Shown here: piece after piece, positions 1 through 43,291 of the stretch
Layout: each line of letters opens with the position of its first letter
Numbering within the stretch: position 1 is the first letter of the stretch
DNA from: a virus
DNA: 43,291 nucleotides
Reading direction: 5' to 3' (one strand)
IMG/VR virus record: IMGVR_UViG_3300020051_000030
Location: 1-43,291 of that record
Program-made: the position numbers and the translations under genes
The notes under the pieces: generated by a model
Seen by the model: only the letters and a program-made list of their open reading frames with translations
Database searches by the model: none
Told to the model about the DNA's origin: nothing

Positions 1-148
1 GCGTTACTTTCAACAGGCATAGGATTATTTATTGTGGCACTAGGTTTGTTAATAGCTAATTTTGATAAGATTAAAACAGCAGTATCTAAATTCCTTCCCG
101 GACTTGACCAATTACAAAAAGGTTTTAATAATGTAAAAGTTGTTCTTC
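1..148. repeat. Terminal overlap of a circular genome, left copy
   Basis: These 148 bases recur at 43144-43291 with a single difference, A at 127 against G at 43270. The overlap lies inside one continuous tape-measure reading frame that resumes in phase across the junction. The simplest reading is assembly overlap of a circular or circularly permuted molecule. A true 148-bp packaging terminus inside a gene is less likely. Confidence 0.9.
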
Positions 149-1800
149 GTGGATTTGCAGACGCCGCATTAGTATCGCTTACTAAAGTTGTTAAGACATT
201 ATTTATTATTCCAAGAACATTATTTGCATTATTCAATGAAGGCCTTGATGGAGCAATCAGAGTAATTAAAGAAACGGGTAGCGATTTAACTAACTTATTT
301 GGTGATGCAAAAGCAGCTTATCAATCAGGCGCAAATGCTCAAAAAGAATTGAATGCAGAAGCGGCAAAAACAAGGGCAACCCAAGAACAAATAAAGAAAC
401 TAACTTTAGATATTGCAAGGGTAGAAGCTACCACAGGAGATGCAAGAAAATTGCAACTTAAAAAGGCTCAACTTGAATTATCATTACTTGAAAAAGGTAC
501 TATTGATTACTTTGAGAAGCTAAAAGAAGTCAATGATATTCAAAAGGATTTGAATGAAACCAATAAAGTTGCAGTTAAGACTAACAAAGAATTAGCAGAC
601 CAAGCTCAAAAAAGCATAGATGATATTAATAAATTGTCTACAGCATTTAAATCAAGTGATGGAACATTACAAGGCTTAGAAAAAGACTTAGAATTACTAA
701 AGCAAGAACTTGTATTTGCAAATTTAAATGAACAAGGGACTATTGTAGATGTAATTAATCAAACTGAAAAGGCAATACAAGGTTTACTTCAATCTAATTC
801 AGCCAAGCAGCTTGAAACATTTTTTGCTGATAATGATAAATTATCATTTAAGCCTAATATTATCCCTGATTTAGAAAATCAATTATCTACTGTACAAGAT
901 TTAATAAACAATTTAGGAACAGAGGATGCAAATAAAAATGGATTAATTAAATTATTTGTTGATTTGCAAGAAGAAATTAGAAAAGCAAAAGAACAATTAG
1001 AAACATTAAAACAAGGTGACCAACAAGGATTAATAGGGCCAGTTATACCGCCTAATTATGAGAAAGAATTAGCAGAATTTAATCAAAAAGAAAGAGACGA
1101 AAAAATAAAAAATGCCGCAATTATAGGAAATGAAATATTTGATATAGCTAAAAAGGGATTTAATGCAAGGCAAATATTACTTGATAATCAATTAAAACAG
1201 GGTTTAATAACCGAAGAACAATACGCCGAAAAAGTAAAAGAGTTAAGAAGGAAAGAAGCAATAGCGGCTAAATTACAGGCTGTTTTTAATGCATCTATTA
1301 ACGTTGCATCAGCTATTAGTGCAGCACTTGGTAAAACAGGGAACCCAATTGTAGCAGGTATTGTTGCTGGATTAGCCGCTTTACAATTAGCTGCAATTAT
1401 AGCAACTCCAATACCAAAGTTTTTCAAAGGTGCTATTGATTTGAAAAGAGGTATCTACCCACAAGGCAGAGATACTATTCCTGCAATGCTTAATGAAGGC
1501 GAATCAGTAATGACTACAGCCGAAACAAAGCGTTACAAAGATGTATTTACGCATATTCGCAACAATACCTTTGAATCTACTTACTTGCCTAAAATGGCAT
1601 ATAAAATCCTTAACGTGCCAAACACAAAGGCATTGACAGGAATTAAGCTAACAGGTAACGGAAACAGAAGTGACAAAGCAATTGAGGAAGAATTGAGAAT
1701 GCTAAGATTGATGTTAAGAGAGGGAAATAGAATAAATAAGCGTACTGCCGACAATACAGGCGAACTAAAGAAAACACGAAGGAGGTTATTTAATGTATAG
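1..1800 (+). CDS. Tape measure protein, C-terminal 599 residues (continues from 42511)
   Basis: Joined to 42511-43143 across the circular junction, this gives a protein of about 810 residues. Tape measure proteins set siphovirus tail length and line the tail tube. The N-terminal part is rich in Ala, Gln and Lys and predicted coiled coil. A hydrophobic stretch (ALLSTGIGLFIVALGLL) sits at the junction, the middle is long helical Lys/Glu-rich repeats, and a second Ala/Ile-rich hydrophobic segment lies near bases 1290-1410. The C-terminal region with PQGRDTIPAMLNEGESV is a motif common at tape-measure ends. It follows a frameshifted tail chaperone, the canonical neighbour, and overlaps the next tail gene by 8 bp. 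An apparent GTG start at 34 is an artefact of where the contig was cut. Confidence 0.85.
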   Translation, partial: ALLSTGIGLFIVALGLLIANFDKIKTAVSKFLPGLDQLQKGFNNVKVVLRGFADAALVSLTKVVKTLFIIPRTLFALFNEGLDGAIRVIKETGSDLTNLFGDAKAAYQSGANAQKELNAEAAKTRATQEQIKKLTLDIARVEATTGDARKLQLKKAQLELSLLEKGTIDYFEKLKEVNDIQKDLNETNKVAVKTNKELADQAQKSIDDINKLSTAFKSSDGTLQGLEKDLELLKQELVFANLNEQGTIVDVINQTEKAIQGLLQSNSAKQLETFFADNDKLSFKPNIIPDLENQLSTVQDLINNLGTEDANKNGLIKLFVDLQEEIRKAKEQLETLKQGDQQGLIGPVIPPNYEKELAEFNQKERDEKIKNAAIIGNEIFDIAKKGFNARQILLDNQLKQGLITEEQYAEKVKELRRKEAIAAKLQAVFNASINVASAISAALGKTGNPIVAGIVAGLAALQLAAIIATPIPKFFKGAIDLKRGIYPQGRDTIPAMLNEGESVMTTAETKRYKDVFTHIRNNTFESTYLPKMAYKILNVPNTKALTGIKLTGNGNRSDKAIEEELRMLRLMLREGNRINKRTADNTGELKKTRRRLFNV

Positions 1801-3715
1801 CTATAAATTAGATGATATTGATTTCAATGACCCGATTGTTGGCATTGACAGCATTAGCCGTACTATTTTGCGTGGATGGAATGGAACAGGTATTGATAAC
1901 GTATTACGCAAAAAAACAGAAAGTAGCCTAACATTCACAGGTAAAGCATATCAATATTTAGAATCAAAGTTTGCTAATATCTGTGAATCTACTAACATAA
2001 AGATTTATGATAGAATTGGTAATATCTTCATTGAAGGCACTATTTATGCGTTCATGTGTACTTTTAACCTTACTCGTGGCGAATGCGAAACGGAAATCAA
2101 AGATACCTCGTGGTCATCATTGTTAGTTGATAGGGCAAATACAATATTTAATCTTCGTTCTGTAAAGTCATTTGATTGCAGTATTACAATCACAAAGCTA
2201 CTGCCAATTGAGGTAGATTTCTTTGATATTAATGGCACTTATACATATCCAAATAAAAAAGGCTTTAATGTCTTAGAATTAATGAAAAAGCAGGTTGAGT
2301 TTCTTACAAATGGTCAAATGACAGTTGTAAGCAATTATCTTACTTTTTTTAAATATGCATTATTTGATGCTAAAGCTTTAATCCCATTGACTTCAACAAG
2401 TTATTTTTCTATATCATTTCAAGAAGTATTTGAGCAGTTACGAAAGTTATTAGGACTGTATATTGTTATAGATGGCAATCAGATTATAATTGAACAGGAA
2501 TCAGATAGCGAAGTATTCGACCCATCATTAACTGCATATAGCATTGCAGATATTCCATACAATTCAAATATTTCAGTAGACGAAGGAAGGCAAATATCGG
2601 CGGTTACAGTTGGAAGTAATGAGATAGTAGATGAAGACGATAAAGAGAATTCAGATGAATACTTGGCATTAGATAACAGATGGACTGAACAGCACTACCA
2701 AAACTGTTCATGTGCATCATTTGAAGAAAATGAATTAGACTTACTTACAGATTGGATTATTGATTCAGATACTATTCTTGATATACTTATCAATGGCAAT
2801 TTTAAAGATAAATTTGTATTGGTAAAGCTGGATTATTTGGATGATACTAAGGCAGCAAGGAATGCAATATTACCGACATCGGTAAACTACTACAATGATG
2901 AGTTAAGAAACCAAAATCAATTAAATAATTGGAGTTCTTACATCACATCATGTATGTATATTGGCAGGGGTAATGACTCAGGATTTAAAGCGTTAGGTGA
3001 CGAAGACCCAATTGCATTTGCATTCAATAATCAGTTTGAGGCAGGCTCAACAACCTGCTATATTTTAATGCAATATCCACATTATGTTTTAGACCCATTT
3101 AATAGATTTACTCAAACAAGTGGAGGCAAGTTGTGTAATACACCAAGTGTAGGGAATACTTTTACATCTTATACAATATTACAACAAGGATATTATGCTT
3201 TTGAGGCTTCAAGAATAATGATATGGTTCAAACAAAATGGTGGTAGTGTATCTGTTTCATTCTTAATTCAAATATATCTTGATAGTACAATGACAACATT
3301 GCTAAGTCAATATATTAGCAATTATACAGTTGCAAGTGAAATAGGCAGAGTAGATATGGATGTAATTACAGATGCATTATTTTTATCTCCAAATAATTAT
3401 GTTGTTGTAAGAACTATTTTTAATACAACTTTAGTTGCAATTGGTGGAATATTATATTCAGGATTTTTTAGGTCAGCAGATGAAGTATTAGCATGCCTTG
3501 ATAATCTTAATCCAAGGGATTCATTACCTTATAAAATTGAATTTTCGCAGGATATTTGCAATGCTGAATTTGAAGAAATAGAGGCAAAGAAAAACGGAGT
3601 TATTACAGTTGCTGGAACAGATTGCTATATTAGTGAAGTAACTCAAGACATCAAAGGTAATGCTAACTTTGTATTGCTATCAAATACACCATTTACTAAA
3701 TGTGAGCAGTCATGA
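1793..3715 (+). CDS. Large tail protein, probably distal tail or baseplate hub
   Basis: A 640-residue protein whose ATG overlaps the tape-measure stop by 8 bp, so the two are probably translationally coupled. It is rich in beta-forming residues and aromatics, with no signal peptide or membrane segment. Position immediately after the tape measure is where siphoviruses encode the distal tail and hub proteins, which is the main basis for the call. The stretch around residues 210-270 (IDGNQIIIEQESD and SNISVDEGRQISAV) resembles hub-like domains only loosely. It overlaps the following gene by 4 bp (ATGA). I do not recognise a named family; tail role fairly likely, exact role uncertain. Confidence 0.6.
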   Translation: MYSYKLDDIDFNDPIVGIDSISRTILRGWNGTGIDNVLRKKTESSLTFTGKAYQYLESKFANICESTNIKIYDRIGNIFIEGTIYAFMCTFNLTRGECETEIKDTSWSSLLVDRANTIFNLRSVKSFDCSITITKLLPIEVDFFDINGTYTYPNKKGFNVLELMKKQVEFLTNGQMTVVSNYLTFFKYALFDAKALIPLTSTSYFSISFQEVFEQLRKLLGLYIVIDGNQIIIEQESDSEVFDPSLTAYSIADIPYNSNISVDEGRQISAVTVGSNEIVDEDDKENSDEYLALDNRWTEQHYQNCSCASFEENELDLLTDWIIDSDTILDILINGNFKDKFVLVKLDYLDDTKAARNAILPTSVNYYNDELRNQNQLNNWSSYITSCMYIGRGNDSGFKALGDEDPIAFAFNNQFEAGSTTCYILMQYPHYVLDPFNRFTQTSGGKLCNTPSVGNTFTSYTILQQGYYAFEASRIMIWFKQNGGSVSVSFLIQIYLDSTMTTLLSQYISNYTVASEIGRVDMDVITDALFLSPNNYVVVRTIFNTTLVAIGGILYSGFFRSADEVLACLDNLNPRDSLPYKIEFSQDICNAEFEEIEAKKNGVITVAGTDCYISEVTQDIKGNANFVLLSNTPFTKCEQS

Positions 3716-4470
3716 CAGTTTTAGAATATAGTCCATTATGGCAACGACCAAGCAATGCATGTTTAGTTTGCACTCCTAAGTTAATCGACCTTAAATACAG
3801 CAATTACTACATTGAAGAGTTTGTATTCTTATACATTGTATTTGAAGGCGAAAGCTACAGGTTAACACGTGATACAGAAATAGATAATGCCGCATATTTT
3901 AGCTACACAGATACGGATAAACTGATAGTTGTAGATAAACAGGGTGATGTTGAAGAAATACAAATAACATTTGGATGCAACTATTCATATGGTTATGCAA
4001 CATTAACAGATGATGGATATGATTATTCAGCAATTCAGGGTTCAATACAATTCGTACAAACTGAAAACACTGATTGTATTAATGAACTAATAAGGCTTAA
4101 ATACAATATAGGCTGTACTGATACAGAATGGGTTTATATAGTCAACGGCGCTGTTAACAGACTACCTGCTGAATTAGCTGATGAGGGCGTTGGAATATTG
4201 CCAAACGGTCAAGGTCAAAGATACTTTGCACTGATCAATAAAAAATCAGAGTTGCGTATAAAAGAAATGAGTGAAACAGATTTAGATATCCTTGAATATG
4301 CAATTAACCAACCTACAATTAAAGTGTTTAACTTTGATGTTATATTTAATATTTCGGAAGGTTCTGTATTTACATTCGACCAAGAATCATATGGCATTTA
4401 CTTTGGCTTATGTGAATTAGTTCAATCTACTTTAGTAGTTGAGAAATGTTGTGAAGCCTTAGGTAGTTAA
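3712..4470 (+). CDS. Putative tail-associated protein
   Basis: A 252-residue protein coupled by a 4-bp ATGA overlap to the large tail protein upstream. It has scattered cysteines, including a closing VVEKCCEALGS, and a mostly beta-type composition with many Tyr, Ile and Asn residues. There is no signal peptide, membrane helix or catalytic motif I recognise. Context suggests a minor tail or baseplate component. Its last 12 bp overlap the end of a convergent minus-strand gene, unusual inside a late operon. Confidence 0.55.
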   Translation: MTVLEYSPLWQRPSNACLVCTPKLIDLKYSNYYIEEFVFLYIVFEGESYRLTRDTEIDNAAYFSYTDTDKLIVVDKQGDVEEIQITFGCNYSYGYATLTDDGYDYSAIQGSIQFVQTENTDCINELIRLKYNIGCTDTEWVYIVNGAVNRLPAELADEGVGILPNGQGQRYFALINKKSELRIKEMSETDLDILEYAINQPTIKVFNFDVIFNISEGSVFTFDQESYGIYFGLCELVQSTLVVEKCCEALGS

Positions 4471-4812
4471 ATACTTTGCTGGTACTTCTGCAATGTAAAG
4501 CAGGTAGATAGTGTGAAGCCGTATAACAAATGGCTTATACTTTGATTTGTCTTTCTTTATCTGTTTAGCAAATTCTAATTTAACTTTAATATAAAAATCT
4601 TTAAAGGTATCTATATCACTTGCGTAATTATACAAAACTAATCTTTGCAACTTACTTGCATTTGAAAGAATAATAGCCGAATGGCTGTAAAACAATTCGC
4701 TAAATAACTTTTGTCGGTGGTGTTGGTACGATGATTTAGATGCGTAAATTCCTGACCTCGCAAATGCAGTATAATTAAATTTTGACAGCTTTAAAAATTC
4801 ACTGTAATTCAT
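4459..4812 (-). CDS. Hypothetical protein encoded antisense within the tail operon
   Basis: A 117-residue reading frame starting MNYSEFLKLSKFNY, the only minus-strand gene in the late region. It fills an otherwise empty 389-bp gap between two plus-strand tail genes, and its 3' end overlaps the convergent gene by 12 bp. The composition (Lys, Tyr, Ser, Leu; basic) is that of a real small soluble protein and not of a shadow frame. The frame stays open further upstream to 4893, but that would run into the next gene; ATG at 4812 follows an A-rich stretch as expected for a Bacteroidota start. Function unknown; it may be a moron acquired later than its neighbours. Confidence 0.6.
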   Translation of the reverse strand: MNYSEFLKLSKFNYTAFARSGIYASKSSYQHHRQKLFSELFYSHSAIILSNASKLQRLVLYNYASDIDTFKDFYIKVKLEFAKQIKKDKSKYKPFVIRLHTIYLLYIAEVPAKYLTT

Positions 4813-4859
4813 TGTACTTTTTTTATAGTTGCAAGTTAGCAAATAAATACTTTTAATAC

Positions 4860-5093
4860 ATGGCAACATATAAGGAATTAGTAGCATTGACAAAATCTGT
4901 AAAAGCAGATACGGAAATGCAATTAGTTGTTGATGGCAAAGAAGTAACTAAAAAAGGTAGTGATTTAAAAAACTATCTAATGACTTTGTATAGCCGTCCA
5001 CATTTGGTTATTATCGAACAGATAGAAGAACCAATTAAACCCAAAACGATTTTAAAAACTAAAAAAATAGAAAGTAATGAGTCAGTTGTGTAG
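4860..5093 (+). CDS. Small hypothetical protein in the tail operon
   Basis: A 77-residue, Lys-rich protein with ATG in a short A/T-rich leader. A weak promoter-like TACTTTTA lies just upstream (4849-4856), one base off the Bacteroidota -7 consensus. It overlaps the next gene by 17 bp. The C-terminal third is charged and probably disordered (PKTILKTKKIESNE). Its place just before a probable tail tube protein suggests a structural or assembly role, but no family is recognised. Confidence 0.55.
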   Translation: MATYKELVALTKSVKADTEMQLVVDGKEVTKKGSDLKNYLMTLYSRPHLVIIEQIEEPIKPKTILKTKKIESNESVV

Positions 5094-5688
5094 CCCATTA
5101 TGCGGGGACGATACGATTAGATCGTATTGCAATCCCTGCGACCGCCAATCTTCACTTCGTGAGGGCGGTTTTAATCGCTTAATCTTCCTTGATTGTGATG
5201 TAACGTTTACTGATGTTTCAGACGAAGCAGAATGGGAGGCATTAGTCACAGCAGGTAAAGTAGTAGTTCTTCCTGAGTTGATTGGTAATACAGTAGATGA
5301 CGAAACAACTACACTACGTATTTCTGCATGTAGACCAGAAGAAGAAATTACACGTATTTCGGGCGTTGACTTTGCACTCCGTTTGATGGATAACGTAACC
5401 TATACGGATTTCGATTTGGAGTATGACCTAAAGAACAAACTTGCAGCTAAAACAGCAATGTTCATTGACTGTAACGGTTTGCTTTACTATCGTTATGACT
5501 GGGTTACAGGTGAAAATCCGGGCTTTGGTAAATTGACTGCAATCGTTAACAGACAATCTGTTGTAGGTGAAGTTCAAGTATTGAACACTAATCTTCGTTG
5601 GAACTCTTTTAGAAGCGGTTACAAAGCGATTGAGTTAACCACTGCTTTAGAAGCTGCTATACTTGCTGCCTGTGAAGAGGGTAGCTAA
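5077..5688 (+). CDS. Probable major tail (tube) protein
   Basis: A 203-residue acidic, beta-rich protein with a cysteine-dense N-terminus (CSPLCGDD, SYCNPC) and no signal peptide. Its codon usage, rich in GGT, CGT and GTT, resembles that of the capsid gene more than its neighbours and suggests high expression. It lies between tail genes and the portal gene, and no better candidate for a tube protein is present. These points make a major tail protein the best guess, but it rests on context and composition and not on a recognised motif. Two hairpins lie over codons 9-31. The downstream portal frame overlaps its 3' end. Confidence 0.5.
   Translation: MSQLCSPLCGDDTIRSYCNPCDRQSSLREGGFNRLIFLDCDVTFTDVSDEAEWEALVTAGKVVVLPELIGNTVDDETTTLRISACRPEEEITRISGVDFALRLMDNVTYTDFDLEYDLKNKLAAKTAMFIDCNGLLYYRYDWVTGENPGFGKLTAIVNRQSVVGEVQVLNTNLRWNSFRSGYKAIELTTALEAAILAACEEGS
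5101..5169 (+). promoter_or_regulatory. Two adjacent stem-loops inside the start of the putative tail protein gene
   Basis: The first hairpin (5101-5140) pairs ATACGAT with ATCGTAT around a TAG loop and GCGGGG with CCCTGC further out. The second (5141-5169) pairs ACCGCC with GGCGGT outside TCAC-TTC-GTGA and is followed by TTTAAT, giving it a terminator-like look although it is inside a coding frame. Such structure may tune translation or cause partial transcription termination; this is inference. Confidence 0.5.
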
Positions 5689-7396
5689 GATAATTAAAGG
5701 AGAAGATAAGCCTCTTGCAAGTGAACATTGGCAGCACGTAGTAACTGTCATGAAGCCTCACACGCAAGGGGCATTACCTGTTCAACTGTTTACAGCAAGA
5801 CAACCAAATGAAAGCAATGACCCCGTAGCACTTAACTACAGGCTTGAAAACCATCGCTCAATTACAAAGGACGACTTTGATATAGCAATTGACCAATACA
5901 TCAATGCAGCAACGAAGTTAGAATACACTGAAACAATACCCGATATCACAAGTCTTTACATCGATTCACTCAAAATGAACGATGGGTATAAGACAACTGA
6001 TTTACATACATGGGTAATGTCTTATGTTGGCAGATACAGACAATCAGACCCGAATGCATTTGTTGCAGTAATGCCGATGCATCCGACTGAAATGCTTATA
6101 CCATCTTACGAGTTTGAATTGCCAAACTTTGATGCTGTTTTAAATCAGAACATTAAGCCAAGACCATGGCTTATTCCTTCAAAAGATATTCTATACCTTG
6201 ATGAAAACAGTATTTTGTTTTCGGCAGGTAGTTGGGTAATTGATGAGGATGAAAACATAAAGCCTTATTTCTTTAGTATTGAAGGTTCAAAGTTTACACT
6301 TATTTATCCAAAAAAAACGACCGATGACATTCAGTACATATCTCAGGATTGGTACGATACCGGCAAATACGTACAAAACCATTTTGTAATTGGTGGCAAG
6401 TTAGTGCTTGATACCGATTCAATGGGTAATGAGTTTCAATACTACCTGCCTGATTATTGGGCAGCGGCTCAATGGGGAAATCAAGCGTACTGCCAATTGT
6501 CCGATTTACAAATCTGTGAAAAGCGTTTTACTTATCCTGAAAAAATAGTATTTGCTAAAGAATGTGAATCATTTGGAGCAACCTTTGATAATTGGGGCAA
6601 TCACGTTATAGTCAAAGAAGATGGTAGCAATGGTATATGTCCAAGCTGTCAAGGTAAAGGATACATAATTGATACAACGCCACTGGGCACGCACATAGTA
6701 CGCAAAGGGTCGGGAATGAATGATGAAGGGCAAATCATTGACCCTGTTAAGTATGTTACACCTGATACGGCTATTTTAAAACATTCTGCAGATAGAGTAG
6801 ATGCATATTATGATAAGATGATGGATAAGCTATTCATCACTAAGCAAAATATGACAAACCAAAGCGGCGAAGCTAAAATGTATGACAGCGAACAAAAACG
6901 TAATGTCAATTCAAATATCGTACGTGACCTTTACAGACTTTACAATAACATTTGTGTAGCTATTTCAGCACAGTTGAATGATAGCTTTGAAATGGTGGCA
7001 ATCACACTACCTGATGAAATAGATGTCATTAACGCCAATGATGCATTGTATGACTTGCAAGGGTCAAAGCAAAGCGGTGTTTCATATCCTGTAATAGTTG
7101 AGAAAACAAAGGCACATCTACTTAAAATAATTGGTGACACTCCACAATACAGAATGTTAGTGGACTTCTTAGCCAAAAAAGATAAGCTATTTGGATATTC
7201 TAATGCAGAAGTAAAAGATGCAGTGGCAATTTTCGGAAGTGGAATAACAGACAGAGATAAGGCAATCCATTACTTTGGATATACTATCTTAAAAGATTGG
7301 ATTGATATGCAGATGGAAGACTTTACATCAGAGCAACTAGCAGGCAACTTTGAACTTTTAATTCAGCCTTATATAGTATCTACTAACACTTTATAA
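5672..7396 (+). CDS. Portal protein
   Basis: A protein of about 574 residues that directly precedes a MuF-type minor head protein, a scaffold-like protein and the major capsid protein, the canonical portal position. The C-terminal half, with KHSADRVDAYYDKMMDKLF and a Gln/Ser/Gly-rich segment before a helical DLYRLYNNICVAISAQL stretch, fits the stem and wing layout of portal proteins. A small insertion around residues 323-330 reads CPSCQGKGY, a half zinc-ribbon like those in DnaJ. The frame also opens at TTG 5663; GTG 5672 (MKRVAKIIKG) is my preferred start. Both overlap the preceding gene. The protein forms the ring at the capsid vertex through which DNA is packaged. Confidence 0.7.
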   Translation: MKRVAKIIKGEDKPLASEHWQHVVTVMKPHTQGALPVQLFTARQPNESNDPVALNYRLENHRSITKDDFDIAIDQYINAATKLEYTETIPDITSLYIDSLKMNDGYKTTDLHTWVMSYVGRYRQSDPNAFVAVMPMHPTEMLIPSYEFELPNFDAVLNQNIKPRPWLIPSKDILYLDENSILFSAGSWVIDEDENIKPYFFSIEGSKFTLIYPKKTTDDIQYISQDWYDTGKYVQNHFVIGGKLVLDTDSMGNEFQYYLPDYWAAAQWGNQAYCQLSDLQICEKRFTYPEKIVFAKECESFGATFDNWGNHVIVKEDGSNGICPSCQGKGYIIDTTPLGTHIVRKGSGMNDEGQIIDPVKYVTPDTAILKHSADRVDAYYDKMMDKLFITKQNMTNQSGEAKMYDSEQKRNVNSNIVRDLYRLYNNICVAISAQLNDSFEMVAITLPDEIDVINANDALYDLQGSKQSGVSYPVIVEKTKAHLLKIIGDTPQYRMLVDFLAKKDKLFGYSNAEVKDAVAIFGSGITDRDKAIHYFGYTILKDWIDMQMEDFTSEQLAGNFELLIQPYIVSTNTL

Positions 7397-7405
7397 TCAT
7401 TATAA

Positions 7406-8278
7406 ATGAGTGTAGGCAATATTCAGAATACCTTATTTGATAAGGCAGTAGCTGACTTAAAAGACTTGGATAAAGGTCTTTACGATAGGCTATTAACTTT
7501 TATTGCTGAAATCACAAATAATGGTGTATTGGTTGCTGATGCTGCTCAACTTGCGGAACTTGAAGCCAAAATAAAGAATTGGACTGTTGAACTGGGCTAT
7601 GCTAAAATCATTGATGACTACCTTTTAGGGCTTGATGAAGTTAATGAAATCAATAAGCAATATTATTCAGGCAATAATCGAGTTAGGTCTGTAATCGAAA
7701 ATGAAATCATTAATAGTGATCTGAATAACGAGTATAGAAAACAGGTAGTTGACCAATTAAGAGGCGCAGGTGCTTATGAAGAAATAGTGAAAAAAGTAGC
7801 TGATGTACTTCGATTAAATGCCTTGCGTGGATTAACATTTGAGCAAACAGCAAAAGAGTTACAGTACCTTGTAACGCCCACAGAAAAAACAGGCATATCC
7901 GAAGCGCATTTTAATCAGGTTGCTAAGGATGCAATTATGCAGTATGATGGATTGATTCAGGAAGAGTTAAAGCAAAAGTTTAAACCAACTTCAGGGCGCT
8001 ACATTGGCTCATTAATAGAAGACAGCCGTCCATTTTGTGACCACATGAAAGATAAATTTGCTAATAGACCAATATCAATTACTGAACTTCAAATAGCTTT
8101 GGACACATTTTGTCCAAATGGTCAACCGTCGCAAACTGTATTTAATTACGAAACAGTTAACGGTAAAGAGAAGAAAGGCAAGAAGGGAGATGGAATGATT
8201 GCAGGAACTGTTCTGCAAAACTTTCCATCATTAAGAGGTGGTTATAATTGTAGGCATGAATGGAAATGGATTTTTTAA
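7406..8278 (+). CDS. MuF-like minor head (head morphogenesis) protein
   Basis: A 290-residue protein starting 10 bp after the portal gene. The C-terminal portion carries the Mu F-type signature: YIGSLIEDSRPFCDHM, then a Gly/Lys linker and a closing GGYNCRHEWKW with conserved Cys/His. MuF proteins sit inside the capsid near the portal and assist head assembly or are ejected with DNA. The N-terminal half is helical. It closes the operon before a new promoter at 8289-8318. Confidence 0.8.
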   Translation: MSVGNIQNTLFDKAVADLKDLDKGLYDRLLTFIAEITNNGVLVADAAQLAELEAKIKNWTVELGYAKIIDDYLLGLDEVNEINKQYYSGNNRVRSVIENEIINSDLNNEYRKQVVDQLRGAGAYEEIVKKVADVLRLNALRGLTFEQTAKELQYLVTPTEKTGISEAHFNQVAKDAIMQYDGLIQEELKQKFKPTSGRYIGSLIEDSRPFCDHMKDKFANRPISITELQIALDTFCPNGQPSQTVFNYETVNGKEKKGKKGDGMIAGTVLQNFPSLRGGYNCRHEWKWIF

Positions 8279-8288
8279 TGCAATACAG

Positions 8289-8318
8289 TTGCATATATAA
8301 AATAAATGCATAAATTTG
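8289..8318 (+). promoter_or_regulatory. Bacteroidota-type promoter (TTG-N19-TAAATTTG)
   Basis: TTG at 8289-8291 and TAAATTTG at 8311-8318 are separated by 19 bp, matching the -33/-7 consensus for Bacteroidota. The next in-frame ATG is at 8324, five bases beyond the -7 element, so the transcript would be leaderless or nearly so. It would drive the small protein, scaffold and capsid genes. Confidence 0.7.
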
Positions 8319-8323
8319 CAATA

Positions 8324-8620
8324 ATGGTAATAATTCATAACGGCACGCAACGCAAAAGCGAAGTGAATGAAAAAACGGCGTCCATTTTGGTTAAGAGTGG
8401 ACGCTACCGTTATGAACACGATAAAGTGCCAATGACAATTAGTGAAGCGTCTATTTACATAGAAGCTAAATTAAAAGAGTTGGCAGAACGTGAAGCCATT
8501 ATTGAACAAAAGGAAATATTATTAAAAGAACAAATAAATCAAACAAATGGAGAATCTATTGAAGAAGTTGGGAATTCAGAACTTGGACAACCTAAAAGAC
8601 GAGGAAGGAAATCTAAATGA
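8324..8620 (+). CDS. Small hypothetical protein of the head module
   Basis: A 98-residue protein whose start at ATG 8324 is chosen because an earlier in-frame ATG at 8306 lies within the promoter. The N-terminal half (HNGTQRKSEVNEKTASILV) is a small beta/alpha unit. A central Glu/Lys-rich helix is probably coiled coil and the tail is basic (PKRRGRKSK), suggesting nucleic acid contact. It overlaps the scaffold gene by 74 bp in another frame. Function unknown; context suggests a head assembly accessory. Confidence 0.6.
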   Translation: MVIIHNGTQRKSEVNEKTASILVKSGRYRYEHDKVPMTISEASIYIEAKLKELAEREAIIEQKEILLKEQINQTNGESIEEVGNSELGQPKRRGRKSK

Positions 8621-9347
8621 GGATAAAGCAGTAGAGGCAATTAGAACGCATCAAGCTGAAATATTAAAGCAAGACCCTTCATTTATTGACCCTATTAAAA
8701 AGTCAATATCTGACAAGTTAAGCGAAGAAAAGATAGTTGCAATTAAGCAGTTAAAGAAGTCTTTTAAAACACTTGCAGGAGTTGAGTTGACGAATGACCA
8801 ATTGAATGAAATGTCTGCTGAAGAACTGTTCAAATTAGGATTTTCAAAGAAAGTTGATAATGCAGAAGTAGATAAGCTAAGGGCTGACATTATGGAACTT
8901 GCAAAAGCTAAACAAGCTATTGAAGAGTCAACTGAAAGCAAAATCAATGAAGTAGTAAATCGATATGAAAGTCAATTCCAAGCAGAAAAGATTGAAAGCG
9001 AATTGACATCTGCAATTTCAGATTCAAAGATTGAATTTATTGTAAATCATTCAACGGCTAAAATGCTATTAAAGTCGGAATTGGCAAATAATGGCATTAC
9101 AATGTTTTATGACAAAGAAAAGAAAAAACTTGTTTTCAAGTCAGGAGAATATGATGCGATGAAAGCGGATAAAACTGGAATTGCTGATTTGAAATACTAC
9201 ATTGAAACATATCTTTCCGACGTAACGAAAAAATCAAACGGTAATCCAAACGGCGGAAGCGGTCAAACGGTTATCGACAAAGAAAAATTAGATAAGTTAC
9301 CTGCATCAGTAAGGGAAAACCTTGCGAGGCTTCAGGCAGTCAACTAA
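8547..9347 (+). CDS. Capsid scaffolding-like protein
   Basis: A 266-residue, highly charged, almost wholly helical protein (long Lys/Glu/Ala runs, predicted coiled coil at roughly residues 100-150) with a Gly/Asn-rich hinge near residue 235 and a short closing helix. This composition and its position directly before the major capsid gene are typical of scaffolding proteins, which guide capsid assembly and then leave or are cleaved. No protease motif is visible. The ATG overlaps the previous gene by 74 bp. Confidence 0.65.
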   Translation: MENLLKKLGIQNLDNLKDEEGNLNEDKAVEAIRTHQAEILKQDPSFIDPIKKSISDKLSEEKIVAIKQLKKSFKTLAGVELTNDQLNEMSAEELFKLGFSKKVDNAEVDKLRADIMELAKAKQAIEESTESKINEVVNRYESQFQAEKIESELTSAISDSKIEFIVNHSTAKMLLKSELANNGITMFYDKEKKKLVFKSGEYDAMKADKTGIADLKYYIETYLSDVTKKSNGNPNGGSGQTVIDKEKLDKLPASVRENLARLQAVN

Positions 9348-9459
9348 TCGAATACAGAATTACTGAGTGTGCATCCACTTTGATAGATGTTTGTTGCGCC
9401 AATTGGAGGCGTTATAAGTATCCTGAAATCTTTTTTTCAAACTTTTAACGCTAAAAATC

Positions 9460-10575
9460 ATGGCAACAATTAAAAATGCTACGCCTCAATTTCCGTGCCT
9501 TGTAGCACAGGTAGCAATCAATGAGGCTTTTATTGAACATCCCGGCTCATTACCTGCAAGCGCAGGCGCATACGATGCCCTTATTGCTCAAACCAACAGA
9601 ACAGGTTTTATCCAAACTCAGTCTGATTTGGTTTCTTCTCAACCTACTGCTGAGTCAAACCGTAAAGTTCAGGTGCGTTACATTCCAACAGATTGTGACC
9701 CTGAGTTTGAGTTTGATACTTGCGACCTTGATATCGCACCAACACCGACTTACAAAACTGCTGACCTTACAGCTAACCTTTCTTACGGATGGGGTTTCGA
9801 CCTTACAGAAAGTGAGTTTAGAGATGCTTGCGATGGTGGTCAACTTGGTCAATATGGTGCAATGATTCTTTCAAAGTACCAGTCTGCAAAACGTCAGTTT
9901 AACAACAAAATCACAACTGCTTTGGCAGCATTGCCCGGCAACTATCCAACAGATGGTTCTGACTCTTTGACTTCTCCATTGTCTATTCCTGTTGTAACTG
10001 CTAACGGCGTTTACAATCCAGCAGGTTTTGGCTTGATTAAATCAATCTTTGACGCAGGTAATATGCTTGTTGACCCTATCTTAGTAGGCGGAACAGGTAT
10101 CACTGACATGGCTGTTAACTCTTTGCGTTATGCAATCGGTAATACAGGACTTGGACAAAATGGTTCTTTCCTTCCAAACTATTTCAGAGATGATACTTTA
10201 AATGCACAGTTTGGCGATGGTGTTACTCACCTTATCGGATGGCGTCCGGGTTTTGTACAATTACTTGAGTGGTATGAAAACGTGGGTGACTACAGAATCA
10301 CTGAAGAGCAAATTGTAAACGGTCAAAGACGTGCTAAAACGCAGAAAGACACTATCGTTACACCTGATGGAGTAAGATGGGATTTCTTCTATTCTTATGA
10401 TTGCGGTGTTCACAAATATCGTTTCCGTAAGTATTTCGGAGTAGCTCCAATTCCTGACGATTCATTTGGTAGCTCTTGCCAAGACTTCAACGGTATCCTC
10501 CACTTTATCGCTTCTTGCGGTGATTTGGATTGTAATACTTTGGATGCTGCATTAGCACCGGGTTCAGGTTCTTAA
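9460..10575 (+). CDS. Major capsid protein
   Basis: A 371-residue protein with codon usage visibly different from its neighbours (abundant GGT, CGT, GCT, AAC and TTC), as expected for the most heavily made phage protein. It follows portal, MuF and scaffold genes, is preceded by its own 112-bp leader and is followed by a strong intrinsic terminator, so it may be expressed as a separate unit. The sequence is rich in Asp, Gly, Phe and Tyr with no long charged helices, consistent with a shell protein. Sequence similarity to the HK97 fold cannot be judged by eye; the call rests on context, expression signs and size. Confidence 0.75.
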   Translation: MATIKNATPQFPCLVAQVAINEAFIEHPGSLPASAGAYDALIAQTNRTGFIQTQSDLVSSQPTAESNRKVQVRYIPTDCDPEFEFDTCDLDIAPTPTYKTADLTANLSYGWGFDLTESEFRDACDGGQLGQYGAMILSKYQSAKRQFNNKITTALAALPGNYPTDGSDSLTSPLSIPVVTANGVYNPAGFGLIKSIFDAGNMLVDPILVGGTGITDMAVNSLRYAIGNTGLGQNGSFLPNYFRDDTLNAQFGDGVTHLIGWRPGFVQLLEWYENVGDYRITEEQIVNGQRRAKTQKDTIVTPDGVRWDFFYSYDCGVHKYRFRKYFGVAPIPDDSFGSSCQDFNGILHFIASCGDLDCNTLDAALAPGSGS

Positions 10576-10598
10576 TATTTACTGTTTGTTTTGTTTGG

Positions 10599-10627
10599 GG
10601 GCGTTCTTAATCGGACGCCCTTTTTTT
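10599..10627 (+). terminator. Intrinsic terminator after the capsid gene
   Basis: An 8-bp stem (GGGCGTTC with GGACGCCC, one G-T pair) around loop TTAATC is followed by seven T residues. It lies 23 bp after the capsid stop codon and separates the capsid transcript from the connector genes. Confidence 0.9.
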
Positions 10628-10661
10628 GTACTTTTAAAATAAAGTTGTAGAGGCATATAAT

Positions 10662-10669
10662 TACATTTG
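10662..10669 (+). promoter_or_regulatory. Promoter -7 element TACATTTG
   Basis: TACATTTG matches TAnnTTTG and stands between the capsid terminator and the next gene, whose best ATG is at 10673. A TTG lies upstream at 10645-10647, but its 14-bp spacing is shorter than usual. The mRNA would have little or no leader. Confidence 0.5.
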
Positions 10670-10672
10670 ATT

Positions 10673-11596
10673 ATGTGCTATGAATACATAGTTGGTATAA
10701 AGGGTTTGTGTGACGACAAGTCGCCACTGTATTACGTTGATGATTTTGGTATCAGTCTTAAAACAGCATCACAACTTACGGATGCAAGGTATAAAAACGG
10801 TTCTGAAATGTTTAACCGTAAACTAAAACTTGCATGGCAATCACTTATCCAAGATGTAATAATCAAAGGTTACAAGCATGACCACATAATGCAATCCTTT
10901 ACGGTTTCAAATGCAGGCACAGAAACCCTCACAGGTGGTACAAAGACTGTTATAATTGGATTTACTGATAACTGCGAGCTAACAGGAACATACATTAATA
11001 AAGTCGTTGTAAACGTAGATACAGGTGGCGCAACTACAATCACAATTAATGGTGATGAATTTCCAGCAACTTTGGTAACTGGATTAAATACTATCTACAT
11101 AAATAAGACTTATGATAAGCAGGTAAGTATATCAATAGACTTATCTGCAATCACTGTTAATAGTGGCAAATCTGTTATAACATCGAACGCAAATACGGCT
11201 TGTATTCAGTCTAATGGTGAAAGCTACGGAATGGCAATTGTTGGAGATTATCGTTGCAATATTGAATCGTACCTTTGCAGATTCCCTGATAAAATTGGAC
11301 TTGCATTAGCTTACAAAACAACGGCTTTACTTTACAAAGAAATGATGCTAAGCACATCGCTTGCTGACATTTTATTTGTAAAAGAGAAAGATTCTATCAT
11401 GACCGAAATCGCATCATTGGATAGCGATGAAAACCTGTTCCAATACGATGATAAAACGGCGGTAACAGATACAATTAAGGTTGCAAAGGGCAAATATCAA
11501 AAGCAAATTGAAGTTATAAACCGTCAATTGCCTGTACCTAAATGCTTATGCTGCTTACAGGCAGTAAAATCACAATACATTATTTCAATACCTTAA
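10673..11596 (+). CDS. Putative head-tail connector with an inserted beta domain
   Basis: A 307-residue protein beginning MCYEYIVGIKGLC. The N-terminal 70 residues and C-terminal 120 residues are helical, as in head-tail adaptor proteins. Between them lies an Ig-like beta region of roughly 110 residues rich in Thr, Val and Gly (around TGGATTITINGDEFP). The C-terminus has a Cys cluster (CLCCLQ). First gene after the capsid terminator, in the usual adaptor position. The inserted domain is unusual and could be surface-exposed decoration. Role inferred from context. Confidence 0.5.
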   Translation: MCYEYIVGIKGLCDDKSPLYYVDDFGISLKTASQLTDARYKNGSEMFNRKLKLAWQSLIQDVIIKGYKHDHIMQSFTVSNAGTETLTGGTKTVIIGFTDNCELTGTYINKVVVNVDTGGATTITINGDEFPATLVTGLNTIYINKTYDKQVSISIDLSAITVNSGKSVITSNANTACIQSNGESYGMAIVGDYRCNIESYLCRFPDKIGLALAYKTTALLYKEMMLSTSLADILFVKEKDSIMTEIASLDSDENLFQYDDKTAVTDTIKVAKGKYQKQIEVINRQLPVPKCLCCLQAVKSQYIISIP

Positions 11597-11605
11597 ACAA
11601 ATTAT

Positions 11606-11719
11606 ATGGCTTGCTCATCATGCGGAAAGAAGACAACTATTAAACCAAGTGTAAATAAAACAGTGGTTGTTAAGACTGTCAATTTACCTAAAGCTAATTC
11701 TGTAGTTATCAAAAAATAA
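11606..11719 (+). CDS. Very small CxxC protein
   Basis: A 37-residue protein starting MACSSCGKK, with one CxxC pair then a Thr/Val/Lys-rich tail. It begins 9 bp after the connector gene and its TAA overlaps the ATG of the next gene, so spacing and coupling support a real gene. Small proteins of this style are common between head genes of Bacteroidota phages. Function unknown. Confidence 0.65.
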   Translation: MACSSCGKKTTIKPSVNKTVVVKTVNLPKANSVVIKK

Positions 11720-12165
11720 TGCTAACGTTTGAACAAATATCAAATGCTATACCGGCAGCAGTTCGATTTGCAACTAAAGGAACACTAAATAACCTCGAGG
11801 GCAATATCTTAGAGCGTGTATTTGAATCAGGTAAGCAGGGTATTGACGCAAATGGAAACATTATTAAGCAAGGTAAGCCCTATGGAGTTGGTTATGCAGC
11901 ATTTAGAAAAGCAGCAGGTAAACAAGTGGCATATATTGATTTACAGTTTACAGGCAATTTATTAAGGTCAATTACTACAGTAGAAGACCAAGAAGGCGGG
12001 AAGGTAATAATTTCAACTGCTGATGGGGTAATGAAAGCGGCAGATATTCAAAGAAGATTTAAACAGGAAATATTTGCAGCATCTCAAGATGAAGTTGAGT
12101 TTGCATTTAACGACTTTGAAAGACTATTTTTTATTGCACTTGATGACGAATTAGCAACATTATGA
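11719..12165 (+). CDS. HK97 gp10-like / head-tail joining protein candidate
   Basis: A 148-residue alpha/beta protein with a central AYIDLQFTGNLLRSITTVE segment, where the F/YTG.LRRSI-type pattern recalls virion morphogenesis or HK97 gp10-type head-tail connector proteins. It sits between the adaptor and a probable tail terminator, as that family usually does. Overlaps at both ends (taATG, ATGA) point to one coupled operon. Assignment is moderate. Confidence 0.55.
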   Translation: MLTFEQISNAIPAAVRFATKGTLNNLEGNILERVFESGKQGIDANGNIIKQGKPYGVGYAAFRKAAGKQVAYIDLQFTGNLLRSITTVEDQEGGKVIISTADGVMKAADIQRRFKQEIFAASQDEVEFAFNDFERLFFIALDDELATL

Positions 12166-12614
12166 TATACGCTGACTTACTACAACGTTTCCGCTCCTTT
12201 GACTTTAAAGTTGATGGAATAGCAATGCTTAGAGGCGAACGCTTAGAAACGTTAGCCGTTGGAGATAGGACTATTGATTTAGACTGTGGGAACATTGGCT
12301 ATATCCGTACATCAGGGCGCATTACATATAGCAATCCAATTCAAATTACTTGCAATTATTCAATTCAGAACGCAACGGAGGAAATGTATTTGGTATTAAT
12401 TTTGTCACCAAATGACAATTTAGTAGATTATGTTACAAAGGCATTTAATATTTTATCATCTAGTTCAGGCGTAACAGTTACAAGTCAATTGGCAATTAAA
12501 GAAACAATTCAATTACAGGAAAGCATCCCAAATAAAGATATACAACTATACCGATTTACATTCAATTACTCTTATAGGGCGATTCCTAACTGCATAGAAC
12601 CGATACCATGTTAA
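12162..12614 (+). CDS. Putative tail terminator / head-tail joining protein
   Basis: A 150-residue protein of mixed helices and strands with an initial MIYADLLQRFRSFDF helix and a strand-rich C-terminus. It follows the gp10-like gene, the usual place of the protein that caps the tail tube. No specific motif is recognised, so the role is inferred from gene order and size. Confidence 0.45.
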   Translation: MIYADLLQRFRSFDFKVDGIAMLRGERLETLAVGDRTIDLDCGNIGYIRTSGRITYSNPIQITCNYSIQNATEEMYLVLILSPNDNLVDYVTKAFNILSSSSGVTVTSQLAIKETIQLQESIPNKDIQLYRFTFNYSYRAIPNCIEPIPC

Positions 12615-12877
12615 TCATTTACGCTTTCATATGTGCTACATTTTCGGACTTAATTGATGACTGTCTAAAGGAAGGAATGATATTTGAAAAGTGGGGGAAA
12701 ATAGTTGAAAATAAGTTTTGGCTCAAGCCTTTAGGCGGTTGTTTGATATGCACAAACGTATGGATAAATATAGTATTGTACTTTATTCTTATGTTTTACG
12801 GCAAAGAGTTTGATTTTGTGCTATTGTTTGGTCAAATCGGATTGAGCAATTACTTTCTTAAAAAGTTTGTGATATGA
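12608..12877 (+). CDS. Small membrane protein with a GGCLICTNVW motif
   Basis: An 89-residue protein with an N-terminal hydrophobic helix (MLIIYAFICATF), a central GGCLICTNVW motif and a second strong hydrophobic segment (IVLYFILMFY). The Cys-x-x-Cys followed by an aromatic just before a membrane helix is a pattern seen in small Bacteroidota phage membrane proteins. It overlaps both neighbours. Function unknown; a holin-like or membrane-anchoring role cannot be excluded. Confidence 0.55.
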   Translation: MLIIYAFICATFSDLIDDCLKEGMIFEKWGKIVENKFWLKPLGGCLICTNVWINIVLYFILMFYGKEFDFVLLFGQIGLSNYFLKKFVI

Positions 12878-13125
12878 GTTGTTTATGTTGTGATGAGTAC
12901 ATTGAATTGGGTTGCAGAAATTACTGTGATACGATTACTTTTGAATTTACGGCAGAAGATGGACAAATCAGTGGCACTGCTGAAAATAGAGGGGATACTT
13001 GGATTATACTTGCAGAAGTTGAAAACAACGAGTTGACACTTGACTTACAGCAGTTAAGAGAGTTTGGTTTACACGAATTAAAATTTGATGAATTATGTTA
13101 CAAAATTACATTAGGCAACTATTAG
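12874..13125 (+). CDS. Small Cys-rich hypothetical protein
   Basis: An 83-residue acidic protein with a Cys-rich start (MSCLCCDEYIELGCRNYC) followed by a short beta-sandwich-like stretch (CDTITFEFTAEDGQISGTAE). The next gene's ATG lies 31 bp before its stop. Between connector proteins and secreted fibre-like proteins it may be a small structural part; no family recognised. Confidence 0.55.
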   Translation: MSCLCCDEYIELGCRNYCDTITFEFTAEDGQISGTAENRGDTWIILAEVENNELTLDLQQLREFGLHELKFDELCYKITLGNY

Positions 13126-14213
13126 TATTTGCCTTTATATTGGTATCATTTAATGCACTTGGACAATCCTTTGGAACGTCTGTAAGTGCGAGATACGGGG
13201 ATGGATGTAGATTAGATTTTTACAACTCTACAAACGTTAAAATCTTCTCTTTGCGTGGAAGTGAGTTGAGATATTGGTACAATCCAAGCGGTCAAATAAT
13301 CGCTAGGGATGAAAACACACAAGTAACGGATTTATACGGAATAACAGGACTTGCGGCACTGATTGACAGTGTTCAATCTGTTTGCCTTGCAGGTCTTTGC
13401 AGCGGTAGTACACCGATTGAAACCTTTTCTTATTGCGGTGCTGGCGTTTGGGACTTTTACGCAAGTAATGGAAGTGATATAGATACTTTGTCTTATTGCG
13501 CTGCGAGTTGCAGTATTAATCCATTAGTTTATGAAGAGACTTACATTAGAATACATCTTTGGAACGCACAAAATATAAATTTAATAGGAAGTTACCCTTT
13601 TGGAGATTGCGTATTTAGCGGAAATACTTGTGAACAAATTAATTATTGCGCTGATTCTATTAATAATTTAAGTTGTACATTATTTAGTTTTTTTACCGCA
13701 TCTGCTAATGAAGTTCCTTACAATGCAGTCGATAGCTTTGCGTGCCCACCTGAAACAATGAATATTGAAAGTCTTAATTATTTATTAGAGGTAAATCAAT
13801 TTGATACAATTGAATTGTATTTAAAAGGTATTAATGTTAATAATGATACTATTATTACCCAAGATATTGTAATACCTTATAATAACATAGATAGTTTTTC
13901 TGTATTAAGAACTTTAGGAATTAAATTTTTAGATATTGATTTAGATACCACTAACGCAATATTAGAAATAACAGCAAAACCTGTTAAAACAAGCGGACAA
14001 ACCTATGCATCGTCTTCGTTTAAGATTGAGAAGATAGCATTTGCGGATATTTCATCAGGCACTATTTCTGGTTCAACTTATAATCCAAATTTAGGTGAGC
14101 AGTCCAATACATTCAGCTTAACCACAGGCAAAAACACCTTTAAAGTATCGGTTGAAGATACTGATGGGAATATAGCATACTCAATATTTCAAGTCACTAA
14201 AACAGCATTATAA
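13095..14213 (+). CDS. Secreted fibre-like protein 1 with signal peptide
   Basis: A 372-residue protein opening with a Sec signal peptide (LLVFAFILVSFNALGQS, cleavage likely after ALG or GQ). The first mature region of about 90 residues (QSFGTSVSARYGDGCRLDFY) is paralogous to that of the next gene. The middle holds Cys-rich CGAGVWDFY and C.ASC motifs, and the C-terminus looks like an Ig-type beta domain. A signal peptide on a protein of the late structural region is unusual: it may be exported to the cell surface, or be a fibre assembled outside the cytoplasm. It shares one base with the next gene. Function unresolved. Confidence 0.65.
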   Translation: MLQNYIRQLLVFAFILVSFNALGQSFGTSVSARYGDGCRLDFYNSTNVKIFSLRGSELRYWYNPSGQIIARDENTQVTDLYGITGLAALIDSVQSVCLAGLCSGSTPIETFSYCGAGVWDFYASNGSDIDTLSYCAASCSINPLVYEETYIRIHLWNAQNINLIGSYPFGDCVFSGNTCEQINYCADSINNLSCTLFSFFTASANEVPYNAVDSFACPPETMNIESLNYLLEVNQFDTIELYLKGINVNNDTIITQDIVIPYNNIDSFSVLRTLGIKFLDIDLDTTNAILEITAKPVKTSGQTYASSSFKIEKIAFADISSGTISGSTYNPNLGEQSNTFSLTTGKNTFKVSVEDTDGNIAYSIFQVTKTAL

Positions 14214-15361
14214 TGAGAAAGATATTTATACTGATAATTTCAGTTATCGCAATCAATACAGCATTCGCTCAATCCTTTGGCACTACTGCCGAAATCATTA
14301 ACAGTGATTGTAGGATTCAATTTAACAACACAAATGGAACAAAGATATTTGAACTGATTGGCGAAAATCTTACATGGTGGAGGCAATCCAATAACTCAAT
14401 TGTTATTCGTGACAAAGTAACACAAGTTACAATTGCAGCCAATTACAGTGGCACACCTTCATTTGCGGCATTAGATGATAGTTTGGATGCTTGGATATTG
14501 GCTTGTAAAGATTGCTGTAGTGGCGGCGGTAGTGGCGGCGGTTCATCGGTCGGCTTAAACACATTCCAATTCAGCGATGGCAACGGCGGATTCTACCAAC
14601 TCGCCGACACAATTATTGGCGGTGGAGATACGATTTTATTATATGCAGGAGTTGGTAATGGACTAGGCTCAATCGATATAGGTGTGGGGAACAACGCAAA
14701 CGGGGTTGGTTCATTTGCTTTAGGTTTTAGCAATACAGCGAACGGCTTTTTATCAACGACTTTAGGTCAAAGCAATACAGCGAACAGCTTGTTATCAACG
14801 ACTTTAGGTCAAAGCAATACAGCGAACGGCTTGTTATCAACGGTTTTAGGTTTTAGCAATGTTGTTAATGGGCTAGCTGCATTAATAGGCGGCATATTTG
14901 CGGACACGACAGCATCTAACCCCGAAGTGTCACAACCCGAAGACGTATTATTCGCAATGGGGAACGGTAGTGGTGATAGTAGCAGGAGTAATGCTATAAC
15001 ATTGAACCGTAATGGCAATTTGACCACCACAGCGGCATTTGCCAATACTGCATATTGGGTTGACGATACACCGGGAGGATTTACTATACCTAATAATAAA
15101 TATCTTGCGGTGTATGATCCTGCAAGTTTACAGGCGAATGCTACCATAACTCTACCTGCTAATCCGATTGATGGACAAATTCAAGTTATAGCCTTTGGCG
15201 GTGCAATTACAAGCGGAACGGTGGTAACGACCTTAACTCTTGCAACGACAGGTGGGCAAACTATAAATGTAGGCACTGCAGCAGCAGCAGGAACGGTTGA
15301 ACAGCCTTTGACGTTTCAGTTTTTAGCACCCTTGAACAAGTGGTATTTAATCAGCAAATAA
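14213..15361 (+). CDS. Secreted fibre/adhesin-like protein 2 with YadA-type repeats
   Basis: A 382-residue protein with a signal peptide ending NTAFAQS, then the same leading domain as its upstream paralogue (CRIQFNN, KIFELIG, RDKVTQVT). A Gly/Ser linker leads to 14-residue repeats of the type SNTANGLLSTTLGQ, matching the beta-roll head repeats of YadA-like trimeric adhesins. The C-terminal segment (ATITLPANPIDGQIQVI through PLNKWYLISK) resembles phage tail-fibre end domains. Taken together it is probably a trimeric fibre or adhesin that recognises a surface. Why it has a signal peptide is not clear. Confidence 0.7.
   Translation: MRKIFILIISVIAINTAFAQSFGTTAEIINSDCRIQFNNTNGTKIFELIGENLTWWRQSNNSIVIRDKVTQVTIAANYSGTPSFAALDDSLDAWILACKDCCSGGGSGGGSSVGLNTFQFSDGNGGFYQLADTIIGGGDTILLYAGVGNGLGSIDIGVGNNANGVGSFALGFSNTANGFLSTTLGQSNTANSLLSTTLGQSNTANGLLSTVLGFSNVVNGLAALIGGIFADTTASNPEVSQPEDVLFAMGNGSGDSSRSNAITLNRNGNLTTTAAFANTAYWVDDTPGGFTIPNNKYLAVYDPASLQANATITLPANPIDGQIQVIAFGGAITSGTVVTTLTLATTGGQTINVGTAAAAGTVEQPLTFQFLAPLNKWYLISK
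14729..14854 (+). repeat. Tandem 42-bp repeat, three full units
   Basis: AGCAATACAGCGAACGG recurs at 14729, 14771 and 14813, exactly 42 bp apart; a diverged fourth unit starts at 14855. Each unit encodes one 14-residue YadA-like turn. Copy number is likely to vary by slippage and so change fibre length. Confidence 0.9.
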
Positions 15362-15375
15362 TTACACAACAACTT

Positions 15376-16362
15376 ATGAGAACACTATTATTTTTAGCCG
15401 TTATGCTTTACAGTGTAGCGGCTTTTTCTCAAACCTTAGCAGGGTTTAACCAAACCCACTTCGCTAATCATATCACAGATGGCAAGTGCAAGGTTGTACC
15501 TGCATTAGTTCATAGAGTTATTACTGAAATACCTGCTGAACGTAGACAATGGTGTAGGTTTCCCGGTGGAACGGTTGCCAATTTTTGGAATGTAGATATG
15601 TTCGGTCACACGCCTGCCGAAGCAAAAAACAGCAAATGGCAAAGAAATAAAATCAGTCCTATCGTTCCATTTATAGAAGCATCCAAAATAATTGGATGGG
15701 ATGTGATACCTGTAATTAACTTAGTTGAAATCTACAATGGCAAATACACCTTTGAGCAAGGCATGGCATTAAACCTGCGGATGATTAAGATGTTTGTAGA
15801 AGCTGGAATTAATGTGCCATACATTGAATTAGGAAATGAACTTAATATATGGATGAATATCAAAGGCAATAGAGATTACATCCGCAATAAGGCAGAATAT
15901 GACCGTGAGATACAGAAATATTACGACTTATCCGTTCGTGCCAATATGCTAATCAAATCCATTTATCCCAACATTAAAACAGCGGCAGTTTCCGCAAGGT
16001 TCGGATATAATGCAAGGGATAATAAATGGTCAAGCCTATTTAATTACGGTGATTGGGATGGGATTGTGATACATCATTATGAAGATTCAGCAGACCCAAA
16101 GATATGGGAACAACGGATTGCAGAAATGAAGCAACAGGCGGACTTTGCAGGGAAAGAATTGCTATTAACAGAAGTCAACGTTAAACTCGGACCTTCTGTA
16201 AATTCCCCTGCTTACCGAACTAACATCAAACAGACTTGGCTTAGAGATTATCAATCTGAGATTTGGGATATCTGCAAACGGCTAAAGGTAAATGTACTTG
16301 GGTATCACAATATCAGCGGTACTGATGGGCATATTTATAATTATATGCAATTTGGGAAATAA
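15376..16362 (+). CDS. Secreted clan A-like glycoside hydrolase
   Basis: A 328-residue protein with a signal peptide (MRTLLFLAVMLYSVAAFSQ); ATG 15376 is preferred over an earlier in-frame start at 15340 because the signal begins there. The body reads as a TIM barrel: RFPGGTVANFW near residue 61, YIELGNELN with the Asn144-Glu145 acid/base pair, and LLLTEVNV with Glu256 as likely nucleophile, the pattern of clan GH-A. The substrate is unknown. In a phage it could cleave host capsule or exopolysaccharide; a signal peptide implies export from the infected cell. It ends the run of three secreted proteins. Confidence 0.7.
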   Translation: MRTLLFLAVMLYSVAAFSQTLAGFNQTHFANHITDGKCKVVPALVHRVITEIPAERRQWCRFPGGTVANFWNVDMFGHTPAEAKNSKWQRNKISPIVPFIEASKIIGWDVIPVINLVEIYNGKYTFEQGMALNLRMIKMFVEAGINVPYIELGNELNIWMNIKGNRDYIRNKAEYDREIQKYYDLSVRANMLIKSIYPNIKTAAVSARFGYNARDNKWSSLFNYGDWDGIVIHHYEDSADPKIWEQRIAEMKQQADFAGKELLLTEVNVKLGPSVNSPAYRTNIKQTWLRDYQSEIWDICKRLKVNVLGYHNISGTDGHIYNYMQFGK

Positions 16363-16368
16363 AAAAAA

Positions 16369-16391
16369 CCCACCGATTAAAAACCGATGGG
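16369..16391 (+). terminator. Possible weak terminator or stem-loop after the hydrolase gene
   Basis: ACCCA pairs with TGGGT around an interior containing two direct CCGAT copies. A run of eight A residues precedes it, so on the minus strand it would be followed by T residues. The stem is only 5 bp and the assignment is weak. Confidence 0.3.
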
Positions 16392-16466
16392 TACAAAACA
16401 AAACAAGACATGCAGTTAACCAATAACCAATAATTGCAATTTACATAACTTTTTAAATAAATCATC

Positions 16467-16700
16467 ATGGCAGCAAAAAAAGATTGGTCAAAGATTTTGG
16501 ATTTCATCAAAAACAATCCATACATCAAAGAATTGGCATCTAACGGAATTGACAAACTAATTGACTTTTCAAAGAATGGGTTGCCATTCAGAAAGAAAGT
16601 AGTTAATGAAGTTGCAGAATTAAGGGCGGAAATAGAAGCCTTAAAGATTGCAGTTGCTGAATTACTCAAAGATAAAATTGAAGGCGATGGAAACCATTGA
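16467..16700 (+). CDS. Small helical protein of the lysis region
   Basis: A 77-residue basic protein with a C-terminal amphipathic or coiled-coil helix (NEVAELRAEIEALKIAVAEL). No signal peptide or membrane span. Its last 14 bp overlap the next gene. Placement before membrane proteins and an endolysin suggests a lysis accessory, but no family is recognised. Confidence 0.55.
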   Translation: MAAKKDWSKILDFIKNNPYIKELASNGIDKLIDFSKNGLPFRKKVVNEVAELRAEIEALKIAVAELLKDKIEGDGNH

Positions 16701-17007
16701 TGTTTTTTATAGCCTTATATCCGCAGGGCTTGGAGTGTTGCTAATTGTGTTTTGGAACGCATGGCGTGCTAATAGAGGCAAGTTTAGCTTTAATACATGG
16801 CTTGTTGAGAATGGCAACCCAATTGCCTTCACAGGGGCTGCAATCGTATTACTTGTAACTATTTCTGCTATAATTCCCGAAGTAGCGGAAACCGTAAAAA
16901 CAGTAACAGGATTGGACTTGCCAAATTCTGGCAATAAACAGGCGTGGTTTACACTTGGTGCTTTACTTTACGAAGCATCAAGAAAGACCGTTAGGCGCAG
17001 AAAATAA
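16687..17007 (+). CDS. Small membrane protein, holin candidate
   Basis: A 106-residue protein with two hydrophobic spans (LISAGLGVLLIVFWNAW and AIVLLVTISAII) separated by a polar loop, and a strongly basic C-terminus (SRKTVRRRK). Two-span small proteins with a charged tail just upstream of an endolysin fit a class II holin. ATG 16687 is chosen because it immediately precedes the first membrane segment and overlaps the upstream gene only slightly. No specific holin family is recognised. Confidence 0.55.
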   Translation: METIDVFYSLISAGLGVLLIVFWNAWRANRGKFSFNTWLVENGNPIAFTGAAIVLLVTISAIIPEVAETVKTVTGLDLPNSGNKQAWFTLGALLYEASRKTVRRRK

Positions 17008-17058
17008 TAATCTCCCTTAACCAATTACACGACTTCCCTCAGGGTCAAAAATAATATA

Positions 17059-17316
17059 ATGGAAGAACAATTGAAACATTTGGAAAATCAAATGAACGAA
17101 CTTGGTCGAAAATTAGACCATGTATATCGGATCATTACGGGCGAAGAATTTAATGAGGATACAAGCGTAATCAATAGGTTAAAAACAGTTGAGCAACAAG
17201 TTCAATCGTTGGTAAAATTCAAAGAGAAAATAATGTATGTTGCAATTGGTGCGGCTGCTCCTGCATTGTACGGAACCGGTAAATTTTTTGAACTGATTTT
17301 AAAAACATTACAATGA
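17059..17316 (+). CDS. Coiled-coil protein with C-terminal membrane helix
   Basis: An 85-residue protein: a heptad-like start (LKHLENQMNELGRKLDHVY), a second charged helix, then a hydrophobic C-terminal span (IMYVAIGAAAPALYGTG). The arrangement recalls XhlA-type lysis accessory proteins. It overlaps the peptidase gene by 4 bp and so is probably co-translated with it. Confidence 0.6.
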   Translation: MEEQLKHLENQMNELGRKLDHVYRIITGEEFNEDTSVINRLKTVEQQVQSLVKFKEKIMYVAIGAAAPALYGTGKFFELILKTLQ

Positions 17317-17702
17317 CAAAATTAACAACTAATTTTAATCTATCAGAGTTCCGCTGCAAAGATGGAACTGATGTACCTGCCGAATTGATGCCAAACGTTC
17401 AAAAGTTGGCAAATGAGTTGCAAAAGCTAAGGGATGAACTTGGATTGCCAATTAAAATAAATTCAGGCTATCGTACAAAGTCATATAACAAGAAGATAGG
17501 TGGCGCAACTAATTCCATGCACGTTCAGGCAAAGGCTGCTGATATAGTAGTAACTGATATTACACCGACTAATCTTTATAAAAGGATTGAGAAGCTAATT
17601 GAAGAAGGCAAAGTCAACTTTAAAGGTGTTGGCGTATATGATACTTTTGTTCATGTTGACGTTCGTGATAGGCGTTCAAGATGGGATGAAAGAACAAGGT
17701 AA
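17313..17702 (+). CDS. Peptidase M15 family endolysin
   Basis: A 129-residue zinc peptidase of the M15 (D-Ala-D-Ala carboxypeptidase / L-Ala-D-Glu endopeptidase) group, length normal for stand-alone phage forms. Visible signature: SGYRT at 51-55, SMHVQAKAADI with zinc ligands His70 and Asp77, and FVHVDV with His114. It would cut peptide cross-bridges of the host cell wall at the end of infection. There is no signal peptide, so it needs the upstream membrane proteins for access. Last gene of the rightward late operon. Confidence 0.9.
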   Translation: MTKLTTNFNLSEFRCKDGTDVPAELMPNVQKLANELQKLRDELGLPIKINSGYRTKSYNKKIGGATNSMHVQAKAADIVVTDITPTNLYKRIEKLIEEGKVNFKGVGVYDTFVHVDVRDRRSRWDERTR

Positions 17703-17746
17703 GGAATGTGTGGGAGCATTCTTTATTATGTTGTGTGTGTGAATAG

Positions 17747-17770
17747 TCAGGGAGTGTAATAACTCCCTGA
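17747..17770. terminator. Hairpin between convergent operons
   Basis: A perfect 9-bp stem, TCAGGGAGT with ACTCCCTGA, around loop GTAATA. It lies between the 3' ends of the rightward late operon (17702) and the leftward regulatory operon (17839), where a bidirectional terminator is expected. It has no clean T run on either strand. Confidence 0.6.
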
Positions 17771-17838
17771 TGCATCAATTAAAATGGACAGTATGCTTTT
17801 TTTATCAATACTAAATGCTTTCTTAGATAAATTGTCCA

Positions 17839-18252
17839 TTAATACTTTTTCCCGTGCAATTTTTCACGGGTCTTATTGTAGTCGACTTTAGCCATAACAT
17901 GATATTCAATGTCAATGCAAAGACCTCCACACAAGTCAAGTAATCGAATAAGCGTGTCTGCTATTTCGTCTTCAAAAGTGTCTTTAATATGTGTTTTAAA
18001 TATTGACTGAAAGAAAGCTACATCACTTTCTTTTATGTCAAAATCTATAACATCACCAAAATACAAATCACTTTTAAAGGAAATTAAGTTTGCATTTTTT
18101 CCTTTGCGGTGCGCTTCTAATGCTTCTGCCAATTCGCTTGTAACAAGCATTAGCAACTCACCGATGTTCCGTTCTTTATCCCAAAAGCCTTTTTCTTTGT
18201 TGTTTTGGTAAATAACTTTTGACATTTCGTTTAATCCTTCAAATCTGCTCAT
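17839..18252 (-). CDS. MazG-like nucleotide pyrophosphohydrolase
   Basis: A 137-residue all-alpha NTP pyrophosphatase. It has the ELLMLVTSELAEALEAHRKGK-type first helix with the ExxE metal motif and DEIADTLIRLLDLC with ExxD. Such enzymes hydrolyse nucleoside triphosphates or (p)ppGpp-like alarmones, and phages use them to keep the host metabolically active or clean the nucleotide pool. Last gene of the leftward operon; its start overlaps the end of the middle gene by 14 bp. Confidence 0.85.
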   Translation of the reverse strand: MSRFEGLNEMSKVIYQNNKEKGFWDKERNIGELLMLVTSELAEALEAHRKGKNANLISFKSDLYFGDVIDFDIKESDVAFFQSIFKTHIKDTFEDEIADTLIRLLDLCGGLCIDIEYHVMAKVDYNKTREKLHGKKY

Positions 18253-18460
18253 TGCTTTGTTTTATAACTGTCTTTAAGTCGTTTAGGTGTTGTCTTATCA
18301 GAGTGATATTTCTTCGCTCAAATCCGTATCCTGTGCGCTCACAATACGCATGGCATCTATGGTTGTACGGATTCTTTGTCACCACAAAATGAAATCCGCT
18401 GAAAATAGATTCCCATTTGTTCGGGGCTGTTTTGCTGACGTTAGATAGATATGGGTTCAT
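18239..18460 (-). CDS. Small hypothetical protein of the leftward operon
   Basis: A 73-residue basic protein with Cys, His and aromatic residues (YNHRCHAYCERTGYGFERR) and a helical C-terminal half. It overlaps the repressor-like gene by 20 bp and the MazG-like gene by 14 bp, so the three are one transcript. No family recognised. Confidence 0.6.
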   Translation of the reverse strand: MNPYLSNVSKTAPNKWESIFSGFHFVVTKNPYNHRCHAYCERTGYGFERRNITLIRQHLNDLKTVIKQSNEQI

Positions 18461-18749
18461 TGCCTTTAAATATATTGTGAATAATCATATCCGCTGTTGG
18501 TTTGACTTGATAATAAAGTTTCCTATTTTCTTGCGGCACATCTTCAATCGTTACTAATTCCCAAAGCAGCACCGATACCGGCACGCCTTTGAACTTTGCA
18601 ACTTTTTCGAGTAGTTGAATTCCAACAGTAGATTTATTAGCCTCCACAAGGCTTATATGAACCTTTGATACACCGATTGCATCAGCAAACTGATACTGTT
18701 TTAAACCTGCTTCAAGTCGAGTTTTTTTTATTAATTCTCCGTATGTCAT
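18441..18749 (-). CDS. XRE-family helix-turn-helix regulator, repressor candidate
   Basis: A 102-residue protein with a classical XRE/Cro-cI helix-turn-helix at residues 4-62 (RLEAGLKQYQFADAIGVSKVHISLVEANK) [two abutting helices], followed by a short unassigned tail. It is the first gene of the leftward operon and faces a rightward early promoter across 135 bp, the layout of a phage immunity region. It probably represses the early genes and its own promoter. No integrase accompanies it in this genome. Confidence 0.85.
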   Translation of the reverse strand: MTYGELIKKTRLEAGLKQYQFADAIGVSKVHISLVEANKSTVGIQLLEKVAKFKGVPVSVLLWELVTIEDVPQENRKLYYQVKPTADMIIHNIFKGNEPISI

Positions 18750-18754
18750 GTGTG

Positions 18755-18762
18755 CAAATATA
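18755..18762 (-). promoter_or_regulatory. Leftward promoter -7 element (TATATTTG on the minus strand)
   Basis: Reading leftwards, TATATTTG stands five bases before the regulator ATG, an exact TAnnTTTG match. No good -33 element is seen at the expected distance, so it may need activation or be weak. The transcript would be nearly leaderless. Confidence 0.6.
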
Positions 18763-18770
18763 CAAAACTT

Positions 18771-18780
18771 TATTTAAATA
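18771..18780. promoter_or_regulatory. Palindrome TATTTAAATA, operator candidate
   Basis: A perfect 10-bp palindrome between the divergent promoters, at the place of the leftward -33 region. An XRE repressor could bind here. AT-rich palindromes are common in such DNA, so confidence is limited. Confidence 0.3.
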
Positions 18781-18834
18781 GTATGCAGACCACAAAATAA
18801 TTTAAGAAAGTAAAAATAAATGTGAATATATGTA

Positions 18835-18863
18835 TTGTTTTATCAAAAAGAATAGTATATTTG
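18835..18863 (+). promoter_or_regulatory. Rightward early promoter (TTG-N18-TATATTTG)
   Basis: TTG at 18835-18837 and TATATTTG at 18856-18863 with an 18-bp spacer match the Bacteroidota consensus exactly. It faces the regulator promoter and starts the early operon; no other equally good promoter is seen before the cassette array. Confidence 0.8.
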
Positions 18864-18883
18864 TGAAACAAAACAATAAGGAC

Positions 18884-19201
18884 ATGACCGCATTTAATAG
18901 CAACTTCTACCAAAGCAATAACAAATACACACTTGAAATGGCTATTGAAAAACTTACTTCTTTAGGCTATTCAGATTTTCAATTTAAATCCTGCTCATTT
19001 ACAAATGGTGCATCATTTTATTTTACATCTAAAGATGGCGAAGAAATCAGAGTGTCTGACCATCCATTAACAGGCAAAAGAGCGGCAAACACAATACAAA
19101 TAAGCCTTGTAACAATTAAAACATTTTCTCCTAATACGCAAAAGTCAAATAGCGACTTTCAAGCCAGTTTAGCCGAAATGATTGCAAAAAGAAATAAATA
19201 A
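18884..19201 (+). CDS. First early gene, hypothetical protein
   Basis: A 105-residue protein beginning MTAFNSNFYQ. ATG 18884 is chosen because the longer frame from 18830 starts upstream of the promoter. It has a small alpha/beta body (YTLEMAIEKLTSLGYSDF, then FYFTSKDGEEIRV) and a Ser/Gln-rich tail. Being first after the early promoter it may be a Cro-like or host-takeover protein, but no motif shows this. Confidence 0.65.
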   Translation: MTAFNSNFYQSNNKYTLEMAIEKLTSLGYSDFQFKSCSFTNGASFYFTSKDGEEIRVSDHPLTGKRAANTIQISLVTIKTFSPNTQKSNSDFQASLAEMIAKRNK

Positions 19202-19226
19202 TTTCATTTACCTAAACAAAACGAAC

Positions 19227-19469
19227 GTGCCAAACTTTCAACCAACAACGGTAATTTTATCTAACTTGGAATACTTTGAGTTAGTAAGCGATGCAGGATT
19301 ATTCAGACAAGCTATTGAAGCAGGCGAACAGGATAACTATTTAGAAATTATCTTGAAGAAAGAGTATCTAAGTACCGAAACTAAGATAGCTGTCTTAAAT
19401 CGCATTAGAACGCTTCAAAACAACATCCAATCTTTAAAAGAGATTTTAAACCCAAAGGATTTACCTTAA
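19227..19469 (+). CDS. Small early hypothetical protein
   Basis: About 80 residues from GTG 19227 (PNFQPTTVIL); a longer TTG start at 19182 would overlap the previous gene by 20 bp, so the true start is unresolved. The sequence is helical and charged with Gln/Asn, ending LKEILNPKDLP. It lies just before the recombination module. No family recognised. Confidence 0.55.
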   Translation: MPNFQPTTVILSNLEYFELVSDAGLFRQAIEAGEQDNYLEIILKKEYLSTETKIAVLNRIRTLQNNIQSLKEILNPKDLP

Positions 19470-19493
19470 TAATAACCAACAAAACAAACAGAC

Positions 19494-20099
19494 ATGAGCA
19501 ATCAATTATTATTTCCTGCAAATGGCGAACCAAATACAGCAATTGTACCAACAGAAAACAAGCTGCCGACATTATCAGATTTAATTGATGATATTGAAAT
19601 GGCTTATAAAAACGATGCCTTCAATGCATTAATGAACAATCAACCGCCTGCTAAATGGGTTTTGGAACATCCATTCATTAAGAATTATCGTTACATTCCA
19701 ATTGATAAAATTGAGCATCTTCTTAAAAAGATATTCAAGGCTTACAGAATTGAAATCACTGGTCAAGGAACTGCATTTAATGGCGTATGGGTAACGGTGC
19801 GAGTGCATTACTTTCATCCAATTTCAAATGAATGGCAGTATCATGATGGTATTGGTGCGGCACAATTGCAGACCGCTAAAGATACATCACCAGCAGACTT
19901 GGTTAATATCAATAACGGTGCATTATCAATGGCTTTCCCGATTGCAAAAACAGTAGCCATAAAGGATGCGTGTGACCACTTCGGTGTAATGTTTGGAGCA
20001 AATCTAAACAGAAAAGATACGGTCAACTTTACGGTTGATAACAACATCGTTGAAAAATACAACTTCATTAAATCAAACGCTGAAAAACTCAATAAGTAA
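19494..20099 (+). CDS. Rad52-like single-strand annealing protein
   Basis: A 201-residue protein with the core seen in phage single-strand annealing proteins of the Rad52/Sak type: WVTVRVHYFHPISNEWQYHDG on the strand side, then GIGAAQLQTAKD, and a helical MAFPIAKTVAIKDACDHFG ending close to the DNA-binding groove. It would anneal complementary single strands produced by the neighbouring exonuclease. It overlaps that gene by one base and is followed by a single-strand binding protein, giving a complete recombination module. The family is judged by pattern, not by search. Confidence 0.75.
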   Translation: MSNQLLFPANGEPNTAIVPTENKLPTLSDLIDDIEMAYKNDAFNALMNNQPPAKWVLEHPFIKNYRYIPIDKIEHLLKKIFKAYRIEITGQGTAFNGVWVTVRVHYFHPISNEWQYHDGIGAAQLQTAKDTSPADLVNINNGALSMAFPIAKTVAIKDACDHFGVMFGANLNRKDTVNFTVDNNIVEKYNFIKSNAEKLNK

Positions 20100-20773
20100 T
20101 GAAACGATACATATTTGAAACAGAAGAAGAATGGCTTAAAGCAAGGCTTGGGTTATTTACATCAAGCCAGGTTAATAAGCTAATGGCAGAACCAACAGCG
20201 GCAGAACGTAAAGCAGGTGAGCAATTAAGTAAGGGTGCAAAAACATACATTGATGAATGTATTGTTGGATTACTTGCAGCACCTGAAACACAATACTATA
20301 ACTCCGAAATGCAAAGGGGAAAAGATTTAGAGCCACAAGCGGTTTTTGAATTTGCAAAGCATTTAGGTAAATCGGTAAATGATGATGATTTCATTTATAC
20401 GTCCGTTGGTGGTATTGTATTCTTTACAGATGATGATGGTATTTATGGCGGAACTCCCGACATTATAATCGGCAATAAGATTGCTGAAATCAAATGCCCG
20501 AAGTCAATTACGCATCTTAAATACAGACGTTTAAAGACCGTTGAATCATTCAAAGATTCATGCCCTGAGTATTACGACCAAATACAACTAAACATTCATT
20601 TAACGGATGCTGAAAGCGCATGGTTTATTTCCTACGATGATAGATTCAAGGATGAATCAAAGCATTTGTTTGTATTGGATATTCCAAAGGATGAAGTCCG
20701 TATTAAGGAATTAATCAACAAAATAGAGATTGCATCCAATTACATGAGTAACTTATTAGAAATCGAACTATGA
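20099..20773 (+). CDS. YqaJ-type viral recombinase / lambda exonuclease-like nuclease
   Basis: A 224-residue nuclease of the PD-(D/E)xK superfamily: an N-terminal EEWLKARLGLFTSSQVNKL helix-turn typical of YqaJ, a charged MQRGKDLEPQAVFEF helix, and the catalytic core YGGTPDIIIGNKIAEIKCP carrying Asp and Glu-x-Lys, then YYDQIQLNIHLTDAE. It resects DNA ends to give single-strand tails for the annealing protein encoded just upstream. Confidence 0.9.
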   Translation: MKRYIFETEEEWLKARLGLFTSSQVNKLMAEPTAAERKAGEQLSKGAKTYIDECIVGLLAAPETQYYNSEMQRGKDLEPQAVFEFAKHLGKSVNDDDFIYTSVGGIVFFTDDDGIYGGTPDIIIGNKIAEIKCPKSITHLKYRRLKTVESFKDSCPEYYDQIQLNIHLTDAESAWFISYDDRFKDESKHLFVLDIPKDEVRIKELINKIEIASNYMSNLLEIEL

Positions 20774-20985
20774 CAATTCAGGAAACAGTAACGAAAGAAT
20801 TTAAACGTCGTAAAATCTTTAAAAAAGAGTTCGTAAGGCTTTGCAAAATCGAAGCAGAAAAGCGAGGTATTGCCTTTGATGATTCCGTTATCTACCGATT
20901 TTTAAAGGGTCATAACTCAACCTCCGTAGAGAAATTGGAAATCATGTGTAGGGTGCTAAATCTTGAATTAAAACCTATTAATTAA
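20770..20985 (+). CDS. Small helix-turn-helix protein
   Basis: A 71-residue basic protein coupled by ATGA to the exonuclease gene. The segment DDSVIYRFLKGHNSTSVEKL reads like the second half of a helix-turn-helix with a following helix. Probably a DNA-binding regulator of the early genes; the target is unknown. Confidence 0.6.
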   Translation: MTIQETVTKEFKRRKIFKKEFVRLCKIEAEKRGIAFDDSVIYRFLKGHNSTSVEKLEIMCRVLNLELKPIN

Positions 20986-21003
20986 TTCACTCAACAAATA
21001 ATT

Positions 21004-21384
21004 ATGAAGAAATTACAAATCATTGGCACAATTGGAGATGGTGCAAAAGAAAAAGAAACCAAAGGGGGCAAAAAGTTTGTTTCGTTTTCGGTTGCTATCA
21101 ACGAAAACTACAAGGACGCATCAGGCGAATGGGTCGACAAAACACAATGGGTTAACTGCCAACTTTACGGCGAAAAGGCGGATGCATCACGATTCACCAA
21201 AGGTTCTAAAGTCTATTGTGATGGCAAATTAGAAACGGCTATCTACGAAAGTAAAGTAATTTGGTACTTGACTGTAAATAATTTTGAAATTGTCAGCAAG
21301 GCAATACCATCGGCAACGGCTCAACAACCTGCTGCAAATCAAACAACTAAAGCTGATGATTTTGATTCTGAATTAGGTTTCTAA
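21004..21384 (+). CDS. ssb: Single-stranded DNA-binding protein
   Basis: A 126-residue OB-fold SSB. It has the usual start (KLQIIGTIGDGAKEKET), KFVSFSVAINENYK, TQWVNCQLYGEKAD and KGSKVYCDGKLE strands, a Gln/Ala/Thr-rich linker and the acidic tip DDFDSELGF used to recruit partners. It belongs to the recombination module and also serves replication. ATG 21004 follows an A-rich leader. Confidence 0.95.
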   Translation: MKKLQIIGTIGDGAKEKETKGGKKFVSFSVAINENYKDASGEWVDKTQWVNCQLYGEKADASRFTKGSKVYCDGKLETAIYESKVIWYLTVNNFEIVSKAIPSATAQQPAANQTTKADDFDSELGF

Positions 21385-21479
21385 ATTTATTTTCAATTTT
21401 CTGTCATTTATTTTTAGTTAGGTATTGCACAAGTGAAATACTAATCGTAGATTGCATTACATTACAAAAACAGAAAGAC

Positions 21480-21704
21480 ATGAAAAACCTAACAGAAAAA
21501 ATCGGAACACTAATCGAAAGAGTTGCAGGCGGTAGCGAATTAAGATTACAAATTAAGGTTGGTGAATATGTTTGGCATATGTACAGCGATAAAACTGGGC
21601 ATCATTCAGTAATTCAGCCAAAAGAAAACGGAACGGGAAAGCCAACGCCAAGCAAAAGAGTAAGATTGCATTGGGATAGATTTTTGCAAAATCAAACTAA
21701 ATAA
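21480..21704 (+). CDS. Small hypothetical protein
   Basis: A 74-residue basic protein (LRLQIKVGEYVWHMYSDKTG in the middle, KPTPSKRVRLHWDRFLQ near the end) preceded by a 95-bp leader without a clear promoter and followed by a strong terminator. Composition suggests a nucleic acid-binding protein. No family recognised. Confidence 0.6.
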   Translation: MKNLTEKIGTLIERVAGGSELRLQIKVGEYVWHMYSDKTGHHSVIQPKENGTGKPTPSKRVRLHWDRFLQNQTK

Positions 21705-21710
21705 AAACAT

Positions 21711-21740
21711 TGGGCGGTCGCTTCGGTGGCTGCCCATTTT
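21711..21740 (+). terminator. Intrinsic terminator upstream of the cassette region
   Basis: An 11-bp stem with a few G-T pairs (TGGGCGGTCGC with GGTGGCTGCCCA) closes a TTCG tetraloop and is followed by TTTT. It ends the recombination operon; genes beyond would need read-through or antitermination because no promoter is visible before 21753. Confidence 0.85.
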
Positions 21741-21752
21741 AAAACCAAACCA

Positions 21753-22073
21753 ATGATAACAGAACAATACATCGAACACAACTTGGAGTCAGGGCAAACG
21801 GAAGACACTGCACCGATTTACATCGTACCTGTAAAGCCAAAGAAAGTAAAACACCAGATTTTGACAGAGCTTGCAATCGAATATTGTAAGACAGACATAG
21901 ACCTGTTTGCGGCACTATGCAAGTCTACTAACAAAACACCTAACGGAATGTTAATGACATTGCACCGCAACTGCGCTCCAATCTTATACACAACTGTTGT
22001 GTTAGGATTGATTGAGCGTTACACAGGACTTGAACAGCATCTATCATTATGTAATCCAATTTCTAACCTTTAA
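21753..22073 (+). CDS. Hypothetical protein before the cassette array
   Basis: A 106-residue protein from ATG 21753 (MITEQYIEHNLES); an earlier in-frame start at 21726 falls in the terminator. The central KKVKHQILTELAIEYCKTDI and DLFAALCKSTNKTP segments are helical, possibly a small DNA-binding fold. Function unknown. Confidence 0.6.
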   Translation: MITEQYIEHNLESGQTEDTAPIYIVPVKPKKVKHQILTELAIEYCKTDIDLFAALCKSTNKTPNGMLMTLHRNCAPILYTTVVLGLIERYTGLEQHLSLCNPISNL

Positions 22074-22083
22074 ACAAAACAGC

Positions 22084-22338
22084 ATGAAAAATCTACAAAC
22101 ACAATTTGAAAAGGTAATCATTTGGCTTGCGTTCAAAATGGATGCAGACCCTGTATTTCAAAAACGCATTGCCATTGCAGTGCTTGCTATAATTGCCATA
22201 TTCGGCATGATTTGCGGCTATCATATCTTTTATGCTGTATGTTGGATGGCTTGTAATGAACCTAAGCTATTTAGCAGCGCATTAGCCGTTATGGCAGTTG
22301 GTTTCTTTAGTTGGATTCTTTACACAGAAAATAAGTAA
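22084..22338 (+). CDS. Two-span membrane protein at the left edge of the array
   Basis: An 84-residue protein with hydrophobic spans (IAIAVLAIIAIFGMICGYHIF and ALAVMAVGFFSWILY) [each one helix]. Its TAA stop is part of the R'' box of the first attC-like site. No matching R' box is found upstream, so it is either the first cassette with a decayed left end or a resident gene captured by the array. Function unknown. Confidence 0.6.
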   Translation: MKNLQTQFEKVIIWLAFKMDADPVFQKRIAIAVLAIIAIFGMICGYHIFYAVCWMACNEPKLFSSALAVMAVGFFSWILYTENK

Positions 22339-22463
22339 CGGCAAAATATTGGCGAATGGCGGGATTTGTAGCACTAGTGTTGATAGTAGCACAAATGATG
22401 GATGAGCCACAGATTTTGATAGTATCAGGTATGCCCGCCTTTTGCCAATATATTGTTGGCGGT
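22333..22463 (+). other. attC-like site 1
   Basis: R'' ends AGTAAC at 22339; R' is GTTGGCGGT from 22455. Arms CAAAATATTGGCGAA and TTTTGCCAATATATTG are closely complementary, with GGCGGG/CCCGCC inside. The arms are nearly the same as those of sites 10 and 13. Confidence 0.85.
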
Positions 22464-22505
22464 TCGTGCCGGATTATTAAAACGAAATTTTAAATTAACA
22501 ACAAA

Positions 22506-22898
22506 ATGAAAAAATACAGAATTGAATTATCAGAGCAACAAATGAGATTGATTGCTGATTGCCTTGAAGATGTTTCAAGGTTTGCGTCAGGGCAATGGGA
22601 AATGAGATACACCATTGAAGAGATGTTAAGAGGGTTGCCATTTGACGAGCAGATGAAAAGACGTGATGAAGTAGAAGATTTGTTAAAACAAGCTAAAAAG
22701 TTATTGTTACCTAATTTTCCAGATAATGCAAGTAAAGGTTACAATGGGAGTGAATTTATTGGTAACACTTACCAAATTTACAGAACCATACTACACCAAC
22801 TCGCAAAGGATAACGACTGGAATAATGTCTATTCTTCGTCTGCTTTGCCGAGTGGTAATTTAGGGATAATTAAAATTGAAGAGGTTGATGTGTCGTAA
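22506..22898 (+). CDS. Cassette A protein, hypothetical
   Basis: A 130-residue protein (IELSEQQMRLIADCLEDVSR near the start). The leading helix followed by LEDVSRFASGQWEM is a pattern I have seen in small phage hypothetical proteins, without known function. The cassette runs from TTGGCGGT (22456) to ACTGCCAA (22910). The start follows an A-rich AACAACAAA leader. Confidence 0.65.
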   Translation: MKKYRIELSEQQMRLIADCLEDVSRFASGQWEMRYTIEEMLRGLPFDEQMKRRDEVEDLLKQAKKLLLPNFPDNASKGYNGSEFIGNTYQIYRTILHQLAKDNDWNNVYSSSALPSGNLGIIKIEEVDVS

Positions 22899-22902
22899 CA
22901 TT

Positions 22903-23036
22903 ACTGCCAACGGCTACGGTTATGTGCAGTAGCTGATTTAGAAGCACAAAAATAAATATAAATACAAATGTTTAACCGAAGCAAAAATGTTCAAATAACC
23001 ACTGAACAGCCTCTTTTGGTTAGGTGCTGTTATAAG
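22903..23036 (+). other. attC-like site 2
   Basis: R'' ACTGCCAAC at 22903-22911; R' GTTATAAG at 23029-23036. The arms (CTACGGTTATGTGCAG side and CTCTTTTGGTTAGGTGCTG side) pair poorly, so this site is recognised mainly by its boxes, spacing and position. Confidence 0.7.
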
Positions 23037-23064
23037 ACGTTTTTCTTCACAAATTTCTAATAAA

Positions 23065-23295
23065 ATGAAAATACACGGTAAAGAATTAGAAAGCCACGAT
23101 TATGGTAGAATTATTTATTACGACAATAGGCTTATAAGGTCTGAAAGTCAAAAAATAAATACACACACAGATTTTGAATATTGGAAAAAAAGAATTGAAG
23201 AAACACCTGATTTTTGTGCTTGCAAAGCTGGTGGATTTTTTGACAGATTTCCGCATCTTGTTTGTAAAAAAGAACATTGTAAGAATGGCGTCTAA
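23065..23295 (+). CDS. Cassette B protein, Cys-rich hypothetical
   Basis: A 76-residue protein with CACKAGGFFDRFPHLVCKKEHC at its C-terminal third [cysteines spaced C-x-C...C...C], possibly a zinc-binding knuckle. Cassette ends TTATAAG/CTTATAA are perfectly complementary. Function unknown. Confidence 0.6.
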   Translation: MKIHGKELESHDYGRIIYYDNRLIRSESQKINTHTDFEYWKKRIEETPDFCACKAGGFFDRFPHLVCKKEHCKNGV

Positions 23296-23300
23296 AATGA

Positions 23301-23437
23301 CTTATAACGTTCTCGCAGATTGCCGATGGCGGGGACTTAGAACCACAAATGTTCGACTTAACAACAAAATTTAATAATATGCAGAAACCAACAATTAAAC
23401 ACGAAAACCCCGCTATTGGCAATGTGCTGTTATGCCC
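23301..23437 (+). other. attC-like site 3
   Basis: R'' CTTATAAC at 23301-23308; R' GTTATGCCC at 23429-23437. Arms GCAGATTGCCGATGGCGGGG and CCCCGCTATTGGCAATGTGC are strongly complementary. The spacer contains ATG codons that open the frame of the next cassette gene. Confidence 0.9.
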
Positions 23438-23861
23438 AGTGCTTACTTGGGAACACCTATCAATTTATCTTCCTTACGGATTGGAAGTTATGGTTGATTG
23501 GAAAATGATTGGCGTAAATAATTCAAGTGCTAGTATTTTTAATATTTCTGAAAATGGATTTGATAGGCATTTTAATTATGCTATGCAAAACGGTGTAGTT
23601 AAAATATTTGGATTACGCCCAATGTCAGAACTTACAAGAGATGAAGCATACAGATTGGTTAATGATAACCATAAGTTCAAATTTTGGTATCATAAAAATG
23701 GAAACGAAGAGTATATCCATCACGAAGGTTATTCGTCAAAGGATTACATAGATATGAATACGTTGCCATATAATGTTAGAAAACAACTTGCTGAATGGAA
23801 GTTTGATTTTCTCGGACTTATTGACAAAGGATATGCTGTCAATGTTAACGATGTAGCTTAG
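23379..23861 (+). CDS. Cassette C protein, conserved-looking hypothetical
   Basis: The frame begins in the spacer of attC site 3 (ATG 23349 or 23379); the cassette itself starts at 23430 and offers only GTG 23439. The protein core (LTWEHLSIYLPYGLEVMVDW) resembles a family common in Bacteroidota phage and mobile-element genomes, with a replicated small-repeat style body and C-terminal helix. The stop precedes R'' by a few bases. Ends TTATGCCCAGTGC and GCATTGGGCATAA agree at 12 of 13 positions. Function unknown. Confidence 0.6.
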   Translation: MQKPTIKHENPAIGNVLLCPVLTWEHLSIYLPYGLEVMVDWKMIGVNNSSASIFNISENGFDRHFNYAMQNGVVKIFGLRPMSELTRDEAYRLVNDNHKFKFWYHKNGNEEYIHHEGYSSKDYIDMNTLPYNVRKQLAEWKFDFLGLIDKGYAVNVNDVA

Positions 23862-23865
23862 CATT

Positions 23866-23994
23866 GGGCATAACGGCGGGGTGTTGCTGTCAGTAGCAGA
23901 AATTAATAACTAAAAGTTGAGTCATGGACAAAAGTAAAATAGAATTAGAAAAGACGATTTATGTACGTCAGCCGCTATTGCAGCAAAGCAGTAT
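23866..23994 (+). other. attC-like site 4, degenerate
   Basis: R'' GGGCATAAC at 23866-23874. The expected R' GTT is replaced: AAAGCAGTATGTTGCC begins near 23985 and corresponds to GGCAATTACTGCT at the other end of the cassette. Arms pair weakly. Probably a decayed site no longer able to recombine. Confidence 0.6.
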
Positions 23995-24145
23995 GTTGCC
24001 TTTCATGGTAGCAGTTGGGATGGCAATACAATTTAAGCAATGGTGCGATAATCACGCATGGGAGGAAGATTATAGAGAGCAACGAACACATCCAACTGGT
24101 GAATTGTTTAACATTTGGAACAGGCTTCATGGCAATTACTGCTAA
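23924..24145 (+). CDS. Cassette D protein, hypothetical
   Basis: A 73-residue frame whose first ATG (23924) lies in the spacer of the upstream site; ATG 23993 (MLPFMVAVGM) is the first inside the cassette and may be the true start, giving 50 residues. The segment KQWCDNHAWEEDYREQR is polar and rich in aromatics. Its TAA is within the R'' box TGCTAAC. Function unknown. Confidence 0.5.
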   Translation: MDKSKIELEKTIYVRQPLLQQSSMLPFMVAVGMAIQFKQWCDNHAWEEDYREQRTHPTGELFNIWNRLHGNYC

Positions 24146-24233
24146 CGTATTGGGGCTTTGCGCTGCCTCTTTAGATAAACTTTAAAACAGCGCACCAACT
24201 GTCCAGCGGTGGCGCAAAACCGCTGTTATCGGT
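24137..24233 (+). other. attC-like site 5, short class
   Basis: R'' TACTGCTAAC at 24137-24146; R' GTTATCGGT at 24225-24233. Arms GGGGCTTTGCGCTGCC and GGTGGCGCAAAACCGCTG pair well. At 97 bp it is one of four short sites. Confidence 0.85.
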
Positions 24234-24256
24234 TCGGTGCGGTAATTGAAACGAAA

Positions 24257-24442
24257 ATGATAATTGATAAAGAAGAAATTGACAACCCTGCAACGCATAC
24301 AAGATGTAAGTGCGGAATCACATACTTTGATTTAGATGAAAATCCCTGCCTTGCTTGCGATTGTGTTTTTTTTCGTGAATATGAGCGTCATAGATTTGGA
24401 GATGATGATGATTTTGAGCAGTCAGATAGCACTGACCGATAA
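24257..24442 (+). CDS. Cassette E protein, Cys-rich
   Basis: A 61-residue protein from ATG 24257; an earlier in-frame GTG lies in the attC arm. It has RCKCGITYFDLDENPCLACDC, a four- to five-cysteine pattern typical of a small zinc ribbon, and an acidic tail. Its TAA is embedded in R'' (CGATAAC). Function unknown. Confidence 0.6.
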   Translation: MIIDKEEIDNPATHTRCKCGITYFDLDENPCLACDCVFFREYERHRFGDDDDFEQSDSTDR

Positions 24443-24569
24443 CGGTATCTGCTTTGCGAAGTGGCGGTTTTGGAACACCACAGCTTCAATATAGCACTAC
24501 CGTTGATTAGAATTACAAGGGTTCAAATTAGCACTTCACCCGCCATTTTGCAAAGCAAGTGTTAGCGGT
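24435..24569 (+). other. attC-like site 6
   Basis: R'' ACCGATAAC at 24435-24443; R' GTTAGCGGT at 24561-24569. Arms TATCTGCTTTGCGAAGTGGC and GCCATTTTGCAAAGCAAGTG are strongly complementary. Confidence 0.9.
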
Positions 24570-24613
24570 TCGGGCTTCTCCGCTTTTAGAAGTCCAAAAA
24601 CAAATTTTATAAA

Positions 24614-24922
24614 ATGGAAAATCATTTAGAATTGAGCAAAAACTTAAAGCTCACACACATTGACGAAAACAACTGGAAAGATGGTAAGCTAATCGCAGTT
24701 GTTTTATACTTTACTTTTTTTGGTGAAGATGGAATTGCTTATGTAGTAATTGACAAACTTGATGGAGAATATCCAAGCTATGCTATGACAGAAATGTGCA
24801 GTGAGCTTTCAGATAGCTTTAATGAGCAAATTGAAAATGAGGACAATTGGAATAAAATTGTTTTGGCTATCAAAGAATATGTAAAAGAGTGGTATGTCGA
24901 AAATGCGGAGGATGTGTCATAG
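24614..24922 (+). CDS. Cassette F protein, acidic hypothetical
   Basis: A 102-residue acidic protein (LKLTHIDENNWKDGKLIAVV, and AIKEYVKEWYVENAED at the end). A small alpha/beta fold without recognised motif. Cassette ends TTAGCGGT/ACCGCTAA are perfect complements. A-rich leader before ATG. Confidence 0.6.
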   Translation: MENHLELSKNLKLTHIDENNWKDGKLIAVVLYFTFFGEDGIAYVVIDKLDGEYPSYAMTEMCSELSDSFNEQIENEDNWNKIVLAIKEYVKEWYVENAEDVS

Positions 24923-24926
24923 CCTG

Positions 24927-25062
24927 ACCGCTAACGGTTTGGGGCTTGTAGCAGTAGGGGATTTTGAAAGACTACTGCTCAATACACAACAAAAGCTGAT
25001 TAGAACTACACAGCTCAATTAAAGCATTTCTGCCCCTATTGCTACAAACCCTTGTTAGCGGT
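24927..25062 (+). other. attC-like site 7
   Basis: R'' ACCGCTAAC at 24927-24935; R' GTTAGCGGT at 25054-25062. Arms GGGGCTTGTAGCAGTAGGGG and CCCCTATTGCTACAAACCC are strongly complementary. Here the two boxes of the site do match each other, because cassettes F and G share the same R sequence. Confidence 0.9.
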
Positions 25063-25103
25063 AGGTTTTATTAAATCAAGGGTTAATTTTAAAAATATTC
25101 AAA

Positions 25104-25355
25104 ATGGAAGCAAAAAAGAAAGCAGTCCAATTAGTAAAAATAACTTTTGAAAAAGTTGCAAATGCTTCTAATTACAAAGGCGTTCAAAAAGATGGAGGGA
25201 AGCAATTTGGTATTATTGAAGATTTGTCTAAGAAAATCGCAATTGATTTTGTAAATGAAATGATTAAAGAATTTGAAAAGTCAGACAGTATATATGCAAC
25301 TAATTTTCTCACTAACTATTGGAAAGAAGTCAAGTCGGAAATTATTAGTCTTTAA
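25104..25355 (+). CDS. Cassette G protein, hypothetical
   Basis: An 83-residue helical, Lys-rich protein (AVQLVKITFEKVANASNYKG). No motif recognised. Cassette ends TTAGCGGTA/TACCGCTAA are perfect complements. Confidence 0.6.
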   Translation: MEAKKKAVQLVKITFEKVANASNYKGVQKDGGKQFGIIEDLSKKIAIDFVNEMIKEFEKSDSIYATNFLTNYWKEVKSEIISL

Positions 25356-25359
25356 ACTT

Positions 25360-25461
25360 ACCGCTAACGTTTTGCGGCTTGGCGTATGTGCCGCTTGTAG
25401 AAATGTAAATTATTAACCACAAATGCTTATTGCGGCATTACGCTAAACCGCTGTTAGGCAT
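25360..25461 (+). other. attC-like site 8, short class
   Basis: R'' ACCGCTAAC at 25360-25368; R' GTTAGGCAT at 25453-25461. Arms TTGCGGCTTGGCGTATGTGC and GCATTACGCTAAACCGC pair well. Length 102 bp. Confidence 0.9.
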
Positions 25462-25479
25462 CTGTAAAAATTACGACTT

Positions 25480-25761
25480 ATGGAACGAATATCTATTCAT
25501 GAATTTAAAACAAAAAGACTAAAAAAATACTACGGAGCAAGTAAGCAGGTATATCGAAAAAGCCACGTTGAAAAACTCCTTTCTATGTGGAATGATTTAC
25601 ACTACTTAACCGAATTAAGTACAAGAACAAGATTAGTTCCTTGTAATGAGGAGTTTTTGAATAAGAAGGCAATACCCGCTTACAACTCAACATTGAAAAG
25701 GTTACAAGAAAAGTATCCTGACATAAAGGAGTTTCATTATTTCAAACCGATATGCAAGTAA
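25480..25761 (+). CDS. Cassette H protein, basic hypothetical
   Basis: A 93-residue strongly basic protein (FKTKRLKKYYGASKQVYRK), helical through HVEKLLSMWNDLHYL. A DNA-associated role is possible but no family is recognised. Ends TTAGGCA/TGCCTAA are complementary. Confidence 0.6.
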   Translation: MERISIHEFKTKRLKKYYGASKQVYRKSHVEKLLSMWNDLHYLTELSTRTRLVPCNEEFLNKKAIPAYNSTLKRLQEKYPDIKEFHYFKPICK

Positions 25762-25769
25762 TTTTTATT

Positions 25770-25908
25770 GTGCCTAACGTATTGGGTATTGCCGTTCGTT
25801 GCGAATTTAATAGAACAAACTTTCAAAAACAGATAAAATATGAATACAGAACAAAATTCTCAAAATAGCACAGAAGCCCGCAATGACGGCAATACTGTGT
25901 TACCTGCC
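25770..25908 (+). other. attC-like site 9
   Basis: R'' GTGCCTAAC at 25770-25778; R' GTTACCTGCC at 25899-25908. Arms GGGTATTGCCGTTCGTTGCG and CGCAATGACGGCAATACTG are strongly complementary. The spacer supplies an ATG for the next cassette. Confidence 0.9.
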
Positions 25909-26043
25909 GTACCTGATTTAACTAAGGTGTGGGAACAGATTATAGAAAAATACGATGGTTATCCAGCAGAAAGAGATAAATATTGCGATGCTGTTTGGTT
26001 ACTTGAAAAAGGTGGATTTATTCAATTAAAGTTTGGTATTTAG
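25840..26043 (+). CDS. Cassette I protein, hypothetical, frame opens in upstream attC
   Basis: A 67-residue frame with ATG at 25840 in the spacer of site 9, so its first 20 residues are encoded by attC sequence. The only candidate start within the cassette is GTG 25927. The remaining part (VWEQIIEKYDGYPAERDKYC) looks like a real small protein. Cassette ends TTACCTGCC/GGCAGGTAA are perfect complements. Confidence 0.5.
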   Translation: MNTEQNSQNSTEARNDGNTVLPAVPDLTKVWEQIIEKYDGYPAERDKYCDAVWLLEKGGFIQLKFGI

Positions 26044-26047
26044 GTAT

Positions 26048-26184
26048 GGCAGGTAACGGCAAAATATTGGCGAAGGGCAGGAGAAATAGCACTACTGATG
26101 AGTTATGTAGGAATGCTGCCAAAAGTGCAAATGCTCATTCTAATTACCGTCAGCCTGCCTTTTGCCAATATATTGTTAGCTGCC
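26048..26184 (+). other. attC-like site 10
   Basis: R'' GGCAGGTAAC at 26048-26057; R' GTTAGCTGCC at 26175-26184. Arms AAAATATTGGCGAAGGGCAGG and CCTGCCTTTTGCCAATATAT are strongly complementary and almost equal to sites 1 and 13. Confidence 0.9.
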
Positions 26185-26245
26185 GTTTTCGTCAAGCTAT
26201 AACCTGACAAAACAATTAAAAAAGTAAAGTTAAAACCTGACAAAT

Positions 26246-26521
26246 ATGGATAACGAAAAAATAGAATTAAGCCAGCGTAAAATTATCGAGGCAATAGAGC
26301 ATGAATTGTCTTTAGAAGATGAATTTTACAAACCTCAATCAATGTTTCATAGCGTTTGGTTCTTCCCTGAACGAGGAATGTTTATGTATGCCGATTGCCT
26401 TGTTAGGCACGAAGTAATACGGCCGCTAATTGAAAACAAAACACTTGTTTTTAAAGGAGTAGAAAAGCATCAAGGGGAACTAATGCCGAGATATGTTCTG
26501 TCGTCTGCAAATGGCAGCTAA
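26246..26521 (+). CDS. Cassette J protein, hypothetical
   Basis: A 91-residue protein (IELSQRKIIEAIEHELSLED, then VWFFPERGMFMYADCLVRHE) with helical start and a strand-rich body. Its TAA lies within R'' (GGCAGCTAAC), so the cassette has no 3' untranslated space. A-rich leader of 60 bp. Function unknown. Confidence 0.6.
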   Translation: MDNEKIELSQRKIIEAIEHELSLEDEFYKPQSMFHSVWFFPERGMFMYADCLVRHEVIRPLIENKTLVFKGVEKHQGELMPRYVLSSANGS

Positions 26522-26648
26522 CGGTATGGGTATAAACGAAGGCGGCATGGTAAACGGTGCAATGTCCCGAAAGGTTGAAATCACCTTAAATAGTGCGGTT
26601 AGTCTCGTTCAGACGTTGCAGCCGCTTTTGTTTATACCTTGTTATAAG
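26513..26648 (+). other. attC-like site 11
   Basis: R'' GGCAGCTAAC at 26513-26522; R' GTTATAAG at 26641-26648. Arms GGTATGGGTATAAACGAAGG and GCTTTTGTTTATACC are strongly complementary. Confidence 0.9.
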
Positions 26649-26746
26649 TCTGGTGGCGGTTGGAGTGGTAAATGTTCAGAGACTGGCGAAGTAACCATAA
26701 CGCTATGTGGTATGAAGAACAGTAACCACCGCCACTTGCTTATAAC
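26642..26746 (+). other. Cassette K, about 105 bp, no substantial ORF
   Basis: Bounded by TTATAAG and CTTATAA, and its termini extend further as an inverted repeat (GGTGGCGGTT and AACCACCGCCAC). The only frame of note is a 17-codon one at 26672-26725 (MFRDWRSNHNAMW...). It could be an empty cassette, a regulatory or RNA cassette, or a deletion remnant. Confidence 0.6.
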
Positions 26747-26840
26747 GGCAAAGTGTTTGTGTCAGGCGGGCATAAACACAAACTAAATATTAATCAGCAA
26801 GCTGTCCGCCCGCTTGCACAAACACAATGTTATATGCAGC
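26739..26840 (+). other. attC-like site 12, short class
   Basis: R'' CTTATAAC at 26739-26746; R' GTTATATGCAGC from 26829. Arms AAAGTGTTTGTGTCAGGCGG and CCGCTTGCACAAACACAA pair well. Length 102 bp. Confidence 0.9.
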
Positions 26841-26857
26841 CGCAAAACGAAACTAAA

Positions 26858-27076
26858 ATGGATTACTATTTTGCAATGTTCAATTGCCACAAAAATAATG
26901 CACTTGAAAAAACTTGCAATAAGTTCAAAGAAATATGGACTGACAAAAAATTTGAAAGTAAAATACAGCCAATAATTGAAGCTGGTGTAATGTCTATTTT
27001 TCAAGAAAAACCAAATAAATATACTAAATTTTTTGTTTTTTACAACCGAGATATTGTCAACGGAGAACGGTCTTAG
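26858..27076 (+). CDS. Cassette L protein, hypothetical
   Basis: A 72-residue protein from ATG 26858 (MDYYFAMFNCHKNNALEK), the first A-rich-led start after R'. ATG 26834 inside R' is an alternative. Helical, basic, with aromatic-rich C-terminus (KYTKFFVFYNRD). Ends TTATATGCA/TGCATATAA are perfect complements. Function unknown. Confidence 0.55.
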   Translation: MDYYFAMFNCHKNNALEKTCNKFKEIWTDKKFESKIQPIIEAGVMSIFQEKPNKYTKFFVFYNRDIVNGERS

Positions 27077-27080
27077 CGGT

Positions 27081-27216
27081 TGCATATAACGGCAAAATAT
27101 TGGCGAAGGCAGGGATTAGAAGTACTACTGCCGATGTCAGCACAAAAGTTTAATAAGTGTACTTCTGTTGGTTTAAGCACATCAGCCCTGCTTTTGCCAA
27201 TATAATGTTGGGCGTA
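27081..27216 (+). other. attC-like site 13
   Basis: R'' TGCATATAAC at 27081-27090; R' GTTGGGCGTA at 27207-27216. Arms AAAATATTGGCGAAGGCAGGG and CCCTGCTTTTGCCAATATAA are strongly complementary; shared with sites 1 and 10. Confidence 0.9.
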
Positions 27217-27225
27217 GTTTTTCTT

Positions 27226-27366
27226 ATGGACGAATTAACAATTTTGAAAAATCAGGTTATAATGATGCAAGCCCTAATGTGCATCAATGAATTGCCTAAT
27301 CAGATGATAAAGCAACTTAGGGAACAAATTTTATTTACAGAAGCAAGAATTAGGGCGTTTTCGTAA
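27226..27366 (+). CDS. Cassette M, 46-residue protein
   Basis: Starts at ATG 27226 (MDELTILKNQVIMMQALMC), just 10 bp after R'; a longer frame from 27157 would run through the attC arm. Wholly helical with heptad-like spacing, perhaps a small coiled coil. Ends TTGGGCGTA/TACGCCCAA are perfect complements. One of the smallest cassettes. Confidence 0.5.
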   Translation: MDELTILKNQVIMMQALMCINELPNQMIKQLREQILFTEARIRAFS

Positions 27367-27369
27367 AAT

Positions 27370-27506
27370 TACGCCCAACGTTTGACGGTATGAAATCGGT
27401 TGGACTGCGATGCTCTGACCTATCAAAATACCACAATGCTTGCAACGGGCTAAAATGCTCGAATAACCACGTTTGCCCAACTGTTTTATACCGTGTGTTG
27501 TGCGTA
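27370..27506 (+). other. attC-like site 14
   Basis: R'' TACGCCCAAC at 27370-27379; R' GTTGTGCGTA at 27497-27506. Arms TTTGACGGTATGAAATCGG and AACTGTTTTATACCGTGTG are complementary. Confidence 0.9.
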
Positions 27507-27541
27507 CGTGCTTTATTATTAATCTTTTAAAATATATTAAA

Positions 27542-28183
27542 ATGAATACTTACAGCAAATTTGTACCAAATGTTTTTCTTGCAAAATGTACCGAAAAACA
27601 CGAAAAAGGAGAAACTATCCAAATTGAAACAAAATACGGCAAAGAACACGATTGCATCGTATTTAATTTAATAGCCGAAAAGGACGGGTTTTATTATTAC
27701 TCAATTGTTCGGGCTGATGGATTTAACCAGCAAGAATGGGCAAAGAAAAAAGCCGAAAGACTTCAAAATGCTGCCTTAAATGCAGAAAAGAAAAGCGATA
27801 GCTATTGGAAAGCATCAAATGAGGGAGCTGATTTTCTCGCACTTGGAGAACCAATAAAAGTTGGACACCACAGCGAAAAAAGACATAGAGCCTTAATTGA
27901 ACGCAATCATAACAGAATGAGTAAAGCCGTTGAACTTTCAAAACAGGCAGAAGGATATGAAAGCCGTGTAGCTTATTGGGCTGCAAAAGCTAAATCAATA
28001 AATCTTTCAATGCCTGAAAGTTTAGAGTTTTACGAGTTTGAACTTGAAAAAGCAAAGGCAAAACATGAAGGACTTAAAAACGGGACTATTGAAAGAAGTC
28101 ATTCGTATTCTTTGACTTATGCAAAAAAAGAGTTAAATGACATTGAGAGTAAGCTGAAACTTGCACAACGGCTGTGGTCTTAG
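27542..28183 (+). CDS. Cassette N, DUF3560-type protein
   Basis: A 213-residue protein. Its central segment (LGEPIKVGHHSEKRHRALIE followed by NRMSKAVELSKQA) is the hallmark of DUF3560, a domain found in plasmid and phage proteins of unknown biochemical role. The N-terminus has a small beta region with a Cys and the C-terminus is a long Lys/Glu/Ala-rich helix. ATG 27542 is chosen over an earlier frame start at 27473 within the attC arm. Ends TTGTGCGTA/TACGCACAA are perfect complements. Confidence 0.75.
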   Translation: MNTYSKFVPNVFLAKCTEKHEKGETIQIETKYGKEHDCIVFNLIAEKDGFYYYSIVRADGFNQQEWAKKKAERLQNAALNAEKKSDSYWKASNEGADFLALGEPIKVGHHSEKRHRALIERNHNRMSKAVELSKQAEGYESRVAYWAAKAKSINLSMPESLEFYEFELEKAKAKHEGLKNGTIERSHSYSLTYAKKELNDIESKLKLAQRLWS

Positions 28184-28186
28184 CAT

Positions 28187-28288
28187 TACGCACAACGTTT
28201 TCGGGCTTTGCGTAGTAGCCCTTAGAATAAACTTAAAATTAACCACGACACTTGATAGGGCTATTACGCAAAACCCTTGTTATGTGCC
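28187..28288 (+). other. attC-like site 15, short class
   Basis: R'' TACGCACAAC at 28187-28196; R' GTTATGTGCC at 28279-28288. Arms CGGGCTTTGCGTAGTAGCCC and GGGCTATTACGCAAAACCC are strongly complementary. Length 102 bp; the best textbook example in the array. Confidence 0.95.
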
Positions 28289-28303
28289 GTTTTTATTTGG
28301 AAT

Positions 28304-28846
28304 ATGAAGAAATATCAAATAATATATGCAGACCCAGCTTGGTTATATCAATGTGGTAAAAATCATTTAGCTAAAAAAAGTATGATAAATGGTAAGACAG
28401 ACATACACTATGACGCAATGCCTATAAAAGAAATGGAACAAATGAAAATAAACGAAATAGCTGATAATGATTGCTTACTGTTTATGTGGGTTACATCTCC
28501 ATTCCTTAAAATAGGCATTGATTTAATGATAAAATGGGGCTTTGATTTTTCGACTATTGGTTTTGTGTGGTATAAAGAAAAAATAAATCCAGGTTCTTAT
28601 ACGCTTTCAGAATGTGAAGTTTGTTTGATAGGTAAAAAAGGTAAAATACCAACACCAAGAGGAGCAAGGAATGTAAAGCAATTTTTATCAGAAAAAAGAA
28701 CAAAACATTCAGCAAAACCAAACGAAATAAGAAACAGGATTTTTCAAATGTTTCCAACACAAAACAAGATAGAATTGTTTGCAAGAGAAAAGCACGAAGG
28801 TTGGGATGTTTGGGGAAATGAAGTTGAGAGTAGTGTCACTCTTTAA
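28304..28846 (+). CDS. Cassette O, MT-A70 family adenine methyltransferase
   Basis: A 180-residue protein of the MT-A70 group (N6-methyladenine in DNA or RNA). Visible: YQIIYADPAWLY with the DPxW catalytic motif (DPAW in place of DPPW), CLLFMWVTSPFLKIGIDLM, GFDFSTIGFVWYKE and a C-terminal HSAKPNEIRNRI, then KIELFAREKHEGWDVWGNE. In phages these may mask restriction sites. ATG 28304 is chosen; an in-frame alternative at 28277 lies in attC. Ends TTATGTGCC/GGCACATAA are perfect complements. Confidence 0.9.
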   Translation: MKKYQIIYADPAWLYQCGKNHLAKKSMINGKTDIHYDAMPIKEMEQMKINEIADNDCLLFMWVTSPFLKIGIDLMIKWGFDFSTIGFVWYKEKINPGSYTLSECEVCLIGKKGKIPTPRGARNVKQFLSEKRTKHSAKPNEIRNRIFQMFPTQNKIELFAREKHEGWDVWGNEVESSVTL

Positions 28847-28849
28847 AAT

Positions 28850-28988
28850 GGCACATAACGTTTTCGGGGCTTTGCGATGGTGGGGCTTCGGAGTACAAAT
28901 GTTCAATTAATTACAAAAGTTAAATAGATGCAGAAAAGTTTAAATATAGCACAAATGCCCCACTATTGCAAAACCCTTGTTAGGCGTA
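28850..28988 (+). other. attC-like site 16
   Basis: R'' GGCACATAAC at 28850-28859; R' GTTAGGCGTA at 28979-28988. Arms CGGGGCTTTGCGATGGTGGG and CCCACTATTGCAAAACCC are strongly complementary. The spacer resembles that of site 3 (ACAAATGTTC then ATGCAGAAA) and carries the ATG that opens the next frame. Confidence 0.9.
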
Positions 28989-29722
28989 GTGTTTTGTTTC
29001 ACGATGATTGTTTTAATATCCTTTCAAATATAGAAAGTGAAAGTGTTGATTTAATCCTTTGTGATTTGCCTTATGGAACAACAAAAAACAAATGGGATAG
29101 TACAGTTCCACTTGACAAACTTTGGGCTGAATACGAACGGATTATTACTTACAACGGTGCAATAGTTTTATTCGCTCAAACTCCTTTTGATAAAGTATTA
29201 GGTGCAAGTAAAATTGATTTATTGAAGTATGAATATGTATGGAATAAAAAACGTCCTACTGGTTTTTTTAATGCAAATTATGCACCTATGAAACAACACG
29301 AAAATATTTTAGTATTTAGCAAAGCAAGTGCTTGTTTTGTAAAAGATAAATCAAAAGCGATGAATTACTATCCAAGAGATTTGCAAGAGGTAAATAGAAA
29401 TATAAAAAGGACTGCTCAAAATGGAAATTATGATGGTTCTCATTACAAATTAGAAAGCAACCAAAAATTTACTAACTATCCAAAAAGTATTTTAGAATTT
29501 GCTCCTGAAACTGGATTGCACCCAACTCAAAAACCGTTATCATTATTAGAGTATTTAGTTTCTACTTACTCAAATGAGAATGATATTGTTTTAGATAATT
29601 GTATGGGTTCAAATACAACTGGTTTAGCTTGTCAAAGGTTAAATCGTCAATTTATAGGCATAGAAAAAGAAAAAGCGTATTATGATATTTCAGTCAAACG
29701 TCTGTCGGAAACGCTGTTCTAA
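28928..29722 (+). CDS. Cassette P, DNA methyltransferase (beta-class, N4 or N6)
   Basis: A DNA methyltransferase with motif IV (LILCDLPYGTTKNKWD, DLPY in place of DPPY) ahead of the TRD region, then HPTQKPLSLLEYLVSTYS and motif I-like VLDNCMGSNTTGLACQRL, the order of beta-class enzymes. Residues 1-22 come from the upstream attC spacer and arm; cassette-only translation would use TTG 28994, where the core begins LFHDDCFNIL. Probably protects phage DNA from restriction. The cassette ends TTAGGCGTA/TACGCCTAA are perfect complements. Confidence 0.85.
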   Translation: MQKSLNIAQMPHYCKTLVRRSVLFHDDCFNILSNIESESVDLILCDLPYGTTKNKWDSTVPLDKLWAEYERIITYNGAIVLFAQTPFDKVLGASKIDLLKYEYVWNKKRPTGFFNANYAPMKQHENILVFSKASACFVKDKSKAMNYYPRDLQEVNRNIKRTAQNGNYDGSHYKLESNQKFTNYPKSILEFAPETGLHPTQKPLSLLEYLVSTYSNENDIVLDNCMGSNTTGLACQRLNRQFIGIEKEKAYYDISVKRLSETLF

Positions 29723-29725
29723 CAT

Positions 29726-29735
29726 TACGCCTAAC
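29726..29735 (+). other. Terminal attC half-site (R'' only)
   Basis: TACGCCTAAC completes cassette P, but no L'', L' or R' follows. A second R''-like CGCTAAC lies a few bases on (29740-29746). The array was probably truncated here by deletion, which removed further cassettes. Confidence 0.75.
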
Positions 29736-29766
29736 TTATCGCTAACAGCTATAAACCCAAACTACA

Positions 29767-29991
29767 ATGCAAACAATATCAGTTAATTATAGTTTGAAGT
29801 GGCAGTTAAAGAATATGCCTCAATATAAGTTTTCTACTTGTGGTAGAATGTTTAATTGCAAAACAGGAAAGTTATTAAAAAGAACTGTAAACGGCGGTAG
29901 TATTGGATATTGGATTGGCAAAGAATTTATGACCTTGAAACAGTTGCGAACACAAATTGAATTAATACCTAAACAAATTTGTCCATTTTAA
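29767..29991 (+). CDS. Small hypothetical protein after the array
   Basis: A 74-residue basic protein (PQYKFSTCGRMFNCKTGK, then KRTVNGGSIGYWIGKEF). The segment resembles HNH-associated NUMOD-like DNA-binding motifs that appear in phage proteins, but it is short. No attC follows, so it belongs to the phage backbone. Function unknown. Confidence 0.6.
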   Translation: MQTISVNYSLKWQLKNMPQYKFSTCGRMFNCKTGKLLKRTVNGGSIGYWIGKEFMTLKQLRTQIELIPKQICPF

Positions 29992-30001
29992 AACACAAAA
30001 C

Positions 30002-30184
30002 ATGACAATAGTATCAGCAATAAAGACCAACGGCAGCATGACAGTTGAGCAAATCATGGACATCGTAAAGCGCGATGTAGGAATACTAAAACGTGAACTG
30101 GCGCAGCTTGAAATATCGGGGGCGGTTAAATTCGATGGCTTCAGATATTCGTATAATCCTCGATGGAAATTAAGATATTCTTAA
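30002..30184 (+). CDS. Small winged-helix-like protein, paralogue of the 34012 gene
   Basis: A 60-residue protein whose body (GSMTVEQIMDIVKRDVGILK, then SGAVKFDGFRYSYNPRWKLR) matches the protein at 34012-34194 over nearly its whole length. The pattern (helix, KR recognition-type helix, beta wing) suggests a small winged-helix regulator. The two copies lie either side of the replication genes. Confidence 0.65.
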   Translation: MTIVSAIKTNGSMTVEQIMDIVKRDVGILKRELAQLEISGAVKFDGFRYSYNPRWKLRYS

Positions 30185-30221
30185 ATAATTAAATAATTAA
30201 TCGTATATTAGCAGGGCTTAA

Positions 30222-30392
30222 ATGTTTGCTGACATTGAAGTGAAGTTTAAAAAAGTAATTATGACAGCTAAAATTTTACAGAACAAAAGCCTGAATAGGT
30301 GGAAAAAGGTTTCCTATGAGTTTATACTTTCTCATTTGAAATCCGAGCAGCAACTCTCCGTTTATTCAGGCTTAAATATTTTACTGTTATGA
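30222..30392 (+). CDS. Small basic protein coupled to the replication initiator gene
   Basis: A 56-residue protein starting MFADIEVKFKKV and ending LNILLL. Its TGA overlaps the next gene's ATG (ATGA), so translation is coupled. A promoter-like TATATTAG stands just upstream. An internal ATG at 30261 is an alternative start. Basic and helical; function unknown. Confidence 0.55.
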   Translation: MFADIEVKFKKVIMTAKILQNKSLNRWKKVSYEFILSHLKSEQQLSVYSGLNILLL

Positions 30393-31183
30393 ACGGTTAC
30401 GAACTTTCACATAATTGGTTTGATTTCTGTTTTGAAAATCCTGAAAAAATAAACCCAAGCCATACGGCTATATATTTCTTTGCCATTGAACATTGCAATA
30501 GGATGGGTTGGAAAACAAAATTTGGCTTTCCTACACAGATGGCAATGGATGCATTAGGTATTTCAAAGCACTCAACATATATAAAATATTTTAATGATTT
30601 AGTTGAATGGGGTTTTCTTATTTTAGTTCAAAAATCATCTAATCAATACTCATCTAATATAATTAGCCTCAACTTTGCTTTACCAAAAAAAGGAAAAGCA
30701 TTAGCAAAAGCAATCGTTAAGCATGTGGAAAAGCATTCGGGAAGCGAGGGTGAAAGCACAGTGATAGGCGATGGTAGTATAATAAAACAAGATAACTTAG
30801 AACTAAATAACTTAATAACCAATAACAGCATTGATGATAAATTTGAAAAACAAAAAAATGAAAGTTTAGACTTTTTAAGAAAGCTACCTGAAAACAAAAA
30901 AAACCTACTACAATCAGCAGGTATTAAAACTCCAATAGTTTACGAAACCGAAAGAGGTAATATCTGTGAATTAGCTACAATGGCATATCATGCATTTTAC
31001 GAAGATGATAGCTTTATTGAATTATCAATGCAAAAGCATCGTAAAAGCAGGGATGTAATTATGGCACAGATAAAGGCATTTTTATTGCAAATACAACTTA
31101 ACGAAGAATACAAGCAAAAGAATACGGTGAAGGAATTAAAAACCCATTGCACTAATTTCTTAAACCGAACTATTACCTACTAA
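30389..31183 (+). CDS. Winged-helix replication protein, initiator or helicase loader candidate
   Basis: A 264-residue protein. N-terminal residues 1-100 form a winged helix-turn-helix (FPTQMAMDALGISKHSTYIK then FNDLVEWGFLILVQKSSNQ), typical of phage replisome organisers. A low-complexity Lys/Ser/Asn linker leads to a helical C-terminal domain. It lies 11 bp before DnaB, which supports a role in loading the helicase or recognising the origin. Confidence 0.7.
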   Translation: MNGYELSHNWFDFCFENPEKINPSHTAIYFFAIEHCNRMGWKTKFGFPTQMAMDALGISKHSTYIKYFNDLVEWGFLILVQKSSNQYSSNIISLNFALPKKGKALAKAIVKHVEKHSGSEGESTVIGDGSIIKQDNLELNNLITNNSIDDKFEKQKNESLDFLRKLPENKKNLLQSAGIKTPIVYETERGNICELATMAYHAFYEDDSFIELSMQKHRKSRDVIMAQIKAFLLQIQLNEEYKQKNTVKELKTHCTNFLNRTITY

Positions 31184-31194
31184 ACCACAAAGCA

Positions 31195-32559
31195 ATGAAA
31201 AACGATAATGAAGATTTAGAGCAGATTATTTTAGGGTGCTTTTTGATTGATGAAAAGTGTACACACTACATTAAGGTAATATCGCCTAAAATGCTTGTTT
31301 CTGTGCGCCACAAGGCAATATTGAACATAATGCACGAAATGATTTCAAAGGATATGCCTATTGACTTACTTACGGTGGCTCAATATGCACGAAAAATTGA
31401 AAGAATTAATGAAGTTGGTGGAACATCTTACTTATCAGAACTTACAAACCGGGTAGCATCAAGTGCAAATATTGAGCATTACATTTTGTTTCTTAAAAAT
31501 AAGTGGATGCAAAATGAAATTACATCCACAATTATGTTCCTATGCGCTCAAGAAACAAATACGGCATTAGATTTAAGCGACCAAATTAAATTAAAACTTG
31601 ATGAACTTGAAGCGGAATTTAGGGATGGATTTTCTTACAACTACCTTCCACAAAATGAACTCTACACAAAGGCAATAGAACACATTTCAGACGCTAAAGA
31701 TAGAAGCGATAATGGAACACCTAAGCATGGCAAAGCAACTAACATACCTGAATTAGATGCTTTGATAGGAAATTTACAGCAAGGCGAATTAATTATTATT
31801 GGTGCAAGACCTGCAATGGGTAAAACAATGACCATGCTACAAATGGCTCAAAACACAAGTGAATACCCTGTAATTATATTTAGCCTTGAAATGAGTAGTC
31901 GTTCATTGATGATACGTCAAATCAGCAGGGAATGTGAGATTGAATATCGTGACCTTCAAACAGGTAATTTTAGGCAGTCAATAAATGAACTAATTGCAAA
32001 ATCTGAATTTCTTACTAAAAACAAAATAATAGTTGATGATACATCTGCTATGAGTTGCGCTCAACTTGAAAGGGTTTGTAAAATAATTCACAAAACATAC
32101 GGAGGTATCGCAGCAGTATTTGTTGACTACCTTGATATAGTTGAAAACCATGAAAAGGAATTAAGGCATAAAGTATCTTATACAGCAAGGACATTAAAGA
32201 GGCTTGCAAAAGACTTAAATACACCTGTGGTATGTTTGGCACAACTTAGTAGGGAAGTTGCAAAACGAACCGACAAACGCCCGATATTATCAGATATAAA
32301 GGAAAGCGGTAAGGTAGAGGAAGAGGCGGATTTGATTTTGTTCCTACATAGACCGGGATATTATGACAGCGAAGCGCTTGATGAAATGGGCAATGATGCA
32401 TCTGACCTATTGGAAATAATTGCGGCTAAAAACAGAAACGGCAATTTAGGAACAGCAAAAACAAGGATTGATTTAAAGTATGGTAAATTTACAGCATTAA
32501 GAGAATTTAATCATACAACAGAATTTTACAAGGCACCACACAATAACGATTTATTTTAA
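31195..32559 (+). CDS. dnaB: Replicative DNA helicase, DnaB family
   Basis: A 454-residue hexameric helicase of normal DnaB length. The N-terminal domain (LEQIILGCFLIDEKCTHYI) is followed by the RecA-like core with Walker A GARPAMGKT at 203-211, IFSLEMSSRSLMIRQ, Walker B AAVFVDYLDIV, the ALSREVAK-type AQLSREVAKRTDKRP and a closing RNGNLGTAKTRIDLKYG. It unwinds DNA at the phage fork. Flanked by an initiator candidate and a DnaA-like protein. Confidence 0.95.
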   Translation: MKNDNEDLEQIILGCFLIDEKCTHYIKVISPKMLVSVRHKAILNIMHEMISKDMPIDLLTVAQYARKIERINEVGGTSYLSELTNRVASSANIEHYILFLKNKWMQNEITSTIMFLCAQETNTALDLSDQIKLKLDELEAEFRDGFSYNYLPQNELYTKAIEHISDAKDRSDNGTPKHGKATNIPELDALIGNLQQGELIIIGARPAMGKTMTMLQMAQNTSEYPVIIFSLEMSSRSLMIRQISRECEIEYRDLQTGNFRQSINELIAKSEFLTKNKIIVDDTSAMSCAQLERVCKIIHKTYGGIAAVFVDYLDIVENHEKELRHKVSYTARTLKRLAKDLNTPVVCLAQLSREVAKRTDKRPILSDIKESGKVEEEADLILFLHRPGYYDSEALDEMGNDASDLLEIIAAKNRNGNLGTAKTRIDLKYGKFTALREFNHTTEFYKAPHNNDLF

Positions 32560-32569
32560 AACCAAAGAC

Positions 32570-33073
32570 ATGAAACAGCAAAACAGAAAAATCATTATCA
32601 GGAAAGAAAGAGAATATACAATAGGGTTTCTTTTGGATTTTATCACAGTAGGTGAACAAGTTAAAGTAGTTGCAGAAATACAAGGTGGCAATATGATTCT
32701 GGCAGATATTGAAAACGTAAGATTTCAAAGAGGAATTAACAAACAGACCAAAACTATTAAGAAAGCCAATGAAGAAGAAAACACAATTAGTCACGAACAA
32801 ATAATGGATATTGTTTCAACGGTTACAGGAATTTCAGTAGATGAAATCAAGGGGAATAAGAAAAATAATCCTTATGTACATGCACGTTTTGCTTTTGCTG
32901 CGTTGTGTGTTAAGTACCGATTTAATGAATGTATCAGTGAGGTTGGTAGGTTCTTAAATCGTGACCATAGCACTATAATTGCAGGGCAGAAAAAGCATGA
33001 TATTTACATCAATTACGATGATTATGCGGAAATGTACAACAAATGCGAAGCGGAAATAAAGGCTATTATTTAA
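32570..33073 (+). CDS. DnaA domain IV-like DNA-binding protein
   Basis: A 167-residue protein whose C-terminal 95 residues are the DNA-binding domain of DnaA: ISHEQIMDIVSTVTGISVDE, ARFAFAALCVKYR and the signature FLNRDHSTIIAGQKKH at 128-143. It lacks the AAA+ ATPase part of DnaA. The N-terminal 60 residues are a basic beta-like region. It could bind DnaA boxes at a phage origin, or compete with host DnaA for its boxes. Overlaps none; 10 bp after DnaB. Confidence 0.85.
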   Translation: MKQQNRKIIIRKEREYTIGFLLDFITVGEQVKVVAEIQGGNMILADIENVRFQRGINKQTKTIKKANEEENTISHEQIMDIVSTVTGISVDEIKGNKKNNPYVHARFAFAALCVKYRFNECISEVGRFLNRDHSTIIAGQKKHDIYINYDDYAEMYNKCEAEIKAII

Positions 33074-33089
33074 CCACACAAAAATAAAT

Positions 33090-33105
33090 AGTAACAAATG
33101 TTACT
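33090..33105. promoter_or_regulatory. Palindrome AGTAACAAATGTTACT
   Basis: A perfect 7-bp inverted repeat with a 2-bp centre in the 75-bp gap before the RuvC-like gene. A promoter-like TAATATTG follows about 20 bp on. It looks like an operator for a dimeric regulator. Confidence 0.4.
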
Positions 33106-33148
33106 TTAAATGAAAAGTATTGTTTAATATTGTAGGACAAAAACAACG

Positions 33149-33610
33149 ATGACAGATAAGATAATTATAGGAATAGATTGTGATGTTAATCGTTCAGGTG
33201 TATGTATGCTTATTAAAGGGCAAATTAAAGCACTCATTAATTTACATTTGTGGGAATTGTTTGATTACATAGAACACACTGAAAATCCACTTGTTGTCAT
33301 TGAAGCAGGATGGATTGACAAAAACGGAAACGAAGCTAAAAACAAGTCTTATCATGGAGGCGGCAAAGGTAGCTCTTATGACGTTGGAAGAAACAGCGAG
33401 ATAGGCAGGCAGATAGCTAAATTTTGCCATGAAAAAAATATACCCTATGTATTACGACAGCCGAGAGGATATAGTAAAATGTACCCGGGTGTATTCGCTC
33501 ATATAACTAACTATAAAGGTAGAACTAACAGCGAAACAAGAGTTGCGGCAATGTTTGCGCTCGATGAATGGAATTTTATTAATTCACAAAGCAAAACCAA
33601 AGCAAAATGA
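33149..33610 (+). CDS. RuvC-like Holliday junction resolvase
   Basis: A 153-residue RNase H-fold nuclease of phage RuvC type. It shows IIIGIDCDVNRSG with the first catalytic Asp, LVVIEAGW with the Glu, a loop rich in Gly/Ser (KSYHGGGKGSSYDVGRN) and NSETRVAAMFALDEW with the closing acid. It would resolve branched DNA before packaging. Overlaps the next gene by 4 bp. Confidence 0.85.
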   Translation: MTDKIIIGIDCDVNRSGVCMLIKGQIKALINLHLWELFDYIEHTENPLVVIEAGWIDKNGNEAKNKSYHGGGKGSSYDVGRNSEIGRQIAKFCHEKNIPYVLRQPRGYSKMYPGVFAHITNYKGRTNSETRVAAMFALDEWNFINSQSKTKAK

Positions 33611-33855
33611 GATACCCATTCGCAACAGAATTTAAGTTTGATTTTCAAGGCGAAGAACTAACGGCTTATTTTGATTCAAGCGACAATCTTATTCATTTAG
33701 ATACAGATAATTTTGATTTAACTGGCAATCAAATATTTCACGCTAAACATAAGGCTCAATGTGATTATGATGATTTCTTAAAAAATCAGGAAGCAGAAGC
33801 CAAAGATTGGGAAAATACCAAGTGGCATCTAAATAAACAATTCACTCAATTTTAA
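33607..33855 (+). CDS. Small acidic hypothetical protein
   Basis: An 82-residue acidic protein (FKFDFQGEELTAYFDSSDN, then a C-terminal helix KNQEAEAKDWENTKW). Coupled to the RuvC gene by ATGA. No family recognised. Confidence 0.6.
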   Translation: MRYPFATEFKFDFQGEELTAYFDSSDNLIHLDTDNFDLTGNQIFHAKHKAQCDYDDFLKNQEAEAKDWENTKWHLNKQFTQF

Positions 33856-33863
33856 AACGAAAC

Positions 33864-34034
33864 ATGATGAAAAAACTTGTAATTACAATAACATTGGACA
33901 AAAAAGGTAATATGTCAACCACATTTGAAGCCAATAATATTGAGACACATGAAGTTGTTGGCATGTTAAGAATGGCAGAAAACAGTTTTTTGAACAATAA
34001 AAATCAATCTAATGACACTTTGCCAAATACTTAA
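33864..34034 (+). CDS. Small hypothetical protein, two-strand/helix type
   Basis: A 56-residue protein starting MMKKLVITITLDKKGNM, then EVVGMLRMAENSFL helix and a polar tail. The strand-strand-helix layout is frequent in tiny Bacteroidota phage proteins. It starts 8 bp after the previous gene and overlaps the next by 23 bp. Function unknown. Confidence 0.6.
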   Translation: MMKKLVITITLDKKGNMSTTFEANNIETHEVVGMLRMAENSFLNNKNQSNDTLPNT

Positions 34035-34194
34035 ACAACATGGAAGCATGACCGTTGAACAAATCAAGGTCTATGCCAAACGAGATATTGAAACGATTAA
34101 ACGTGAACTCATGCAGATTGAAGTAGCAGGGGCTGTTAAGTTTGATGGTTTTAGATGGTCTTATAATCCACGATGGAAACTTAGATATAATTAA
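34012..34194 (+). CDS. Small winged-helix-like protein, paralogue of the 30002 gene
   Basis: A 60-residue protein matching the one at 30002-30184 (shared GSMTVEQI, GAVKFDGFR and YNPRWKLRY). A gene duplication around the replication module is the likely origin. Probably DNA-binding; targets unknown. Confidence 0.65.
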   Translation: MTLCQILKQHGSMTVEQIKVYAKRDIETIKRELMQIEVAGAVKFDGFRWSYNPRWKLRYN

Positions 34195-34195
34195 C

Positions 34196-34602
34196 ATGAA
34201 AAACACTAAACAAAAAATAAAGGCTAAGTTACCAAAGCCAAACTTAAAAACACTTTTTTATCATGGAACTGATTTAAATGGAATAGAATGCATAATAGAA
34301 AAAAGAAAGATTGGAATAACCTATTTTGACGGAGATGGATTTTTTTAACTAAAAATATATATGATGCAAATAATCATGGTCAATATGTTTTACTTTTTAA
34401 AAACATAGATTTGAGCAAATTAGAAACAGAAGATGTAAATGATGGTTTTTTTCATAGGGGGTTATTAGATATTGATAATATTTATGAAATATTACTATTT
34501 AATGATGACAAAAGAATTATTAGGGACATCATTAATTCAAAATTAGAATCTTATAAAAATGAAAATCGGAATAGCAGTCACAACAACGCCAAAGCGGATT
34601 GA
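34196..34602 (+). CDS. ART-like (YHGT) protein interrupted by a frameshift at a T7 run
   Basis: The first frame (34196-34348) encodes LKTLFYHGTD near residue 20 and stops at a TAA inside GGATTTTTTTAAC. In the -1 frame the protein continues without a stop to 34602 (GFFLTKNIYDANNHGQYVLLF), giving about 135 residues. The FYHGT motif with a following GDGFFLTKN stretch resembles the first half of ADP-ribosyltransferase folds (H-Y-E type), which include phage and toxin enzymes. It may be a programmed -1 frameshift (TTT TTT TAA), a real disruption, or a homopolymer sequencing error. ART assignment is tentative. Confidence 0.5.
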
Positions 34603-35221
34603 ACTACTTGAAACGTGCTTAAAGCATATTTCGGCATACAGTTGTGAGCATTTTCTGTATGTTCACAATGATGAACACTACAAGGGGATTGCATACAGCA
34701 AAAACAAGTGTTTGGAAGCGTTGATGGATGCAGGTTGTGATTATCTATTTATGTTTGATGATGATTGTTACCCGGTTAAAGTTGGATGGGAAAAGGTTTT
34801 TATTGATAGCGGTTTGAGTCACGCTTCACTTACTTACTGTGAATGGGGTGATGGCAAGCCAAATAAAAACAAGATTCTTAAAACCTACAAAGGCATTGAT
34901 TTCTTTAATAACCCTTGCGGAATGATGCTGTATTTTACAAGATACTGCGTTGAAAAGGTGGGGGGATTTAATCCTGATTACAAACAGTATGGACTTGAAC
35001 ACTTAGGACTATCAAGGCGCATTTATAATGCCGGACTAATACCGAACCCCTATGTTGCACCACATGGAGCAATGGATTACTTTTACTGTTTAGACCAACA
35101 CAAAGCGGTACAATCAAATGTTTCAATGCGTGAAAAGATAAAGATGATTACTAAAGTCAGAAACGTTTACCAGCGTGAACGCAGCTCAAAAGCATTCATT
35201 GATTATAGAATTATTGATTAA
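34559..35221 (+). CDS. Glycosyltransferase, GT2-like (GT-A fold)
   Basis: A 220-residue protein with a GT-A type start (MKIGIAVTTTPKRIELLETC), a metal-binding FMFDDDCYPV and a downstream GGFNPDYKQYGLEHLGLS acceptor-side motif. It is one of four related sugar-transfer proteins in the genome but sits apart from the other three. Substrate unknown. The start overlaps the end of the frameshifted gene. Confidence 0.8.
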   Translation: MKIGIAVTTTPKRIELLETCLKHISAYSCEHFLYVHNDEHYKGIAYSKNKCLEALMDAGCDYLFMFDDDCYPVKVGWEKVFIDSGLSHASLTYCEWGDGKPNKNKILKTYKGIDFFNNPCGMMLYFTRYCVEKVGGFNPDYKQYGLEHLGLSRRIYNAGLIPNPYVAPHGAMDYFYCLDQHKAVQSNVSMREKIKMITKVRNVYQRERSSKAFIDYRIID

Positions 35222-35268
35222 ATGAACTTTAATTTATACATTTACGTTATAGATATAAACAAAACAAC

Positions 35269-35541
35269 ATGAAAACAAAACTCTTAATTTTCGCACTTGC
35301 AACAGCAGTTATCTTTAGTTCATGCAAAAAAGACACTATCAAAGCTAAATCATGCAATGAGTGTATTTTTACTATCTTATTCGAGGTAGATGATGACCCT
35401 GAATTAGATACTATTATGGTGGAATATCCATTCTTAGCAACATTTATTTTGCCTGAATACATGGATGATGCATGTACTTATTTGGATACAACCAACAATG
35501 AAGTTGTAAAATCTGTTTATATTAGCAGAAATTGTGAATAA
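35269..35541 (+). CDS. Small lipoprotein
   Basis: A 90-residue protein with a type II signal peptide: MKTKLLIFALATAVIFSSCKK, lipobox Cys near residue 19. The mature part is acidic with several cysteines (SCNECIFT, DDACTYL). Surface lipoproteins encoded by phages often block superinfection or alter receptors; that role here is inference. It ends one base into the next gene. Confidence 0.75.
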   Translation: MKTKLLIFALATAVIFSSCKKDTIKAKSCNECIFTILFEVDDDPELDTIMVEYPFLATFILPEYMDDACTYLDTTNNEVVKSVYISRNCE

Positions 35542-36158
35542 TGGAAGACTTATTTAAATTTGAAGAAGATAAAAATAGTTTACGTCAAACAAACAATGGA
35601 CTGGCTTCCGCAAGAAAGGCAAACTATAAATCTGAAATAAAAAGAACAAATAGAGACCTATCTTTTGAAGAAATTATAAATGAAATTGGCGGAATGCCAA
35701 AACCAAATGAAATTATTTCTATTAAAACTAATGGATGTTCAGATACAGGAAGCATTTTCAGGAACATAATAAAAAACAGAAATTGCGACACGCTTTATTT
35801 GGCAACTTGGATTATTTCAAAGGAAAATATTGACACCATTTGCAGCGCATTAGACGATGGAAGATTAAACAAAATAGTTTTTGTTTGTTCTACAAGAATG
35901 GATGAGTTAAAAAAAGCGCATGCAAATCACCTTAAAGAAGAATTTCTAAAGAGAAAAAACAAATGTTTCTTTAAAATTTGCAATAGTCACGCAAAAACAT
36001 TTAGCATTTCAGACTTTAATGGAAACTATTATACTGTAACTGGAAGTGGAAACTGGACAGAAAACCCACGAATAGAAAATTATCTAATATTAAATAATAA
36101 AGATATATTTTTGCACAATAAAGAATGGATGGAGGATTTAGTATATGGAAGTAAATAA
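35541..36158 (+). CDS. Phospholipase D-like protein before the terminase
   Basis: A 205-residue protein whose C-terminal half has one HKD-like motif (SHAKTFSISDFNGNYYTVTG, HxK then Gly/Ser and Asn: GSGNWTENPRIENY). Phage PLD-like proteins of this size are often encoded next to terminase genes in Bacteroidota phages; their substrate is unknown and a nuclease role is possible. It overlaps TerS by 14 bp. Confidence 0.65.
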   Translation: MEDLFKFEEDKNSLRQTNNGLASARKANYKSEIKRTNRDLSFEEIINEIGGMPKPNEIISIKTNGCSDTGSIFRNIIKNRNCDTLYLATWIISKENIDTICSALDDGRLNKIVFVCSTRMDELKKAHANHLKEEFLKRKNKCFFKICNSHAKTFSISDFNGNYYTVTGSGNWTENPRIENYLILNNKDIFLHNKEWMEDLVYGSK

Positions 36159-36576
36159 TAAAAGACATAAACAAAGCAATGCCGAAATGGATTTAATTTT
36201 AGAAACAGTTATTGAAATGCTTTTAAAAGGATTATCAAGAACTGATATTTTGCGACATTTTGCAGAAAACGAAAATTTCAAGAAAAGCGAAAGAAGTGTA
36301 GATTATTATATTGACAAATCAAAAAAAGAAATAAAAGAAAGATTTAAACCTGAAAAAGAAAATCTAAAAGCATTATCAATAGCAAGATACGAAGACCTAT
36401 ATAAAAAAAACTACCAAATACAAGATTATAGAGAATGTAGACAAATAATAGATAGCGTTTCTAAGTTATTTGGTTTAAATGAGCCAACAACAGTGAAAAA
36501 TCAACTACTTGACGAAAACGGCAACCCATCCAACCCAAACCAACCTATTACCATAGTCTTCAAAGAGAGTGATTGA
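36145..36576 (+). CDS. terS: Terminase small subunit
   Basis: A 143-residue protein with an N-terminal helix-turn-helix-like region (VIEMLLKGLSRTDILRHFA, then SERSVDYYIDKSKKEIKER), a central helix and a Pro/Asn/Gln-rich tail (GNPSNPNQPITIVF) that is typical of small terminase C-termini. It recognises phage DNA for packaging. It overlaps TerL by 8 bp. Confidence 0.8.
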   Translation: MEVNNKRHKQSNAEMDLILETVIEMLLKGLSRTDILRHFAENENFKKSERSVDYYIDKSKKEIKERFKPEKENLKALSIARYEDLYKKNYQIQDYRECRQIIDSVSKLFGLNEPTTVKNQLLDENGNPSNPNQPITIVFKESD

Positions 36577-37951
36577 ACAGGTATTTAAGCTATCTAAAAA
36601 GCAATACAAAGCTATCCGATTACTTTCCGATGATAGTAAGTGCGAATTGCTTTACGGTGGTGCAGCAGGTGGAGGCAAGTCGGTTTTAGGTTGCGCATGG
36701 CAGATAGCAAGGCGGCTATCATTCACAAAGTCGCATGGCTTAATTATACGTCAAACAAGGAAAGACTTTTACTCTACTGTTTTAATTACCTTCAACAAGG
36801 TTGCCGAGTTGCTAAATATGGGTACAGGATGGAGTTTCACAATCAACGAACAGAAAGACGAAATTCAATTCAGCAATGGCAGTATAATATTCATTCGTGA
36901 TGGAGCATTCAAGCCAAGTGATCCACAATATGACAGATTAAAGTTAGAGGTCATGGATGCATGGATTGAAGAAGGAACGCAAGTAGATGAGCGTGCTTAT
37001 GTTGCTATCAGGCCGAGAATAAGAGAACACCATGGTGGAAGTCAATCAAAGCTACTGATTACTACCAACCCCGGTGCAGGATGGATTAAACGCAGGTTCA
37101 TTAAGAACAATGATGGTAAGCAACCAACACTCGAAGAACATCAACACATCATTCAGGCTTTAGTTAGCGATAACCCTGACAAAGAGTTTGCAAAGAATTA
37201 CGCTGAATCATTAAGCCAGTTAGACCCTGTAACAAAGAGGATGTATTTAGATGGGGACTGGGATGTGACTATAAACGAAAACCAATTCTTTTGGGCATTA
37301 AGTCGAGAAAAGCATGTGGTAAGTGAAATTGAATACAACAAAAGACAGCGTTTTGTTTTGTCCTTTGACTTTAATATTGACCCATGTACGCTATTAGTTT
37401 CTGTTTTGGATATGGCTACAATGCAACTTCAGATAATAGACCACATTAGCGCAAATCAATATACCATAAAGGATAAGTCACCATTGGAGGCTATATGTGA
37501 AATATTCAATAGCAAGTATATTAAAACAGGCCTTTGCCAAAGACAAAATATAGTTGTTACTGGTGATGCAAGCGGAAAAGCAGGGAGCGCAGACAGAACT
37601 GCAAAGAGGTCATTTTATTCAACAATTAAAGATATCATTCAGATAATGGATGGACAAATTAAACTTCCAAATGTAAACCCTCCACATAAGTTTAGCTTCG
37701 AGATGATTAACTATGTGTTTGCAAGATTAGATAGTAAATGTATTTCAATATATTATGAACTTACCTTGCTTTTAAACGAGATTGAAGCATCATATCCCGA
37801 TGATGATACAACATTGAACAAAGCTAAAAAAGAGTTAGGATTGCACGCTGTGGATGCGTTCAGGTATCTCATTCATTACGTTTACCAATATGATAAGTAT
37901 AAGTCAATTGTGGAGGCTATAACACGAAAACTAAAAGCAAGTTTAAAATAA
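36569..37951 (+). CDS. terL: Terminase large subunit
   Basis: A 460-residue packaging motor. ATPase: Walker A GGAAGGGKS (30-38), Walker B LEVMDAWIEEG with Asp130 and Glu134-135, and a TTNPGAGWIKRRF coupling motif. Nuclease: FVLSFDFNIDP (Asp267), VVTGDASGKAGS (Asp333) and HAVDAFRYLIH (Asp429), the RNase H-like triad. GTG start at 36569. Drives DNA into the prohead and cuts it. Confidence 0.95.
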   Translation: MIEQVFKLSKKQYKAIRLLSDDSKCELLYGGAAGGGKSVLGCAWQIARRLSFTKSHGLIIRQTRKDFYSTVLITFNKVAELLNMGTGWSFTINEQKDEIQFSNGSIIFIRDGAFKPSDPQYDRLKLEVMDAWIEEGTQVDERAYVAIRPRIREHHGGSQSKLLITTNPGAGWIKRRFIKNNDGKQPTLEEHQHIIQALVSDNPDKEFAKNYAESLSQLDPVTKRMYLDGDWDVTINENQFFWALSREKHVVSEIEYNKRQRFVLSFDFNIDPCTLLVSVLDMATMQLQIIDHISANQYTIKDKSPLEAICEIFNSKYIKTGLCQRQNIVVTGDASGKAGSADRTAKRSFYSTIKDIIQIMDGQIKLPNVNPPHKFSFEMINYVFARLDSKCISIYYELTLLLNEIEASYPDDDTTLNKAKKELGLHAVDAFRYLIHYVYQYDKYKSIVEAITRKLKASLK

Positions 37952-37976
37952 TTGCATGGAATTATAAAAATATCGT

Positions 37977-37984
37977 TATATTTG
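37977..37984 (+). promoter_or_regulatory. Promoter -7 element TATATTTG
   Basis: An exact TAnnTTTG match 14 bp before the next ATG, just after the terminase stop. A TTG lies further upstream (37952-37954), but at a 22-bp distance longer than usual. Confidence 0.55.
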
Positions 37985-37998
37985 AAAAAAAACTAAAC

Positions 37999-38280
37999 AT
38001 GGCAAAGACAAACAGTTACCAAAGAGCCAAATTTCGGGTTGCAGAGTTGGAGAAAGAGTTAGACTCATCAAACATAAAAGTAAGGCAGTTGTCATTGCTT
38101 TATAAGCAGAAATCAGATGATTCAGAAAATGCCTTCAAACAAGCCGCAGAGGTTTTGGCTGAAAATGCAAATCTGAAAGAAGAGTTAAATAAAAGCATAA
38201 AGACAACAAAGATTTTTATAATCTTGTCACTACAATTAGTCGCAATTATTATTGTGTTAATTAATTTAAAACTGTTGTAA
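37999..38280 (+). CDS. Coiled-coil protein with C-terminal membrane helix
   Basis: A 93-residue protein: a long charged N-terminal coiled coil (FRVAELEKELDSSNIKVRQ) and a hydrophobic tail (IFIILSLQLVAIIIVLINL) as membrane anchor. Could be a spanin-like or membrane-tethering protein; nothing proves it. It has its own promoter. Confidence 0.6.
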   Translation: MAKTNSYQRAKFRVAELEKELDSSNIKVRQLSLLYKQKSDDSENAFKQAAEVLAENANLKEELNKSIKTTKIFIILSLQLVAIIIVLINLKLL

Positions 38281-38281
38281 A

Positions 38282-38572
38282 ATGATTATAGTACAATTAG
38301 ACAGCGAACAACTAAGCAACTTAATACAAAGTTCAGTTCGCAAGGTTTTGAAAGAAACCCCACCCCAAACGGTTGAACCCACCGACCAACCCGAACAGCT
38401 TTTAACCATACAGGAAGCAGCCGAATTTTTGAGCCTTACAGTACCAACAATGTACAGCAAGGTATCAAAAGGCGAATTACCTGTAATGAAGCGAAGCAAA
38501 CGCCTGTACTTTTCCCGTACTGAATTACTGGACTATCTTAAAGACGGGCGTCGCAACAAAATAATCATATGA
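38282..38572 (+). CDS. Excisionase-type helix-turn-helix protein (HTH_17-like)
   Basis: A 96-residue protein with the C-terminal motif LLTIQEAAEFLSLTVPTMYS, then KGELPVMKRSKRLYFSRTEL, the signature of the excisionase/MerR-like HTH_17 fold. No partner integrase exists here, so it is more likely a regulator than an excisionase. It overlaps the next gene by 4 bp. Confidence 0.8.
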   Translation: MIIVQLDSEQLSNLIQSSVRKVLKETPPQTVEPTDQPEQLLTIQEAAEFLSLTVPTMYSKVSKGELPVMKRSKRLYFSRTELLDYLKDGRRNKIII

Positions 38573-38841
38573 GCAATCAAACTAAACACAATTACACACC
38601 TGTTGCATTTGCAAGGCTTGGAAAAGAAATAAAGATATCACCTAAATCAAGAGTGGCAATCAACGAACGTGGCGCAACATTAACACACGAAAGCGAAAGC
38701 GTATCATTAGTTGTCGGAATAGGCAACAATCATGTAGCGTATCTGTCAATGAGTAAAGATGCATGGAACGCACTTGCCAATGGTGAAAAGGTGAACACAT
38801 TGACCGTTAAGGATGCTGAATTGAAGTACTTAAATAAGTAG
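38569..38841 (+). CDS. Small hypothetical protein
   Basis: A 90-residue protein (YTPVAFARLGKEIKISPKSR, ending VKDAELKYLNK) of beta-rich type with a closing helix. Coupled to the helix-turn-helix gene. No family recognised. Confidence 0.55.
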   Translation: MSNQTKHNYTPVAFARLGKEIKISPKSRVAINERGATLTHESESVSLVVGIGNNHVAYLSMSKDAWNALANGEKVNTLTVKDAELKYLNK

Positions 38842-38844
38842 GTT

Positions 38845-38988
38845 ATGAAAGTATTAAAATGGATAGCATCTCAATTTATGGACTTGTGGTGCATGGTTGT
38901 TCATGGATTGATTCAAGATAAACATAAAATGCATAAAGCATATGGTCCGATGATATGCGAAAAATGCGGAAGATGTTGGGTACTTTAA
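38845..38988 (+). CDS. 47-residue zinc-knuckle-like protein
   Basis: Starts MKVLKWIASQFMDLW and ends YGPMICEKCGRCWVL, with a CxxCxxC cluster. This resembles very small phage zinc proteins (DUF1660-like). It begins 3 bp after the previous stop. Too short for many gene finders. Confidence 0.55.
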   Translation: MKVLKWIASQFMDLWCMVVHGLIQDKHKMHKAYGPMICEKCGRCWVL

Positions 38989-38997
38989 ATTTAATTA

Positions 38998-40314
38998 ATG
39001 ACTAACATAACCACTGTTATCACATCCTGCAATCGACCTGAATTGCTGAAACAAACACTGCAAGGTTACTTTAAGTTTGTAGGCGGCGACTATCCAATCA
39101 TTGTGATTGATGATAGTGGTAAGGTTGGTTGCAATGCTGAATTAGAAGTAATCTATCCACAGATTCAATGGGTTTATAACGAAACAAATATTGGTCAAGC
39201 GGCGTCCATTGATAAGGCTTATGCACTTGTTAAAACACCATACATATTCCATTGTGAGGAGGATTGGCAGTTTTATAAGAAAGGATTTATTGAAGACAGC
39301 TTAGCTATATTGGAAGCAAACCCAAAGATATTGCAAGTATGGATTAGGGCGGAAAATGACACGAACGGACACCCGAAAGAATTGAGAAGTCAATTAGTTT
39401 CTGGCAAAAACGTTTGGCGTTTAAAGTTCAATCATTTAGGCAAGTGGCATGGATTTAGTTTTAATCCCGGACTTCGTAGAAAAGCAGACTATGACTTAAT
39501 AAAACCATACGCAAAATATTCAGGTGGATTAAAAACAGGTGCAACGGCTGAATACAGGATTGGATTAGAATATTACAAGCGTGGAATGTATGCTGTTATT
39601 ATTGCAGGTAACGGATATGTGAAGCACATAGGTGACGGTCACCATGTTAAAGAAAAACAGATACACTCAAAGCATCGAAAAGCATCGTTTATCATTCCTT
39701 ACAGGGATAGAGAAGAACACCTTAACCGCTTCTTGCCAAAGCTAAAGTCATATCTTTGGAACGCAGGAATAGACAATTATGAAGTATTGGTTATTGAACA
39801 GTCAGAAGGCAAGCCGTTTAACAGAGGCAAAGTCTTAAACATTGGCGCAACACTTGCAACAGGTGATTACTTTATAATGCATGATGTTGATATGATACCA
39901 ATGACAGCCGATTACAAGTATAGTAAATGCTGTCATATTGCAACTCAGGTAAGACAGTTTAAATACAAAATGCCATATCCTGATTATTTTGGTGGCGTAA
40001 CGATATTTGATAAGCAGTTACTCATTGATATTAACGGCTATTCAAATGAATTTTGGGGATGGGGTGCGGAAGATGATGAGTGCTTATTGAGAGTTAAGCA
40101 ATACGGCATAAAGCCCGAAAGGCGGCCATGTAGATTTAGCTCGTTTGACCATGACCGAGATATGAGTAACCATTCTAAAAACAACATCAGATTGCAACTT
40201 GCAAAGCGAAATCAATACAACTTCTATGATGATGGACTAAGTAATTTGGATTACGCTATTATTGATGAAAAACAGATAGATGAAAAAGTTAAAATCATTA
40301 AGGTTGAGATATGA
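38998..40314 (+). CDS. Two-domain glycosyltransferase: GT2-like plus GT7-like (beta-1,4-galactosyltransferase type)
   Basis: A 438-residue protein. Residues 1-215 are GT2-like: TTVITSCNRPELLKQTL, IIVIDDSG, NIGQAASIDKAY and FHCEEDW. Residues 229-438 match family GT7: FIIPYRDREEHL (231-242), FNRGKVLNIG (274-283), HDVDMIP (295-301), FGGVTIF (331-337) and FWGWGAEDDE (352-361), all characteristic of beta-1,4-galactosyl/N-acetylgalactosaminyl transferases. A fusion of these two folds in a phage is unusual. It probably adds sugars to a virion or host glycan. Overlaps the next gene by 4 bp. Confidence 0.85.
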   Translation: MTNITTVITSCNRPELLKQTLQGYFKFVGGDYPIIVIDDSGKVGCNAELEVIYPQIQWVYNETNIGQAASIDKAYALVKTPYIFHCEEDWQFYKKGFIEDSLAILEANPKILQVWIRAENDTNGHPKELRSQLVSGKNVWRLKFNHLGKWHGFSFNPGLRRKADYDLIKPYAKYSGGLKTGATAEYRIGLEYYKRGMYAVIIAGNGYVKHIGDGHHVKEKQIHSKHRKASFIIPYRDREEHLNRFLPKLKSYLWNAGIDNYEVLVIEQSEGKPFNRGKVLNIGATLATGDYFIMHDVDMIPMTADYKYSKCCHIATQVRQFKYKMPYPDYFGGVTIFDKQLLIDINGYSNEFWGWGAEDDECLLRVKQYGIKPERRPCRFSSFDHDRDMSNHSKNNIRLQLAKRNQYNFYDDGLSNLDYAIIDEKQIDEKVKIIKVEI

Positions 40315-40982
40315 AAATAGCCGTATTTACACGTTCATGCAACATGGAGTATTACTCTAAGATGGTATCATTGCTGCCAAATGATGTAGAATGTCATAGA
40401 ATGACAGGATTTGACCATTGGAGTGACGCAAATACATATCTAGAACATATTATAGCATTCTCAAATGTTATGGGTATTGATTATTCTATTAACATTGACG
40501 AAGATTGTTTTATAACAGATTGGGATATTGTAATAGAAATAATAAAGGTAATGATAGGCAATGGGAAAAGCCATGCAGGTATGCCTGATGGCGGTTGTCA
40601 TGTTGGAAGATTAAGAACGTATAAAGTTCAAAATCCTTTCTTTAATATATTCCATCCTATTATTTGCAAGAGAATTTTAGATGGAAATTATCTTTGGTTC
40701 AATCAAGAAAGTGATATAGCACCCGATTTTACCAAAATGCCATTTGAATATGATAAAGAAGATTATGCCGAACCATTTGATGAATTTTTCAAGTTACTTT
40801 ATAAAAGCGGCAACCCATTACACTTATATGCTGATTTACACGAAGATGGAATTACAACTATTCTAAAATGGAATGATAAGCCATTTGCACTACACACATG
40901 GTATTCACGTGACGCAAGCCACAGGGATAGGATTTTACAAAGATTTGAGGAAGCAAAACAATTAAGCAATGGAAATATCTAA
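40311..40982 (+). CDS. Glycosyltransferase-like protein
   Basis: A 223-residue protein with a GT-A-like start (MKIAVFTRSCNMEYYSKM) and SINIDEDCFITDWD, where DED stands for the DxD metal motif. The last third includes LHTWYSRDASHRDRI. Between the GT7 fusion and a methyltransferase, it belongs to a sugar-modification cassette of the phage. Substrate unknown. Confidence 0.65.
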   Translation: MKIAVFTRSCNMEYYSKMVSLLPNDVECHRMTGFDHWSDANTYLEHIIAFSNVMGIDYSINIDEDCFITDWDIVIEIIKVMIGNGKSHAGMPDGGCHVGRLRTYKVQNPFFNIFHPIICKRILDGNYLWFNQESDIAPDFTKMPFEYDKEDYAEPFDEFFKLLYKSGNPLHLYADLHEDGITTILKWNDKPFALHTWYSRDASHRDRILQRFEEAKQLSNGNI

Positions 40983-41505
40983 CACAGGATTTTGGATTGG
41001 TGACGCAACTGTCCAACACAAGCACGACCCACAATTAGAGGATGCACTTGCAAAGCTATTTAAAAACTCAACGGTTTACGACTTAGGCTGCGGAGAGGGC
41101 AAGTATGTGAAGCATTTTAATTCAAAAAAAGACATAGTTGCATATGGAATTGATGGAAATCCACTAACAGATAAGTATGATTCATGCATAACATCGGACT
41201 TAACAAAGCCTATTAATATGCAAAAAAAGAATTGGGTGCTATCACTTGAAGTTGGTGAACACATACCAAAAGAACTAATGAACCAATACATTAGCAACTT
41301 AAAGAATTTGAGTGAAGATGGAATTGTATTGAGTTGGGCTGTCCCCGGTCAGGGCGGCGATGGTCACGTTAATGAACTTCCGAATGAAGATGTGATTGCA
41401 TTATTTCCTGAATACGATTACGACATTGAAACAAGTCTTTATCTTAGAAGCAAGGCTACTCTTTGGTGGTTTAAGAATACAATAATGGTATTTAAACGCA
41501 AATAG
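40969..41505 (+). CDS. SAM-dependent methyltransferase
   Basis: A 178-residue class I methyltransferase: motif I STVYDLGCGEGKYVKHF near residues 34-50, IDGNP binding acid region, and VLSLEVGEHIPKELMNQY at motif IV. The type often methylates small molecules or sugars. Gene overlap with the glycosyltransferase suggests joint action on a glycan. Confidence 0.8.
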   Translation: MEISNTGFWIGDATVQHKHDPQLEDALAKLFKNSTVYDLGCGEGKYVKHFNSKKDIVAYGIDGNPLTDKYDSCITSDLTKPINMQKKNWVLSLEVGEHIPKELMNQYISNLKNLSEDGIVLSWAVPGQGGDGHVNELPNEDVIALFPEYDYDIETSLYLRSKATLWWFKNTIMVFKRK

Positions 41506-41730
41506 ATGGATGAGTTATATTTCAAATTAGCCAAGACGGAAACATGCGAGGATGCAAGGGCGATGCTATTGCATGCACTTGAAGCAGAAACTAATCTGGA
41601 ACACAAAAACAAGTTAGCGGGCGCATTGGCATATTTGAAACTTAAACCCAATCATTCAGCATTTGTATTTAACTTACGTGAGATTTTGTTTAACAACTTT
41701 TGCGATGTAATTAAATTAGCAACTAAATGA
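41506..41730 (+). CDS. Small helical protein
   Basis: A 74-residue helical protein (TCEDARAMLLHALEAETN then NKLAGALAYLKLKPN). It begins directly at the previous stop codon and overlaps the tail chaperone gene by ATGA. Possibly a tail assembly accessory; no family recognised. Confidence 0.55.
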   Translation: MDELYFKLAKTETCEDARAMLLHALEAETNLEHKNKLAGALAYLKLKPNHSAFVFNLREILFNNFCDVIKLATK

Positions 41731-42377
41731 AAAACCCAATTAAATATATAAAGTCAAAGCTATTCCCAAAGAAGCCAAGCGGCAGTTTACCTGTTGACCA
41801 TGTCTACACGTTTGAAACAGGCGAACGGCTATACACCTACAAAGCAGAGGACTATCAAAAAATTCATAGCCGTTACTATAAAGGCGTTCAGGAGGCAACC
41901 AATTACATCAAGACTTTCATGATGACTAAAACCGATTGGATTAAATCGGTGGATAAGTGCATGGAAGCGGTTGAGTATTCATTAAGCGCAGCAAACCAAA
42001 AGACACGCAACAAGTATTTAACCGATGTATTACTAACATTAGCTGATTATAAGAAACTTGCGGCAGGGTTAAAGAATGCAGACCAAGCACTACTTGAAGA
42101 GTTGTTTTGTATGTTCTATTTAATTGACGATGAAAAAACAACAGGCTATTCAGATATTCACAACCAACGCAAACGTGAACTTTTGCAATCCGACCCAATC
42201 ATGGCTGATTTTTTTTTGACCAATCTAAAGCAGAATTTGAAAGACTTCTTTCCTATCTCCGACGCAAGTATAGAAGCTGTTTTGATGGACATGATGAGGC
42301 AAAGGGAAAAGATGTATTTAGATTTGCAGAAGACATCGCAAGCACAGACGCAATCATCACAAAGCACATCGGAGTAG
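41727..42377 (+). CDS. Tail assembly chaperone, unshifted form (gpG-like)
   Basis: A 216-residue helical protein (residues 60-150 form long helices such as CMEAVEYSLSAANQK). It lies upstream of the tape measure and carries a T9 run after codon 160 where a -1 shift extends it. Such chaperones coat the tape measure during tail building. Its unshifted tail is Gln/Ser-rich (QTQSSQSTSE). Confidence 0.75.
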   Translation: MKNPIKYIKSKLFPKKPSGSLPVDHVYTFETGERLYTYKAEDYQKIHSRYYKGVQEATNYIKTFMMTKTDWIKSVDKCMEAVEYSLSAANQKTRNKYLTDVLLTLADYKKLAAGLKNADQALLEELFCMFYLIDDEKTTGYSDIHNQRKRELLQSDPIMADFFLTNLKQNLKDFFPISDASIEAVLMDMMRQREKMYLDLQKTSQAQTQSSQSTSE

Positions 42378-42460
42378 TTGCAGACGAACTAAGCATTGAA
42401 GACTATTTCAAGTATCTGTCATTGCTTATGCGAGAAGCTAAGGAAAACAGTAAAAGTTAA
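41727..42460 (+). CDS. Tail assembly chaperone, -1 frameshift product (gpGT-like)
   Basis: A -1 slip on the T run (heptamer TTTTTTT at 42209-42215, in phase as T TTT TTT) moves reading into a frame that is open for 82 more codons to TAA 42458-42460. The new C-terminus (DQSKAEFERLLSYLRRK, then EDYFKYLSLLMREAK) is a credible protein, unlike a random frame. The product is 244 residues. It leaves 50 bp before the tape-measure ATG. The G/GT frameshift is conserved in many siphoviruses, so a real event is likely. Confidence 0.8.
42209..42217 (+). promoter_or_regulatory. T9 slippery sequence for -1 frameshifting
   Basis: Nine T residues placed so that codons GAT TTT TTT TTG offer perfect re-pairing of both tRNAs one base back. 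An adjacent structure was not resolved by eye. Confidence 0.75.
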
Positions 42461-42510
42461 TTTTGTACTTTATAAAGCTATTTAGATTCAAACCTTATTA
42501 GTTTTGATTT

Positions 42511-43291
42511 ATGGCTGAAAAGGACATAATAGTAAACCTGAAGGTTAACACAGGCAACAGCACTCAATCTGTTGATGAACTTGCAAAATCGGAAAAGGAC
42601 TTAGCAATCAATACCGAAGCGGCAAACGTTGCACTAAAGCAATCCACATCCGTAACAACACAGAACGCAAATGCAACCGAACAGGCGGCAGATGCTAACG
42701 TTTCACTAAGAAAGCAATTAAGAGCATTACAGGAACAGTTAGGTAAACTTGCGGTAGCAGGCAAACAGAATACAGCGGAATATAAGAATCTTAGAAACGA
42801 AGCAGGAAAACTAAAAGATGCAATCAGCGACGTTAATCAAGAGGTATCACAGGCAGGTAGTGACACACGAGGACTTGACCAAACAATAAGAGTAGCAACA
42901 ACAGCAACTGCGGCATTTTCTATACTTGAAGGTGCAACAGCATTATTTGGCAAGGAAAACGAGGATTTACAGAAATCATTGCTTAAAGTTACGGCAGCGG
43001 TTTCAGTACTTAATGGATTGCAAGAGATACAGGCTGAAATAGCAAAGGAAGATAGCATATTCACTAAAGCAGCAGCAGCAGCAAAACTAATTTATGCAGC
43101 AGCGGTAGGAACAGCAACGGGAGCAACTAAGCTATTTAGAATAGCGTTACTTTCAACAGGCATAGGATTATTTATTGTGGCACTAGGTTTGTTAATAGCT
43201 AATTTTGATAAGATTAAAACAGCAGTATCTAAATTCCTTCCCGGACTTGACCAATTACAAAAAGGTTTTGATAATGTAAAAGTTGTTCTTC
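42511..43291 (+). CDS. Tape measure protein, N-terminal part (continues at position 1)
   Basis: Starts MAEKDIIVNLKVNTGNS at ATG 42511 and is open to the end of the window; at 43144 it meets the duplicated sequence and continues in phase into base 1. The first 211 residues are Gln/Ala-rich and coiled coil (LRKQLRALQEQLGKLAVAG) with an Ala-rich helical stretch before the junction. It forms one 810-residue protein with the 1-1800 part. Confidence 0.9.
   Translation, partial: MAEKDIIVNLKVNTGNSTQSVDELAKSEKDLAINTEAANVALKQSTSVTTQNANATEQAADANVSLRKQLRALQEQLGKLAVAGKQNTAEYKNLRNEAGKLKDAISDVNQEVSQAGSDTRGLDQTIRVATTATAAFSILEGATALFGKENEDLQKSLLKVTAAVSVLNGLQEIQAEIAKEDSIFTKAAAAAKLIYAAAVGTATGATKLFRIALLSTGIGLFIVALGLLIANFDKIKTAVSKFLPGLDQLQKGFDNVKVVL
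43144..43291. repeat. Terminal overlap of a circular genome, right copy
   Basis: Same as 1-148 with one difference (G at 43270, coding Asp where the left copy codes Asn). Confidence 0.9.

Follow-up and report, generated by a model that had tools for sequence, protein, structure and literature searches.

What is an array of palindromes and small genes doing in a phage genome, how do its units move, and which enzyme moves them? The window, i.e. the whole stretch of 43,291 nucleotides analysed here (positions 1 to 43,291 of IMG/VR record IMGVR_UViG_3300020051_000030), contains a 7.4-kb array bounded by 16 attC-like hairpins on the same strand; the remaining contig is a Bacteroidota-type phage (TerL, portal, SSB, DnaB and YqaJ-type exonuclease). 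The original prediction, made from the letters alone, had counted 16 palindromes in one orientation with single rightward small ORFs between them and had read them as attC sites of an integron-type cassette array built into the phage. Each is an imperfect AAC...GTT palindrome of 84-126 nt, and each unit indeed holds one rightward ORF, the exception being unit 11 (about 100 bp, ORF-less). In the list below, all hairpins are covariance model matches and the first coordinate of each is that of its AAC.

22337-22457 (+): hairpin 1, distal array end; 100.2 bits; R'' at the stop of phage gene 22012-22338
22506-22898 (+): cassette 1 ORF, 130 aa, no assigned function
22909-23031 (+): hairpin 2, degenerate; 52.9 bits, outside the training set
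23065-23295 (+): cassette 2 ORF, 76 aa
23306-23431 (+): hairpin 3
23379-23861 (+): cassette 3 ORF, 160 aa, ATG within hairpin 3
23872-23997 (+): hairpin 4, degenerate; 45.9 bits, outside the training set
23924-24145 (+): cassette 4 ORF, 73 aa, start within hairpin 4
24144-24227 (+): hairpin 5
24257-24442 (+): cassette 5 ORF, 61 aa from ATG
24441-24563 (+): hairpin 6
24614-24922 (+): cassette 6 ORF, 102 aa
24933-25056 (+): hairpin 7
25104-25355 (+): cassette 7 ORF, 83 aa
25366-25455 (+): hairpin 8
25480-25761 (+): cassette 8 ORF, 93 aa
25776-25901 (+): hairpin 9
25840-26043 (+): cassette 9 ORF, 67 aa, start within hairpin 9
26055-26177 (+): hairpin 10; 117.6 bits
26246-26521 (+): cassette 10 ORF, 91 aa
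26520-26643 (+): hairpin 11, followed by the ORF-less unit
26744-26831 (+): hairpin 12
26858-27076 (+): cassette 12 ORF, 72 aa from ATG
27088-27209 (+): hairpin 13
27226-27366 (+): cassette 13 ORF, 46 aa from ATG
27377-27499 (+): hairpin 14
27542-28183 (+): cassette 14 ORF, 213 aa, DUF3560 (PF12083, 4e-39)
28194-28281 (+): hairpin 15
28304-28846 (+): cassette 15 ORF, MT-A70 family methyltransferase
28857-28981 (+): hairpin 16; 119 bits
28928-29722 (+): cassette 16 ORF, N6_N4 DNA methyltransferase, first ATG within hairpin 16
29726-29735 (+): TACGCCTAAC, R''-type end that closes the last unit (core 29733-29735), adjoining TTATCGCTAACAGC; proposed as the array's attI side

Both ends of the array coincide exactly with AAC cores. 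On the attI side, the window offers only the terminal AAC junction at 29735; the same end geometry is seen in contigs L004, L005 and L012 and in the mumin phages, and attI-like junctions were found in chromosomal relatives. Just upstream lie genes for a YqaJ-type exonuclease, an SSB and an SSAP-like protein, the last of which is also conserved among other phages with such arrays. Across these phage units the cargo is rich in DNA methyltransferases, accompanied by small proteins, and PADLOC returned methyltransferases only for the cassettes tested.

The predicted palindromes were confirmed. A scan using pairing rules alone (score at least 26) recovered 12 array sites and none elsewhere in the window, against 0.05 sites expected from dinucleotide shuffles of the array. 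The covariance-model search that had been proposed as a check, run with a model built here, matched 16 of 16 listed sites, all on the + strand, at 45.9-119 bits, including the two degenerate hairpins left out of training. Both sides of the stem have changed at 14 of 20 pairs. Single-strand folding was less uniform: of seven sites tested, two folded better than all 200 shuffles and two clearly did not. Since folding does not set all hairpins apart from shuffles, covariation and unit register (see below) are the stronger evidence. The hairpins have no match in Rfam. A REP-like dispersed palindromic family, the case of identical cores unrelated to ORF boundaries, was discarded, as the L arms differ in a compensated way and units end where their genes do.

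What is the moving unit? The first bases of each unit complement its own end (96/105), compared with 50.7 ± 5.8 after permutation (0 of 100,000 permutations), which argues that units moved as circles. When homologous viral units are compared, the left hairpin is shared (identity 0.82) and the right one is not (0.38; background 0.44), in 13 of 13 cases. The hairpin precedes the gene in 67 viral arrays and follows it in 3, whereas in chromosomal arrays the gene precedes the hairpin in 35 and follows it in 1 (p = 2e-23). Judged from these sequence comparisons, the moving unit in phages is a hairpin followed by its gene, the reverse of chromosomal arrays; because of this co-travel and the chromosomal contrast, the gene-then-attC order originally assumed has to be abandoned. 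The hairpin and gene of cassette 10 recur together in viral contig L005 and in Sphingobacteriales TSM_CSM 87 contig L012. A search of deposited phages gave no match to the protein of this cassette.

Gain, loss and reordering of cassettes, which had been suggested for phages of this kind, can be read directly from the genomes of cultured Flavobacterium relatives. These differ by loss or gain of single units and by their order: mumin6-1 and mumin6-3 are told apart by a single unit of 506 bp that is cut at TAACG, and in mymlan and snork the order of units is swapped. All 13 breakpoints examined in these phages lie no more than 7 nt from hairpin AAC cores; some of this could stem from homologous recombination where hairpins are alike, though the L arms usually differ. 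Many other viral contigs also bear such arrays. The expectation of different cassettes at the same locus held in the cultured phages but found no counterpart around the window phage: a helicase and TerL search of IMG/VR yielded no relatives, and no close relative turned up whose site is empty or holds other cassettes. The weak relatives L229, L231 and L320 have the SSAP/exonuclease region in common with it; the sites of their arrays could not be aligned with its own, so the comparison was run on the cultured phages. The Freya phages, length variants beside an integrase-like gene, gave one weak partial hairpin match.

Which recombinase accompanies the hairpins? Our hairpin model detected the family in 176 of 396 Bacteroidota genomes drawn. 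Its presence coincides with that of a tyrosine recombinase lacking the IntI-specific insertion (95 genomes with both against 48.9 expected; odds ratio 16, p = 1.8e-26), and its association with IntI is negative (odds ratio 0.54); at the cut-off used, the recombinase search gave no match in 81 of the 176 hairpin-bearing genomes. Hairpins occur in 30 of 40 neighbourhoods of the insertion-less recombinase, in 2 of 20 of IntI (weak matches) and in 0 of 30 of Xer, and the recombinase lies on the same array side for 91 of 92 sites. Beside it is an attI-like junction: the first-cassette start predicted from the cassette's own R'' was found in 13 of 13 loci examined, 69-257 bp from the recombinase, with 10/10 matching bases in 10 of the 13. 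Its boxes I and II are 86-94 residues apart (median 91; 133 in IntI), its best scores against TIGR02249 (intI) are 207-211 bits, below the cut-off of 265, and its best NCBIfam match is NF040815 (XerA_Arch). In our tree it forms a joint clade with IntI, apart from Xer (support 100/99). A few phages also encode it, but not the window phage: no Y-recombinase or integrase was found in the window, though one may lie on a contig end that is missing.

The system resembles IntI integrons in its array of single-gene units, its attC-like hairpins with AAC/GTT ends, its unit register and, in the chromosomal relatives, a tyrosine recombinase at the array end beside an attI-like junction. The paired R and L boxes of attC sites are present by covariance model and covariation, and cassette starts in the window array complement their own R''. 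It differs from them in the missing insertion and shorter box I-II distance, in R' boxes that rarely fit GTTRRRY (3 of 15, counted by eye), in a stem with a one-by-one mismatch and no clear extrahelical base and, in phages, in a gene that lies on the opposite flank of the hairpin; the chromosomal members of the family keep the integron order, with the gene before its attC. No intI gene (TIGR02249 above cut-off, with insertion) was found in the window. With 16 sites and no integrase, the array falls under CALIN (two or more attC sites with no intI close by). As to XerA, XerC and XerD, the recombinase belongs to the same catalytic family and likewise lacks the IntI insertion, but it is separate from the Bacteroidota Xer clade, many members have an extra N-terminal region, and no such hairpins lie near Xer genes. 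The original interpretation is thus supported in part: array and hairpins are integron-type, while the associated enzyme is an insertion-less relative of IntI rather than IntI.

We favour, with a probability of roughly 0.78, the reading that the region is the phage branch of a Bacteroidota integron-like cassette system with an insertion-less recombinase and its own pool of reversed cassettes. The mobile unit would be one attC-like hairpin plus the gene on its right, with its limits at the AAC core. An IntI-sister tyrosine recombinase without the insertion, provided by host chromosomes or a few phages, would recombine two AAC/GTT cores and so release units as circles, which it would insert at an attI-like junction bordering the array on one side (towards 29735 in the window). 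Phages would retain units whose gene points toward the attI-like end, reversed relative to chromosomal cassettes, perhaps so that they read with phage transcription. Small proteins and DNA methyltransferases would be swapped between phages, probably against host restriction. We infer that the insertion-less recombinase does the catalysis and that the hairpins act through a single-strand mechanism. The window phage is presumably served in trans; with no recombinase in the window, capture would depend on the host or a co-infecting element. On a broader scale, our results lean towards a second, IntI-independent integron lineage in Bacteroidota that recombines hairpins without the insertion helix, and in which phages run their own reverse-polarity cassette compartment, exchanging methyltransferases and small genes among themselves.

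Could the array instead be a CALIN of the ordinary kind, a passive and decaying piece of a host's IntI array that the phage picked up through illegitimate recombination? CALINs have been seen in phages before (PMC9892861), no integrase was found in the window and two sites are degenerate; yet chromosomal arrays of the family have the opposite polarity, both array ends lie exactly at AAC cores, the hairpins are not associated with IntI, and many other viral contigs have such arrays, with units moving between phages. We consider this origin unlikely, and a host IntI as the source was dropped because IntI neighbourhoods lack these hairpins. The SSAP-like protein, YqaJ-type exonuclease and SSB upstream of the array would fit shuffling through homologous recombination of look-alike hairpins, independent of any site-specific recombinase, but this is very improbable in view of the unit register, the restriction of breakpoints to a short core, TAACG, in hairpins whose L arms differ, and the linkage of the recombinase to chromosomal arrays. 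Least probable is mobilisation by host IntI-type integrases or XerCD rather than the insertion-less recombinase: the hairpin model has two matches in Polaribacter phage P12002L, and IntI1 recombined one P12002L attC (PMC9892861) that may or may not be a hairpin-matched site, but both the genome association with IntI and the near-absence of the hairpins around IntI and Xer genes speak against it.

Carriage of a CALIN by a phage is by itself not new, as phage CALINs have been described (Qi 2023, PMC9892861). That paper reports virulent phages whose attC arrays lack an integrase and carry DNA methyltransferases as cargo; P12002L is common to its CALIN set and our matches, and its main example, TJE1, has few sites (3 attC, against 16 here). 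In the parts available to us there is no mention of a polarity rule, of an insertion-less recombinase or of sibling phages that differ in their cassettes; the recombinase link, the reversed polarity and the unit exchange in cultured phages go beyond phage CALINs. The IntI insertion (I2 helix) is seen as the step that turned an Xer-like double-strand recombinase into an enzyme of folded single-stranded attC (PMC7790495); if our reading is true, an IntI-related lineage without it, tied to attC-like arrays, would let living enzymes be used to test how integrons arose. To phages it would offer modular exchange of DNA methyltransferases and other small genes. Some LMO9 phages plate less on LMO6, coinciding with the absence of a particular methyltransferase (PMC7077304), and the Flavobacterium LMO6/LMO9 and mumin phages are a cultured, published set in which array and plating differences are both recorded. 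Finally, next to nothing was reported by IntegronFinder 2.0 for Bacteroidetes (PMC9024848); standard surveys would miss a hairpin family that we detect in 44% of 396 genomes.

The 16 palindromes of the original prediction are borne out: imperfect hairpins that start with AAC, end with GTT and all point in one direction occupy 22333-29735, and the remainder of the window contig has phage gene content. A scan by pairing rules only placed 12 strong sites inside the array and none in the rest of the window (0.05 expected in shuffles). An attC-type covariance model trained on 22 hairpins (14 from the window and eight from elsewhere) likewise recovered 16 of the 16 predicted sites, all on the plus strand and two of them absent from training, and pair-preserving changes on both sides were found at 14 of 20 predicted stem pairs. 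Hairpins 3, 4, 9 and 16 contain the start codons of their cassette genes, and may therefore double as leader or promoter.

Should units circularise via their AAC/GTT ends, the start bases of a unit would pair with its own end and not with that of its neighbour. With seven outer positions compared in each of 15 units, 96 of 105 start-to-own-end positions match (permuted mean 50.7, sd 5.8; none of 100,000 permutations reaches 96), while pairing within one site scores only 55 on this measure. By this sequence register, the array units are identified as having moved as circles. The unit of cassette 10 recurs in another viral contig, L005, and in L012, which comes from Sphingobacteriales bacterium TSM_CSM 87, with the left hairpin kept and a different right neighbour each time; all three arrays terminate in an AAC core abutting unrelated DNA. 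In 13 homologous unit pairs from different viral contigs, several of them from one gene family and hence non-independent, identity is 0.82 for the left hairpin and 0.38 for the right (background 0.44), with left exceeding right in 13/13. Since the left hairpin travels with the gene, the mobile unit is the hairpin plus the gene on its right.

The hairpin model matches 176 of 396 sampled genomes of the Bacteroidota, the phylum to which TSM_CSM 87 belongs, frequently in long arrays on one strand. IntI (TIGR02249) is found in 107 of the 396, of which 36 also carry hairpins, fewer than the 47.6 expected; 105 genomes (27%) have IntI above the TIGR02249 cut-off, a frequency well above that implied by published IntegronFinder counts for Bacteroidetes. 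Several arrays end next to a different tyrosine recombinase, which scores under the IntI cut-off of TIGR02249, with the model aligned in two pieces. Its catalytic boxes I and II are 86-94 residues apart; this spacing is 92-102 in Xer and 133 in IntI (six measurable proteins). The insertion-less recombinase was detected in 110 of the 396 genomes (E <= 1e-50). Hairpins accompany it in 95 of them, where 48.9 would be expected (odds ratio 16; p 1.8e-26, a value that overstates certainty because the sampled genomes are kin to one another). Hairpins lie within 30 of 40 recombinase neighbourhoods, with the recombinase to the right, in the reading direction of the window, for 91 of 92 sites; control neighbourhoods gave matches in 2/20 for IntI, none above 27.5 bits, and in 0/30 for Xer. 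At 13 loci the complement of the first unit's R'' was used to predict where that unit begins; the start was located 69-257 bp past the recombinase, and the AT-rich stretch preceding it may be attI. A lone family hairpin (97.8 bits) lies among TSM_CSM 87 chromosomal genes at L031:1388-1525, with no evident array. Another Bacteroidota genome (L079, 9400-11900) holds a genuine IntI integron with another attC type (AACAAGGCGTTTTAAATCGG...) and the normal gene-then-attC order.

In an 82-protein tree the recombinase family and IntI group apart from Xer (support 100/99). IntI forms a single clade (100/100), and monophyly of the recombinase family reaches only 49/78, so that IntI could fall inside or beside it. 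Cellular family sequences in the tree are exclusively from Bacteroidota. The catalytic residues, read by eye, look intact, and many members have an additional N-terminal region; the N-terminal half of a 540-aa TSM_CSM 87 member (L015:565-2185, truncated by the contig end) gives a HARP-like match.

Genes oppose the hairpin direction in 35 of 36 chromosomal arrays called (130/142 units), whereas in viral arrays they follow it in 67, oppose it in 3 and are tied in 4 (181/193 units along the hairpin; p 2e-23 by arrays). Gene calls were the longest ORF, a few of them possibly wrong, and most viral contigs were retrieved with a hairpin pattern that takes no account of gene direction. The window array obeys the viral polarity in 14 of 15 called units. 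Viral units are also shorter, with a median gap of 368 versus 827 in chromosomal arrays. The integrase lies on the same side in two weak IntI-linked arrays, which supports a canonical attC direction that is the reverse of the window reading. In two viral contigs, L004 and L251, the matching array end is occupied by a member of the wider recombinase family; these could be ordinary phage integrases. The window phage itself has no recombinase of the wider family.

Family hairpins number about 10-15 in cultured Flavobacterium phages of strains LMO6 and LMO9, where polarity is reversed and three to five genes encode DNA methyltransferases. Around the array mumin6-1 and mumin6-3 are 99.9% identical, and the sole array difference is a 506-bp unit, cut TAACG to TAACG and either gained or lost. 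The order of shared units differs in mymlan6-1 and snork9-1, filifjonk9-1 has additional terminal units, and tooticki6-1 has a different terminal unit ahead of the same flank; in 13/13 cases examined the breakpoints lie within 7 nt of the AAC core. The paper describing these phages contains neither "integron" nor "cassette" (PMC7077304). It reports that some LMO9 phages plate less well on LMO6, coinciding with absence of a specific methyltransferase (PMC7077304). Ten Freya isolates of Polaribacter phages (including Freya_1, L358, and Freya_10, L359) differ by as much as 4.9 kb in length, their extra small genes adjoining the upstream side of an integrase-like gene; with one weak hairpin match only, these variants are possibly another cassette type.

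The window array behaves like an integron cassette array. It fits the definition of a CALIN, but not that of a classical integron, which has IntI and gene-then-attC order. On the best-supported reading, the insertion-less recombinase drives an integron-like system that includes a phage compartment, whose reversed units would be readable by phage transcription; we infer catalysis by the recombinase, the least-supported step. As the IntI insertion is regarded as an adaptation to folded single strands (PMC7790495), the main question raised is how this recombinase handles hairpins. We found no description of such a system in the open-access literature, a scope with few subscription journals and no preprints.

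Besides two DNA methyltransferases (MT-A70 and N6_N4), the window cargo comprises a DUF3560 protein and small proteins with no informative family match; among the cassettes tested, the methyltransferases were the only matches to defence or counter-defence. Features of the window outside the array are:

19494-21384, directly upstream of the array: cluster of SSAP-like protein, YqaJ-type exonuclease and SSB
30002-30184: 60-aa ORF, MTIVSAIKTNGSMTVEQI...
34012-34194: 60-aa ORF paralogous to the preceding one, MTLCQILKQHGSMTVEQI...

The SSAP-like protein is common to the array-bearing viral contigs L229, L231 and L320 (65-70% identity), and a YqaJ-like gene lies near the hairpins of both L003 and L008. 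The 60-aa paralogues have near-identical C-termini and flank replication genes.
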